Source: Owenia fusiformis
Lineage: Eukaryota > Annelida > Polychaeta > Sabellida > Oweniidae
Direction of reading: 5' to 3'
NCBI GenBank assembly: GCA_903813345.2
Contig: CAIIXF020000001.1
Location: 12,011,915 to 12,075,914, forward strand
Length of the DNA stretch: 64,000 nucleotides
The position numbers were made by a program, and so were the translations under genes. Positions 1 to 64,000 of this stretch are shown here, in pieces. The notes under the pieces were generated by a model. That model had not been told where the DNA came from, searched no databases, and saw only the letters and a program-made list of their open reading frames with translations. Positions within the stretch are counted from its first letter, which is position 1; each line of letters starts with the position of its first letter.

Positions 1-3000
1 ACAACCAAGCATAGCTTACATCAGATTGAGGTGCCATAGAGAATTCTAAAAAAGATATTTTTAGCACTTTGATATCTTAGTCCTGTTTGAGAACCTGTTC
101 TAGAATATAAGCAATTAATCTTGTGCTTATCTTATGAGGGAGCTGGGAGACCAAAGCAGGCAAAAGGTCCTGATATTTTCAAACAAATGTGAAACCAAAA
201 TACGGAATCAGAAAATGTATCAATAGGTGGCGTATTTATATGTCATTTTATAGATTGTTATACCTATCATATTTAGTTTCAAGTTCTTTTGAAAGATACT
301 GTAGAATGTAAATTATCATAAATATATTATCTCTTTAAATATAATTATCATAAATAACTCCTACCACCAGAATTCTTCAGACTGACATTCCTTTCACAAG
401 TTTAAACTTTGTTTTTAATATTTCTCATTTGACTCACATCCCCAGCAGGATTTTCAACATGTCTTATCTCCCCTATATCTCTATAGTTCTTCTGAAACAA
501 TTTGTCAGAAATATAATATTTGCACAAATAAATACCTTACCATTGAGGTTCTTTAGATCAATTTCTACATTCCATTCCATTAACATTCTCTTGAAAAGAA
601 TTCCATGCTGATAATGTCTTCAATTCCAGAGGTGTTAGAAATGGTAAGATTTACATAGATTAAAATAAAAGGGTTTAAGTTAAGAAACCAACTTTGAAAG
701 ACATGCAAAATTGAGACTTTTCATAAAAGAGAAACAGTCAATAATAAGCGTGAACAGAATTTCACTTTAAAGGATAGGTATCTAACATACATCATCACCT
801 TATCAGGGCCTTTATCAGCTGCTTATGTATAGCATAAGGCACAAGCAAAATTATTTTCTGAACCTCAAAAAATGCAGGGATCAAGATATGTTGAAAAATG
901 TTTAGACTAAACAAATCAAATGTTTCGTTGAAACAGTCTCAAAGCCTATACTGAGGGGAACACCATTAGATCATAAAAGACTCATTCAATGAAGGATTTT
1001 TTTTAAATGGCGTCAGGTCTGAGACACAAAATATATTCTGCAAGTTAATTATTATTTAGATCCTGAATCATGTTTACAAAAATGTATTTTTAATAAGACA
1101 GGCAAAAACATTTTTGGTTTAGTCATGCTCATAAAAAATGGTTTCATTGAATAAAAAAGATTTGATCCCTATCAAAATCTAATGGTTCGCCAACCAATGT
1201 TAAGTGATACAACCCATTCTCAAAACAGCCCCATATGTCACAAACTTCTCTACTAAAGAAAGTACTCCATAGCATTGCATCAAGAGAATGTTTTGAAGTT
1301 GTTTTCTTTTTTCAAGATGTTATTTGTAAGTAGGCAATTAAACTAAAGAGTTTTAAATGAGTAAAATACAAAAACACAAATGTCATGTAATTGATTGAAA
1401 GATAAACAAATTATCTATTTAATGTGTTCAATTTCATTGAAAAGCCATGGAATTGAGGAACAAAAACAATCAAAGACAATCCACTCTTCCCTGCCTCATC
1501 AAGAGAAATCATGGCCTTCTATTAGCTTCACTCATATATCAAGTTGAAGACAGAACGATGTGATGTCCCTGCCTAGGCTCCATATAAGTTAATAATGAAA
1601 GTCCCTTCCAAACCCACTTTACCCAAACTGTGTTGTCCTCCCAGACTGAATCTCACCATAACATTAATGTTTATTTCATCCCTTGGCACGTGACTTGTCT
1701 ACGGTATTCCAAAGAAAACCAATGAGGCCTCAGTATGCTCCCTAAGTAAACCATGAGAAAATATTAGGATCCAATTTTCAAAGCTGTCTCTTCCACAGCA
1801 GCAAATAAACAAAGATTTACCTGGCAGAATTGATAGCTCTAAAATAGCTCAACATGAAGCAATACATGCAAAGGAGTCAGGTTGTCTTACATCCAGCAGT
1901 ACATCCTACGTGGTTACACGGTAATCCAAGTTGACAAGAAAGCTACAACATCTAATCTCAAATGAAGATAAAAATGAGTTGAACTGCTATGGGATACATA
2001 CCAGTAAGTTTGAAATATATTGGAAGCTATGTACCAGAAGGAATGTAAAGTGGGAAAATATAAGTTTTAACAACCTTATGCAAATCCAAACTCACTTTAG
2101 AAAGTTTCACTGCGCTGTTATCCTCCAATCAAAAAGTACTTAGTCCAAATTCTGTAATTTATTTTCATAAGATATGCTAATATAAACATGTATATTTATC
2201 CTTTTAAATTCATATTCAGCCGGAAACAAGGTCCAAAATGATCACTTTGGAAATCATAAAAAATATGCCCATCTGTTGATCCGTATTTAATCAATACCAC
2301 TTCCACAAGAGCAAATGGGAAAATCCCCCTATGAAAACCATTGAAATTGTATCCAGTCTAAATCCTTGATCCTATCACTAGTGTTGTCCTTCTACACATC
2401 CTTTTCTGTTTTTTAGTCAACCTATTAGTATTAAATACATACTTTACCTAAGTTATTACTTGGAAAACACCAAAATTCACTTTGAAGTTTATCAACTATT
2501 TCTACAGCTTAAGTTATTGTATTTTTAAGATAAGATTTTATGCATTCTTTACATTGGCATAAAACCATTTGCCTTGACACTTTTGGCAAAATTAGTAAAA
2601 ATGTCAAATTCAACGTACTTAACATTCTATTATGCCAAAATCAACATTCAATATTATAAAAGTGAAAATACTTAAGCAGTAAGCAATCTACCAATATCCC
2701 ATTATGATGCTAACAAACTTTCCCAGACAATGTTTGGCCTAGACTGCCAAGAGAACAAAACAAATCTGTGTTCCTGTAGGGTTTATCTCATCGGTTTATT
2801 GGAAGCTAGGGGGTTATGTCATCCCCTGATAGTATAACTTAATTAGCTACAACTTAGTATATACTCAATCAACTAAAATTGCCTAATTAAGTACAACTCC
2901 TCTGATTTAATTACAATAGGGTATCGTTGATAAAAAAGTTTAAAATATACTTGACTAAACAGTGAGTTATTCAGACCTCTAACTATACTACTTTTCATCC

Positions 3001-6000
3001 CTCATGCACAGTTATATGCAAATATGAATCACTATACTCTGAGAATCTTGCGCTTCATCTCCCCAATTTTACAAACAGAATTACTGCAATTGAGAATAAA
3101 AGAAGGGCCGTAACAGAACCAAATAAACCTATTTAGGCAACTAACTACTGGTAATAAATGCTACTCAAACTTCAAAGAAACAACTAAAGTTGTCCAAATC
3201 ATATTTTTCCAGTACATTCATATATGCCAATCCTTAAAGATTGCCTGTTAAGTATGGCAACTAGATGAGTCTGATTTAGCACTTACACATGAAGACAATA
3301 TTGATGTTATAATAGACAGGTATAGTGCTAAGGCCCTTATTGCTTTACCAACATCTACTTCAATATAAAGCCTGACATCAGTAAGATACCAATTTCATTC
3401 TTGCACCACATCTCTGGTGAGCCCCTACTCTATTCTTTTATTATTCATATTAAGAAATTGGAAACATGAGTTTGATGCAAGACTAAGGCCAGTTGGCAAC
3501 ATTTCTATTCTGCTATCCCTCAAAGGAGATGTGTTCATGCCTTCCAAAGAAAAAAGTATCGGTCTCCCAAAGGAAAGGTATGTCTGCCTTCTAAAGGAGA
3601 ACCTTACCTGCCTCCCAAAGGAGATTGCTATCAGAAGATGTGTATTTTATTCACATCATCCACTTTCTGAACCATAAAACTGATCTACCAGAACTCAACT
3701 GGTAAACTCTGATTCTTGGATTTAAGTTTCATGCCTTTTTGATTGAGTGCTTGTGTTTCCAAATAATGATCAGGCTTAAGATTTATAAAGTGAAATATCA
3801 AAGCTCAAGGTTTAAGACACCCGAGGGGAAGAAACTAGATGTCTACATGGTAACAAAGAGGCCAAGGTTTCTGGAGTAACACACACCAAACAGATTGCTT
3901 AAAAGGAAGTACTTTTTTGAAACACTTCCTTGGAGGGAAGGAATACTTCTGAGTTGGTTTCCTGGAGCAGGATACAACACTATCTATGGCAGACACAGTT
4001 TGAGGAACTTTGAAGAATTAAACACTGGATAGAGTTTCAACTTTTTCAATGAGTCATTCATGACAAATGACCTGATAACTGATTGTTGAGATATCAAGGT
4101 AGACCATTTATAAACAATTCTTGATCTGTTAAAGAATCAAGTTAGTGTATCTGTGATAAGAACAACTGGATCACAAACTTTTCTCCAAACTAATTGCTCA
4201 ACTGTTTTTCGATGTTTAGAGCAATGTTAATACCTTAGGCTTTAACATATATAAATTGCAAAAAAGATTGTAGCATTAAAACAATGAGCGAAAAGATACA
4301 TCTTTAATGGTTGCACCTGGGCTGCTAAATATGCCATAATCGCAATTGGAGCATTCCACCTTCCCGCCTCATTTTTCTCTGTGATTTGCTTCCCGGCTGA
4401 ATCCATCCATAACTCAAACTAGGCTGAAATGAGCTCTGTATGGGTGTACTATAGAAACAAAGAGCAGTTGAAATAATAGCCCTTAGCTTCCATCAGATCT
4501 ATGTTGCTGTTTTTCTTTACTCTGTTACACATGCTTGCTTGGAAACTATATTACAAAATGTTTGTGTTAGTTTGTTGAATAGAACCCCAGCTTCAGACCA
4601 TGAACAGATGAGCAGTGTACGAGAGCCACTAAGCTAAAACTTATAGAGAGCAGGTTAAAAAGCTTTAATTAACATTACAGTCGACCAGTTTCTGGTTGGT
4701 TCATTGTGGCTCTGTTCCTGTATATACATCCTGTCTACGATTTATAAAAAAATAAATGTTTAAAAAACCTTCTGTGTATTTTACCTTCTGTTATACCCCT
4801 TCGTACAATTATATGAAATACCTTGATATATCAAGTTGATCAATATCAGTTATTTATTGATATGTATTATCATTATTACACTTATTTATGAATTTGTATG
4901 ACTGATCATTTGTATTTGTGTTCATTGTTTGATAGGAGATATCTGGTTGAAAAACAACAAAAGTGGTAAGTGCTACTTTCTGATATATTCTGGATCCAAC
5001 TGGGCACTAATTCCAAGTAATCCTTCAATAATCTCCTCAACCAACAAACTCTCCAGGAGTCAGATAGTTGGGATGACTCATTTAATATTATGCCATATAT
5101 CTCATCAAACAACTCCACAAAACCTATGTTTACTCCTCACCCCATGGAGACACTATCAGACCTGACCAAATGGTTTTTTATTGGTCATATTGAACTTAAT
5201 ATTTATTTAAAATTTGATTTGAAATGTTGGATTTTCTCATATTTTTACAAACCATAAATTAAGGTTTTTATCTAGTACCAGTCATGTTAATGATTTTTCC
5301 TTTTTAGTGCATTACTATTAAATAATGTTCGCCATGGAAACGTCTGATATTTCCTGACTAGGCCAGTTCCTGTATATAGACTGACATACCTGTATGGGGC
5401 TTTCACAGTCTGTCAAATACCCAGTAGGAAAGGTTTATCTTCTATATCTTATCCAAGTTTATTTCGTGTTGAATTGTCCAACTTTATCTTACCTTTTTAG
5501 CGAGTTTCCAGCACCGTGTAACATACCTTCACAATGTAATGTTCCTGTTCAATTCTAATCTTCATGTTCCTTAAGTTATATTTTATTATTAAGTGGGCCT
5601 GGTCGGACTATTTTAGGACCTGTTGCACATATGGTACAAATTAATTGGCACCATCACTAATTTTACTTACCTACCTGAATTCATGCACTCTGGCATATAC
5701 AGTATATATATACCAAAGGAAGATCTCAGAGAAAAACTCTAAAAAAGACTATTCAATATTTATCTAAGGGCGACTTGGATCTATTTTCAATAAATCTAAA
5801 CAAATATCAAAGATTTCGATTTTGCCTCATTTGGTCATATCTTACACACAGTCATGCTGACTAATACCTCACCTTTATTCCTATAATTCATTGGATTTTT
5901 TCAGACAGTTTCTTTGACTTTGAATTAAAATATATTTTAGGCATGTTTTCTTTAATTCCCAGTGAAAAGACCAGATGTAGTACTAGGGATTATTTAATTG

Positions 6001-7603
6001 AAATGTAAGAGTGGGATTCAATGGTATAGCCAGTTTAAAGCCCCCGAGATGTGACTATGAATTCTAGAAAATACAACTTCAATACATTTCAATCTTGAAA
6101 ATGAAAATACAAAAATCTTTTCAGTATTGGTACGAAAATGAGATCAATATCTGAAGTGTTTCATAGATACTCATTTCTCACTAAACATTAATTTGTAACT
6201 TTTTAAAAACTTTTAAAGATTGAGTACCACATAGCGAGATACATTTACCAATATTTCAACAAGTAAATTAAAGACCAGACTTTTATCTTCAAATAAAGAA
6301 CATAGGCTGTATAACTATGTCACATAATGAATTATAAAATGATGAATTGTGAAAAGAAAATTTTGTGATTACAGCAGTGCTGTTACAGAGTCCCATACAC
6401 CCCAAAACACATCTGCTTGAAATTTATAAGAATCTGGGCTGTTTTTTCATGGGACCTACTAGGATATAATCTGGGAGGCAATTAAATATGACAGATTGAT
6501 AAATCTCTATATGAATTAATCAAGGAAGGTTAACACCTATCTCCCACCCATTCAAAAATATTGCTGCGGCATACTTCAAAATATGTGTAAAATTTGGAAA
6601 TAAATAACAGACATGTCTGGCATATAGGAGTTATTCCTATTGCAAAGATGGATCACTCTATAAACCAGTGGCAAGGCTGGTCAATTAACCATACAAGGTA
6701 GAGGTGGTTTTAACAACTGAAGACAGCCTCCGGAAAATAATTAGATGAATCCTTCAAAATATAAAAACATGACCACTAAATTTGATGTAGCATTTTACAC
6801 CAAAATAAGGATGTATAATTTTGTCATTCTAACCTCATTATGTATCCAAGACATAGAAATATGTAAAGATATCGCCATTTGACAAACTGCGTCCCTGACC
6901 ACTAAACACAAGTTATTTCTACATCATTGAAAAAAGTTTATAATTTGCATATGGACCCACCAACCCTGAAAGCATTTTCTCACTGGTTTTCTGCCTTGGT
7001 AAACTAATGACCCTTAGCTTTGACTATTAACATTATAATCTCACTTGAACTGCTCTTGGGGTGTTATAAAGCAGGGGTCATAGTCACAAAAGCTAACGGG
7101 GTGTACTAACCGGAGCCCTGGGGCATAGTAACACGCTGGTTGCTACACATACTGTTGGGCCTCAAATCTACTGAACCATTGTGAACTACATTATTAGAAT
7201 ACTATAGCCCTGTGCATTATAATACTACTGGACACAAATAAGATGAAAATGAGGAGGAAGAAATGAGTGAGCTGTGTTCTTTCACATGATCTACCCATTT
7301 TGATCTTTTGACACATTTTTGTCTGTATTGAGCACTGCATAATTCTGATAATCATAACTTTTTGATTTTTGAATGGCTACATTGAGAGACAGATCCTTTA
7401 GATAGATGAAACTAAACTTCAATTTTTCAAGACAAACGTCGGTGTTTCCACAAACCTCTTGTAAAGAATTACTTACTAGTTAATAAAAACATAGACATAT
7501 AAAAGTATAGAAAATTATACCCTTAATGTCAGGGCTTTAATGCATTATTTAGATATAGATGATTAAAGAAGCAAAACCAAAACGGATGTACATATCCCCT
7601 TAA
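1..7603. other. Gene-free AT-rich stretch
   Basis: I find no convincing exon, RNA gene or intact mobile element here. Open frames are short and lack splice context. The only internal structure I can support is a 24-bp minisatellite near 3.5 kb. If the minus-strand exon at 9819-9990 is real, this stretch is probably intron or a downstream part of that gene. Confidence 0.5.
3513..3632 (+). repeat. 24-bp minisatellite, about five units
   Basis: Diverged units around a core like CTCCCAAAGGAGA recur near 3516, 3540, 3563, 3587 and 3611, a spacing of 23-24 bp. Because 24 is a multiple of three, one plus-strand frame (3417-3677) reads as octapeptide repeats such as GLPKERYV, CLLKENLT and CLPKEIAI. 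I see no splice sites or family match, so I treat this as a minisatellite and not a gene. Confidence 0.55.
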
Positions 7604-8046
7604 TTAATCAGATGCGAGTAGGTAGTTACCAGTTTCGCCACCAGGTGGCTGATTCGGGGGAAATAACATGGCAGGGTATTACAAAATTCCCTTAATCTTG
7701 AATATACATCAGTTTAGTGGTTCACTTTTCATATTACCCTTATGTATCTGATAGTTATACAAATTGAAATATGTCCAGTAAAGGAAAATTTTATCTGCCC
7801 AACACAAGAAAAGATATTTCACTTTTTGTGATTTTACAACATGGGCTCTACGGGGAATCTCCCCGACCTAGAAGTCACATTTTCAAAGAAAATTAAAATT
7901 CAAAGTTGATAAACTCTTTTCAAAACCACATTTCTAGATGTAATTTTACATGTAGATTCCAAATATGGCGTCAGTTTGACGTATTTTTTTAATGTTTTAA
8001 TTTTTAATGACTTAAATCAAGATTATTTCTACTCGCATCTAGTCTA
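7604..8046. mobile_element. TIR element, GATGCGAGTAG family, copy 1
   Basis: The element starts GATGCGAGTAG at 7611 and ends with its exact inverse at 8029-8039; weaker inverted similarity extends a few bases outward on both sides. A second copy lies at 28578-28945 with the same internal order (a GTAGTTACCAGT block, a CTTATGTATCTGATAG block, a GATATTTCACTTTTTG block). No coding capacity, so a non-autonomous DNA element. I could not identify a target-site duplication, so the outer ends are uncertain by about 10 bp. Confidence 0.75.
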
Positions 8047-8097
8047 TTCAAAGTACACTATACTGTAAATGAAAATGTTTTATAGCATTAAAGTAAG

Positions 8098-8285
8098 TGG
8101 GTGCAGCACCCACCTGAGATTTTTAAAACAGGCTTGCACCTACCTGAAATTCCATTTGCACCTACTTAAAAATGAGAAAAATCATGAAAAATTGATCATA
8201 TTTTGACCAATTTTGGTCTGAATTGTGAAAATGATAATTTTGCACCCACCTGAGAAAAAGTCCTTTGGAGATCACTGGTAGGTGT
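8098..8285. repeat. Degenerate repeat with GCACCCACCTGA motif
   Basis: Variants of the motif GCACCCACCTGA recur near 8108, 8135, 8159 and 8242, starting with a small palindrome (GGGTGCAGCACCC). It looks like an old interspersed repeat with internal repetition. I cannot assign a family. Confidence 0.35.
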
Positions 8286-9818
8286 ATAATTATGTATATT
8301 TATATATTGATTTTGGCTTGCACCATCCCTGAGCACTTTCCTTATAAGTAGTTTTGTCACTGCATGCTGACATGATGACTATTCATCTTACACCAGATCA
8401 AAAACTGATACTGTCCTTTTTGTACATTCCAAAATTTAAAAGCATACAATTTAGTTGAAACCCATCCAACAATATCTTGAAAGCATGACAATATATGACA
8501 AACATACCCATGGCCAATTTGATATCTGAAATAGGCGAATCCAAACAAAAAACTGAAGGAGATGTTTATGTCACTGTTCACTATGTGAAATTACTTCATA
8601 TATGTGTTACATGTTTAAATCACAGCAGTTTTCTTTTTAAAAAATGATGTTTAATGCAGGATGCATCCATGATGCATAATCCTATGATTAATTCACTGCA
8701 ACACTGACATGTCAAAACGTAGAATAATTTGTAGTTTGAAATGTTTATTTTGGATCCCATTGAGCACCATGGAAAATCATTGGCTTATACAGGTGTAGAC
8801 TCTAATCAAGTGTCAAGCTGGGAGAAATTTATTATTGTAAGGGATAAGGTATCATTAAACAGTCAAATAATGTATGATAAAAGCAGTAAAACTATGTCCA
8901 CTTTATACCATCTCTAATGTGTTTTAAAGTTTCACTTTTTGTTGTTGCCAAGATATAACAGTTAATAGCATCTTCGATCAATTAGGTCCGGACAAAGTCA
9001 AGAGCAAAGATATGTTTATTAGATAGTGGTGAACAATTATTAAAGTTCTAAGTTTTAAAACAAATTTTACAAATCAAAGATGGTTTTATTAGATAATGGT
9101 GGACAAAAAAGATGTTAGAACTTATATCATTCAATACGTGCCTGTTTGAAACTAGAACCTTAAATGGTTGAGATTAAGTGTTGATACTAGTTAAAAGGTT
9201 TATTTTAATGCTTCTGTTTTTCTTTTAGGTATTTCATTTGAGAATATTTGGACCAGGTTTTCAAAGATCCATGTACCTTATGACTGTTTTTAATACATCT
9301 TATCGTGTAGTAGTTTCTAGTATAAAGAATCTTGCCAGTGATTTTTTGACTATGCATGCTTTTAATTATGTTTTGTTTACTTTTCAAGGGAATATACAAC
9401 AGTTGTAACCAATTATTTGAAGAACTTATTTACATTTCTCCCGATCTTGTATTACAAACAGTGCAGAAATAATTTAGTCAACTTGCTATTTGATTTTTAT
9501 GTTTACACAAAATATTTTCAAAATATAAAATCTGTGTATTTTTCAATTCCATCTATACTATCAAAATCAGTTTTAAAATTGTACAAATAGATTTAGTAAT
9601 TCGACCTGTGGACGTATAATATCATTTAACAATGTTGCAATATGTCTAAGTAACAAGACACCATATTAAACCTACATACACTACCCGAGAATTTTAGAAA
9701 CTTATTTTACACCATTTACACCTATACATTTGTGTTTTCAAGTAGTTTACCCCATTCAAAAAACTTATCAAAGGCATTCAATTCATCATGTAGCAACTGA
9801 CAAAGAAACGGAACTCAC
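8286..9818. other. Non-coding stretch with a two-copy tandem duplication
   Basis: No exon recognised. Positions about 9005-9053 and 9076-9123 are a diverged duplicate about 70 bp apart: both contain CAAAGAT, then TTTATTAGATA and TGGTG followed by ACAA. Nothing else stands out. Confidence 0.4.
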
Positions 9819-9990
9819 CTCCGCTGAGATTGTACATGTTAGGAGCAGTAGATGTAATAACTCCAATGTTTCACAATGATGCAGAGAACATATCGCAAAT
9901 CACAGCAAGTCTGTAGTTTACTGTACAAGTGTGTTGGCCAGCCAGCCGTGTCACTCTCCACTTGGTTAACCCTATTCTCCCCAGGCAGAT
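9819..9990 (-). CDS. Candidate first coding exon, gene unknown
   Basis: Read on the minus strand, the segment is bounded by a good acceptor (TTTTCTAG, ending at 9991) and a consensus donor (AG|GTGAGT, intron from 9818 down). It contains one ATG at 9837-9835 with an in-frame TGA upstream, giving MYNLSG followed by a split codon. Most of the exon would then be 5' UTR. I do not recognise the protein from seven codons, and no in-phase next exon is visible to the left, so it would lie outside the window. This is an inference from splice signals only; a chance pairing of sites is possible. Confidence 0.4.
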
Positions 9991-12505
9991 CTAGAAAACA
10001 TTTATAACATTAAATATATCGTTAACACAGTTGAATTGACTAACACATGGAGAGTCATTTCTATTGGTCTGTTTGAGGAACTACTGAGCGCTATTCAACA
10101 AAACTTATGACCCGCCAAAATTACAAGTTGTCTATTGAAATATTGGAGCCCTCAAGCACACTTTTATTTAGTGGTATTCATACAGATATCAATACAAATG
10201 GCTGTCTAATGTCTATCCTCACCTAAAATTTATCAGGGCTTTATTTTAAGAAATATGTAGACAGAGCAACTGAGAAAAACTAACAAACGCCACCTTTTCT
10301 GAGTGAGGCTTGAATATTCCTTGGTTGAATCAAACAATCAAATAATAAAAAAAAAACTTCAATGACCCAAATGGTATTATAGAAATGTGTAAAACATATA
10401 AAGATGTGTTTAAAATATAATATTACAAGATTTAATGATTATTCAATAAAACAATTTACAATTTGATTTCACTGACAATATATAATACTGAATATTCAAA
10501 ATTGTTATCACCCCAAAAAACTCAAAATTTACCACATCTTTATTTTAAGAACTCATTACTAAGTGAGTTAAACATGCAGTTATCTCAGTAAAATCTTTAA
10601 CTCTATTGTATTTTTATATTTCTTTCTGTAAAGAGTACCTTTAACGGCCTTTAACTGAGATAAAGCATAAGATTGTTGGTTTTTACATTTCTTTTGCATG
10701 ATCAATTGATCATCCAGTAATGTTGCAAAAGTATTTTTAATAGAGCAATTCACAATTTCAAATTAGATGTTTTTATAAATATCAACTTAACATGCAATAA
10801 GTAATCACTAAAATAAGACTTTATGTTGTATTAGGTATATAATATAAAAAAGATTTCAAAGGATTCTGCTACCTCCCATGTTACTTGTTGATTCATATTT
10901 CAATATACCCTTTAAAATATTAGCTGAAAAAACCACAACCTATTTTCTATTGTGGGTGAAGTGTTAAAACAGAGACAGCTTAACAGTTGCTGAATACCCT
11001 CATCAAACATGTTCCAATACTTCAGACATAGGTATGTTTCTCATGATGATTCTCACAGTACTTGAAATAAAAGTAATTTTCTGATAATTTGGTGATATTC
11101 AATGATTAGTGAATAGTACAATAACTACAATTAGTCAATACTCAACAAGCTCTTTTTAAAGACTCCCTGAGAAAAGCGAGTAGGAGCCCATTGAAACTGT
11201 CTCAAATACAGGAACACTGGGCTATATTTGTACATGTAAAGGTTACAGCAGACGTGATATTATATATTTGATTAACTGATTTTACATGCACTGTCAAAAC
11301 CTTGGAAAATATTTGCACAAATAGTCAAACAAATGATATAAGAAATAAAACAACATTATAAATAAACAATTTTCATAGCTATTGCTTTTTCCAAGCAGTC
11401 TCATTCGCAGGAAAATAATACCCCATTCAAAGACGTTCATGAATTTCACATCTAATAATATGACCAGCGCCAGTTAGCATATCATGCATTTGGTATTAAA
11501 TTTTCTAGACACAATAATAATTACAAGAATTTGACTCAATACAATAAACCAATTTGGCTTATTCCATTTTCATTTTTCTAATTTACAACATGCAACTAAG
11601 TGCCACCTTGACACTGCATTATTCACAAGACTGATCTAATGATATCTTGTTTTTTTTGAGTCTACTCAAATGTGTAAAATGATGGCACTAGAATGAACAT
11701 AAATTATCACAAATATTCAATTATCACAGTTAGTGTCAGTTTATGAACTGAGTATGCCTTGTTATTTAACCAAAGACAGCTGGCTGTGATATCCATTAAT
11801 TTGAGGAACAATGCAACAATTGTTCTTCAAGCAATTCTAATGCACTGATAACCTTCAAAAACAGCAAAGATTACACAAGGTGTTTAAGGCCAGACAAACC
11901 AAGTCCCGAAGATGATTTATTGAAATTTAAATATGGCTAAAGACAATACATCAGGACAATATATCTGAGTATTTACATGCAATTAGTTTATTTGTACAAT
12001 TAAGGACTGGCAGGCCTGTTTTTTAGACCTTCAAGGCTATATGTAACAAATTGATATATTTTAAAGAAAAGTAAATTAGGACTTGTAATTAGCCTTTTTT
12101 AGAATGAACTTCATGAAGTGAACGAACATTCTCAAGTTTTCGTATCTCAAACAGTTTGATCGAAAATCCTGAATGTTTAGAGACTCATCAGCTAACCCTT
12201 CATTAGCAACCCAAATTAAAACAACCCATCAGATATTTCTTTTTCTTGTTGCAATGTCATGATGGCTGTATTAAGATATTATGAATTATGACTGACAATT
12301 CTGTTCTCAAAAAATATGTTTCAGCTTCTTGGCGCCAATTTGGAGATAACACAATTTCAAAATCCTCTTTTCTTGATCACTAAAAATTAAAGACCAACTT
12401 GACTCCAGGTGACTAGAGATGGAAAACTTGATGTGAAACAACCTGGAATGATGTAGAACCATGTCTTAAAATGACCCTTTCCTTCTACCATTTGCATGAA
12501 GACCC
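9991..12505. other. Probable intron or intergenic DNA
   Basis: AT-rich sequence without supported exons, tRNA-like structure or mobile element. If the minus-strand exons flanking it (9819-9990 and near 15.3 kb) belong together, this is part of the first intron. Confidence 0.4.
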
Positions 12506-12712
12506 AAGGCCTGTAGCCAGAGGAGGGGGGGTCACGGAAGGGGCGGCTGCTTTCCCCATCGCCAGAAATTCTTTCAAAATCATGCAGTTTTTTCACCATT
12601 CTGAGCATTTTTTGCATTGCTTTTTGCCCAAACTGTCAAAAAGCTCCCCTCTTGGCAAAAACTCCCCCTTGGTAAAACCGCTCCCCCCTGGTAAATCCTG
12701 GCTACAGGCCTG
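12506..12712. mobile_element. Short TIR element, AGGCCTGTAGCCAG family, copy 1
   Basis: About 207 bp, with AGGCCTGTAGCCAG at the left end (12507-12520) and CTGGCTACAGGCCT at the right (12698-12711). The interior carries G/C runs and an ATTTTGAAAGA-type block shared with the copies at 46860-47058 and 57988-58175. The immediate flanks GACCC and CACCT resemble a decayed 5-bp duplication. TIRs starting CAG and 5-bp duplications suggest a hAT-related non-autonomous element (inference). An open frame across it (12471-12761) is an artefact. Confidence 0.8.
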
Positions 12713-15290
12713 CACCTCGACAATGGCTTCTTGCAGCATGTACCTTACATACTATTGTTAATATTCATTTCACATTCAAACTCCCATAAAAGGCCATAGA
12801 AGTTTCATTTGAGATTGTTAAGATCTCATCTGCATAATATTGCAGAATCTTCTGTGATAGTAAGAGGGTAATGTGGCAAGCCAATGGGAATCAGGGTGAT
12901 TGAGATTTGAGGTGTTCTTTTAGTTTATTTCAAGTTGAAGGCAGAAAGATGTGATGAGTATCAGAATGGGGTGATTCTAGGATAAAAACATCCACAATTA
13001 AACTCACATTCTAAACAAAGAAGGGAAAATTAGTCTTGCTTCAAGAATGAACCCTAATGTATTTCACCTTCCAAACAATACAACTATTACAGTCTTGGGG
13101 CAAAACTATGGGAAAATCTAAGATCTCTATTGCTTGAACAATCAATCAGAAGTCAAGCACATCATTAACCTTGACATCTCCATCTGAGATGTAAACCATG
13201 TATAAGATTTAGTACACAGTAGGTAAGGTCATGTATAGATCCACTAGTACTAGCACCACATATCCTGTGTATATGTAGTTTACTGGTGTTTTCAATTCTT
13301 TATTTTTTCCATTTTTTTGAAGCAATAAATAAACTTAAGTTAGGCGTTGACCCTTATTGTTCCTTTATTTTTCTCAGAGAAAAGGTATTCTTTATTTACT
13401 GCCAAAACACCACTAGTTTTTTCTGTGAATGATATAGCCATACATTAAGACATTCACCTACCTACTTATCATGTATGTTGTAAATTAGAAATGTCTATGT
13501 TCTTAGAGGATTTTCGAGATCTCACCGGGCTTGTTTGTAGGTAAAATATAGCCCATGTAGAGCTCAGTCCAGCCCTGTTCTTAGTATGTGCTGTGTGTGA
13601 AGTCGTGTCAGTTTAATTGACAGGCTTAACACATCATGAGCAACCTCAACAACTGTTGTTTCAATCTCGCAACTTTCCCAATGTGAATGCACATTTATTT
13701 TTTTGGAAACAGAGACAATACAGACTTTAGCACACACAGACAATTTTCTCAATTTTTCATTTTGTAAGGCCTACACAGGGAGAACCTGATGTTCGGTAAA
13801 TCAATTTCAATGACTTCATCATATTTTGTTGTGTACTTGAATGAATGATGGCTACACATGTTAAAATATATGCTAACATCTTAAACGTAAGATAAAAATC
13901 ATTATGAAACATTTGTGCTCTCTAAGTAGAGTTATAAGCAGCTGCATCAGCTCAACTACGAGGGTCTAAATCAGCTCCATGAACTTCATTTTTGCCTAAT
14001 GATTATTACTATTTTGTTTCTTTCATTGTCTCATATCAAGTGTGGATGTCTGACTAAAAAACACACTCTCTCAATTAACTCACATTTTAGTAATTCAATG
14101 GCCAAAAACACAAGTGTTGCACAATTAAGACTTGAGTAGGAACATACTGTCATTTTTTTATATATTCAATGTCAAATGTTTTGTCTCTAACTCAAGGATG
14201 CAAAATATAAGCATAAAGTAAAAAGCAAGCTTGTTGGATCACAACTAAATGAAGACTTTCAAATCTACTCCAGGAAGTCCATCATAACATTCTGCAATTT
14301 TCTTTTTTCAACTAGCGATTTCATTTTTAACTATTAATTCTGGAATAAAAATAAGGACCTCTTTATTAAAGAATCTATACCCTTGTTAAAAACCAAAGTA
14401 AGCGATTAAATATGATCTGCAACTTATTTCAAATATCTGGAAACAATCATTCTGAGCATCTTCGTCATGTCTTTAGAGGTCTCAAGAAGAAAAGAGTTGC
14501 CATTCATTGTTAGCGAGGGGAAACAGATACGCAGAAAGCTACATCAAAAATACAAATTAAACCACTCATTGAAGATAAATGGATGACCAATGCACCAATT
14601 AACTTCCAAGAAGTTTGAAAAATGTCTGCCAGTTGAGCATCTGACACAGCAGGGGGACTCTGGACTCTACTTTTAACTGGTCATATAATACTTCCAGACA
14701 ATCTATGAAACCTTAGACTTTAATCCAAAATATGACTTTTTACCTTGGGCTCTCTCTGAATGTTTCATCAGGATTGATTGATCAAAAGTTACATATATGA
14801 CAAAACATACAGTTATATATTTTTGTTAACATTTTTTGAGCGACAAAGCAGTTTTAATGCATATCAATCCAAATAATAATTGATGTGATGTTCATGCATA
14901 CATCTTGAAGTTACATTTACAGTACATGCCTTTCCTTACTCTTTATAAGTCATTCTTCAATCATAAAAACATGATCCTGTCTACATGCTGGTTGAAGCCT
15001 GACCGGAAAAGGAAATTCATAAGCATACACAATATGTTAGTATTTCTCTTTTGATTAAGAGCCATTTTGGCAAATAAAAACTATGAATGCTCAAACCTGA
15101 GCCAAGAATCATGCATTACCGAACATACTCCATCAATAGGAGACAATCAATATCCAAACAAGCCACTTTGCAAGAAAAACTTAAAATAAATTACGAAAAT
15201 CATATGTCTGTTTTTCAGAGGTGAACCAGAGATAACAAAGAAACAGACAAAAACATCACAGTGGGAGCAACAGACAAACATCAGAACTTA
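12713..15290. other. Non-coding stretch
   Basis: No exon, RNA gene or mobile element that I can support. Short open frames (for example on the minus strand at 13564-13752) lack splice context and recognisable composition. Confidence 0.4.
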
Positions 15291-15590
15291 CGGTTCACAG
15301 CTTCAGTTTGGTGTTTAATCCAGTTAAGACAGCTAAACCTCCCTGATGTAAATCCCTTCCGTTCTAATCCAGTATGTCTCTATAAAATGCTTCACAACAT
15401 GTATGGTTTAGCTTCTCTCCAAGAGGTTTCTTTATTTCCACAAGCAAGATCTTTGTAAGCAGCCATAGAGTGCAGAGTGCTTGTAATAGTATCCTGTGGC
15501 CAATGGCTGTAACACACAAGATAAATACAGGTTCAGTTTCACTCAAGTTTAAGACGGATTCAGGAAGGATTCAGGAATCTCCCGCAGTGG
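15291..15590 (-). other. Possible 5' non-coding exon
   Basis: On the minus strand, a consensus donor (GTGAACC|GTAAGTTC) places an exon end at 15291. Upstream, at about 15565-15590, is a locally GC-richer segment with a TTTATACC stretch and a direct repeat of TCCTGAATCC, which could be a promoter area. Together with the exon at 9819-9990 this could be the first, untranslated exon of one gene. The 5' end is a guess; only the donor is directly visible. Confidence 0.25.
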
Positions 15591-17970
15591 TATAAATCGT
15601 CATGGTAGCCATGTTTTATAAAGTTTAAAATAGAGTATAAAAAGGAATTATCTATCATTAAAGTACAGAATTATGAAGAACTTAAATTGTCAAAAAGCCA
15701 GGAAATTCAATTAATTTTTACATAAATATCTTTCATACAAATATTAAAAATTCGAAACCTCTCAGTAATAAGAAAGAATCATGATTAATTACCATTGAGG
15801 ATGTGAAAAAGTTTAACTTTAAAAAGAGATTACAACTCCTGGGAAAGTATATGCTGTGCCATCATGAAGTTAACTAAAGAGAACCTTAACACTAGCTCCC
15901 CCAATTAGCAGCACCAAGAACTAAAGTTTTAAAATTGGATTCTGTACACTTTTCATTATTTTACTTATCACAATTTTATCAATATATATATTCTCCTGAC
16001 AAAGAAGTACAGATAAAGTATAACAAGACATGATAAATGCATATTTTAACCCTAGAAAGACCCCAATGCATTAGTATGTTTAAGTAGGTTTCAATAACAT
16101 TTTGATACTCATCACATTTACTTGAATCTTACAGTAGATATTCCAAATACAGAAATTGTTATGGTATTCTACGTTTTATCAATGCCAAATTTGATATTTT
16201 CCTCACAACCATGCAGACAATTAGTAGACCTTCACTTGAATATCTTAATTAATCAATTAGATGATATCCACCAAACAAGATTCTGATAATTATCTATCTC
16301 TACTATCATTCTGATATTAATAGGATTACTTGTGTTGTCATAGATACATATGATATAACAATTACACTGAAACGGATATGTGTAGAAATAAACATTATCA
16401 AAAGTCAATAAAGTAAGCCAGAAGAGTTGAAGAATAAAATATGAATTGAACTCAAATTAATCAAAGTGAATATAAAGCTCATCTAGCACAAATCATGAAT
16501 ACCATAATAATGGCAATATGAACTTCATTTTTATCATTTAACTCTTGACTGACTAGTAGCCAACCGTGATGTTTTCTCAGAAAAGACAAGACTGAGAAAA
16601 TAAGATTCAATTTTGAAATCAGAAAACGTAAGGAGCAAGGCTAGAAAAATCTAGAATAAATTCAAGAAACCCGAATTCAAAATATAATCATTACTTCTTC
16701 AAATGGAGGTGGGTCAAATTCTCAAAAGTGACAATTTGCCACATACCTCCCCTAGTTGATGTATGATGATATAACTATGTAACTGATAATTAGCAGATCC
16801 TAATCTGTCATTAGGATGTTAATTTTCCCTCCAGTTCTAGGATGCACTAATACAGGGGAATTAAACACCTAATGGGGCCATTAACAAGGAGTAATTAAAT
16901 CAAGCTGTCTTTGATGGAATAGCTTACTGGTTAGAAGAGTAATATTTCAAGAATATGGCTAACCCTCATCTCGATTCATAAAGTTCCAGTTGCTCCAACT
17001 TATTACCACTTAGACGTCTAAGATGGCCAAACCCTGTGAAAAGATCTTTTCAAATCCAAGATACTGAATGAATTCTATGATATGATGAGTATAAAAATTC
17101 AAAAAGTTCCACCTCAAAAATTCCTACAAGTTAACTTGAGAAATCAGTCAAGATTCTGCAAAGCGGTATTTCACACAAAGACTGATACGTTCAGCACCAG
17201 TTGCCTCTTGGCACACCTGTGCACTGATGTGTGACTTTGATTCACTTCACAACATGTCAACCTTCATTTACTTCATCATCAATTTTCCTTACTTCCTGAT
17301 AAACTGCTGATTGATGGCAAACTGAGAGTTCAAAGTTTTTCAAGACTATAAATGTCAAGATCATTTCATTATACCCTTTTCAATTGTTTTCTTCAAAAGA
17401 GGGTTTCTGTATTTAACTACAAGCCACTGGGTACTTTCACCATGATAATAACAAAAAATGTCTTATGACTCCCCCCTGTCCACCATAAACACACACCATC
17501 TCCTTGGTAGGAGGATAGGGGGGATTTGTTGTAATAAGACCAAAAGGAATGTCTTCAAATGTTAAGCAATTTATCTAAAAACTGGGTGTTTCAGAACTAT
17601 TTTGCAACAAGAAACAAGAAAACTTCATAAAAAACTCCTTATTCATTCATATCATGTAGAATAAATCAGCACCACAAGTGTTCCTCTGGAGATAAATGAC
17701 TTGCAACCATCTCAAACTTTGGACTACCTACTAGAAAAGTAAATCTCCTCCATAAATTTGATATGGCCAACAGGTGCAATGGCCATTAATTCAAGACTTT
17801 GGAGGTTGGTCCAGCTATAAAGACAACATCTGAAATCTATAGCTTTCTCTACTTTGAAAAAAGATATCAAAGATGCAGACTTGTATGTGGGAAAATATCC
17901 ATCAGCTAAATTCTACTAATCTTTAGACACTTAACTTCAACTATCTATCATTAATAAGATAATGAACTAA

Positions 17971-18139
17971 ATTATAAATGATAATTCAAAATTGAAATTT
18001 CCTGGTCATCTTCACGCGAACTCTTGTTGGTTGCTCTCATTGGATGAGGAACAAAATTTATAAACAATAATTAAAAATTGAAATTTTGTGATCATTTTCA
18101 CTTGATAACTTGTGGATTGTTCTAACTGGATGAAATAGT
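17971..18139. repeat. Two-copy tandem duplication of about 83 bp
   Basis: Copies at about 17971-18052 and 18055-18139 share the order ATAATTnAAAATTGAAATTT, then TGnTCATnTTCACnnGA, ACTTGTnG and a GGATGA block. Divergence is substantial, so the duplication is old. Confidence 0.6.
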
Positions 18140-20118
18140 ACAATATGACTAATGGTCCATCTTTAGTCCAATATTTAATCACTTTTTTGCAATGAAGTCT
18201 GATATGAAAGATGCCACATTCAGAAATCAGAATCTTCTTGCAAAGACAGATAAAAATTACAGTTATAACCTGGTCTGGTGTGTTCGAAATTCTTTCTACT
18301 CAAAGTGATAGCAGTTACTCTATAAAACAGTAAAGACCAGATTGATTTCATGGCCTTCACTGTTGGGGGACTAATAAAACACAGCAAGTTTGACAGTCAC
18401 TGAGAGTTCAGATCCTTTTCAATCAAGAATCTGATCATGAATATGTTCCATAAATCCCTATGCCAGAATGATAGATGATTAAGTAAATAACATAAAAGTA
18501 TACATTTTCATCAAATTGTTTCATTTTGAATACATACATGTTAAACATGATTCAGAAAAAAGGAATGGCAACTCTTCTCTGGTTACTGTGGTTGATAAGG
18601 AAGCTCAATGTTCCACACCAATGGAGTGATCTATAAAACATGTGTTGGAAGTGGTACCTACAAATACAATATCACATGAGACAATATACAAATGAAAACA
18701 TTGCACAAAACACCATTATGGAGGCGTAAAGTTTTATTTTTGAAAATTGTTCATATTCTAAATGCTGTATAAGTGCTAAAAACTCCTTATCAATCAACAT
18801 CTAATAACAAATCAGACTTTAGAAGAGGAATAAGATGATAATTTATCCAGGGTTGGGTTGATATATACTCCCTCATAAAACCTCAAGCCGGGGCAGGTTT
18901 CAGGCATATGTACCACATAAAGGAACTAATCACAGCTCTATGTGATGTGTTGCTAGAATATAAAGCAAACAAATACAAAGAATAAGCTGGAACATGGAGT
19001 AAAACAAACATCCAATCTCTTTGAGAAGTATCTTTAATTGAAAATGGCCATATTTATATGAGATAGATGGCACTAACTCCAATGTCATATGCTTTACATA
19101 AATTGCATGTACAGTGTACTTGTATATTTTAGTGTTTATGATGACTGTCTATGATGTATTTTTTCTTTTCAGTTTTACTATATGTTATTTGATCAACTTG
19201 TGATTTTTGACGCAGGAAATGAGACGGTTAATTTGGATAATTGAACGGAAATAAAGTTTTGCAAAACATTAGTTTCTTTCTTTAAACCACAGACGATATT
19301 GTCATATTTCAAGCATGAGGTGACTGGCAAAACCACATAAAAAATGTCGGCATGTTGACATCAGATTGAAAAATTAAAACTAAATCTGTGAACTTTTATT
19401 TTTAATTCATGAATAGGTTTTATGAATGTATCCGAATGTGTCTGCAATAATTCTGTGTCAATTTGTGGATAACTATTGGTAAATATGTATAGTAGTTGTG
19501 ATTAGGACCTAAGCATTTTAGCAAATAAAAAATTCACAGAAAGTTCAAAGCGTGTGTTTATTCTGTTCTTTATAAAGACTCGCAATGATTTTAACAAATA
19601 AACCAAGTGTTTATTCAGCAAACAAAGCTACAATTCGACTGCCACTGAATCTGATCAAATTGTAAAAGATTTAACATTTCAGTGAAAATTCAATTGAATT
19701 ATTTATTAGATTTCGGCAATAGAGTCGTGTAGCTGATATTTTGATTGGATATTGAGACTAAATAAATCTTGCAAATTAACCCTATGTCACAAGTGGCATA
19801 AAGATTATACCCTTTTTCTCCCACCTGACGGCATTACAAATAAAAAAAAACATACAAAGCATTACTTCACATTCACAAAATAAATAATAATTCAGTTACT
19901 ACTTTTTCAAATTTCAAAGACTTTTGCATGTAATATTTTTTTCAGGATATTTGCAAACAGTACTTATTCATAAATTTTCATTACTGGTAGGCCTAGATAT
20001 AACATTTATATATCCCGAAGAAAGCTTTTACATACTACTTTTACCTCCCTGAAATCTAACTGATTATGGGATCAATGATCGTTGCTGCGAGGAATTGAAT
20101 ATAGGGTTTATTCTAAGG

Positions 20119-20178
20119 GAAATATCTATATCTCCTGGCTGGGTCACTGGATGGACCAAGGAGATATACAGATATTTC
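20119..20178. repeat. Short inverted repeat (hairpin)
   Basis: GAAATATCTATATCTCC at 20119-20135 is mirrored by GGAGATATACAGATATTTC at 20160-20178, with a 2-bp indel between arms and a 24-bp loop. It may be a tiny foldback insertion. Confidence 0.6.
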
Positions 20179-20776
20179 TAGGAAGATAAATAAGAGTTAG
20201 ATGTGCTGGAAGGTTCTTGATATAGATTTATCCAGAGATAGATATCAATAGTACTTTCTTCGCTTACCCAATATCCATAATTTATAGAACAGTTTGACTA
20301 TACTATCGTAATACAATTGTCCACAGAATCTGGCATATCTAAAACTCATAATCGGCAGAATTCATATTTTGTTTAAGTTCATTAAGGAAGATCCACATCA
20401 TGTAAATCTTTATGTGGGTTTCAAGATTATGGTACCAATAATTAAAAAAATCATCTTGATATTATTTTAAAATAATTGTGAGGATAGAATTAATTGTATC
20501 AGAATTGAAGTGACTAGTGACGGTAGTGGGGAATGTCACAAAAGAGAAATAGCACTGTTTCTTCTGGAAATACAATCAACAGGTCTGTCTTATTCAAAAA
20601 TATCTAAATTGTTGAACTTCAATCCGCTTAGATAGTGATATTATCATCTAAAGGTGGTAGGTTGGTTGACACAGGTAAAATGGACAAAATTCGTACTATT
20701 CTATCAAATAACAATGAACAACAACTGATATAGATGGAGATATGAACTCACACACCACAACATAGAGATACATGAA

Positions 20777-21041
20777 CTATGGCGGATCCGGGGGGTTGGC
20801 CCAGAAAAAAAAAAGTTGGGTCCAAAACAATTTTAGGCCAAAAAAGGCCTTAAGGCCCCAAAAAGTGGGCCTTTTGGTCATTATTAGGCCTTTTTTTAAT
20901 TTTAGGCCAAATTTTGCAGAAAATGGGCCTCAAATTTTCAAAATTTGAGCCCACTTTTCGGTTTTAGGGGCCCAAAAATTTTTGGAGGTTCTTTCGACCT
21001 CAAATTTGGGCCCCCCCTGTTGGTTCCTGGATCCGCCACTG
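20777..21041. mobile_element. Short TIR element, TGGCGGATCC family
   Basis: A 265-bp element with TATGGCGGATCCGG at the left and CCTGGATCCGCCACTG at the right. It is flanked on both sides by ATGAA (20772-20776 and 21042-21046), a clean 5-bp target duplication. The interior is built of near-palindromic GGGCC/GGCC-rich pieces with no coding capacity. The ends (CAGTGGCGGATCC-like) and duplication length fit a non-autonomous hAT-type element; that assignment is inference. Confidence 0.82.
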
Positions 21042-21683
21042 ATGAAGGTTCATATATGTTCAGTCATGGTTCTGGTTCAGTATAATTCTATTCATAAATA
21101 ACAAGCGATTATTTGATTATATTGCAAAAATGTTAAAATTCAGCTGGAGATGTGAAAAGCTGAAATCTGACATACCACAGACCCACTTCTAGAGTTTTTT
21201 TAAAATATTTTCCTGGCAAAAATTGTCAACCTGGGCTGTCAAACACATATAGTGAGATCATAAATATTGTCACCCACATCTATAAATGTTGGCCAGATCG
21301 TTTGGTAGTAGGATCTCATAGGCTCAAAGAATATTTCAAAAGATGAGACACTAAATTGGAAAATTTCAAAGAACAAGTGACCACCTTTCAAAACGTTTGT
21401 TATACAAAATGGTTCCTGCTTCCCCGTGACAGATTTTGCACTTAATTTATAGCTGAGATCTTCATCTATCTATTTCTACTTGTTTGGTTCGAGTAAATAA
21501 CCTATGGACGCTGTAATTTGACTTTTAATACGGCAAATATTTTTCACTTGATCCAGGTGATAAAAAAGTTAAAGAATAACAAGACCCAGCAATGACCCAA
21601 GAATGAGGTATAATTTGTCTCATGTTTTTGAGAAATGGCTGCACGATCGTCACTTTAAAATTTCGAAATCTCTTTGGTGTCTC

Positions 21684-21711
21684 CATGGGCTTTCAAGAGA
21701 GTGAAAGCCCA
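21684..21711. mobile_element. Miniature hairpin insertion, TGGGCTTTCA family
   Basis: The sequence is almost entirely stem: TGGGCTTTCA, a 6-base loop (AGAGAG), then TGAAAGCCCA. It is flanked by exact 9-bp direct repeats TGGTGTCTC (21675-21683 and 21712-21720), as expected for a transposed insertion. A longer relative lies at 43978-44016. At 28 bp it is far smaller than ordinary miniature elements. Confidence 0.65.
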
Positions 21712-21956
21712 TGGTGTCTCATCTTGAGGAATATTTATTGAGCTACTGATCCTACTACAAAAGAATCTGGCCGGGATCTATGCCCACATCTAGAGATTTC
21801 AGGAAAAATATCATCAACTCATATCTAGGGTTTTTAATCAAAAAAGGTGACCCACATGGAGTGATTTCTTAGTGAAAATTGACCCACTTTAGGCGAGCGG
21901 CAAATCTCCATTTATAGCCAAAAACGGAAGTACAGTACCCCCTAGTATGTATCCAA

Positions 21957-21981
21957 CAGACCGAATATAATATTCGGTCTG
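21957..21981. repeat. Perfect 11-bp palindrome
   Basis: CAGACCGAATA, a TAA spacer, then TATTCGGTCTG: a perfect 25-bp inverted repeat in otherwise non-coding DNA, shortly before a C-homopolymer near 22012-22022. It may be a protein-binding palindrome or the remnant of a foldback insertion. Confidence 0.7.
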
Positions 21982-22116
21982 AATTTATTCAAACAGGGTT
22001 ACAGTCTACAGTACCCCCCCCCCACCAGGGACTTGACTTAAAGCTAGAGTATGTGGTCCACCAAGTTGAAGACTACTTTAGTATGTCGAATATTACTCCT
22101 AACAATAGATTACTTC

Positions 22117-22483
22117 TACCCTGCGTGCAGAGTCTAGTTAAACTACACTCTGCCTAGTAGAGACCATATTACAGTTTAGTAGCCCTGCCCCCACAAAGGG
22201 TACCGGTGAAAGTTTGGGTAAAAAATCACTTTTGACCTACACGCTGACCTTTCTTCCACCAATCAGCGAGCTTGAAGAAACATGCGTTCTAATTAAATAT
22301 GCGCATGTCATTGGTCAATCCCGAGCTCAACGATGACGTCAGAAGGAATGACCATATAGAACGTCGGTCAAATTTGGCCGATGAACACTGATTGGCGCGG
22401 TGAGTTCACAGATTTATTTTAGTTTGAAAGAGTGAAGATGAAGCTCTGTTTTAAGAAGTGAAGTCAAACGAATGCAAAGGGTA
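22117..22483. mobile_element. Mutator-like miniature element, copy 1
   Basis: A 367-bp non-coding element starting TACCCTGCGTGCAG and ending GAATGCAAAGGGTA, flanked by the exact 9-bp duplication GATTACTTC (22108-22116 and 22484-22492). Nine-bp duplications are typical of Mutator-like transposons (family knowledge). A second long copy lies inverted at 55653-56027 and an internally deleted copy at 60729-60801. The interior contains TGACGTCA (22334-22341), a consensus CRE site. The element sits just beyond the 3' end of the LINE. Confidence 0.88.
22334..22341. promoter_or_regulatory. CRE-type palindrome inside Mutator-like element
   Basis: Exact TGACGTCA, the consensus CREB/ATF binding site, carried by the element at 22117-22483 and conserved in the copy at 55653-56027 (55801-55808). 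Binding is not shown. Confidence 0.4.
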
Positions 22484-22530
22484 GATTACTTCATGTATAA
22501 ACGATAATGAGTCTTGGATTTAAATTCACA

Positions 22531-22554
22531 TTTATAAGTTTATAAGTTTATAAG
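22531..22554 (-). repeat. LINE 3'-terminal (ACTTATAA)3
   Basis: Three head-to-tail copies of ACTTATAA (read on the minus strand) close the LINE. Elements of the CR1/L2 group commonly end in short tandem repeats used during target-primed reverse transcription (family knowledge). Confidence 0.75.
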
Positions 22555-22610
22555 TAATTTTCCGTCCTAGGCAGACATTGCCTGTATGACAGTTCTGATA
22601 CTTTTTGAAA

Positions 22611-25535
22611 CTAACGTAGCTTGGGGGCTACTTGTACGCCAGCAATTTCGTAATTGAATTTTAAAGGATGGTGATACCAATGTGCATCTAGGCGGTTCTT
22701 GAACTGGTTGACATGGACTGACTGCACTACGTACTCTGGGAGACTGTTCCAATTGTTTGTTACCCTGTGGCTGAAAGTGTTTTGTCTCATTGAGGTTTTG
22801 CAGTGGGCTTTTAGGAGTGGTTGGGAATTTCCTCTTCTATTGTGTGTTTCTCTTGCTTGGAAATTAGGTAATGTTGCTGTTGTGTTGACATCATAGTATG
22901 AGTTGATGTATTTGAACGTCTCTATCATATCACCACGTAGTCGTCTGTAGGCAAGTGTTGTAAGGTCTAGTGCCTTTAGTCTCTGGGGGTAGGGTAGAGC
23001 TTTAAGTGTTGGAACTATACGCGTTGCTCTTCTTTGTATTTTCTCTAGGGCTTCTATATCCTTCTTCATGTAGGGATTCCACACTGATTGTGCAAACTCA
23101 AGTTTGGGTCTGACTAAGCCATTGAATAGTAATTTAAATGTATCAGTGTCCCAGTATGTAAAAGATCTTTTTACCATTCCAAGCACTTTGTTTGCATTGT
23201 TTGCTATGGTTTTGACATGGTCACTGAATTTGAGATTTGTATCCATATAAACTCCAAGATCTCTTTCACAGTTACTATGTCTAATTGTAGATTTCTGGTC
23301 TGAGTTGTTGTCTTTCATCAGGTAGTCGAAATTCCTGTTACTTCTTCCAATATGTAGTACGCCACATTTTTTAGTATTGAATTTTAATTGCCAATCTTGA
23401 GTCCATTTTTGAACATTGTCAATATCCCTCTGTAGTAAAGTTTGATCATCTATGGAGTTAACTTTTCTATGGAGTTTAGTATCGTCAGCGAACAGGCTTA
23501 TATTACTGTGTTTAACAACGTTTGGCATGTCGTTGACATACAGTAGGTAGATCAAAGGTCCAATTACAGATCCCTGAGCTATTCCTGACCGTACAGGGGT
23601 CCATGGTGCTGATATGTCATTTATAACTACTCGTTGTTCTCTATGTTGGATGAAGTGCGAGAGCCACATCAGAGATTTACCCCTAATTCCAAAATTTCTT
23701 TCCAGTTTGAGTAGGAGTCTTTGGTGGGGCACGGAATCAAACGCCTTGGCATAATCAAGATAAATAGCATCAGTAGCGCCCCCTGTATCTAGTAGATTTG
23801 ACCATGCTTCAACTATTTCCAGAAGATTAGTTGTACAAGACCTATTTGGCAGGAAACCATGTTGGGCTGTATTTAGGAGATTGTTTTTGTAAAGGTGTTC
23901 AATCAGTTGCCTTCTGATGATGCTTTCAAGTATTTTGCAGGTAATACATGTGAGACTTATTGGGCGGTAGTTGTTAGGACTTGACTTTGAACCGCTCTTA
24001 TGTAGAGGGGTTATGTTAGCTCGTCTCCAGTCTTGTGGTAGGTATCCTTCATCTAGTGATTTCTTGTAGATTAAATAGAGGGGATGGGCTATAGTGTCTG
24101 CTAGTTCCTTGAGGATAATTCCTTTGATTTTGTCCGGTCCTGGTGATTTGTTGGTTTTCAGATTTTTTAGTTCAAGGGTCACTTCTCCTTCGCTTATCTG
24201 CCAGTTGGTAATATAAGACCCTATATATATGTAGTCTATGACTGGTATATTCTTTGTGTCCTCATCTGTAAAAACTTCTGCGAAGAATTCGTTAAGGACT
24301 TCTGATTTTTCTAGGTTTGAATTTGTTTGTGTTCCATCCTTTCGATCAAGATCAGGGATTCCTACTCTGGATTTTTTCTTATTGTTGGCATATTTCCAGA
24401 ATGGTTTTTGATTATATTTTATCGTTTTTGCCATTTTCTTTTCATATCTTCTTATGGCTTTTCTTACTTCTGACTTGGCTTGATTACATGCTTTCCTAAA
24501 TATCATTTTATCTTCTTCATTCAGAGTATCATCTTTCCTTTTTCGTGTCATCTTGTTAAAAGCTTTCCGTTTGGTTCTTATCGCCTTCATACACTCCGTA
24601 TCTATCCACGGTTGTCTCTTTTTTCCCGGTGTAATTTTGGGGATATGTTTTTCTGTGGTTTCTTCTAATTTGGTTTTGAATATTGACCAGCTTTCTTCAG
24701 TTGTTTGGCCTTCGAAGATTTGTTCCCAGTCTACACTTAAATCACTTCTCATTTTCTTGAAGTCTGCTTTCTGTAGAAGTTCTATCTTTTTCTCATTTGG
24801 TGTGAATTTTTGTGCACAGTTTATAGTCATAGAAAGCATGTGGTGATCACTTCTCCCCAGCGGTGGGTTGTTTTCTAGGTTGCTTATTGTGTCTGGCTCA
24901 TTTGTAAGTACTAGGTCTAGTAGATTTCCTTGTTGTCCTGTTCTGGTTCGTGTGGTTTTCATCTGATGTTGGGTCAAGAAGTTGTCATCAATTATTTCAA
25001 GCAGGTATTCCGAAGTTTCCTTATTTGGTCCATTTAGCGCCGATTTGATTTCCCAGTCAATCTGTGGTAGGTTGAAATCTCCAACTACTAACATGTGTTT
25101 GGGTGACTTTCCACATATTTCTGTGATTTGGTTTAGTACTGCAAATGAATTGTCTTTGGTACTGCTCGGGCTGCGATATATACATCCTATTGTACATTCA
25201 TGTTGTCCAGATCCTACAGTGATCCATATAGATTCAGCTTCGTTTCCTGATAATTCAATTTGTGATGATTTGATGTGGGATTTCACATATATTATTGTTC
25301 CCCTGGTGTTTGTCGTATCAATATTGTGGAAACTGTTGTACATATCGAGTTTAAGTTCTTGTTCTAGAACTGGGTATTTCGAGTTTTTTGGTTTAATTTC
25401 TGTTAGAGCAATGATGTCTGGATCTTTCATCTGGATAATGACTTTTAATTCGTCTCGTTTGTTCATTAGTGAATCACAGTTTCCATAGATGACTGTTAAT
25501 GGTTTCAGGTTTCTGTCATTACTAGGATTAGTCAA
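22611..25535 (-). CDS. LINE ORF2: endonuclease and reverse transcriptase
   Basis: A 974-codon open frame. The N-terminal endonuclease shows its usual landmarks: N19 in YGNCDSL, E46 in ALTEIK, GDFN at 152-155 and SDHH at 229-232. After a basic linker (about 300-390) comes the reverse transcriptase, with SPGPDKI (464-470), NYRPISL (522-528), QHGF (558-561), YLDYAKAFDSV (592-602), AQGSVIGP (653-660) and the catalytic FADD (682-685). The C-terminus has the LRGD and FKNRLD motifs seen in CR1-like proteins. The frame has no stops, so all core motifs survive. Its first codon is TTG, and there is no ATG before residue 24, which lies after the first endonuclease motif. Translation therefore must start upstream. 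Some plus-strand frames over this region are antisense shadows. Confidence 0.92.
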   Translation of the reverse strand: MTNPSNDRNLKPLTVIYGNCDSLMNKRDELKVIIQMKDPDIIALTEIKPKNSKYPVLEQELKLDMYNSFHNIDTTNTRGTIIYVKSHIKSSQIELSGNEAESIWITVGSGQHECTIGCIYRSPSSTKDNSFAVLNQITEICGKSPKHMLVVGDFNLPQIDWEIKSALNGPNKETSEYLLEIIDDNFLTQHQMKTTRTRTGQQGNLLDLVLTNEPDTISNLENNPPLGRSDHHMLSMTINCAQKFTPNEKKIELLQKADFKKMRSDLSVDWEQIFEGQTTEESWSIFKTKLEETTEKHIPKITPGKKRQPWIDTECMKAIRTKRKAFNKMTRKRKDDTLNEEDKMIFRKACNQAKSEVRKAIRRYEKKMAKTIKYNQKPFWKYANNKKKSRVGIPDLDRKDGTQTNSNLEKSEVLNEFFAEVFTDEDTKNIPVIDYIYIGSYITNWQISEGEVTLELKNLKTNKSPGPDKIKGIILKELADTIAHPLYLIYKKSLDEGYLPQDWRRANITPLHKSGSKSSPNNYRPISLTCITCKILESIIRRQLIEHLYKNNLLNTAQHGFLPNRSCTTNLLEIVEAWSNLLDTGGATDAIYLDYAKAFDSVPHQRLLLKLERNFGIRGKSLMWLSHFIQHREQRVVINDISAPWTPVRSGIAQGSVIGPLIYLLYVNDMPNVVKHSNISLFADDTKLHRKVNSIDDQTLLQRDIDNVQKWTQDWQLKFNTKKCGVLHIGRSNRNFDYLMKDNNSDQKSTIRHSNCERDLGVYMDTNLKFSDHVKTIANNANKVLGMVKRSFTYWDTDTFKLLFNGLVRPKLEFAQSVWNPYMKKDIEALEKIQRRATRIVPTLKALPYPQRLKALDLTTLAYRRLRGDMIETFKYINSYYDVNTTATLPNFQARETHNRRGNSQPLLKAHCKTSMRQNTFSHRVTNNWNSLPEYVVQSVHVNQFKNRLDAHWYHHPLKFNYEIAGVQVAPKLR

Positions 25536-25622
25536 ATTTACAGCTTTTTCCCTTTGCTTTTTGTTGTTTCCTATTGTTTTATTTACACTATTTACACTAT
25601 TTACAATTTTTTCCTTCTTCTG

Positions 25623-25841
25623 TCAGTCTTTTTTGCTACTGCTCCGGTAGCTTGTTTCTTCTATTATTTCAATTTGCCTGTCTGGAGTATGATATTCACT
25701 TGTTGTTTGAGGTAGGGGGGAGGGATTGTCTGCTCTGTGGTAGCTAGCTGATTTTTCTATCTCAATTCGTCTGTTTGAGTTTGGGAAATGTTGGTGAGGT
25801 TGCCATGGTGATCGTGGTGGATGGTTACTCGAGTCTCTAGC
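25623..25841 (-). pseudogene. LINE ORF1 tail (truncated)
   Basis: Seventy-two open codons followed by TGA at 25625-25623, with no ATG; the frame is closed upstream by TAA at 25844-25842. The peptide is polar (for example RSPWQPHQHF and EETSYRSSSKKD). It is in the same frame as ORF2: after TGA the frame stays open through QKKEKIVNSVN and on into the endonuclease. It is most simply the last part of ORF1, the rest being lost by 5' truncation. Confidence 0.5.
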
Positions 25842-25844
25842 TTA

Positions 25845-28577
25845 CAGCTAGACGAAACTTCATTGATTTCGTATGTACTGTGCTACACGCACCTACACGC
25901 ACCTAGAACTCATTTTTAATAAATTTTATAAATATTTTTAAGAATATTAATCATATTTAGGATGAAGCGTTGCTTGTCTGGATTTAGATATTTCAAAATT
26001 TCATTTCGGAGTTTTGACACATGGTGAAATTTTCTCGCTGTAGCTAAAAATGGCTTCCGGTTCTGGACGTGAATAACATTTGAAATTATTCTCGCTTAAA
26101 GAAATCAAATATAACAAATTTCAAGACGGGGATGTGAGCTGATGTTCTTCAAATCTATACATAAAGGTATATTTCATATTATTATGCCATATTTACTGTG
26201 CGTGTGACACAATGATTTACAATATTTATAATACTAAGGCAGCTCAATCTTCCTCCTCAAAGCCGGAATATAGAGAAGGCTTTGGACCGAAGTAAGTGGA
26301 TGGTACATTTGGCTTTCCATGTCTGATTCTATTGTATCATCAGTGTGGGTTGAGATGTTATCCTCTTCGTCTGAAATCTCCCTTACATTTGTATCAAGTT
26401 GTGGTCTGCGTGTATACTGTTGTCTTGGTGGATCAGCTTGGCGTTTCTTTGTTATCTTTCCATGAAAGGAAAAGATATACAGTTGGGGACATAAATAAAT
26501 GACAGGTGGATTTGCTGAAGTGAGGATTTCCCATGTTAAAAATAAGAGAATTTACAAGAGGCCATACATCAGTGGATGAGATTATACAAAATGTAAAATA
26601 TACAAATTTTAAGCGATATATATCTAGACAATATTGGAAATTATGGGCTTTCAGACCACCATAATTAGGAAATGGTGATCGAAAATCGACCTGTCATTTA
26701 TTTTTGTCTAAAAGTTTTGTGACCGCGCTCAGTAACATTTCTGATCTTCATATGCATGGGCCTGTTTGTTCTCCAAATCAATACAATCAATCCAATTCCA
26801 TTTACAATCAATATAAACTGAAAAATACGAACAAAATGAACTATATTTACCTTCAAAAACTTCCGCAGATTTCTTCCATGCGAACTCTAGGTGTCATGAC
26901 CTCTCTAACTTTATATCAATCCGCCAAGCAGACGCCGGTCTATTTACTCATTATATTTCTTTTCTATAAGACAAGTCCGTGATTATATTCATTATTGACT
27001 TTGATTTGTTTTCAAACCAATTTAACATTACTCTGAAACTATCCTTTAGTAATGTGATATGATTCGAATGTCTTGAAGAAGTTTAGTGAAGATAAATGTA
27101 ACAGAACTATATCCTAATCAATCAACGATTGATTTAAGAGACATCTATTTAAAACTTAGAAACATAAACTACTTCTGCGTTTTATTCAGTAATATCCATA
27201 AAAGTATAGTCCATAAAAATTATGTATATACATGCCAACAGCCATATTTCAACTTTTGTGCTACGTTGCTGATTTTATGACAACCATGGAAAGCGACAAC
27301 TAAACAATTAGTCGGTGATGTTACATGTCATCTTGGATTTCCAAGGTATGATGTTTTAATATGATTGAAAATCAAACTGGGAAACGAGTTTGGTTACATG
27401 TACCAATCGAAAAAAGTGTTGATATGTATTTTGGGTTTTACCTCATTCTCTTTGTATCCATTCAGAAAGATTCCATAACGAAAAGAGTTTTATATGTCTC
27501 TGATACAGTGGATCCAGGAAATATAGTCTTTTCATGAAATAATAATTTCTAAAAATATGGGATGCAGACTTCAACCAATTGAGCCAAAATTATTGTAAAA
27601 GTGATACTTTTTGAAGGAATTTAACTCAACATGTCCATTATAGATTCCTTACACAAAAGGACTTTGCTTATTGGGTTGAGGAACATTCATTTATGGGATA
27701 ATTCATGGATAGATCAAACAATACATTTAAATAATAAAATATATATTTATTGAAATATAAAAGAAATAAAAGATCTACAAAAAGTTATCAATTCCACAAA
27801 AGGTGCATAGAATTATCTTCATAATGTTTTGTGTTTTCGTGAGAGTATAAATTCTATAATACAATGGCATGCATAATTGCGAAGTTAACCATCTATCCCA
27901 GATTTAAAGCAGATATGAAATGGTATTTTTAACCTAAAGGAATCAATATCATTTTTTGATAGATGTATTTGGACATGTTTTCTCATCAGTAGTGTGAAAA
28001 TTATTTCACTCTAACGATCGTTATAGCTGCTTAATAAGCAATATTCGAATTGGTTGTGACATTATTGGCCCCCAGGTGATCTTTCACTGGTCCCCACGTG
28101 GCTCGTTTTGGTCCCTTAGATCATGACGTCATAATGCCAAAATGTTTTGTTATTTGTTTACACAACAATCTTATGGTTGCCGTGACGTTGTGATTACTAA
28201 GGAACCAATAAACCAAAGCTATATTTTGTATATGACATTACTAATCACGTGAGGGCCAATTTGATTGATCAGTTAGTTTTATTTCGTTATCTATGACCAT
28301 TAGCAGTGATCTAACATTTATTTTATAATGGCTATCGCGAGAACTCTACGTTGGGCTAATGGAGAAAACCGCATTTTTGTAGCTGCAAGTTGAGAAAAGC
28401 TATTTCAGTTGTCCTTTAAGGATTTAGTAAAACAAAAAAAAATTGAATTCACCCTTATATAATGTATGGCCTTATGGGCCTACCTCTTAGAATATCTTTT
28501 AATTAGCTTACATATGCCCCCTCTGTATTTGCAGTCTTGCAGTATCTGTGCCCCATGCTATTGTCAAACCAGCTAGA
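25845..28577. other. Non-coding stretch between LINE and TIR element
   Basis: No supported exon or RNA gene. Short open frames at 26296-26502, 26704-26982 and 27086-27280 look random. Around 28060-28260 is a locally GC-richer segment with TGACGTCA (28124-28131), CACGTG (28095-28100) and TGTTTAC, which could be regulatory but is unsupported. Confidence 0.4.
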
Positions 28578-28945
28578 ATTAACCAGATGCAAGTAGGTAG
28601 TTACCAGTCTCATCACTAGGTGGCTCATTCGGGTTCAATTTTCATATTACCCTTATGTATCTGATAGTTATACAAATGAAAATATGTCCAGTAAAACAAA
28701 ATATCATCTGTCCAAGAAAAGATATTTCACTTTTTGTGATTTTATAACATGAGGTCTACGGTGAAGCGTCCCGACCTACATGTAGAAGTCACACTTTCAA
28801 AGAAAATTAAATTTTCAAAGTTGATCAACAATTTTTGAAACCACATTTCTTGATGTAATTCAACCTGTAGATTTCAAATATGACATCACTTTGACTGAAT
28901 TTTGAATAGCCTATCTAATGATTATTTCTACGCATCTAGCCTATT
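28578..28945. mobile_element. TIR element, GATGCGAGTAG family, copy 2
   Basis: A diverged, internally shorter relative of 7604-8046, in the same orientation. It starts GATGCAAGTAGG at 28586 and ends CTACGCATCTAG near 28928-28939. It lacks an internal block present in copy 1 (the part around AACATGGCAGGGTATTAC). It lies about 320 bp downstream of the PPCS stop codon. Confidence 0.75.
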
Positions 28946-29231
28946 GAGGAGGATGACTCAATGAATTTCTCAAAATGATTTTGGAATGGACTGTGTCTAT
29001 ACTAACTAAAAGTGGTCCAATTTTAAGTGTGATATTCCTTCATGACTAGATATGTGTGACAATGCTCATAACACAGTCTGGAATCTAATTCATATTTTGT
29101 CATGCCTCTGCTCCATAAGGCTTAATCCATTACACAATCAATTCAGACTCCTTTGCACTTATCCATGAATATTGAAGAATATTCAATCCAAATGTGACCC
29201 CTCACACTTCATGATTCATTATATGGCATTT

Positions 29232-29237
29232 TTTATT
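29232..29237 (-). terminator. Poly(A) signal of PPCS
   Basis: AATAAA on the minus strand, about 30 nt beyond the PPCS stop codon at 29267-29269. The short 3' UTR makes it a plausible signal; other candidates may exist further down. Confidence 0.5.
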
Positions 29238-29266
29238 TCACCATATCACTTATAACAATTCATGTA

Positions 29267-29458
29267 TTATGTGTCAATGTTTGATAGTTCCCCAGTTATA
29301 TGACTGTCATGCATAGCAGCCAAATGTTCCACAATCAATTCTTCAATAGCAACATTGTTTTTTATTTGTTCTTCACTCAATGCTATTTTCTCTGCACAGT
29401 CTCTTGTAATAAGGACCACCTCAAGCTTCCTGGTTTCCAGTATGTTGGCTATCACCAC
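29267..29458 (-). CDS. PPCS: PPCS exon 7 (residues 251-313)
   Basis: Starts [10 protein letters not shown] after acceptor TTCAAG. Includes the [14 protein letters not shown] segment typical of the C-terminus and ends SNIDT before TAA. Confidence 0.94.
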   Translation of the reverse strand: MVIANILETRKLEVVLITRDCAEKIALSEEQIKNNVAIEELIVEHLAAMHDSHITGELSNIDT

Positions 29459-32400
29459 CTTGAAGCAAAGAATGACAATTCAGTGCTATTGAGGCTTAAG
29501 TAATACATTTATGTTTAGAATTAATTTGTAGCTGTATGATGAAAGGATGGGTATCGATATGGTGAACTTTTTGAACACGCGTTTCTTTTAAACCGGTCAT
29601 CAAAAATTTCTGCAAAATTTTACATTTAGTCAATTTAATGGTCATCTTTTGAATGGTAACAATATAATTTGAAATAAATATATATACTTTTCTCTATATT
29701 GTTTTAGAAAACACATCAGACTTTTCTTTTGTTCTTGGCATCATATGTTCAGAATGAAATGAAACATCTATCCGAACCTCATTGGAACAAAATGACATAA
29801 ACACAACGTGCTTAGGTAGGTCTCTCAATATTGTAATTGTACAAAGAAACGTTTGGTTGGTTTAAAAAAAAAATCTAGGTTTATCTTAATTTCTATCTAT
29901 TTTGGGGTTTTTGTTTTAATTTTTTGAATACTTTGTGCTTAATCAACCAAAATTTCCTTTGTATAACTATAATATTGAGAGGTCTAAGAAAATTTTGTAT
30001 ATGCTATTTTGTTCAAACAAGCTTTGGAAAGATATTTTATTTAATTCTCAAGAATTGGTAAAAAGGAACAAAAAACAATTGCACTAAAAAACAAAAATGT
30101 TAACAAAAACAGTTATATGTATAAAAAATATATCATAATATATATAATTTTCGCATTAAACTGTTGTCAATCAGTCAAAATTACATAAAGGACAGTGTTT
30201 TTTTACAGAATGTTTTCAGTAATTGGTTTAAGAGAAAAACATTGTTGAATTCAGTTCACCATATCGATACCAATCCTTTTGTTTTTTATTTCATTTTTTC
30301 TCATATCATCTAGCTCTTCTTTTTTAAATGCATCTTTATGTTAGATAAGATATGCTAGAATCAAGTTTGTTTTCCATCATTAATCCATACATATCATATT
30401 TTGAGATACAATGTACATGTAGATGACTGAGATCAACTAAGCATTTTATCTATTAACCCTTATTCATTAAACCAATGATAAGCTTGCCATATATGTACCT
30501 GATGGTCGTATGTTTGTAATGCTTTTCTGGCCTTAGACTCGAGTAAACTGACATCAGTTTCCAACTGTAAAATAAAAATAATCACAAGATGTTGACTTAT
30601 AACATTTTCTGTCAAAACGACACAATATAAGAATACATACCTTAGTGAACATTGAGATTCTCCAATGATATACTTTAAAACAATTTCAATTTTGAACATA
30701 TAGAACCTGAAGAATTTTAAATGCTCTTTGCATCAAGCCTCAAGTCATCTCCAGAATATATACAGATTATTATATAAAAGTGCATCTCCAATGATGTTAT
30801 GAATGATTGTCAAATGACACATTCTTCATGAGTGGTCCAGAACCCACCTTAAACGATGTAATGAATGCTTGAGGCACCCACTCTTTCACAAGTGGTCCAA
30901 GCATCTTTGGAACCAGCTGGAGATGTATCTGAAGAGGACCACCTGATGACTGGATTTTATGTTCAGGCTGAAATATGATACGATGATTTTTACTTTACTT
31001 TTTTTTTTATTTCGTAAAATACAAGAAAATCTATTTTTACATTAATTATATAATAAGATCAATTAATGAATCTCTTACATCAGAAAAAAATGGGATATAT
31101 GGGCTTGGCTATCAAATCCAAGATGCACAAAATATTTACAAACAATTCATCATATAAACTGCTCTTTTCATGGCAGCCATTTAACCAACATTAGTGAAGG
31201 GAATGGAAGTATTCCTTAAAAACAATCAAAGCTATTTCAATCTTACCATTTCACTGCTAGGAATGTAGAAATCTGAAACAGCTGCTGCAAGGTAGATCAT
31301 CACCTTGCTACCAACTTGACCCAACACCTGGCATGCAGCCTTCAGTAGATACAAGTATTCCCCTACTGCATTGAAGTCAACATTGAGTAGTCTCCGCTCA
31401 CTCTTTGATTGTTTATACTTGACCAGGATGGAACGTAGATTTGGTGCTTTCGCTTCATCAACTACAAAATTGCATAGAAAATTGTATAAAAGTTACCCTT
31501 TGCATCCATTGGACTTAGATTCTTAAAACATAATTTCATCTAGACTCTTTGAATTATTTATGGCTGGGCTGTGGCAGCCACTGGAAGTGGGGCAGGGCTG
31601 CTGAACTGCAAAATTGTCTTTACTATTCAGAGGTTGCTTTAAAACTTACTTCTGTGCTCAGGGTTTATATGAGTGACATTTACACCTACACTATGGGGAT
31701 TGGATCCCTGATCAGAATGCTTTTTATAATGTTTTAATCCACCATTTTTCAGATTAGATGTACAAAACTTATCTGATCCAATTTACCTCATATTTTTTTA
31801 AAATACCTGAAATGGTATCATCCTCTCCTACATGTAGTGCATCTAGCATGGTTTGTTGTGAGAAGTGCCTGGTATAGGGCTCTAGGGATCTGTGGCGATG
31901 GAGAAATATCACAGCATACCCAGAATCTAAGAAGTGTCTTGAGAATGTTAAGAATAAAATAATGCACAGGTATTATTTATATACAAAGTAACAAGCTCAA
32001 TGAGGTATAGTACTGATACAAAATAATAAAGGGTGAGTTTGCAAACTAAACAGAGTTCTCCTATCAAAATGGATTTGCCTATATACCCCTGAGACTCTTA
32101 TCTGATAGATAGAATGCACAAATAAAACAATAGTTTTGCTATTATAGGTAAAAAGTTCTCTTAAAATTTCGAAGTGATTTTTCCTGTTAATTCTGTCATT
32201 GATCTGCCATTTTTTGGAAAGTTACACTGAAACACAAACTCAATGAAACGAAATCACTCGAAAAAGACATGGCACACATCGTGAGCATGCGTACTAAAAG
32301 TTTAAACCAATCAGATTATTTGATTATTTTGCGCACATGAATTATTTGCTTCTGAGCACTTACCATAAAAGCTAACCACAATCAACAAACCTGGCGGAGA

Positions 32401-33132
32401 TTACCCTGGCCCTTACTTAATTTTGGCGAAATTTCAGGTCAAACTCGTGACAAATACATTATACATACGCTGGTATGAAGCCTTGGAGAAACTCATTTTG
32501 GTAATTATGATTTACGGTGTATACCTTTCTGCAGTTTGGGAAATTAAATGTTAGAATTCAAGAAAATATGAGACTTATACAACTTATCAATTAATTTATA
32601 TCAGCATTGTACCTGTCGTACCAAATATCCCCAACAGGCTCAAAGTTAAATGGATCTCACTCAAACTTTAAAGGATACTCTGCTGATGATGCCCCTCTAG
32701 TTCCAATGCTAAAGTTGTCAATAAATCGAACTGTACGGCTCTCCAAGGGTACTGTTGTACCACCCGACTGAAATTATGAAAGTGGAAATTGGCTCAGAAA
32801 ATATTAATACTGTTCATATATGAATAGATGTGAACATACACTTATGAATGTATATGAATATACAGTGTATTCAGCACAAACAGCAATGATTGTCACTGAA
32901 ATCAAATTTATTAAAATTAAATATTTCCGTGGGTGATAATTGAGCACAAAATAAAGTTTGATTTTACTTTTAAATGATTTTAAAGAGTAAATCTAAGTTT
33001 TACTGTTATCAAAACAATCTTTGTAGTCTTCCGCCTGTGAAACTCAACAAACTGTAGCATAGCTTGCTTCTTTGCATCGTAGTTGTCAGGAACTTTCGTC
33101 TGCTCAAAAAAATCTGAGGCCGTGGTCGCCAT
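29267..33132 (-). CDS. PPCS: Phosphopantothenate--cysteine ligase, complete 7-exon gene
   Basis: Joins (R)-4'-phosphopantothenate to L-cysteine at nucleotide cost, the second step of coenzyme A synthesis; the product is then decarboxylated by PPCDC. The enzyme is expected in the cytosol as a dimer. Exons on the minus strand: 33132-33004, 32767-32679, 31937-31807, 31461-31247, 30967-30848, 30564-30499 and 29458-29267. All six introns are GT-AG and the phases agree, giving 313 residues, close to the human enzyme (311). Landmarks: SGGT at 44-47 after the first strand, [11 protein letters not shown] at 58-68 (nucleotide-binding loop), AAAVSDFY at 175-182 (conserved Asp180), [14 protein letters not shown] at 189-202, SFKLETD at 226-232 and ANILETR at 254-260 (conserved Asn255). 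Every expected motif is present, so the gene looks functional. It is the monofunctional eukaryotic form, not the bacterial CoaBC fusion. A possible divergent gene starts about 355 bp upstream. Confidence 0.95.
29542..30279. mobile_element. TIR element inside PPCS intron 6
   Basis: GGTATCGATATGGTGAACT near 29550-29568 is mirrored at 30252-30270, and the similarity continues outward (AAAGGAT) and inward with gaps. The roughly 740 bp between are AT-rich with no coding capacity. It accounts for most of this longest PPCS intron (1040 bp). I see no clear target duplication. Probably a non-autonomous DNA transposon. Confidence 0.7.
30499..30564 (-). CDS. PPCS: PPCS exon 6 (residues 229-250)
   Basis: Twenty-two codons, starting LETDVSLL and ending ALQTYDHQ; acceptor TTACAG, donor GTACAT, both phase 0. 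A longer open frame running past the donor is intronic. Confidence 0.94.
30848..30967 (-). CDS. PPCS: PPCS exon 5 (residues 189-228)
   Basis: Exactly 40 codons from [12 protein letters not shown] through [12 protein letters not shown] to AFITSFK; acceptor ATTTCAG, donor GTGGGT. Confidence 0.95.
31247..31461 (-). CDS. PPCS: PPCS exon 4 (residues 117-188)
   Basis: Acceptor TTTGTAG; carries [12 protein letters not shown] and the core motif [16 protein letters not shown], ending in phase 0 at donor GTAAGA. Confidence 0.95.
31807..31937 (-). CDS. PPCS: PPCS exon 3 (residues 73-117)
   Basis: Acceptor CTCAAG completes Glu73; encodes [17 protein letters not shown] and a variable acidic segment to a split Val codon before donor G|GTATTT. 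Confidence 0.92.
32679..32767 (-). CDS. PPCS: PPCS exon 2 (residues 44-73)
   Basis: Acceptor TTTCAG; encodes SGGTTVPLE and the loop [16 protein letters not shown], then two bases of a Glu codon before donor GTATCC. Reading on through the donor would meet a stop within a few codons, which supports the splice. Confidence 0.93.
33004..33132 (-). CDS. PPCS: PPCS exon 1 (residues 1-43)
   Basis: ATG at 33132-33130, then an N-terminal helix region and the first strand KIVLIT; phase-0 end at donor ACA|GTAAAA. The ATG is chosen because it gives a family-length N-terminus with no longer alternative needed. Confidence 0.92.
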
Positions 33133-33487
33133 CTTTGATTTCAAATCTCTAATTATCTCGCATAACTTTGAATCCTCATTCCACTAGTTACAATGAGTCA
33201 AACATCTTGAAATTTTCCTGCAGGTATCTCCGTGATATAGGAAATATATGACATGTATTTCATATCTTAATATATCTTATTGATACCGCAATCTGGTGTT
33301 GAATGTAGTCTCCGAGTTCAAGGTCACCGAAATCTCGTCAATTTTTGCAGCAGCAGAAAAGGTTTGGAAAATACAATTTCTTCAAAATATACATCTTTCA
33401 TGTATCAAATATCCAAAACTTATTAATTTTGATATATTTTTAGATTTAAGTTTACGACTGATTCATAAGTTCAACGGCGAAAGACCA
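33133..33487. promoter_or_regulatory. Possible bidirectional promoter region
   Basis: The interval separates the PPCS start codon (minus strand) from a candidate first coding exon on the plus strand. Head-to-head spacing of a few hundred bases is common for housekeeping genes. I see no TATA box or CpG island, so this rests on layout alone. Confidence 0.35.
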
Positions 33488-33513
33488 ATGGCTCTCCAGA
33501 CAGCTTTGAAAAG
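33488..33513 (+). CDS. Candidate first coding exon of a divergent gene
   Basis: ATG followed by GCTCTCCAGACAGC and a strong donor AAAAG|GTAAGTG. It encodes MALQTALK plus two bases of the next codon. The same frame is open upstream from 33296, so translation could start earlier. Joined to a candidate acceptor at 37160 it would continue RLQMFVIGEDQTLYD and stop soon after. I do not recognise this peptide. An alternative is that it is an upstream open frame of the gene at 38216. Confidence 0.35.
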
Positions 33514-35161
33514 GTAAGTGTTATTTTTTGCATGCATCCATGAAAATCAGATCATGAAGATACGATCATGTTCGGCCCCTAAGACAATGATAGATAGTAG
33601 CCTACCACTAGGCATGGTAATACATGGTTCTTAGTTCATGTGAAAGCATACTTTCAGATCCCATTTATGTTCAGTGGATTGTTGGCCTCAAAGTTCTTGA
33701 TACAAACCTACATGTAGAAATAAGGACGACAGTGCAATATTTCATTAAAAATACACTCCGCTTTTAGATGCAAAAAACTTGTTTATTTCAGATAAATTAG
33801 TTTTACGTGCAGTAAACCTGTTTGACCTTTAGTAATTAGCCATGACCACAAGACAGTCTATCAACCTGTACACTCCTGTAGAAGTTCCAGTTGTCTTGGC
33901 AATTTCTTTTAAGTTTCATCGATACACAACCTATTTGACTTCTACTGTAGTCATCATCTTCTTTGTATACTTGATTCTAAACTATTGGAAATTGGCTCCC
34001 TGTACCCACCCATGCTGTTTAACATAACATAACAGTGAATATAAATCAATAAAAAGTAATCCGAAACATCTGTTTTAAGTAGAATACTGCACAATACAAG
34101 TCCATATACTTGTGTTGTCGCGATTAATCGATACATCGCGATATACATCGCCAAAGCTGATTCTGGCGATGCATCGATGTCTGAAACAAAACATTGATGT
34201 TTTAAAAAAAAATTGATTTGTTAAGAATCGCCCTTTCTTATCTTATTTTGACGCATATAGCTTACCTTTTTTCATGTCTTTTTCATTTCATTTTCCAATG
34301 TTTTCTGATATTATTTCGCTAGTCGAAATGAACCATTAATCTAAAAAATGTATTTACTTTCATTTTACCGTTCCTAGAAGTTCCCGGATGTACCAGCATA
34401 CTCTTATTAATTTGTTCTGTTTGGTATTTTAGTGCATTAGCGTTCGGTATTTCAGTGCACTTTTCTCAAAATTTTTTCTTGACGATTAGGCCATAAGAAG
34501 TAGGTTATTTGTTTTGCGTCATGGCAAAATCCAAATCATGCAAGGGTACAAGGAAAACAAACACAAACTCAAGAAAAAACAAAAACTTGTTTAAGGGCAT
34601 ATAAAGGAATGACATGCCAATTTGCAGTGATTACAAACACATATCTTTACATCCTATACAATATATTTAAGCATAGCTATTATTCAAGGGTACAAAATAA
34701 GAAAATACAAAATGTATGCTAAAGTAATCAATAACACTGTCAATTTTGACGCACATCAAATGATCTGCCATTTCGTCCGATTCTGATTGAATGAAATGCG
34801 ATGGTATTTTCAAACCCTTGTAATTGCTATTTGGATGTGTTTGTTTTTTTCTGATTTACTCAAAATCGTGCAAGCAAGGGGACGCAAAACAGAGAATGTA
34901 CTTCTTATGGCCTTATGGCACATCGCGACAACACTACCATATACATGTACCTTTGTACCAAGGTTCATTAGTTTTTGCCATTGTCCAGTTGAAGTAATGT
35001 GAAATCTCTTGAAAATGGTTTGACGAAAATTGTACTACAACTGTTGATTCAGGTCAAAATCACAGATAGAAAATTATCCTTCTTACGATGACAGGCTCTG
35101 GTTGGCTTGGTAAATTCAGTGGTTTAAACTCAGAGAATGTAGCTTCAAGTTAGATGAATAC
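33514..35161. other. Probable intron or intergenic DNA
   Basis: No supported exon. Around 34113-34185 there is a cluster of ATCGAT, CGCGAT and CATCG words (including TGTCGCGATTAATCGAT) arranged as imperfect inverted repeats; such words resemble ends of some hAT elements, but I cannot define an element. A frame at 33842-34027 has a hydrophobic stretch but no splice or family support. Confidence 0.35.
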
Positions 35162-36912
35162 AAAGGCTGTCACTTTCACACCATGCAGACAGATCGCTAG
35201 CCTTGCCCAAGTCGGTATTTTTTTTACTAATCTGATCTTGAATTATTACCGCCTTGTACAATCCAATACATCTCCGCTGATATTGTGATGAGATATTCAA
35301 TGGTTTCGAGATTTCCATAATACGTACACTATCAGGGGTATCGCGAAACCTTATTGATTGACAGATCACGTGGACGACGCGACGTGTGTCTTCAGGCTGA
35401 TTGACCAATCAAAACGTTATCAGGTTGAGCTGCATAAACAAAGCAAACTTCCCGTCTACGACTTGAAATTGATCTGATCGAGTGTTTCTTTAGACTTGCA
35501 ATATCATTCATGAAAATATTATGTAATTAAATGTACATTGGAATGTAAGAGTCATTAATATAAATTAAATCATGCGATTCAATGTTGATTTAAAATTGAT
35601 TTCGCAATGAAAATGCACGATGAAAATGTAGCGGGTCATTGATCGAGTCGTCAATCAGTGATTCAATCTCAGCCTACATGTTCGATCATTTGAATTCAGC
35701 GATCGTTTCAAAGTTTATTGTTGAAATCTTATCACCTCCAGTTATCCAATCGATGCTCCGGCATCCACTAAACTCTGATTGATATTTATCTGATAAAATA
35801 TTTGTATTAAGTTTCATGATGAATTCGTGCAAGATTTGTTCGTGAAAAGTCCCGGTTCAAAGTGAAAAGTGTTCTTGTTTTTGACCGTGCATAATAATGA
35901 GCTGACGCTACTGGGCCGTCGTTGATTGGTCAAATGTTACCGACATCAACAAACTGTCGGTAAAGCATATGGCTTTCTCTTTGGTACAAGCCGGTCATAA
36001 TAGAAATCAAGATAAGTAAAAGAGACCGACTTGGGCAAGGTTAACAGATCGCCTAAAATTGCATTCGTATGATGTGAGACCCGACATTCACCGGGAAAGT
36101 AGAAACATTTTGTCACCCATGATGCAGATTAATTTTTTACTGCTTAATAAATGATGAATGACAGTCATATTAAGTTCTATATGTTTGAGAATAGCATGTC
36201 GTCTTGATATTGCAAGGTAACTCGTTCGAAAAATGATGACGGTGATTGAAATGATGATGTAAAGATAAAATGCAACTAAATATTTGTAAATTTCTTTGAA
36301 AAACTAAGAAAATCTCATATTGAATTTTCCAAAACAGGAAAAACATGTATAAATATTAAGGCATGAAGGTCCGATTCCCCCTGTTATCATTAACATTGGT
36401 CTCGTATAAGTCATACAATTGATATTTGAAACCCAAATATTATTCAAACTTATGATAGGACATAAGTATGATGTGTACTTCAATGTAATATTAATCATAC
36501 TGATAACCGATCATAAGTTCGAATGATAGTTGTATGAGACCAATGTTGATGCTACCAGGGGGAATCTGACCTACAGGCCTTACTTTTTATATATGTTATG
36601 TGCTGGTGTGAAAAATTTGATATGTGATGTATATTTCTTAGTTTTTCAAAGAAATCTACAAATGTTTCATTACGGTTTTATCTTTACATCGTAAGTACGA
36701 TCACCGTCATCACTTGAAATATCAAGACTTCATGCTATTCTCATACTTATAGAACTTAATATGACTGTCATTCATCATTTATTAAGCAGTAAAAAATTAA
36801 TTTGGTTCATGGGTGACAAAATTTTTCTACTTTCCTGGTGAATGTTGAGTCTCGCATCATACGAATGTAATTGTTGGCGATCTGTCTTCATGGGGTGCAC
36901 TTTGTTTGGTCT
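35162..36912. mobile_element. Compound foldback element
   Basis: Three nested inverted repeats share the word ACAGATCGC. (1) The outermost ends, 35162-35197 and about 36877-36912, carry inverted CACTTT...CCATGnAGACAGATCGC sequences. (2) 35187-35260 is inverted at 35983-36053, with GCCTTGCCCAAGTCGG and its complement. (3) 36044-36425 and 36505-36886 are two long arms, about 380 bp each, forming an 840-bp palindrome around an 80-bp centre. No coding capacity. The layout fits a foldback element, or one TIR element inserted at the end of another. Confidence 0.75.
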
Positions 36913-38164
36913 CTGTAATTGACAGATCTATGTATATGTGCTGCCATCTTTACAACCAGCAGAATCATAATTCTTTCAAGATTTAAAACTTTGTAATGAA
37001 CAAGAGGCAAACTCTGATTCAGCATCTAATCAAAATATATTGTCAATTTCTTCAAGGAAAATACACTTTTATTAGTGTAATGTATATGTACATGTCTATG
37101 TATTAAACAGCAATATCAGTTAGCTTCTGAATAGCAATTTGCTTCTTGATTTGTTGCAGGTTGCAAATGTTTGTTATTGGTGAAGATCAGACCCTGTATG
37201 ATATATGTATAATATCTAAGGAATGAATAAGGATAGGCCATTCAATACGGTGAAATTCAGCAGGAGTTGGACAGAATGTCAGTATAAAGCATGAACTGAA
37301 AGTGAGTGCATTTGTACTGACATACTGTCCACCGAGTATGATGTCACAGAGTGTGATGTCCCAGATGTGTTGTCACAATACAATTCAGATTCCTGGATGT
37401 GCATAATACACGATTGTTCATGTATGGAGAATTAGAGAAAGGCTATGCTGCATTCTGATTGGTTGAGAAACTCACTTAGAGAATGGTCATGTTTGACTAT
37501 TATATAATATACATACCCCCTCAAAGTGAAAAATATGCCAGGTACTTATGGAAGCATAAAATTCAGTGAATGACATGCATTTTGATTTGGAAGGTGAATT
37601 TTTTTATTGACCATATTCCCAGTATTGTGGTTGGTCAAGGGTAGATTGAAAAATTATGTCTAATTCAAATATTAGAAAGGGTAGTCAATAATTCAATGTA
37701 GAATCCAAATAAACCCATAACATATCGAAACGGTTTTTATTTTCATTAAGGAAGTGAGTTCCATGACAGTATGTTAACTGTAATAATATTCTTGCATGTC
37801 AGAATGAAAGTATCAATTATGATATTTATGACCTTGACGTAAATAAGTTGTTATGATGTTGAACCAATCAGTGTATGTTTTTTCACCAAAATAAAAAGTA
37901 TGTATCCAGTAACATTCTGTCTAATCCATGAAATTAAATAGAATATATTTTAATTAAGAACTTAAGCCTTTTAAGGTTAATTTCTTATTGATATGTGTGA
38001 AAGACCAACCATATAAAATCAAATATAGCATTCAGAAGAACTGTTTGAATGCTATTAATTCATTGTAAGTGTGTAAGCCCATTGACATTCTATAAATATT
38101 TTTATTGAGAGTGACTTACAATAGAAGGTAAAATTTTAGTAAAGTAAATTAGAATCATTTTTAG
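36913..38164. other. Non-coding stretch before the 38.2-kb gene
   Basis: A good acceptor (GATTTGTTGCAG) ends at 37159 and another (CATTTTTAG) at 38164; the second could start the exon containing the ATG at 38216. Otherwise no supported feature. Confidence 0.35.
37160..37214 (+). other. Weak candidate exon after strong acceptor
   Basis: After the acceptor TTTGTTGCAG the sequence reads, in phase with the candidate exon at 33488-33513, RLQMFVIGEDQTLYDICII. Either TGTATAAT at about 37204 is a donor, or the frame stops about ten codons later. Speculative, since no family match supports it. Confidence 0.15.
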
Positions 38165-38215
38165 GACTTCACATACTGTATATTGAATACTGTGATATTC
38201 ATGTAATGAACAAAA

Positions 38216-38929
38216 ATGGCAAGATTTTATTTGAAACAATATTGGACAACTTTCATGGTGTTGAGTCTCTGGCTATTATGGACTATGCTTCATTCAGCTG
38301 TTGATAAGTGTGTTGCTAATAATCCATCAACTCACTTGATTGGTGAAATAAAATTAGATGAGATCTTTAGAAAAGACATGAAAAGATGGGACTCTAAAAA
38401 GCATGAATCTGTTAACCACTCTAAACAAATAGACACTGAATTGGCACCAACGTTTGGACAATATCTGACAAGTCTGAAGAAACGTAAAAGAAAACCAACT
38501 GCAACTAAAACCAAGAAGAGGATGAGTCAGAAAGGAAAGGATTTTAATGGAGATAGTAGAACAAAGAATAAAATTATTCAGATGAGTGGTCAGAATCATA
38601 TTGAATCACTAAAAAAACACTCAAATCATGAAGGATATCATAACGAAATAGACCTTAATGATAAGACTCAGAAAGTTTCGAAAAAGAGAATTATCAAATT
38701 TGCAAATAAGTATCCTAACAATCTTTTGGAAGATCCCATAGATCCCAAAGGTAATGAAGGCACATATCAAGTAGACTTTCCAATGGATGTTGATGATAAT
38801 GTTGATGATAAGGATGATGATGCTTTGCTTGGTGAACTTGAGATAGACCTTGACTTTGAAGGAGTTGTTGCGTTGCATGAATTTCAGTCGTACAAGTACA
38901 TGTATGTGCCAGAGCTAGAAGAGGAATGA
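38216..38929 (+). CDS. Unrecognised secreted protein, charged, 237 residues
   Basis: A single uninterrupted frame from an ATG with A-rich context to TGA. Residues 1-28 look like a signal peptide (hydrophobic core FMVLSLWLLWTML, likely cut after HSA). The rest has one cysteine (C32), a very basic segment (about 86-120, with dibasic clusters KKRKRK at 88-93 and KKR at 100-102 and 156-158) and an acidic segment (DVDDNVDDKDDD, 191-202) before a tyrosine-containing end. Clusters of basic residues could be convertase sites, as in a prohormone, but no peptide with an amidation signal is evident. I do not recognise the family. An acceptor at 38164 suggests a preceding 5' UTR intron. The length, signal peptide and biased composition favour a real gene. 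Confidence 0.65.
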   Translation: MARFYLKQYWTTFMVLSLWLLWTMLHSAVDKCVANNPSTHLIGEIKLDEIFRKDMKRWDSKKHESVNHSKQIDTELAPTFGQYLTSLKKRKRKPTATKTKKRMSQKGKDFNGDSRTKNKIIQMSGQNHIESLKKHSNHEGYHNEIDLNDKTQKVSKKRIIKFANKYPNNLLEDPIDPKGNEGTYQVDFPMDVDDNVDDKDDDALLGELEIDLDFEGVVALHEFQSYKYMYVPELEEE

Positions 38930-40483
38930 AAGTGAACAAGTGAAAAAAATTAAGAATTGAAGATGATAAAATATTCTGTTATGCTTGTCCATTTACTTGT
39001 ATGTAATTGACAATTAAAACTTTATTCATTCTTTCATGAGACAATTTTGGTTCCCAAGAAAAACAGAATAATTAATTTGGAGATAGGTTCCGTAGTTAAG
39101 CCACCGACTCGAAGATAAACACAACAGTTAGGATGGATGTTAAAATGGACTTGAATAAATTTTTACCATTTAATTGATATACAAAATAAGATAGAGACTA
39201 AAATTACGAATCATACCAAAAAGGTTTTATATCCTAGCTATTAAGGTATATTAACAATAAAATATAGATGGAAACCTACCTGAGAGGGTATTGATTGTTT
39301 TTTTCACAACATCTCTAGTATCAGATCAAAGTTTTATAGATGGCGGCATATATGTCCCTATTCGTCATGAGGAATTGTGGATTGTGACATAATTAATCAA
39401 ATGATTTTAATTTCCTGTTAAAATAACACAGTGAGGAAACATTTTATCAGGTGGAAATTGACTAACTAAAGTAATTTAGAGTATGGTTCATTTTGTTAAT
39501 GTCATGAACAGTCGTATCAGAACTAGCCTTTCTGTACTCCTTATTGAGGATCCGATTACCATACATGTAGTTACCTTTTTGCATAGAAAAAGATGCATGA
39601 TTTAATTTCTCAAAACAGAGATGTATCAACCTTCTCGAAAGCAAAATAATACAAATATTTAGTCCAATAACACCTTAGTGCTTTTTGAAAAAATGCTTCA
39701 AGCAGATTATTACAGGCTCATTAGAGATCATATTCACACGCTCGTTCTTGTCTCCGAACAATGGGAGCCGAGTGAGTGAAGATGAATAGAAATAACTTTG
39801 GAACCATTCTGTCCAATATAAAACTAACATAAGATCTTCTTGAAACTTTTATAATATTGTTTATTTATTTTAAATCATTTGTGATTATTTATTTATTTAC
39901 ATGTAGCAATTGAAAATTATCTACCATACATGCATATCTCATGACCAATTTATATAATGCAATTAAATTATTTTTCAGTAATTCTCAAAGGTACATCTTG
40001 ATGAGCTTTCTAGACTTCTAACTCAGATGATGCTTTTTTAACTTAATTAAAACAATAATACAACTCCTTGTAGGTTTAGGGTTGAAAAGGGTGATATAGC
40101 CTAATGCATAGACTCATGAGTTTGAAGAAAGGCACATTACCTTTCCAACTGATTTTGTCTTCTCGAGGCTGTGTACTAGACTCAGTATATGCAATAAAAG
40201 AGTTCCATTTATATAATGTACATGTATTACATGTATTTTATTTATAATTAAGATCCCAGCAGGTCATTTGATAATTTAACTGAAAAAACATTGTATGAAC
40301 CAACCCTTTTCTTTTGCTCTAAAAATGCAAAGAAATAGTTGAAATAAAAGAAAACAGGTTTGACCAGGGAGAATTTTGATTGACCTGGTAGGCACAACTA
40401 AACAGACAAATAATTTGTAAGGGACTAACTGGCACATTTATGAACCATTCTTGTGCACAGACCCTAAAATGTGATATCATAAT
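38930..40483. other. Downstream non-coding stretch
   Basis: AATAAA-type words near 39150 and 39254 could end the transcript from 38216. No other feature is supported before the TIR element at 40489. Confidence 0.35.
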
Positions 40484-40488
40484 TAACT

Positions 40489-41650
40489 CACACTACCCTA
40501 CCTCGATCACGCATGCGCGAATTTTTTGGCTTTCAATCGGGTCGCTTTTGAGTATATCGACTGCTTACTCAAAAGGTTAATACGTTTGGTGCTCGGAGTG
40601 AGTCAATATTGCTATTCGCTACACTTCAGTGGTGCAATAGTGAAGTCGATGTTCCAAGTTATATGATAGTTATAGAAAGAATGAAAATAATATCGTTTTA
40701 AATTTTAAAATATTTGATATGTCATAGTACACGGTACACAGTTGCAAAAGTTGATCAATACAGGGTACAAGGAATGTAAATTGTTCAATAGTACAGGGAG
40801 CGAGAAAGTAAGCTGATTATACAGACATACTATGTCCCGACCTCATGTACATTTACGTTGCAAACAGTGAAAGTAATGCTAAAAAGGCCGCCTGTTGATG
40901 CTTTGGGGTGTCATCAATTGTTATTCAATCCAAATAAAGTAAACATTATTTTGTAGATTTTGACACGGGCTTTCAGGTCGTATGCATTTTAGTCATAAAA
41001 TTAACAAGAACGCTAGATTATACGTGTTACTAAGGTATCAAATTGAAATAAAATAACGAAATTAAATATTAAGACGTTAATGATAAATGACTATCCGCTA
41101 TCAGTATTAATGACTATCCGCTACTCAGAATAATTAAAATTGCCTGAACTGCATGTGCAGAATCTTTCTATATAACCCCTTGAATGATATAATTCACTAC
41201 CGTCCTCAAAAACCGATCATTTAAAACGTTTTGTTCAAATTCACAAAAATACAGTTGAATAACATACTAGAAAACGTATCCACCTATAACACGATGACAC
41301 GCAGTTTAAATAATAGTTAATTGGGTTTTTTGTTACATATCAATGTAACATTTTCGAAGGGAAACTTACATGCTCCCTGTACGTTGACAGATTTACTGAA
41401 ATGTATCGTGTATTGCATTCGAGTTTTGCTTCACTGCGCCCACTATTATCTATCTTTGCCTATAGTGGTCTTTTGCCAACAATATTCTAAAAACTGCTTG
41501 ATGAATCAATTCTATATCTGATAGAACACTAGAAATAAATGTAAAATGTATTTTACGTTCAGAAATATGGAATTAAACCCACGTCCTCCATTTGCAACTT
41601 AGCTGTACCCTGTCTCCATTTTAAACGTGGTCACGTGGTAGGGTAGTGTG
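40489..41650. mobile_element. 1.16-kb DNA transposon with CAC-type ends and 5-bp duplication
   Basis: Perfect 14-bp TIRs, CACACTACCCTACC at 40489-40502 and its inverse at 41637-41650, flanked by exact 5-bp duplications TAACT (40484-40488 and 41651-41655). The interior is 1.1 kb without a transposase; it has CpG-containing ends (ACGCATGCGCG; ACGTGGTCACGTGG). A CAC start plus a 5-bp duplication is the pattern of Transib/ProtoRAG elements, but some hAT groups also make 5-bp duplications, so the class is open. An open frame at 41321-41521 lies inside and shows no transposase motif. Confidence 0.85.
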
Positions 41651-41655
41651 TAACT

Positions 41656-42562
41656 GTATCATACCCATGAATTGAGGGGTTGCTTCCATTTGAGGGATTT
41701 CTTGTAGTTGTGCCTAAGCTTTACTTTCATTAATGAATGATGTTTTTGGGGCCCTGTTATTACTATGGTTACTAATGTTTTATTCCATGGATTAATTAAT
41801 TCTGACTCAACAATTTCTCATGTCAAGGATAAAATGGTATAAACACGCAATATGCAATTTTTATTATTTCATTGTTATTGGTTATTTATACGCAGTATCT
41901 ATGTATACACCATGACAGACCTGTTATATCTCTTGCAATAACCATAAATGTCATTTCATGATACTTGATATCTTCATTTTATAGCGTTACATTCTGTTCT
42001 GAACCTCAACTTTGGCTGTTTTAGTCATGTTTTTGTTATTTAACTTTAAAGAGAGAATCAGATTTAGTGAGCATGCTAAACAAAAAATTTTCAATTTTGG
42101 TAAAACCCAAAGTGCCTAAATATGACAAATTTTCAATTTACATAAATTATGTTTCGAAAAGTGTGTAATTTTTGTGCATGTTGTGACTAAATCAAAATGA
42201 AATCAAACTCTGTATATTGATACAGCAATATCATTATAGCAAAAGCAAGGAAATGAAAAATGCCCTGGTAGTTGTATACGATACAGGCAATATTATTTAT
42301 AACTTTTATTGACATATTGTATCATATCATGATAACATTAGTCAAAATCCTGTTATCATGATATATTTTGTACTTTAGTCTTTTGTATTATGTCTTGATT
42401 TGTTATTAACATTGATCCTATGATGATTTACTAACTATTTGCTTTGTTCTGATGAGTCTGGATCTTAGTGATTAGAGCTTATATACAGTGTATATATAAT
42501 CTGAATTTACATGAACATTATCCTATATCAGTATTTGGCACTGTGTCACTTAGAAATTTCAG
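41656..42562. other. Non-coding stretch
   Basis: AT-rich, no supported feature. Confidence 0.4.
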
Positions 42563-42682
42563 TTAGGGTGAAAACAATGTGAAACTAATCGGAAAATTTA
42601 TGGTTCACTAATAGAGTAACCGGGTCTCTATGAAAAAAGTCCTATCCCTTCTCTCACATTAGTTTCATATTACCCTTCATAT
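42563..42682. repeat. Short imperfect inverted repeat
   Basis: AGGGTGAAAACAATGTGAAACTAAT near the left end is mirrored imperfectly by ATTAGTTTCATATTACCCTTC at the right end. About 120 bp, non-coding; possibly a small decayed TIR element. Confidence 0.45.
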
Positions 42683-42840
42683 TTTTAACAGAGAAACTCT
42701 ATAGAGGTTTTGGAATAATCTGCTGTTAAGTATAAGTAATAATGAGTTTGTCTAATAATATATATAAAATCTTTTATACAAAATGATGTATATTTGGCAC
42801 AGTCTGTATGGATACACTGAACAAAATCTTACTCATACAA

Positions 42841-43181
42841 TTGAAAATTTAGTCACATAGCTCTCCCTGTTAAAGAGGGATATGTCGATTATGATGTTTT
42901 TAGTAACAGTGCATGTCTCTTAACAGAAGCTCAAGTAAAGTGGTTTCTGTGTCATACAAGGATTTCAATGATGTCTTGTTTCTATGACACAATCATGTAC
43001 ATTTTATTAGACCTATAAATAATCAAATTGAAAATAAAATGAAATCTGTATTATATATCACAAAAACTCCAGAAACCACTTTATTTGAGCTTCTGTTAAG
43101 AGACATGCACTGATACTAAAAACATAATAATCAACATATCCCTCTTGAACAGGCAGAGCTATGTGACTAAATTTTCAATTT
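42841..43181. mobile_element. Foldback element, two arms of about 110 bp
   Basis: The arm at 42841-42950 (starting TTGAAAATTTAGTCACATAG, containing ACAGAAGCTCAAGTAAAGTGG) is inverted at 43070-43180 with a few mismatches, around a 120-bp AT-rich centre. No coding capacity. Target duplications are not evident. Transcripts through it would form a long hairpin. Confidence 0.75.
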
Positions 43182-43977
43182 TAGATATCTTCTTAGTCTT
43201 GAAACAAATAAAGATTTTTCATTTTGAATTATTTTTCATTTACATTAGTTTGACATCAGTCAGTGCCCCTCCAGTATCTATGCTATGCCTCAGTGGCAAT
43301 CTCCTTAAGTGATTGATCTGTGAGTTGTTTCCTATAACGTGGATGTAACCCTAGTATCTTATTCTATTTTTGTAGTCAGTGTGAGGTTAAATAACTCATT
43401 CTCTATTGTGCGAATTGATTTATAGTGCCTGCCAGTTTATCAGCATGGGAGCTTTATAATTTAATGTACTCTGATTATAGTTGATCTGTTTCCAAATACT
43501 GTAACATTAAAAAGTCGTTTCGGAACATCAAGGCTGAGTAAAAAATTAATTACAGGATATAGATGACTTTAATATAATACATACAGTACAATAAAATGAT
43601 ACATTATTGAACAATCATCATATATTATTTATTTTGTGACAATGTAATGTGACTAAGTATTTTTCAAAAGGTATAGGCTATGCTGAGTGCCATAGACTTT
43701 TTCTGACTTTGGTTAAAATAAGCTTGTACTTACTTATATGATTCCTAAATATGCTTTAATTTTTTAACAAAATGAGGTAATTCATCAACAATACACTGAA
43801 AAGGTATTCTTGTGAGATATCTAGAATTTTTTCTTGAAGGTGCTCATTGAACTCAAACGAGCTTTATGTTAACTCATCGTGCCATGGAATAATAATTTCT
43901 ATTTTCTAGCTTATACGTCAATTATTATAGAAGTTAGACCAATCTGACATCCTTGTTTAGTGTACTTTAAGTTTACT
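43182..43977. other. Non-coding stretch
   Basis: No supported feature; on the minus strand it would be the 3' flank or UTR of the gene at 44028-44999. Confidence 0.35.
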
Positions 43978-44016
43978 CATGGGCTTTCGCGAAAGCTTTC
44001 TCTTGAAAGCCCATGG
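43978..44016. mobile_element. Miniature hairpin, TGGGCTTTC family
   Basis: CATGGGCTTTCGCGAAAGC followed by TTTCTCTTGAAAGCCCATGG. The outer stem is the same as in the 28-bp insertion at 21684-21711, with an extra inner palindrome (CTTTCGCGAAAG). It lies 11 nt past the stop codon at 44028, in the likely 3' UTR. Flanks share only GTTTA, so a duplication is uncertain. Confidence 0.55.
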
Positions 44017-44027
44017 TTTAATGCATG

Positions 44028-44657
44028 TCATAATAGTTTTTCTTGAACCGCATGATGCTCGAATATAGGAGAGTTTCCTTCAGATTTATCTTCATCAGAA
44101 TCAGCCTCGATCCAAGGTATATTAATCAAAGTATCTGTAAAATCTTTGGGCTGATCCTGCATACATAGTACCTCATCAGATATGGTCATTCGGGAACTAC
44201 AAGGCAATATAGATGTTTCTTGTAAATCTGATATGCTACATTTATCATTTATACTGCCGTTGCAACTAAAATTGGTATCACTTAAGATTTTATCAATGAT
44301 AGATATTGATATTATCCTCCTATTTTGGTTTCCTTTTTTGAGAGTACTTGGTATATATGATGTTATATTTTGATTTTGATATCGTTGAGTCGCTTTAAGG
44401 GATTCAAGACCTGAGTCGACAGATTCGCTGTACGATTTATGAAGTCTCGTGTTATTTACTACTGTTTGCCTTGATCCTCTGTCATCCTTAATGCTGAGGG
44501 ATATTGTTCTGGGTACTACATGCATACCAATGGGTGTTAGGAGCTGCTCCTCTCTATCCATGTGGTCAGTTCTCACATACTGTAAGGCCTTCTGTGTTGG
44601 GTATTGGATCATTGTAACAAATGTATCATTCTTTGAGACACATTGTCTGGCCTGTTG
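44028..44657 (-). CDS. Second part of membrane-protein frame, beyond an in-frame TGA
   Basis: Continues in the same frame after the TGA at 44660-44658: 15 open codons (QQARQCVSKNDTFVT), then MIQYPTQ and 187 further residues to a stop. The composition is protein-like: Ser/Thr-rich, with SESVDSGLESL (near residue 40 of the ATG-started part), NRRIISISIIDKIL and an acidic C-terminus (EADSDEDKSEG). It reads as the distal part of the cytoplasmic tail of the protein starting at 44999. Alternatives are a separate cistron with an undetected exon, a recent nonsense mutation or a sequence error. No known domain recognised. Confidence 0.55.
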   Translation of the reverse strand, partial: QQARQCVSKNDTFVTMIQYPTQKALQYVRTDHMDREEQLLTPIGMHVVPRTISLSIKDDRGSRQTVVNNTRLHKSYSESVDSGLESLKATQRYQNQNITSYIPSTLKKGNQNRRIISISIIDKILSDTNFSCNGSINDKCSISDLQETSILPCSSRMTISDEVLCMQDQPKDFTDTLINIPWIEADSDEDKSEGNSPIFEHHAVQEKLL

Positions 44658-44999
44658 TCATAATAGTGTTTCCTCTTGACTAGGGGCCCGAGCATCTTCT
44701 TCAACAACAATTTGGAGGATCTCATCCTCCTCTTCGTCATCATTATACTGTCTTGGATCATTATCATCCATATCTTCATTGGAGCTACTGTCATCAAACT
44801 CGGGGACATCATGAATTACATGGTCATCAGTGTCAGTTATAATAGCATTTCGGTTAACTGTCTCCACATGTGTTTTATAGCAACAGTGTACTATAATCGC
44901 TATGACGATTATTGCTGTAAGGAGCAGTATCACAACTATGATTGTTATCTCCATGGAGTGGCTTGTTCCCAAGCTAGGTTGAACTCCATTAGGGTCCAT
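44658..44999 (-). CDS. Small single-pass membrane protein, paralogue of 46366-46560
   Basis: 113 codons from ATG (immediately preceded by in-frame TAA) to TGA. A 15-residue polar N-terminus is followed by one membrane segment (about 17-38, beginning MEITIIVVILLL), the juxtamembrane HCCYKTHVE and an acidic tail (DDSSSNEDMDDND; NDDEEEDE). No cleavable signal peptide is obvious, so the segment is probably a signal anchor with the tail in the cytoplasm. Met16 aligns with the start of the neighbouring gene's protein, whose membrane segment and H-CY-H-E-N juxtamembrane pattern match. The frame continues open beyond the TGA for 209 codons. I do not recognise the family. Confidence 0.65.
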   Translation of the reverse strand: MDPNGVQPSLGTSHSMEITIIVVILLLTAIIVIAIIVHCCYKTHVETVNRNAIITDTDDHVIHDVPEFDDSSSNEDMDDNDPRQYNDDEEEDEILQIVVEEDARAPSQEETLL

Positions 45000-46365
45000 T
45001 TAGAAACAATGTTTTGTGGGCTCTGTTAATGCCTCATATATTTTTTCAGTAATGGGCTCCAAGTGCCCTCATCCATTTAAATCCCACTTATATATTGTCC
45101 CTCATGTGCAACCTACATCTGAGTGAGGTCAGTTTCTTTAGGAACACCATTAAACTAAAAGCTTATATATATTTTCATCAGTGTCTTACATAAATAATGT
45201 TAAGTCAACCAACCCTCATGTCATCATTAATGCTCTCTGTATGAGGATTAAATTCTGAGAATACAGAGAATCATTAATTTTCTGTTCTGGAATTTTCAGC
45301 AGTGCAGAATGTTGCTTTAATCCCTTATGATAGCTTCTCAGTGTCTAATTGAAATATGATTCATGGATCAATGGCCTCAATAGTGAGATATCCCGTTGTA
45401 TTATAAACCGTCTAACCATCTCAGATATGATCACATATTTCTTTAACACACGCAAATCAATCTGCATCTAATTCATCCAACTCACAGACCCATCACTTTG
45501 TGCAGATATTAACCTATCGCTCTTATTAGATCACCTAAATTATTTAAAATCGATCAATAATTTCATTATATCAACTGATATCTTCGCAATCTGGCAAAAC
45601 TCCTGCTTGGTATGTTACATTGTCAAGAGACTGGTTATGTCAAACGAAGAGTTAAAATAATGATTTTACTATTATAAAATTGTCATTTCCGATCTTGTCT
45701 TATCTCGGAAATAAATGCATTTGTTAATGATTTTGCCATTCACTGAGCTCTTTACTCAATTATCTTGAGGACATATTTTATTTGCATTTAATTGTTGTTT
45801 TTACGAGTGATGAAAATGTTTTATTTTCTTTTTCTATAGTAATAATGATCGGAGAGTATTCACATCCTTAGATATTGTTATCCTATGAAGTGTCTAAATA
45901 ACTTGTGAGTTGTCCTCAGAATATTAGTCAAAGTTATGACTTTCAATAATGCCTTTTATATATAGGCTATGTATTGAATGTCATTGTCCTTTCCATTGAT
46001 GGACTTAATTGCTCTTTCATTAGCTGGAACAATTGAAGCTGTACTTTCAGCTTGGTTATTGTCTTTGTATTACTGTGTCCTAATTGTGTCAATTAGCAAA
46101 TGCCATGTTAAATGCCATTTGCCCGAAGAACTTTTGAATACGTTGTGATATTTTTGTCCGTAAATTACATGTGTTTTTACTGTTTATATGTAAGAAAGTT
46201 ATACTTTTATCAGTGAATCATTGCATTTGTCCAAAGAATACCTGATTCTTATTGTAAAGTTAATTTAAGATTGGTCATCAATATTAACTTGTACATAAGT
46301 TTGTTTCACAGTTCCACATTGTTTTTAATCTGTTCTCTATCTTTAGGTGATTAGTTTTAATTCTC
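45000..46365. other. Interval between the two paralogous genes
   Basis: AT-rich, with no coding sequence seen. It should contain the 5' UTR and promoter of the gene starting at 44999 and the 3' end of the gene at 46366-46560; a possible acceptor (TTAACAG) lies about 30 bp before the ATG at 44999. Confidence 0.35.
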
Positions 46366-46560
46366 CTAGAGCTCAACTACAACAGTTAAAGGTGTCCTGT
46401 CAGTGGTTCCATAATTATCATCATCTTCTTCCTCTATAATCTCATCCTCTTTCATAATATTCTTATTTTCCAGATGTTTAATGTAACACGTATGGAGCAC
46501 ACCTACTAGAATTCCTATTGATGTAGTAGTCAGAATGATCACAATGATAATTGCCTCCAT
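46366..46560 (-). CDS. Small single-pass membrane protein, 64 residues
   Basis: Complete frame from ATG to TAG, with an in-frame TAA 24 nt upstream and a possible acceptor CTGCAG just before the ATG. Residues 3-22 are a membrane segment (MEAIIIVIILTTTSIGILVG), followed by LHTCYIKHLENKN and an acidic stretch (EDEIIEEEDDDNY), ending TVVVEL. It aligns over the first half with the protein at 44658-44999: ME..II, VI-L, T-I, H-CY, H-E, N. The two genes lie head to tail and about 1.4 kb apart, as after tandem duplication. Family unknown; the hydrophobic C-terminal VVEL resembles a PDZ-binding end, but this is speculative. Confidence 0.65.
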   Translation of the reverse strand: MEAIIIVIILTTTSIGILVGVLHTCYIKHLENKNIMKEDEIIEEEDDDNYGTTDRTPLTVVVEL

Positions 46561-46859
46561 GTGGAATGCTGCAGGAATCTCAGTTTAGATTTATCCGCTT
46601 TACATTAATTAACTGGCAGATTCCATCGAGTTATTTCTATTGTTCTAGCGAGATTCTTACATTCCTTGTGCTCACTTGGAACTGTTTTATTTAAGTGTCA
46701 GATGCTGTTTTGTGTCAAAATTGTAGAATTTGTCTATTCTAGCTCATCTTTGTACCTGAAAAATAAAACATAATATAGATGTATTAAATCAATGCAAGAA
46801 TAGAAACGTACAAGTATCAAGCTAAAAGGTTACTAAACTGTATGTAATGTTTTTTAAGT

Positions 46860-47058
46860 CAGGCCCGTAGCCAGGATTTGCCAAAGGGGGTTCAATTTTC
46901 AAAAATTTCCAGGGGGGGTTCACATTTGACAATTTTGGCCCAAATATGGCTAAAATCACTTGAGAAGTGCTCAAAATGGTGAAAAACTGCATGATTTTGA
47001 AAAAAATTTTGGCCAGGGGGGGGGGTTCGCAGGGTTCGGTCCCCTGGCTACGGGCCTG
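46860..47058. mobile_element. Short TIR element, CAGGCCCGTAGCCAGG family, copy 2
   Basis: A 199-bp element with perfect 16-bp TIRs (CAGGCCCGTAGCCAGG and its inverse) and exact 5-bp duplications TAAGT (46855-46859 and 47059-47063). The best-preserved of three copies. No coding capacity; probably hAT-related from the CAG start and duplication length. Confidence 0.9.
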
Positions 47059-47450
47059 TAAGTGATGTTTATAGGTCAAGGTCATTTGAAGGTCAAAGGT
47101 CTTGCCATTGTAAGTCTAAGTATGGATACGGAAAAGCCATTCATCCAACAATCTATTTGTCTGTTCAGATGATAGCTAAAGTACTGTTTATCGGATTTGG
47201 TATAGGCATTAGACTTCTGCTCAATATGGTCACTCAAGTCAAACTGGTTACCATGTTTCATAATATAATTTTTGATTATTCAGATAATTCAGTCAATTTT
47301 GGATATAACTTTTTTTATTATTTATTTTTTCTCGAATCTCTCATTTCCTCACTTGGATCATATTTAAAACCAATACTACTTATGTGATTAATAAATGTGT
47401 GAAACAATGTGAGATTTGATGGGTGACTTAATAATATGTTTTGCCTTGTC

Positions 47451-47589
47451 AGTAGTCTAGCTACAAGCCCCTGTAACCCCCTCCCACTACTTGACTACAC
47501 ACCTTCTCACACAGGCGTAAGGAGATTTGTAGTGCCTGTTGTAGATAGGGGGGGGGGGGGTGGTCACAAGGGCTTGTAGCTAGACTACT
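47451..47589. mobile_element. 139-bp TIR element with perfect 20-bp ends
   Basis: AGTAGTCTAGCTACAAGCCC at 47451-47470 is exactly inverted at 47570-47589. The interior contains C- and G-runs (12 G near 47549). No target duplication is evident. Confidence 0.8.
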
Positions 47590-49463
47590 TAGTCAGTGGG
47601 ATTTGTTACTCCTCAAGGATTAGTTAAAATGGCTCTTGTAAAGGTCAAGGTTAAGAAAGTCACATAAAATATAAAATGCATTAATGCAGTTTTATGCACA
47701 TTTTCCAGGCTAATGGCCACCTTTAAGTTTACCATAACCCCAGACTAAGCCATTTGCACAGAATGGGTGCTCACTTCTAATTAATGTACTTTTCGTATGA
47801 TTAATTGAAGGGTCAAGTGATCTCACTTTGATTGATAGCTTCCTACAAGAAAATAGACTTACAAGAATACTGTCCCTAATTTAGAGAACATAATACCATG
47901 TGTTCATTGATTTACGTAATGGCATTTCGTTTGTCTTTATATACTTGGCTTTCCATTATTTCCATCTTTAGATACGCTTGTAGAAAGAATATTATTATAT
48001 TATACAAACATAAAGTGGCATCATCTTTAAGCTTGATGTTCTTTTATCTCATCTATTACAACTGTTCATTTCTTTATGGAGGATTAGAGATGTGATAAAT
48101 TGTATGGTACTTAAAGTATAGTAAATGTCATCTTCCCTCACCTACGTAAAATAACTCTTAAGATGCATTGTTTATAATGATTTTTCAATTATATCAGTCA
48201 ACATTTTAGACAATCCAATCTTCAATAACGGAATTATCGGATTATGGTGATCGCATATCAAATTGTCTTAGAAAACCCATTACATTTTCACATTGGTAAG
48301 CCAATCATGAAATGACTTGTGTATTTTCTTTCAATTAATTTCTTGTAGAAGAGAAAATCTGTTCTTTAGAGATGCTTTATTATTCTGAGTGATGGGTTAA
48401 AAGCTCTATTGAATTCCATCTCTCTCATTGGGGATTAATTTAGCTCCAGACTTAAGTTGGACCTTAGAGGCCCAGTAATCTCCGCCTATGATTCTGAGGA
48501 AATTAGACCCTGTTGCACCCACATATTTGTGTAAGTTTTCTCGCAGTGGGTGTCTCTGTTGGAGCATTTATTGCCAGGGCTCAAAACTAGTTATTATTGC
48601 CCATGGGCAATCATTTTTCATTTTGGCAATTAACTTTAAAAAAGTGATTGTCAACTGAGTATTGAGATTAGTTTAATGATTATTACTGTTGAACACCCTA
48701 AATCTTATTACATATATCTATTTTGTACATGGGAAGTTTTACTTTGTATATGTATTGCATATTGAGAGAAAATTTGATGAATAATGGTAAAATATTGCTG
48801 ATAATTTGATAAACATATTCTTCTTGTATAGTATGCTTGATAAGGATGGTGAATAATTCAAAAATTGATGACATTAACACTCAAATGTTGCATTTTCTTT
48901 ATTTCCCTTGATACCATTGTACTATACAATATTGCAAGCCCTTGTTATATGTCTGCCTTGAAGCTTATAGAACATAAAAATCCGTATTCACAAGATTAAT
49001 TCTTGGGAATATTTCTGTCAACATATATAATCTTGGCAACTGATTATTAATTATTTGTTGCATCCGTATGGGCTGTAAAAACTTACAAAAAAAATATTGG
49101 CTGGATAACTAGTTTCCATAATTCTGTGGCCTGGACAGAATTCATCAAAAGTTCAGGATTTTGTAGAATTCCTGATTTTCCTGAAATTCCCGCGGAATTA
49201 CCAGAATTACATGTTTTTATAAGCTCCTACCATTGATTTTTTTGGAAAATTTGTGCAGAATTTCGATTTTCCCCCAGCAGAATTTCTTTTTTCTTGCATG
49301 TTTTAAAATCCCTGAATATTTCATTTGCAACTCAATTTTCATTTTGAACTCAAGAAAATAAAAAGTAAAAAAGGGAAAAATCAAAACCATAATATTAACT
49401 TTCTCTAGCCCAATAAGAGTAAATTAACTTTACAGAACTGTTCATTTGTAAATCATAAAATCT
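47590..49463. other. Non-coding stretch
   Basis: No supported exon. Near 48580-48650 an old repeat-like piece contains the palindrome TTGCCCATGGGCAA; near 49130-49290 variants of CAGAATTnC recur irregularly. Confidence 0.4.
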
Positions 49464-49491
49464 ATCCATCCATCCATCCATCCATCCATCC
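49464..49491. repeat. (ATCC)7 microsatellite
   Basis: Seven perfect copies of ATCC in 28 bp. Confidence 0.95.
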
Positions 49492-50016
49492 GTCTGTCCC
49501 GAATTGTAAAAAGGATGTTTTTCTGCATTTTTATGTTGCAACCAAGAAGTGATGACTTATCACTATTCCCATCATGTTATTTGTGACAGCTATTCAGCAT
49601 CAGGATCTGTAACGATTGTTACATTTTCCCAGTTAGTGATATTTTGTCATGAATAATTCTGACAATTCTGATAACTATATTCAGATATTCCTATTCGATT
49701 AATGTACTAATAGGCTTCTTTAATTTTGACCTTTGAACAGAAATTCTGTTTTCCATCAGCATATTTTCTCAATCAATTTGCGTGCATAGACTGTTTTCTT
49801 ATCTTTTATCATAAAGAAGTCTATTACTTTGACATGACAAATGAAGAGAGTATGGAACATTGCGTCATTCATGATAAATGTTTCAATTGTTTTTGAGTAA
49901 TTTTGTACCCTCATAGTTGACCTACTAAAATTGTGTATTTCTGCATGGAACATCTCCATATAACCGTACAAAGAACACCTCTCTGAACCTGACAAATTTG
50001 ACCAGATTTTAGCAGT

Positions 50017-50126
50017 TGACACAATTTTCAATTTTAGCAAATTAGCAAAAATTATTCAAATTAGACAGAATTAAGCAAATTTGGCAAAATTTAATCAATT
50101 TTTAGTAAATTTGGCAATCTTCTAGC
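50017..50126. repeat. Degenerate AATTTAGCAAATTTGGCAA minisatellite
   Basis: Irregular repeats of TTTAGCAAA and TTTGGCAAA words; similar words (AAGCAGATTTTGCAAC) resume on the far side of the foldback element, which suggests insertion into this array. Confidence 0.45.
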
Positions 50127-50928
50127 AAAGGACGATTCTCGGTTTGGAGAACAGTCTCCCGGGCTAATAATATTTTTCATGAAAAATATAGAAATATTAC
50201 CCAAATTAAACTATGAATATTCAAAAGAGGACATTTAAATCTACAAGATGTAAAAATAACAAATTGGTCTGAAGCAGGGATAATGCTCAATTAGACCGAT
50301 TCAATAAAATACAAGTCTCGATTTGGGGAAAAAAGTTCATCAGTGTACTGCGCTAATATTTTTTTTGCAAAAAATCTAGAAATATTACCCAAATTAAATT
50401 ATGACTATTCGAAAGAAGACATTCAAATCTATATTAAGTAAAAAAATCAAATTTGTCCGAAGCAGGGATAATGCTCATTTATATTGATGAACTTCGTTCT
50501 CCAAACCGAGAATCGTCCTTTGGTAGAGATTAAGCAAAGGACGATTCTCGGTTTGGAGAACGAAGTTCATCAATCTAAATGAGCATTATCCCTGCTTCGG
50601 ACAAATTTGATTTTTTTACATAATATAGATTTGAATGTCTACTTTTGAACAGTCATAATTTAATTTGGGTAATATTTCTAGATTTTTCGCGAAAAAATAT
50701 TAGCACAGTACACTGATGAACTTTTTTCCCCAAATCGAGACTTGTATTTTATTGAATCGGTCAAATTGAACGTTATCCCTGCTTCAGACCAATTTGTAAA
50801 TTTTACATCTTGTAGATTTAAATGTCCTCTTTTGAATATTTATAGTTTGATTTGGGTAATATTTCTATATTTTTCATTAAAAAAATATTAGCCCAGGAGA
50901 CTGTTCTCCAAACCGAGAATCGTCCTTT
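50127..50928. mobile_element. Hierarchical foldback element (A-B / B'-A')
   Basis: An 802-bp palindrome with a 14-bp centre (50522-50535). Each half (50127-50521, 395 bp; 50536-50928, 393 bp) is itself bounded by inverted AAAGGACGATTCTCGG and CCGAGAATCGTCCTTT. Within each half, two diverged direct units of about 195 bp share CTCGnTTTGGnGAA, AATATTACCCAAATTAAA and GAAGCAGGGATAATGCTCA. So four related units lie in the order A, B, B-inverted, A-inverted. AAGC flanks the second half on both sides (50532-50535 and 50929-50932). No coding capacity. Confidence 0.85.
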
Positions 50929-51420
50929 AAGCAGATTTTGCAACTTTCACAAAATTGTTGCAGGCCGAAACAAATTTAACAGAAAACGTTAGAGCCACCG
51001 CCTCAACAAATCGTGGCTAAGCCACTGTCGTGTATGATTTTGTCTGCAAAATCAAATCAAATTATTGCATTTTGATTTCAGCTGGAACTTCAAGAAAATT
51101 CTAATCTATTGGCTTAGCTTATAACCAGGCTGCAAACATATAAGAATAATAAGTAGCTTCAATCCCCTAATAAATCATCTGGGGACTAGACTTCATTTAA
51201 ATCTAGGAATAAGGTGATATTTTATGTCAAGTCACTCTGTTCTTTCAAAAAGCTTTTTCGCTTTAAGGGGATCTTATATACAATCAAATTGATGTTACAT
51301 TAATGCATATTTAAGCAGAATAAAGTAGCCACTGCAAAAGACATTTGAGTTAATCCCTTTTCTTGAAAAGTACATTAAGTACAGTAAGTTCATGGAGGAA
51401 AATCTTCTTGTGTCACTTTG
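50929..51420. other. Non-coding stretch
   Basis: No supported feature. Confidence 0.4.
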
Positions 51421-51594
51421 CAGGGGTTTCATTAGCAGCAGGCAACAGGGGATTTTCACTAGTTGTTTTCACAAAATCGCCTGTTGTTTCCAGGGGCTTT
51501 TCAACTTTTCCATGTTAAATTCATGATTTCTTTTAATATTGCCTGTTGTTTTCATTTATTTAGCCTGTTTTGAGAAATTTTAGTGAAACCCCTA
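51421..51594. mobile_element. 174-bp TIR element, AGGGGTTTCA ends
   Basis: Starts CAGGGGTTTCATTA and ends TAGTGAAACCCCTA, with exact 5-bp duplications CTTTG (51416-51420 and 51595-51599). The interior repeats GCCTGTTGTTT blocks in both strands. A CAG-type start and 5-bp duplication again suggest a hAT-related miniature element. Confidence 0.8.
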
Positions 51595-51872
51595 CTTTGT
51601 TAATTGTTATTGAATTTTGTAAGACACAGTCCCTCTGTTCCAGAATAAACTCATTGCCATTTTGTTATTGAGCCATCTGACTGCTTTCGTATGGTTTTAG
51701 TGACCAACAAACACTTTCAGTGTCATCCTTGTTGGTGACATCCTTTGTTTTAATATTAACCTGTGTTAGTGAACTCAAGTAGGCCCTCTGTAAGGAATTT
51801 CTCTAAATTTCAGTTTATCATGTTGTTTTGACTTCATATACAAATTGCATGTAAAGAACTATAGGTTTTATT

Positions 51873-54018
51873 ATGTCACTACCACAAGTACTGTTATAGT
51901 CTCTTTTTGTGGATGGTGTTCAGCATTTGTTGGTTAGTATTCAGCAGTTGATATTTGGTATGTGTAACAAATGACAGGTGGTGACATTTTGCAAACATAC
52001 CTACAAAAACCTCTTCAGAACAAGGTTTTCTTCTCGATTTTCTATGGACATAATGGGTGGGAATATATAAATAGTGTATCTAGGGGTAGGATAGATATTT
52101 TCTGTATCTATCCCGCTATGGGTGAGGTCTGTTATGTCTGTTAAATGTCTGTTAAATGTCTGTTGGGTCCAGGATTTCTCCCTCTGGAATTATGTGTATC
52201 TCCCTTGGTCCCTGCAGTTCCTCGAGAAATACACATATTTCCCCCAGGATAAAACATGTATCCAAAACCCTCCAGTACGTTCTTATCTATCTGAGCCAAG
52301 ATTCTTAGGTATAAGATTATCACAGTAGGAACATTTATTGACTTAACATCAGGGACTCATTTGAATTAATGAGGAAGACTTGACCGCACGTTTAATTTCT
52401 CCTATAACAAAGTTTCCAATTAATTTATCTCTTGTTGTTTTTCCGGATGGTCTCCCCCTGATTGAGTCTGTTGATTGAGGCATTTAGAATTGTCTCTATA
52501 ATCCATGCTACTGAATTAACCCACCATTGCCTCTCTCCTTTAAGTCAGTATAACTGTATTAAGATCGATCCAAATGAAGTACTTTTGATTAAAGTCAGAT
52601 TTGACATTATTAATTAGGTTAAGGTTCATGTATTTTAGAGAACTGTCATGTAAATATGTAGAGCTATGGTCCTATTTTTTTTATATGGATATTTACGTGA
52701 TATTGTAAAATAGATAGATCAAAATATTTTGAAATGACATCTCTTGAAATTTTTGTTTGCATGATACACAGGCAAATTACATCGGATCTTGTACAAGCCT
52801 GTACGGAGCTCGTTGTGTCAACGGACCCTGTACAACCTCGTACCGGCCTCGTTACGAGTCTCGTAATTGCTTGTAATTTTCAAGCCTCGTAAGAGCATGT
52901 GATTACAAGGCCCGTAATAGCCCTTAATTTTCGAGCCTTGTACTTGATCGTACGGTGCCCGTAATGAGCCCCGTAATAAATCGTAAATTTCGATCCCTGT
53001 TCTTGCTCGTACGGTGCCTGTTATGAAGCCCGTAATAGCTCGTAATTTTCGAGCCTTGTACTTGCCTGAGCGATGCCCGTAAGAAGGCCCGTAATGGCTT
53101 GTAATTTACGAGCACTGTAGTTGCCCGTATGATAATTGCTCGTTTATTTTGATGAACACTCTTTGATCGATGAAATAAAATACAGCATACTTGAGAAATG
53201 ACATTTCAATTATATCTAATTATGAATGAATATGTATTCAATAATTTCAAAATATTTGCATGTCTGTATCAACATGAAAAACAGTATAAAAGCTACGAAA
53301 CAAAATAAACAGGAATGTCACCAATAGGAGACACCATATTTCTCTACAGGTAAAGTAAATGCCTATAAAATCATTTACACGCGGTATTGGAATAAATTGA
53401 AATGTGATGAAAATAAATGTCATTGTTATCGAATATCTGAAAAAAATTATCACTCTGAAATGATTAAGGATACATAACGTGATCCGGATAGATCATGTAG
53501 CATGACAGCTTATAACTTTTTTGTTCGAAGTTCGATAACGGGCCTCGTACAAGCTCTTACAGGCCTCGAAATTCCGAGCCTCATACATGCTCGTACGGAC
53601 CTCGAAAACAACAATTACGAGCATCGTACGAGCTCGTACAGGCCTCGATAACGAGCTTCGTACGAGCCCATTCGAGGATGGTGCTCCTTTTTGCACGTTA
53701 TGACTCGTAATTCTCGAGGCTCGTACGAGCTTGTACGGGGCCGATGAAATTTGCTTGTGTATGGTAAAATAAGGCATTTGAAAACATGCAAAATGTCATC
53801 ACCTGCCATTTGTTACAGATGCTAAACTCTGAACACCAACCAATGATCACCGATCAGAAAAACGTTGAAGACAATAACAATATGTCACTACTTGTGGTGG
53901 TAACAACAGACTATAACAATATATCACACTTTTGGTAGTAACACAACAGACTATAACAATATGTTACCATTTGTAGTGGTAACATAAGCAACTATAAAAA
54001 TACTTGTGGTGGTGACAT
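51873..54018. mobile_element. 2.1-kb element with long, internally repetitive inverted ends
   Basis: ATGTCACTACCACAAGTA at 51873 is inverted at 54001-54018. The left arm (to about 51999) contains GGTGTTCAG, TGTAACAAATGACAGGTGG and TGACATTTTGCA, all found inverted and in reverse order at 53782-53900. The right arm is expanded by about four units of about 40 bp around ACAGACTATAACAATAT (53868-54000). Inside lies the 1-kb element at 52764-53762. No coding capacity beyond repeat-derived frames. No clear target duplication. Confidence 0.65.
52764..53762. mobile_element. 1-kb element with CpG-rich tandem-repeat ends
   Basis: ATACACAGGCAAATTACATCGG at the left (52764 onward) is matched in inverse at the right end (CCGATGAAATTTGCTTGTGTAT, to 53762). 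Next to each end lie tandem units of about 59 bp built from CCCGTAAT, CTCGTAATTTTCGAGCC and CTTGCTCGTACGG (left about 52797-53145; right about 53520-53740). The centre is AT-rich. CpG content is far higher than the surroundings. Small open frames here are repeat artefacts. It may be an insertion into the element at 51873-54018 or its core. Confidence 0.75.
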
Positions 54019-55652
54019 GACATGATTTTGTTTCATAATTAAGCAAAAATGGCTCTTGTTTTATTATTAATTCTATAAAGGTCTTTTATGTATAAATCTA
54101 GAATTTCTTGAGCTGAGATGAGCTCATTTATATTTCTTAAAAGATAATAAAAAGGACCTTTGCTCTTCTGTGAACATTAAAGAGTAAGTCCCATACTAAT
54201 GTCCTTAGGATTTCATACCTAGATGCTGTATACTAATTACAAATATGCGGCTTGGGAGTTCTTTGCACTTTTCTCATTGGAAATATAATGACGTTTATTA
54301 TAGGGTCTGCAATATAAGCTTTATGCATTCATGGAGAATGAATACGTGTTTAAGGAAGGTAATACAGAGTGGATGAGTCTTAAATAGTAGCTAATGAATA
54401 TACTTTGCTAATGCTGTAAAACAAAAAAATTGACATAAAAACAAAACAAGATTTTCTGATTATTTCCATGGAAATAATATTCTACATAATTTTTTTTCAA
54501 AAATTATTTTTATGTTATCCCCTGATTCCATGATACTGAAGTTTGTTCTAAGCTCTACATGTAATTTGAAGTAAATCCAACCAAGAATTACTTTTTCAAA
54601 TGTTGACTCTTTTTATGTCAGTTTTGTATGCTCTTCCATTATCCCATTAATAGATACTATTCCAAATTGTAGCATACAAATACTTTATTAAAGCTGTGAA
54701 AGTAACATTTTTGATTTATGATACATCGATGAATAATAACTGTGAGAGAAAGCAAAACTAAATGGCAGTTTTGAAAGCTTTTCATATTTACAGCTGAATT
54801 AAGCAATTACCACAGGATTTCATGAAAAAAGTCAAGTTTGTAACTAAAAATTTAGACGATTTTTGGTCACTACCAAGAACTGGTAAATATTGTTATAGCA
54901 ACCACTTTTGTGATCCATATTTTTTAGTATCTGTGACAAATGGTTACACTTTTATTATTGCAGCAAGGTTGTGATATTTTGTAATGCCATGTTATTTGTT
55001 ATTATATTTAAGGCATCTAAAGCATCATAAAAAATATATTTGAAAAAAAGCTCTAGGGTATGTTCTATATTCATGAAATACAGAAACAAATGCTTGAGAG
55101 ATTGTCAATTAATTGCATTGTAATGGTACTTAGTATTAAATCATCCCCTGACACGCTGTCTCATTATATGAAACACAATATAAAATTATGGTCATTTTTC
55201 TGTTTCATCACTCATGTTTCTGTCTTCAATTGACAAGTTATACCTGTTCCCCTCTATCATTATCCAACCAAGGGAGATTACGCATGCAAAAAATCACAAT
55301 TGTTTTGTTTTAAATCCTCAACTACAGTCAACCATTGTCAAGAAAACTGAAAGAGTAAACATGCATATTTTTTCAATATAATAATTATTGAGATGCTAGA
55401 AAATCAGGTGATTCATCACTTTTTTAGAGAAAGCTAGAGCTAAGTGTATATTTTAAAAGTGACATTTTAAACCTGATCAGATAGATTAGCTCCTTACCTG
55501 TAGGCAATAATTACTTGGTGTTTCTGAGGATCTTGTTAACTCTGTATATCTCCCTGAGTCATAAACAATATAACCCAACACCTTGTACTGAATCATGACA
55601 CAAGTCATAACATAAGTCATAAATCTAAGGATGTCTTCAATACCTGCGATAA
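54019..55652. other. Non-coding stretch
   Basis: No supported exon or element. Around 54890-54965, TTGTTATAGCAACCACTTTTGTG and GTGACAAATGGTTACAC resemble fragments of the arms at 51873-54018. Confidence 0.4.
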
Positions 55653-56027
55653 TACCTTTTGCATTCGTTTGACTTCACTTCTTAAAAGAGAGCTTCATCT
55701 TCACTCTTTCAAACTAAAAGAAACCTGTGAACTTACATACCGCGCCAATCAGTGTTCGTTGGCCAAATTTGACCGACGTTCTTTATATGGTCATTCCTTC
55801 TGACGTCATCATTGAGCCCAGAATCGACCAATGACATGCGCATATTTAATTAGAACGCATTTGGTGTATGTTTCTTCAAGCTCGCTGATTGGTGGAAGGT
55901 CAGCGCGTAGGTCAAAAGTGATTTACCCAAACTGTCACCGGTACCCGTCGTGAGGGCGGGGCTACTAAACTGTAATATGGTCTCTACTAGGCAGAGTGTA
56001 GCTTAACTAGACTCTGCACGCAGGGTA
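55653..56027. mobile_element. Mutator-like miniature element, copy 2 (inverted)
   Basis: A 375-bp copy, opposite in orientation to 22117-22483, with the exact 9-bp duplication CTGCGATAA (55644-55652 and 56028-56036). Similarity to copy 1 runs over the whole length, including the CRE palindrome (55801-55808), CACCGGTACCC and the TACTAGGCAGAGTGTAG block. The perfect duplication suggests a fairly recent insertion. Confidence 0.9.
55801..55808. promoter_or_regulatory. CRE-type palindrome in copy 2
   Basis: TGACGTCA, the same site as 22334-22341 in the sister copy. Its retention in both long copies may reflect recent common origin and not selection. Confidence 0.4.
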
Positions 56028-57987
56028 CTGCGATAAGGATTTGGACCCTTGAACCGAAGTAGTTCAGCAATGGTTGTTCAATGCTTTTTCATGAATATTT
56101 TTTTTCAATAGTTGAAGAAAACCATGACTTTTTCATTGATTCTTGAAAACATATTTCAACACCTTGATGTTCATCTTCAACCCTTGAAAATTAATTACGG
56201 TTTATTGTGATTTCAAGGCATGATGAAACTTGTTATTTATTAAACACACTGAAAATATAAGCCTGTTACAAAAATGGATTCATTTCAACAACAAAGTGCA
56301 GCAAATAGGATTCTGTTTCTTCAAAATCAACCAAGTCATAGTACAGTATATGATTCTCTATTATATTTTTCACACCCACATGTATAAGTGTACTTGCTTC
56401 TGGAAAACAAAGTTTTAGTAAACATAGAAGCTCTTGGGACAATACCATCCAAGATATAATTTTGCTATGAAAATGAAAACAATGAAAATGTTGCATTCTC
56501 ACTTTTAACATTTCATTTGTGTCACAAATGAGAAATATGCCCCTAATGAGGGTCTACATTGCTAAACTTATTTTTCACAATAGAAGCAGTCATATTGATA
56601 CTTTCGTTGGAGATAAAAATATGAAAGTAGATATATTGGTTCATTATAAAGAAAGAAAAGTTAATTATAAAAATGTCTCTGGCGAAAATATGTCAGCGGC
56701 ACCTGACATAATTTACAATGAGTCGATAATTTAAAAATAAATATAAAAACAAATTGATCATTTCAGAGCCAGCTGAGAATTTCAGCCTCGACTTGTAAAT
56801 TATAACATGATACTGAAATTCTGTTCAGTTGTTTTGAAGGCCTATGACGCAACACGGCATGATTGTCTTGTGTCTCTAAAGTAATTGAAACAAATATTTT
56901 GTGACTGACGCAATCATCAAAATTAATTTGCATGCTTAGACATGCGTCAGTGTAAAACTAATCTTCTGCTGGTTTAATGCCCTGGATACAAGATGTTCTG
57001 CAAATGGCAAATAAACGTGTGTTTACAGGAGTTTAAGTAATTATGAAAACTAAGGTCTTAGTAACCTAAGTTAGATGTTTAGAATACTGAACAAACATGT
57101 CATGAATCTTATAGAAAATTACACAAATCTGTCATTTACAGATGTACTTCAGATGATGACTTCTAGCTGCTAAGCTCATCCTAGGAAGATGATTTTCTTC
57201 AATTTTGGATTAGTTTTAACTTAGCTCCCTGAATTTATGTGAGGCTATAATACTATGTCTCTGTCCCTTTTTACTTCTGAATCAATATTTCAGATTTACT
57301 TCGACCGATGACTTGTTTTGAGATTATAGGCTGGGGTAATAGTTAACACAACATAAAATAATAGTTTTCTAAAAATTTTCCCTTGTGGTGCAAGCCGTGG
57401 GAAAAGCTGGAGTCAACTCGACTGAAAAATTATATGAATTCACTTCCAAAACAGTTTATCGTAGCTTTAATTAACACAAAGATCTACATTAGATCATTAT
57501 GTTTCTATATTCTTTAAATAAGCATTTATGTCATATATTTTCCTCTGTGAGCATCTAAAATTGGTTGTAATGATGTTCACTATAGCGACTCAAAACATAC
57601 TTAAGTAAATCGCGATCATAGACACTGGAGTCCACATGATTATTTGAGATACTCAATGCAGCAATAACGTGACTCTACGATTGAAAATGAGGGGTATAAC
57701 AACTGAGAATGACAAAAATATTCCATCCCAAATTTGTTATTTCAAAGACAATTGAATGTCATTTAAATCCATTTGCAATTAAATGATAAAGGTAGGCCTA
57801 CTGGAGTAAATAAACTTAGTTAATTAACTTTTGATTGAACTGATGTACGACGTAAACAAGTCTAAAGGTTGTCTTCAAAGCCTAACTTAATTATCAATTA
57901 ATTGACAGCCTATCCTGAAAAACTTCTCTTAATGTAACAATCTTGGATTGTCAAATGTTAATCAATATGCCAAGGGATTTCCCGTTC
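56028..57987. other. Non-coding stretch
   Basis: Frames at 56230-56418 and 56519-56734 have no splice or family support. No other structure found. Confidence 0.4.
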
Positions 57988-58175
57988 CTGGCCTGTAGCA
58001 AGGGGGGTTCAATAAATTCGAGCGAACCCCGGCCAAAAATCCTTTCAAAATCATGCAGCTTTTCACTATTCTGAGCACTTTTTAAGTGATTTTGGCCATT
58101 TTTTGGAGCAAAAGTGAACTTTTCTGAAATCTTTTAAAAAGTGAACCCCCTTGGCAAAACCAGACTATAGGCCTG
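57988..58175. mobile_element. Short TIR element, AGGCCTGTAGCCAG family, copy 3 (decayed)
   Basis: Begins CTGGCCTGTAGCAAGG and ends CCAGACTATAGGCCTG, with the family's internal TTTCAAAATCATGCAG and TTCTGAGCACTTTTT blocks. Flanks CGTTC and AATTC share three bases, a possible decayed 5-bp duplication. More diverged than 46860-47058. Confidence 0.75.
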
Positions 58176-60719
58176 AATTCCCCAAAAATTATTCTACGAG
58201 GGTCACCTTAAGATCTATATATTAATGTGCGCAGAGAGAAGAGAGTTCTGCTTTAGAATGATATCTATTGGGTTTGCAATTCTGATGAGCAATTATCATA
58301 ATTGTGCAAAGTGTAATTCTAATTGATCCCAGGGGAAATATGAAGAATGATACTGAAGTGAAATAAGGTATTCTCAAAGTGACAACTAGATCCTTTGTCC
58401 ATTAGCAATTTCAATATGCGATAAATAAAATGCCTCGTTGGGCTCTTTAGTTTGTATTATTTTAATTGATTAGTTGTCATTTGTACATCTACATTATACC
58501 GTATCTACATAAGGACTTTTTTGATTAGTGTCATTTTTATATTTTTATCATTGCATGGTTGAAACACAATCAGTGCTCTTTTATTAGGTGCGGAAGTCAA
58601 AATATCGCTTTCAAATTCTCATAATTTTCCAAATTGCCGTGTGGGCGTTTGTGGCCTGGTGCGGTTAATTCAATGTATCTTCTTATATAAAAGATTAATG
58701 AAAGTGGTGGATGTGGCTGAATCAGAATCCTATATGGGTCTATTAACGAAAAGGAACAAAAGAAAATTAATAACTTTAAAGGTTTTTGAAAGAGTGGTTT
58801 GCAGTTGTAACTATGATTGTAACTTGTCAAGCTACATCTTCTGCTTATTTCACTTGTATGTCCGTTGTCTGGCTGAATGGGTTTGATGAGATTAACAGAG
58901 GTTCCTCATTCATTTGCATTTCAGTCCCTCTTTCAGAACAAAAAGTTGATTAGATTAATTCAAAAAGGTGACCATTTAGCCTGTCTTTATGCATGGATTC
59001 TATTGTCTTACTCCCCTAATTTACTGAAATTATCTCAAGTTTGAAGGTATTCTTATCTTTTTTGTTGTTCCTTGAGAATGAGATCAGTTCTTCCTTTAAA
59101 AATCTAAGATTGCTCAGGAATGCCCCCTTATAAAAAAAATGTTTTATTAATCTACAACTGTTTTTGAATGGTTATCAATGAAAGACATATCTGATTTACT
59201 ATTCAAAATGTAAATGTGAAAAATGTCAAATAAGAAATCTATTAAGGCTTTATATTAGTCTGAAGAATGCTATTTTTCTTTTCTCTCTGAAAAATTATTT
59301 TCAAACTGAAATAATTATAATTGACTTGTTCATGGTTAAATACTTTCGACCAGTTATATTATGTGTTTAAAGTTCTTTATACTGTAATTGAACAACAAAT
59401 CCATGGTATGTAAGTTGCATTGTTGAAATCTGTGATATAATTCCAGATGATCCAGGGAACAATACTTTGACATAATTCCCAGGTCAGACTGAACTATAAA
59501 TCTTGTCTCATAGAAGAAAGCCAGATAGTTGAATTGCAATATTATAGTGAATTGAATTAGAAATTCAGATTAGTAATCTAATCATAACTCGCAGTTTTCT
59601 ATTTCCCAGACCATTGGCAGAATATATCCTAGATTTGCAGAATCCTAAATTTTGATCAATTTTCTCAAGAGATCTCACAGAATCGACAATTTTTCACAAT
59701 ATGATGAATAAGCCTTAACTCCGTCATTTTATGTTCATGTACAGTATTAGGATTTCAGTTGTCTAACAAGATGACGGTACTATGAATGGGCGAGTAACGT
59801 TGCCAATATTTTTCATATTTGTCTGATTTTTCATTTGAAGTAGCAAGGAACTTCCAAATAATTCATGTAGAATGGGACGTTTCCTTGCAGAATCCACAAT
59901 TCATCAATTTAGATGTCTGTTTTGTTCATTGGCACCTACTTATTCATTTAATATTCCTTAAATAACTCAAAGAACAATTCCAAAAATAACTTTCCAAAAG
60001 TGACATCAACCTGAAAAGAAACTGCCTGAAACCAAAGCACAGTAAAACCTGTGTAAGTAGAACACGTTTGGCACAAAAATGTTGTATATTGCTTCATTTA
60101 ACATTGAGTCAGTTTGTCTTGGAACTCTGAAGTGTCCCACTTATAAAGGTGTTCCAATTTACAGGTTTCACTGTACAGTATAATTCTTAATACATGTATA
60201 ATAATGGACCATATTTTATTCATTTATCATCTTACTTGTGTTTCGCTGATGCTGAAGTCTTGTTCTCAAGCACTTAACAAATCCTCACACAACATCCTAT
60301 TCTAACAGGTGCCAAGAATGATAGGTGTAAACTCTACCTAAATATAGACAGGTGGTATTGAAGGTATGTGTGATGAAGTGCATGCTGCTAGGTTGGAATT
60401 GATTTCTTGAGCCAGAACATCAATGTTTATAGATCCCTTACTGACGGTTTGAAAAGATTCCCAAAGTTGTGGATTCCATCTTAAAAAACATCTATGTCTT
60501 TAAAGGTATTGAAATAATCAAATGAAATCACATTTAAAAAGTTGTGGCCCAAACAACCTCGAAAACACCAAGTTAAGTAAATGATATATGGTACTATTGA
60601 CATATCAAATATTGTAGTACCAAGCAAGCCATGTCGATCATCTTCACTAATTATACATTTCTAGATAATTGATGATATACTAGTCTGCCTTCAAGATGTT
60701 TTTTTTGGTCTGACATTCT
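58176..60719. other. Non-coding stretch
   Basis: No supported feature; frames on both strands around 58597-58886 overlap each other and have no recognisable content. Confidence 0.4.
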
Positions 60720-60728
60720 TTATTCTAG

Positions 60729-60801
60729 TACCCTGCATGCAGAGTCTAGTTATAAAGACGAAGCTCTCTTAAGAAGTGAAGTTGAACAAAAGCAAAGGGT
60801 A
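60729..60801. mobile_element. Mutator-like miniature element, copy 3 (internally deleted)
   Basis: Only 73 bp: the first about 22 bp (TACCCTGCATGCAGAGTCTAG) joined to the last about 50 bp (from AAAGACGAAGCTCTCTTAAG to AAAGGGTA) of the family. Flanked by TTATTCTAG and TTATTCTCG, a 9-bp duplication with one mismatch. The CRE and middle are gone. Confidence 0.8.
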
Positions 60802-60950
60802 TTATTCTCGCTGATTCTCCAGAAAAATGAGTTTTACTATTTGAAACTGAAATGAGTAAAGATAGAGATGATACCATTGAGGGAAGAGGGAGGGGTATGT
60901 GTGGAGATTGGACCAATGCCTTAGGAGAGATAACATGTCAATGAAAACAT

Positions 60951-60990
60951 GTCTGTAACAAATAGCAGGTGGTGACATTTTGCATGTTCA
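60951..60990. repeat. Solo fragment of the 51.9-54.0 kb element arm
   Basis: CTGTAACAAATAGCAGGTGG followed by TGACATTTTGCATG matches the arm motif near 51963-51999 and, inverted, 53782-53816. Confidence 0.6.
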
Positions 60991-61058
60991 TGCCTTGTTT
61001 ATTTCTATTACAATATCTCGGATCTTGATTCACGAGGTTTCAGTTGCTATATATAGAG

Positions 61059-61200
61059 ATTATCCTATATGAGGTTCAGGATATTGGGATTATCCCGAGG
61101 CCAATATAATATATTTGCCCGAGGGCCGCAGGTCCCGAGGGAAAATATATTATATTGGCCAAGGGATAATCCCAATATCCTGAACCGACTATAGGATAAT
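61059..61200. repeat. 142-bp near-perfect palindrome
   Basis: ATTATCCTATATGAGGTTCAGG, then ATATTGGGATTATCCC and GGCCAATATAATATATTT, are mirrored after a CCCGAGGGCCGCAGGTCCCG centre. Only a few mismatches and small length differences separate the arms. No coding capacity; no target duplication recognised. Confidence 0.85.
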
Positions 61201-61490
61201 ATGTTTATCCCATACCAATCTTGGTCATCTGGTTCACATTGTTCAATCGTGGAAATATTTAAGAATATTCATGTCCAGTTTTGTTTTCTTGGCCGTGGGC
61301 GGATTTTCCTGTTCCCTCAAATATTCCCACATTTATTTTCTCGAATTTTTTGATTGATTAAGTGGATGCTCCTTCCCTTTTTTAAACCATCAAACAGATC
61401 CCGATTGTCTATGTTTTCTCCATTGTCGTTTACAGTCATTACGCGAACGTTACAAATTAGGAACAAATATGCGAGCGGCGATTATGACGT

Positions 61491-61551
61491 AGCGGGCAGA
61501 TATACTATATCTGCCCGCTCGGAGCGGGACGTAAAGCTATATCTGCCCGCT
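61491..61551. repeat. Triple GCGGGCAGATATA inverted/direct repeat
   Basis: AGCGGGCAGATATA (61491-61504) is inverted immediately at about 61506-61519 and again at about 61538-61551, with CGGAGCGGGACGT between. GC-rich in an AT-rich setting, and it disrupts an open frame (61354-61647) that is therefore not a gene. Confidence 0.7.
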
Positions 61552-64000
61552 GATGAAAATATAAGTTTTTACAAACCGGCTTTATGTACCTGTAACACGT
61601 CCAAGTATGGGATAAATCATTTTATCCACCTTGGAGGTCCAAGATGATATCTCCTGTAATATAAGATATCAGATAAGTCTCTGGATTGTTCTTCTTGTCA
61701 GTATCGAATACTTACTTCATAGAAAAGCCAAGCTATATCTAGAGAGGCATAAAACACTGATAGGAACAAGAATACAATCTTGAAGAGGGCTACAAAATGA
61801 ACAATTTCTATAATTTTAATGAAAATCGACCATAAATCTACCCCATAACACTTAAGTGCAGTAGTTACTCTTATTGGCTTTCATCTTTCTTTTCATTTGG
61901 CAAGTAAACCCTAGAGTGTCTCGAGTGGAATATTTGTAGTCTTGATATACTACGTATCCTCATAAGGTTACATAGAAACATGCTTCAATATCTCACCTTC
62001 CAGTTTTGTTATGTAACATATGTTCAGTTACATTTCTTTGAAGCATATTTTGGAAATAAAAACTTATTTGTGAGAAGTTACTGAATATCATATTTTCAGC
62101 TTAGCAATTGAATTTGTAAATAGTCATACAAATTGTTATAGCTTAAGAAATTAAGAGGATTTATGTTGTCATTGGTATCTTTTATTCATTGCTCTTGGAA
62201 ATCATTTCTCAGCCATTTATTAAAAACAATTGTGATTGTTTTTATGAATACTTATTTCTTAAAATAGCTATAACATTAGAACATGATTTTTCTGAATTTC
62301 TATCTTATGAGTGTTTTTATATATTTACTTGTAAGACAATTCTATTCAAGTGAAAGCTTTAAAAAGGTGAAATTTTGTTTATGGGTTCCCTCTGAGATAA
62401 GATATGAGGCATCTATAATGGATTACACCATTCTGTAGGTAAATAAAGTTGATTAAGAAGTAATAGAATAAAAGGCATTACTATTTCAGCTTCTTTAAAT
62501 CGATTTTGTTATATACTGCAGAACAATGTTTTCCAATGTATAGACTGACTTCAGTTTTTTCAAAAAGGTCAAAAAGGTCTTTTCAACTTGCTTCAAATTG
62601 ACCATTTTTTTCAAAATCATCTACAAGTTATCAGAAGTTCAAATCTGACTTAAGATTTGACCTTTAATGACATTCTCAAGGTCAAAAAAAGGGAAAAAGG
62701 TATTTTTTCAACTTGCTTTAAATTAACCGATTTTTTTAATCAAAATCATCTGCAAGTTCTCAGAAGTTCACATCTGACTTAAGATTGAACTCTTGATATT
62801 GTGAGCAACTTGAAGGTGGTAACATTTTGTTATATTGATGCCTTGTCATAATGTTGATTTGCCATTCACAAACATGAGATGTCAGTTAAATGTAACATTT
62901 TCAAATACAATATCTTAGTTTGTTGATAGTTGGACAACTTCCTTTAAGGCACAAACTTTTTTGCAATGTTTTCTAGCTATTAATTGTTCTAATGTTTACA
63001 TTGTATTTTTTTAATGACCTTACTTTGGGTTTTTGCGCTAAATACTGTGGCATCTCCCAATTATAAATTCAATAGAGTCAGGAAATAAAGAATTGTGTGA
63101 AAACTCTGTTCTGAAAAAGAAAGATAACTGGCGCTGATCTATGATCAATACTTGTTAGATAGCATTTCTCATGCTTGAAATATCACTGGCTGTTTGTTTA
63201 CTTCATACCAATCTTCTCTTAACTCTGAACGGATCACTTTTTCTGGTATTTTTGTAATATGATTTTCAGTTTTTCTATTTACTCCATATCTTGGAAATAC
63301 CATACTCCTCTTATATGATTTATTTCACATCTATATGCTTAATCACCCGAGATTTTTATCAGTAGGAGGATAGGCGTTATGTAGAAATCAATTTGGTGTC
63401 ACACAAGTAGATTTAGAAAAAATGTGATTTACTATAGACTTGATAAACTTTACATCATACCAATATATTACATGGAAAGTGAGTCAATAGAGAATTCAAT
63501 TACGCTTGCAGGAGAACACCATTTGCTTGGTTATTAGAAGTCCTCTTGGAATAAAAATGTAATCGTTAAATTCAAAAATACCAAAAATGAGTAGACTTAG
63601 ATTAGAAATAAATTGACTTGTAATAAACAGACATGTAATGAGAGCTCAAAATTGTGTTTTTTTCAGATAGGGAATTATGGGTACAAAAATGGTGGAGCAC
63701 CCTTTTCCTATTTTTGGCAATTATGGTGACCCTAATGGAATCAATCACTTGTTTATGAAATCACACATCCAGACCACCTTTATATATTCATGCTGCAGAC
63801 TTTACTCAACTGAGCTATATTTGAAATTTGAATTTTGACAATTACTGTAAATTATAAATTTATATAAATAATCATGGCATTACAAATTGTTTTAGAACAT
63901 GACACGTAATTAGCTGAGGAAGTACAGGGATGGAATGTTAAAGGTAAATATTACTCGTTGGAATCGAGCCGCTAAAAACAATGTAATAAAATCCTTTGAT
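61552..64000. other. Non-coding stretch to the window end
   Basis: No supported exon or RNA gene. It contains one old tandem duplication at about 62566-62800. Confidence 0.4.
62566..62800. repeat. Two-copy tandem duplication of about 120 bp
   Basis: Both copies carry AAAAAGGTnTTTTCAACTTGCTT, then AAATCATCTnCAAGTT, TCAGAAGTTCA and TCTGACTTAAGATT. The second copy starts near 62690. Confidence 0.7.

Follow-up and report, generated by a model that had tools for sequence, protein, structure and literature searches.

An open frame on the minus strand of the stretch of DNA analyzed here (64,000 nt, hereafter the window) is interrupted by one in-frame TGA, and the sequence that ends at this internal stop is repeated almost exactly at the stop that closes the frame. 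The near-identity of the two repeat copies, together with the lack of any stop in the frame beyond the internal TGA, suggests that the internal stop arose lately, probably as a copy of the stop at the end of this frame. We tentatively favor, at a little under an even chance, a recent truncation in which a longer membrane protein, or one allele of it, was shortened. A recent nonsense mutation was among the alternatives listed in an earlier note on this DNA, and the repeat at the stops and the stop-free downstream frame lean in that direction. The repeat at both stops and a tandem paralogue with no detectable tail are new relative to that note.

Structure of the split frame

From the ATG at 44999 to the terminal stop, the frame spans 324 codons with a single internal stop. 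The first frame (44661..44999, minus strand, 113 codons) and the second frame (44031..44657, minus strand, 209 open codons), which we refer to as the tail, are separated by TGA1 (44658..44660, minus strand), which is followed by CAACAG (CAA CAG). The tail is closed by TGA2 (44028..44030, minus strand), which is in the same frame as the first part, and a TAA immediately 5' of the ATG at 44999 closes the upstream end. After rechecking the coordinates and counts, we found the anatomy described in the earlier note, two minus-strand frames in one phase split solely by a TGA, to be exact. Rereading the sequence likewise bore out its count of 15 open codons between TGA1 and the next ATG, the tail's own, at 44612 on the minus strand. 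The window is animal DNA and the standard genetic code was taken to apply, there being no sign of a variant code.

The first part is clearly and strongly coding. Its codon-position chi2 of 48.8 was reached by none of 5,000 background stretches, for which the 99th percentile was 15.6. It consists of a short N-terminus, one transmembrane helix and an acidic segment, and its hydropathy (3.51) is the highest among the ATG frames listed. Searches against Pfam gave only sub-threshold matches for it, to UL73 or SID-1, which we treated as chance, and no relatives of the first part or of the tail were confirmed in viral_contigs, the sole collection searched.

The tandem paralogue (46366..46560, minus strand) has 64 codons, also encodes a transmembrane and an acidic segment, and ends in TAG. 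In tblastn searches within the window it showed 40% identity to the first part over 47 columns, with E values of 2.9e-6 and 5.3e-7 in the two directions; these searches ran with neither composition correction nor low-complexity filtering, and hydrophobic residues make up about half of the aligned columns. Over 44 aligned codons the two genes are identical at 26, 28 and 18 first, second and third positions, respectively, and pN (0.39) is lower than pS (0.67), which fits purifying selection. Since the alignment with the paralogue opens at the ATG at 44954 (Met 16), this ATG may be the functional start of the first part. No tail was detected behind the paralogue and no relative of the tail elsewhere in the window (tblastn, E up to 1), and a comparison of the paralogue's 3' flank with the sequence around each stop, made in search of the ancestral end, gave no signal for either. 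The paralogue gives no sign of an ancestral tail, which counts against a recent truncation. The strong coding signal of the first part and its likeness to a gene that ends with no tail detected behind it are, on the other hand, among the points in favor.

The repeat at the two stop codons

The first copy of the repeat, TCAAGAGGAAACACTATTATGACA (44656..44679, minus strand), ends two bases past TGA1, and the second, TCAAGAAAAACTATTATGACA (44026..44046, minus strand), ends two bases past TGA2. A gapped alignment of the two has 21 matched bases, no mismatches and 3 gap positions. The copies are spaced by 630 nt, which is exactly 210 codons, and they lie in the same frame; a repeat search, which detected the pair on the opposite strand, returned the core as GAAACACTATTATGACA and GAAAAACTATTATGACA, again 630 nt apart. 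Ungapped, 13 of the 14 bases beside TGA1 and TGA2 match, a level of 13 or more of 14 in register that was found in 42 of 2,999,050 random TGA pairs, repeat arrays included. Among 2,997 TGA contexts, that of TGA2 is the top match for TGA1 (score 31, next 22) and that of TGA1 the top match for TGA2 (score 31, next 24); six repeat-rich stretches chosen by us were left out of the TGA-context comparisons. With free gapped local alignment and the same six stretches set aside, 154 of 1,500,000 random draws of TGA pairs scored as high, a count to which some inverted-repeat pairs and the observed pair, drawn at least once, contribute. As a separate observation, the TGA contexts at 36159 (plus strand) and 36774 (minus strand) align almost fully (score 78), probably reflecting an inverted-repeat element at that place.

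Near-exact direct-repeat runs at distances of 60-1000 nt number 20 in the window, 17 of them not of low complexity. Clusters account for 15 of the 17 (6 at 50.4-50.9 kb, 5 at 53-54 kb and 4 at 62.7 kb), leaving the TGA1/TGA2 pair and one pair 70 nt apart at 9101 as the lone runs. The existence of this second lone pair slightly lowered our confidence in a recent truncation. The 13-mer CACTATTATGACA is not rare, since 5 occurrences with up to two mismatches were found in the window against 3.76 expected; the weight of the repeat comes from its placement at both stops and not from the 13-mer itself. The repeat was noticed post hoc, and it may be a coincidence. Besides identical Leu-Leu codons, the copied stretch covers the stop and the two bases that follow it, so that a common peptide function does not by itself account for the likeness.

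The extent of the repeat also bears on whether TGA1 is a base error or an assembly artefact. TGA is one base away from several sense codons, but both frames are otherwise without frameshifts, and the likeness to TGA2 spans 21 bases, with which a one-base error would need to coincide. We regard such an error as improbable.

The same repeat could be read as a target-site duplication of roughly 20 nt, in which case the approximately 610 nt between the copies would be a foreign insertion and the gene would once have ended at TGA1, directly before the hairpin described below. The segment is indeed flanked by near-identical direct repeats of 21-24 nt (21 matched bases plus 3 gap positions), the paralogue has no detected tail, and the base composition of the tail is unlike that of the first part. 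However, the segment ends, inspected by eye, carry no A-tail and no terminal inverted repeat, and the segment has no second copy in the window and no Pfam family at the gathering score. An insertion would, moreover, have to be a coding fragment truncated at both ends that arrived on the correct strand and in the correct frame. On balance we consider this origin rather unlikely.

Coding potential of the tail

The tail's open frame is unlikely to have arisen by chance. Over the tail region the tail frame holds no stop, whereas the two remaining sense frames hold 12 and 26, and dinucleotide shuffles of the tail held a mean of 15.0 in-frame stops with a minimum of 3 (n = 3,000 shuffles). Four Markov models put the chance of 209 consecutive open codons at 9e-8 to 7e-7. 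The window holds 8,431 stop-to-stop runs, of which 3 reach at least 200 codons, and roughly 0.001-0.006 runs as long as the tail would be expected in it by chance.

Codon usage was scored with models trained on neighboring frames. One source is the gene for PPCS (phosphopantothenate-cysteine ligase; 29270-33183, minus strand), which has three exons recognized by solved structures and three by reading. Three of the four stretches compared with solved structures match the PPCS chains 7edz and 1p9o, and the remaining one, taken for the first PPCS coding exon, had no solved-structure match at E 0.001; two further exons were assigned by reading alone. A 237-codon frame on the plus strand (38216-38926), with a signal-peptide-like start, a basic middle and an acidic end, matches no Pfam family up to E 1. 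The window also contains a non-LTR retrotransposon with an open 1,003-codon endonuclease/reverse-transcriptase frame (25622-22614, minus strand) and, at 42909-43110, an inverted repeat whose arms, about 39 nt each and almost perfectly complementary, are separated by about 125 nt; it resembles a MITE or foldback element.

Of 2,000 background stretches, 5.7% had a codon score as high as that of the tail under the model built from PPCS plus the 38216 frame, and 8.8% did so under a model from PPCS alone. When the retrotransposon frame was in the training set the proportion fell to 0.05%, a model that puts the other two sense frames of the tail far above background too. The codon-position chi2 of the tail is 15.9, a value that 1.4% of 5,000 background stretches equal or exceed. 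Divided in two, the tail has no position signal in its 5' half (chi2 5.9 versus a background mean of 5.7) and a chi2 of 12.4 in its 3' half, reached by 4.4% of background; a control PPCS stretch of 215 nt scored just 9.7, indicating little power at such lengths. GC contents at the three codon positions are 0.43/0.37/0.31 in the tail versus 0.58/0.28/0.35 in the first part. The codon and position signals of the tail are weak, and this weakness of the coding signal beyond openness counts against the truncation that we favor.

No Pfam family matched the tail at the gathering score; a hit to BART (E 0.035, 14.7 bits versus a cut-off of 23) was treated as chance. Relatives of solved structure were absent up to E 5, and the AlphaFold2 single-sequence model of the tail (mean pLDDT 29.8) is uninformative either way. 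Under a simple neutral model with a ts/tv rate ratio of 2, at least one stop would be present in the tail at 95% probability by 0.11 substitutions/site. The stop-free tail, set against this model, suggests that it has been untranslated for a short time only or is still translated.

Stop-codon readthrough and the transcript end

The earlier note proposed programmed readthrough, in which some ribosomes would pass a leaky TGA-C and add the 209-residue tail, selection keeping the tail open. Two features speak for it. TGA1 is followed by C (TGA CAA at 44660), a leaky context, and the tail is open, being stop-free in that frame specifically; readthrough would yield an open tail similar to that expected after a recent truncation, which weakens the latter. 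According to PMC5100048, TGA with a 3' C is the favored context of insect (Drosophila/Anopheles) readthrough candidates, and just 9-10% of these candidates have predicted RNA structure. Nothing further spoke for readthrough. RNA structure after TGA1 is ordinary, with z values of -0.67, -0.48 and -0.62 for 60, 100 and 150 nt, and a strong hairpin is located after TGA2 instead. The coding composition of the tail is weak, and readthrough leaves the repeat at the two stops unexplained. On balance we consider programmed readthrough unlikely.

The hairpin (43975..44017, minus strand) starts 10 nt after TGA2. The 60 nt following this stop fold at -22.4 kcal/mol (z -5.41), and the z values for 100 and 150 nt are -3.13 and -2.52. 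An arrangement of TGA-C plus hairpin is present at the end of the long frame. A third in-frame TGA (43979-43977) lies inside the hairpin, so that a product read through TGA2 would be extended by just 16 codons.

Regulated readthrough at a stop embedded in a 24-nt duplicate of the gene's own end is, in our judgment, highly improbable. If true, the C-terminal peptide would be almost the same in the short and the long isoform (QEETLL, QEKLL), on tails of very unequal length, an arrangement that would be elegant and testable.

No AATAAA or ATTAAA occurs within the tail, where the variants AGTAAA (44460) and TATAAA (44253) are present. ATTAAA at 44022 and AATAAA at 43633 are both behind TGA2. On this basis the transcript probably carries the entire tail, translated or not.

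Splicing and selenocysteine

It is also conceivable that splicing removes TGA1, in part of the transcripts or in all of them, or that the frames are two separate units. The neighboring PPCS gene, an animal gene, has introns. Donors upstream of TGA1 are weak, the best of them (44819) standing at the 90th percentile among all GT sites. Of the acceptors after TGA1, the highest is at the 92nd percentile and the nearest are at the 77th and 78th; two of the five PPCS acceptors, at the 79th and 81st, offer no advantage over these nearest sites, an observation that raised the probability of splicing slightly. The tail's own ATG at 44612 would suit a separate unit. On the other side, four of the five PPCS donors score 2.4 to 6.3, a level that no donor before TGA1 attains; the remaining PPCS donor (-3.3) is no better than some sites before TGA1. 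The frame is unbroken on both sides of TGA1, so that an intron would need to hide in an open frame. The earlier note had raised an intron removing the TGA as a case against its proposal; our rough weight-matrix scan, which used approximate, rounded matrix values and PPCS junctions set by visual inspection, gave no convincing splice pair around TGA1. We consider splicing or separate units rather unlikely.

Selenocysteine, another possibility named in the earlier note, found no support. The codon is TGA, but no redox-type motif is visible around it. The SECIS element for which the note suggested a search was found neither with Rfam (no match at the gathering score in the window and, within 41500-45100, nothing from a SECIS family up to E 5) nor with a pattern scan, which gave no SECIS-like pattern in 44657-41500 of the minus strand, about 3.2 kb after TGA1; the two strands of the entire window together hold 3. 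The pattern scan was a simple one that could miss an unusual SECIS. We give decoding of TGA1 as selenocysteine next to no chance.

A proposed origin of the internal stop

Directly visible in the DNA are both frames, their repeated ending, the tandem paralogue and a tail free of stops; from them we infer the direction of copying, its age, a repair mechanism and the former joint translation of the tail and the first part. According to our proposal of a recent truncation, the gene, one of a tandem pair, would encode a single-pass membrane protein whose ancestral frame was most likely continuous to TGA2, about 320 codons. A short run of the final codons, including the stop, would have been copied in frame to a site 630 nt upstream, perhaps through a templated insertion made locally while a break was repaired. 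With translation now halting at TGA1, the product would have about 98-113 residues, about a third of the former length, and the tail would be left as 3' UTR that is still undecayed. The truncating allele could be either fixed or polymorphic in the species. In PMC4490562, templated inserts made by polymerase theta are described as exact matches to sequence very near the break, and 630 nt is far for such an insert, which counts against this route. If the proposal is right, the gene is a small and ordinary case of a tandem duplicate changing length, unusual in that the new stop is seemingly a copy of the old one.

Comparison with known systems

The Drosophila/Anopheles readthrough candidates described in PMC5100048 resemble the present gene in having a TGA followed by C and a long open frame past the stop. 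In contrast, RNA structure after TGA1 is ordinary here and the stop context is repeated at the frame end. The templated insertions of C. elegans polymerase theta (PMC4490562) are alike in being short stretches nearly identical to nearby sequence, whereas the source here is 630 nt away.

Animal selenoproteins with a SECIS element are alike in the internal TGA only, since no SECIS was found and no Sec-type motif seen in the present case. Recently truncated paralogues and pseudogenizing alleles occur in tandem gene pairs, and these share with our gene a tandem paralogue, a single internal stop and an undecayed downstream frame. What sets our gene apart is a stop that looks copied from its own terminus instead of created by a point mutation.
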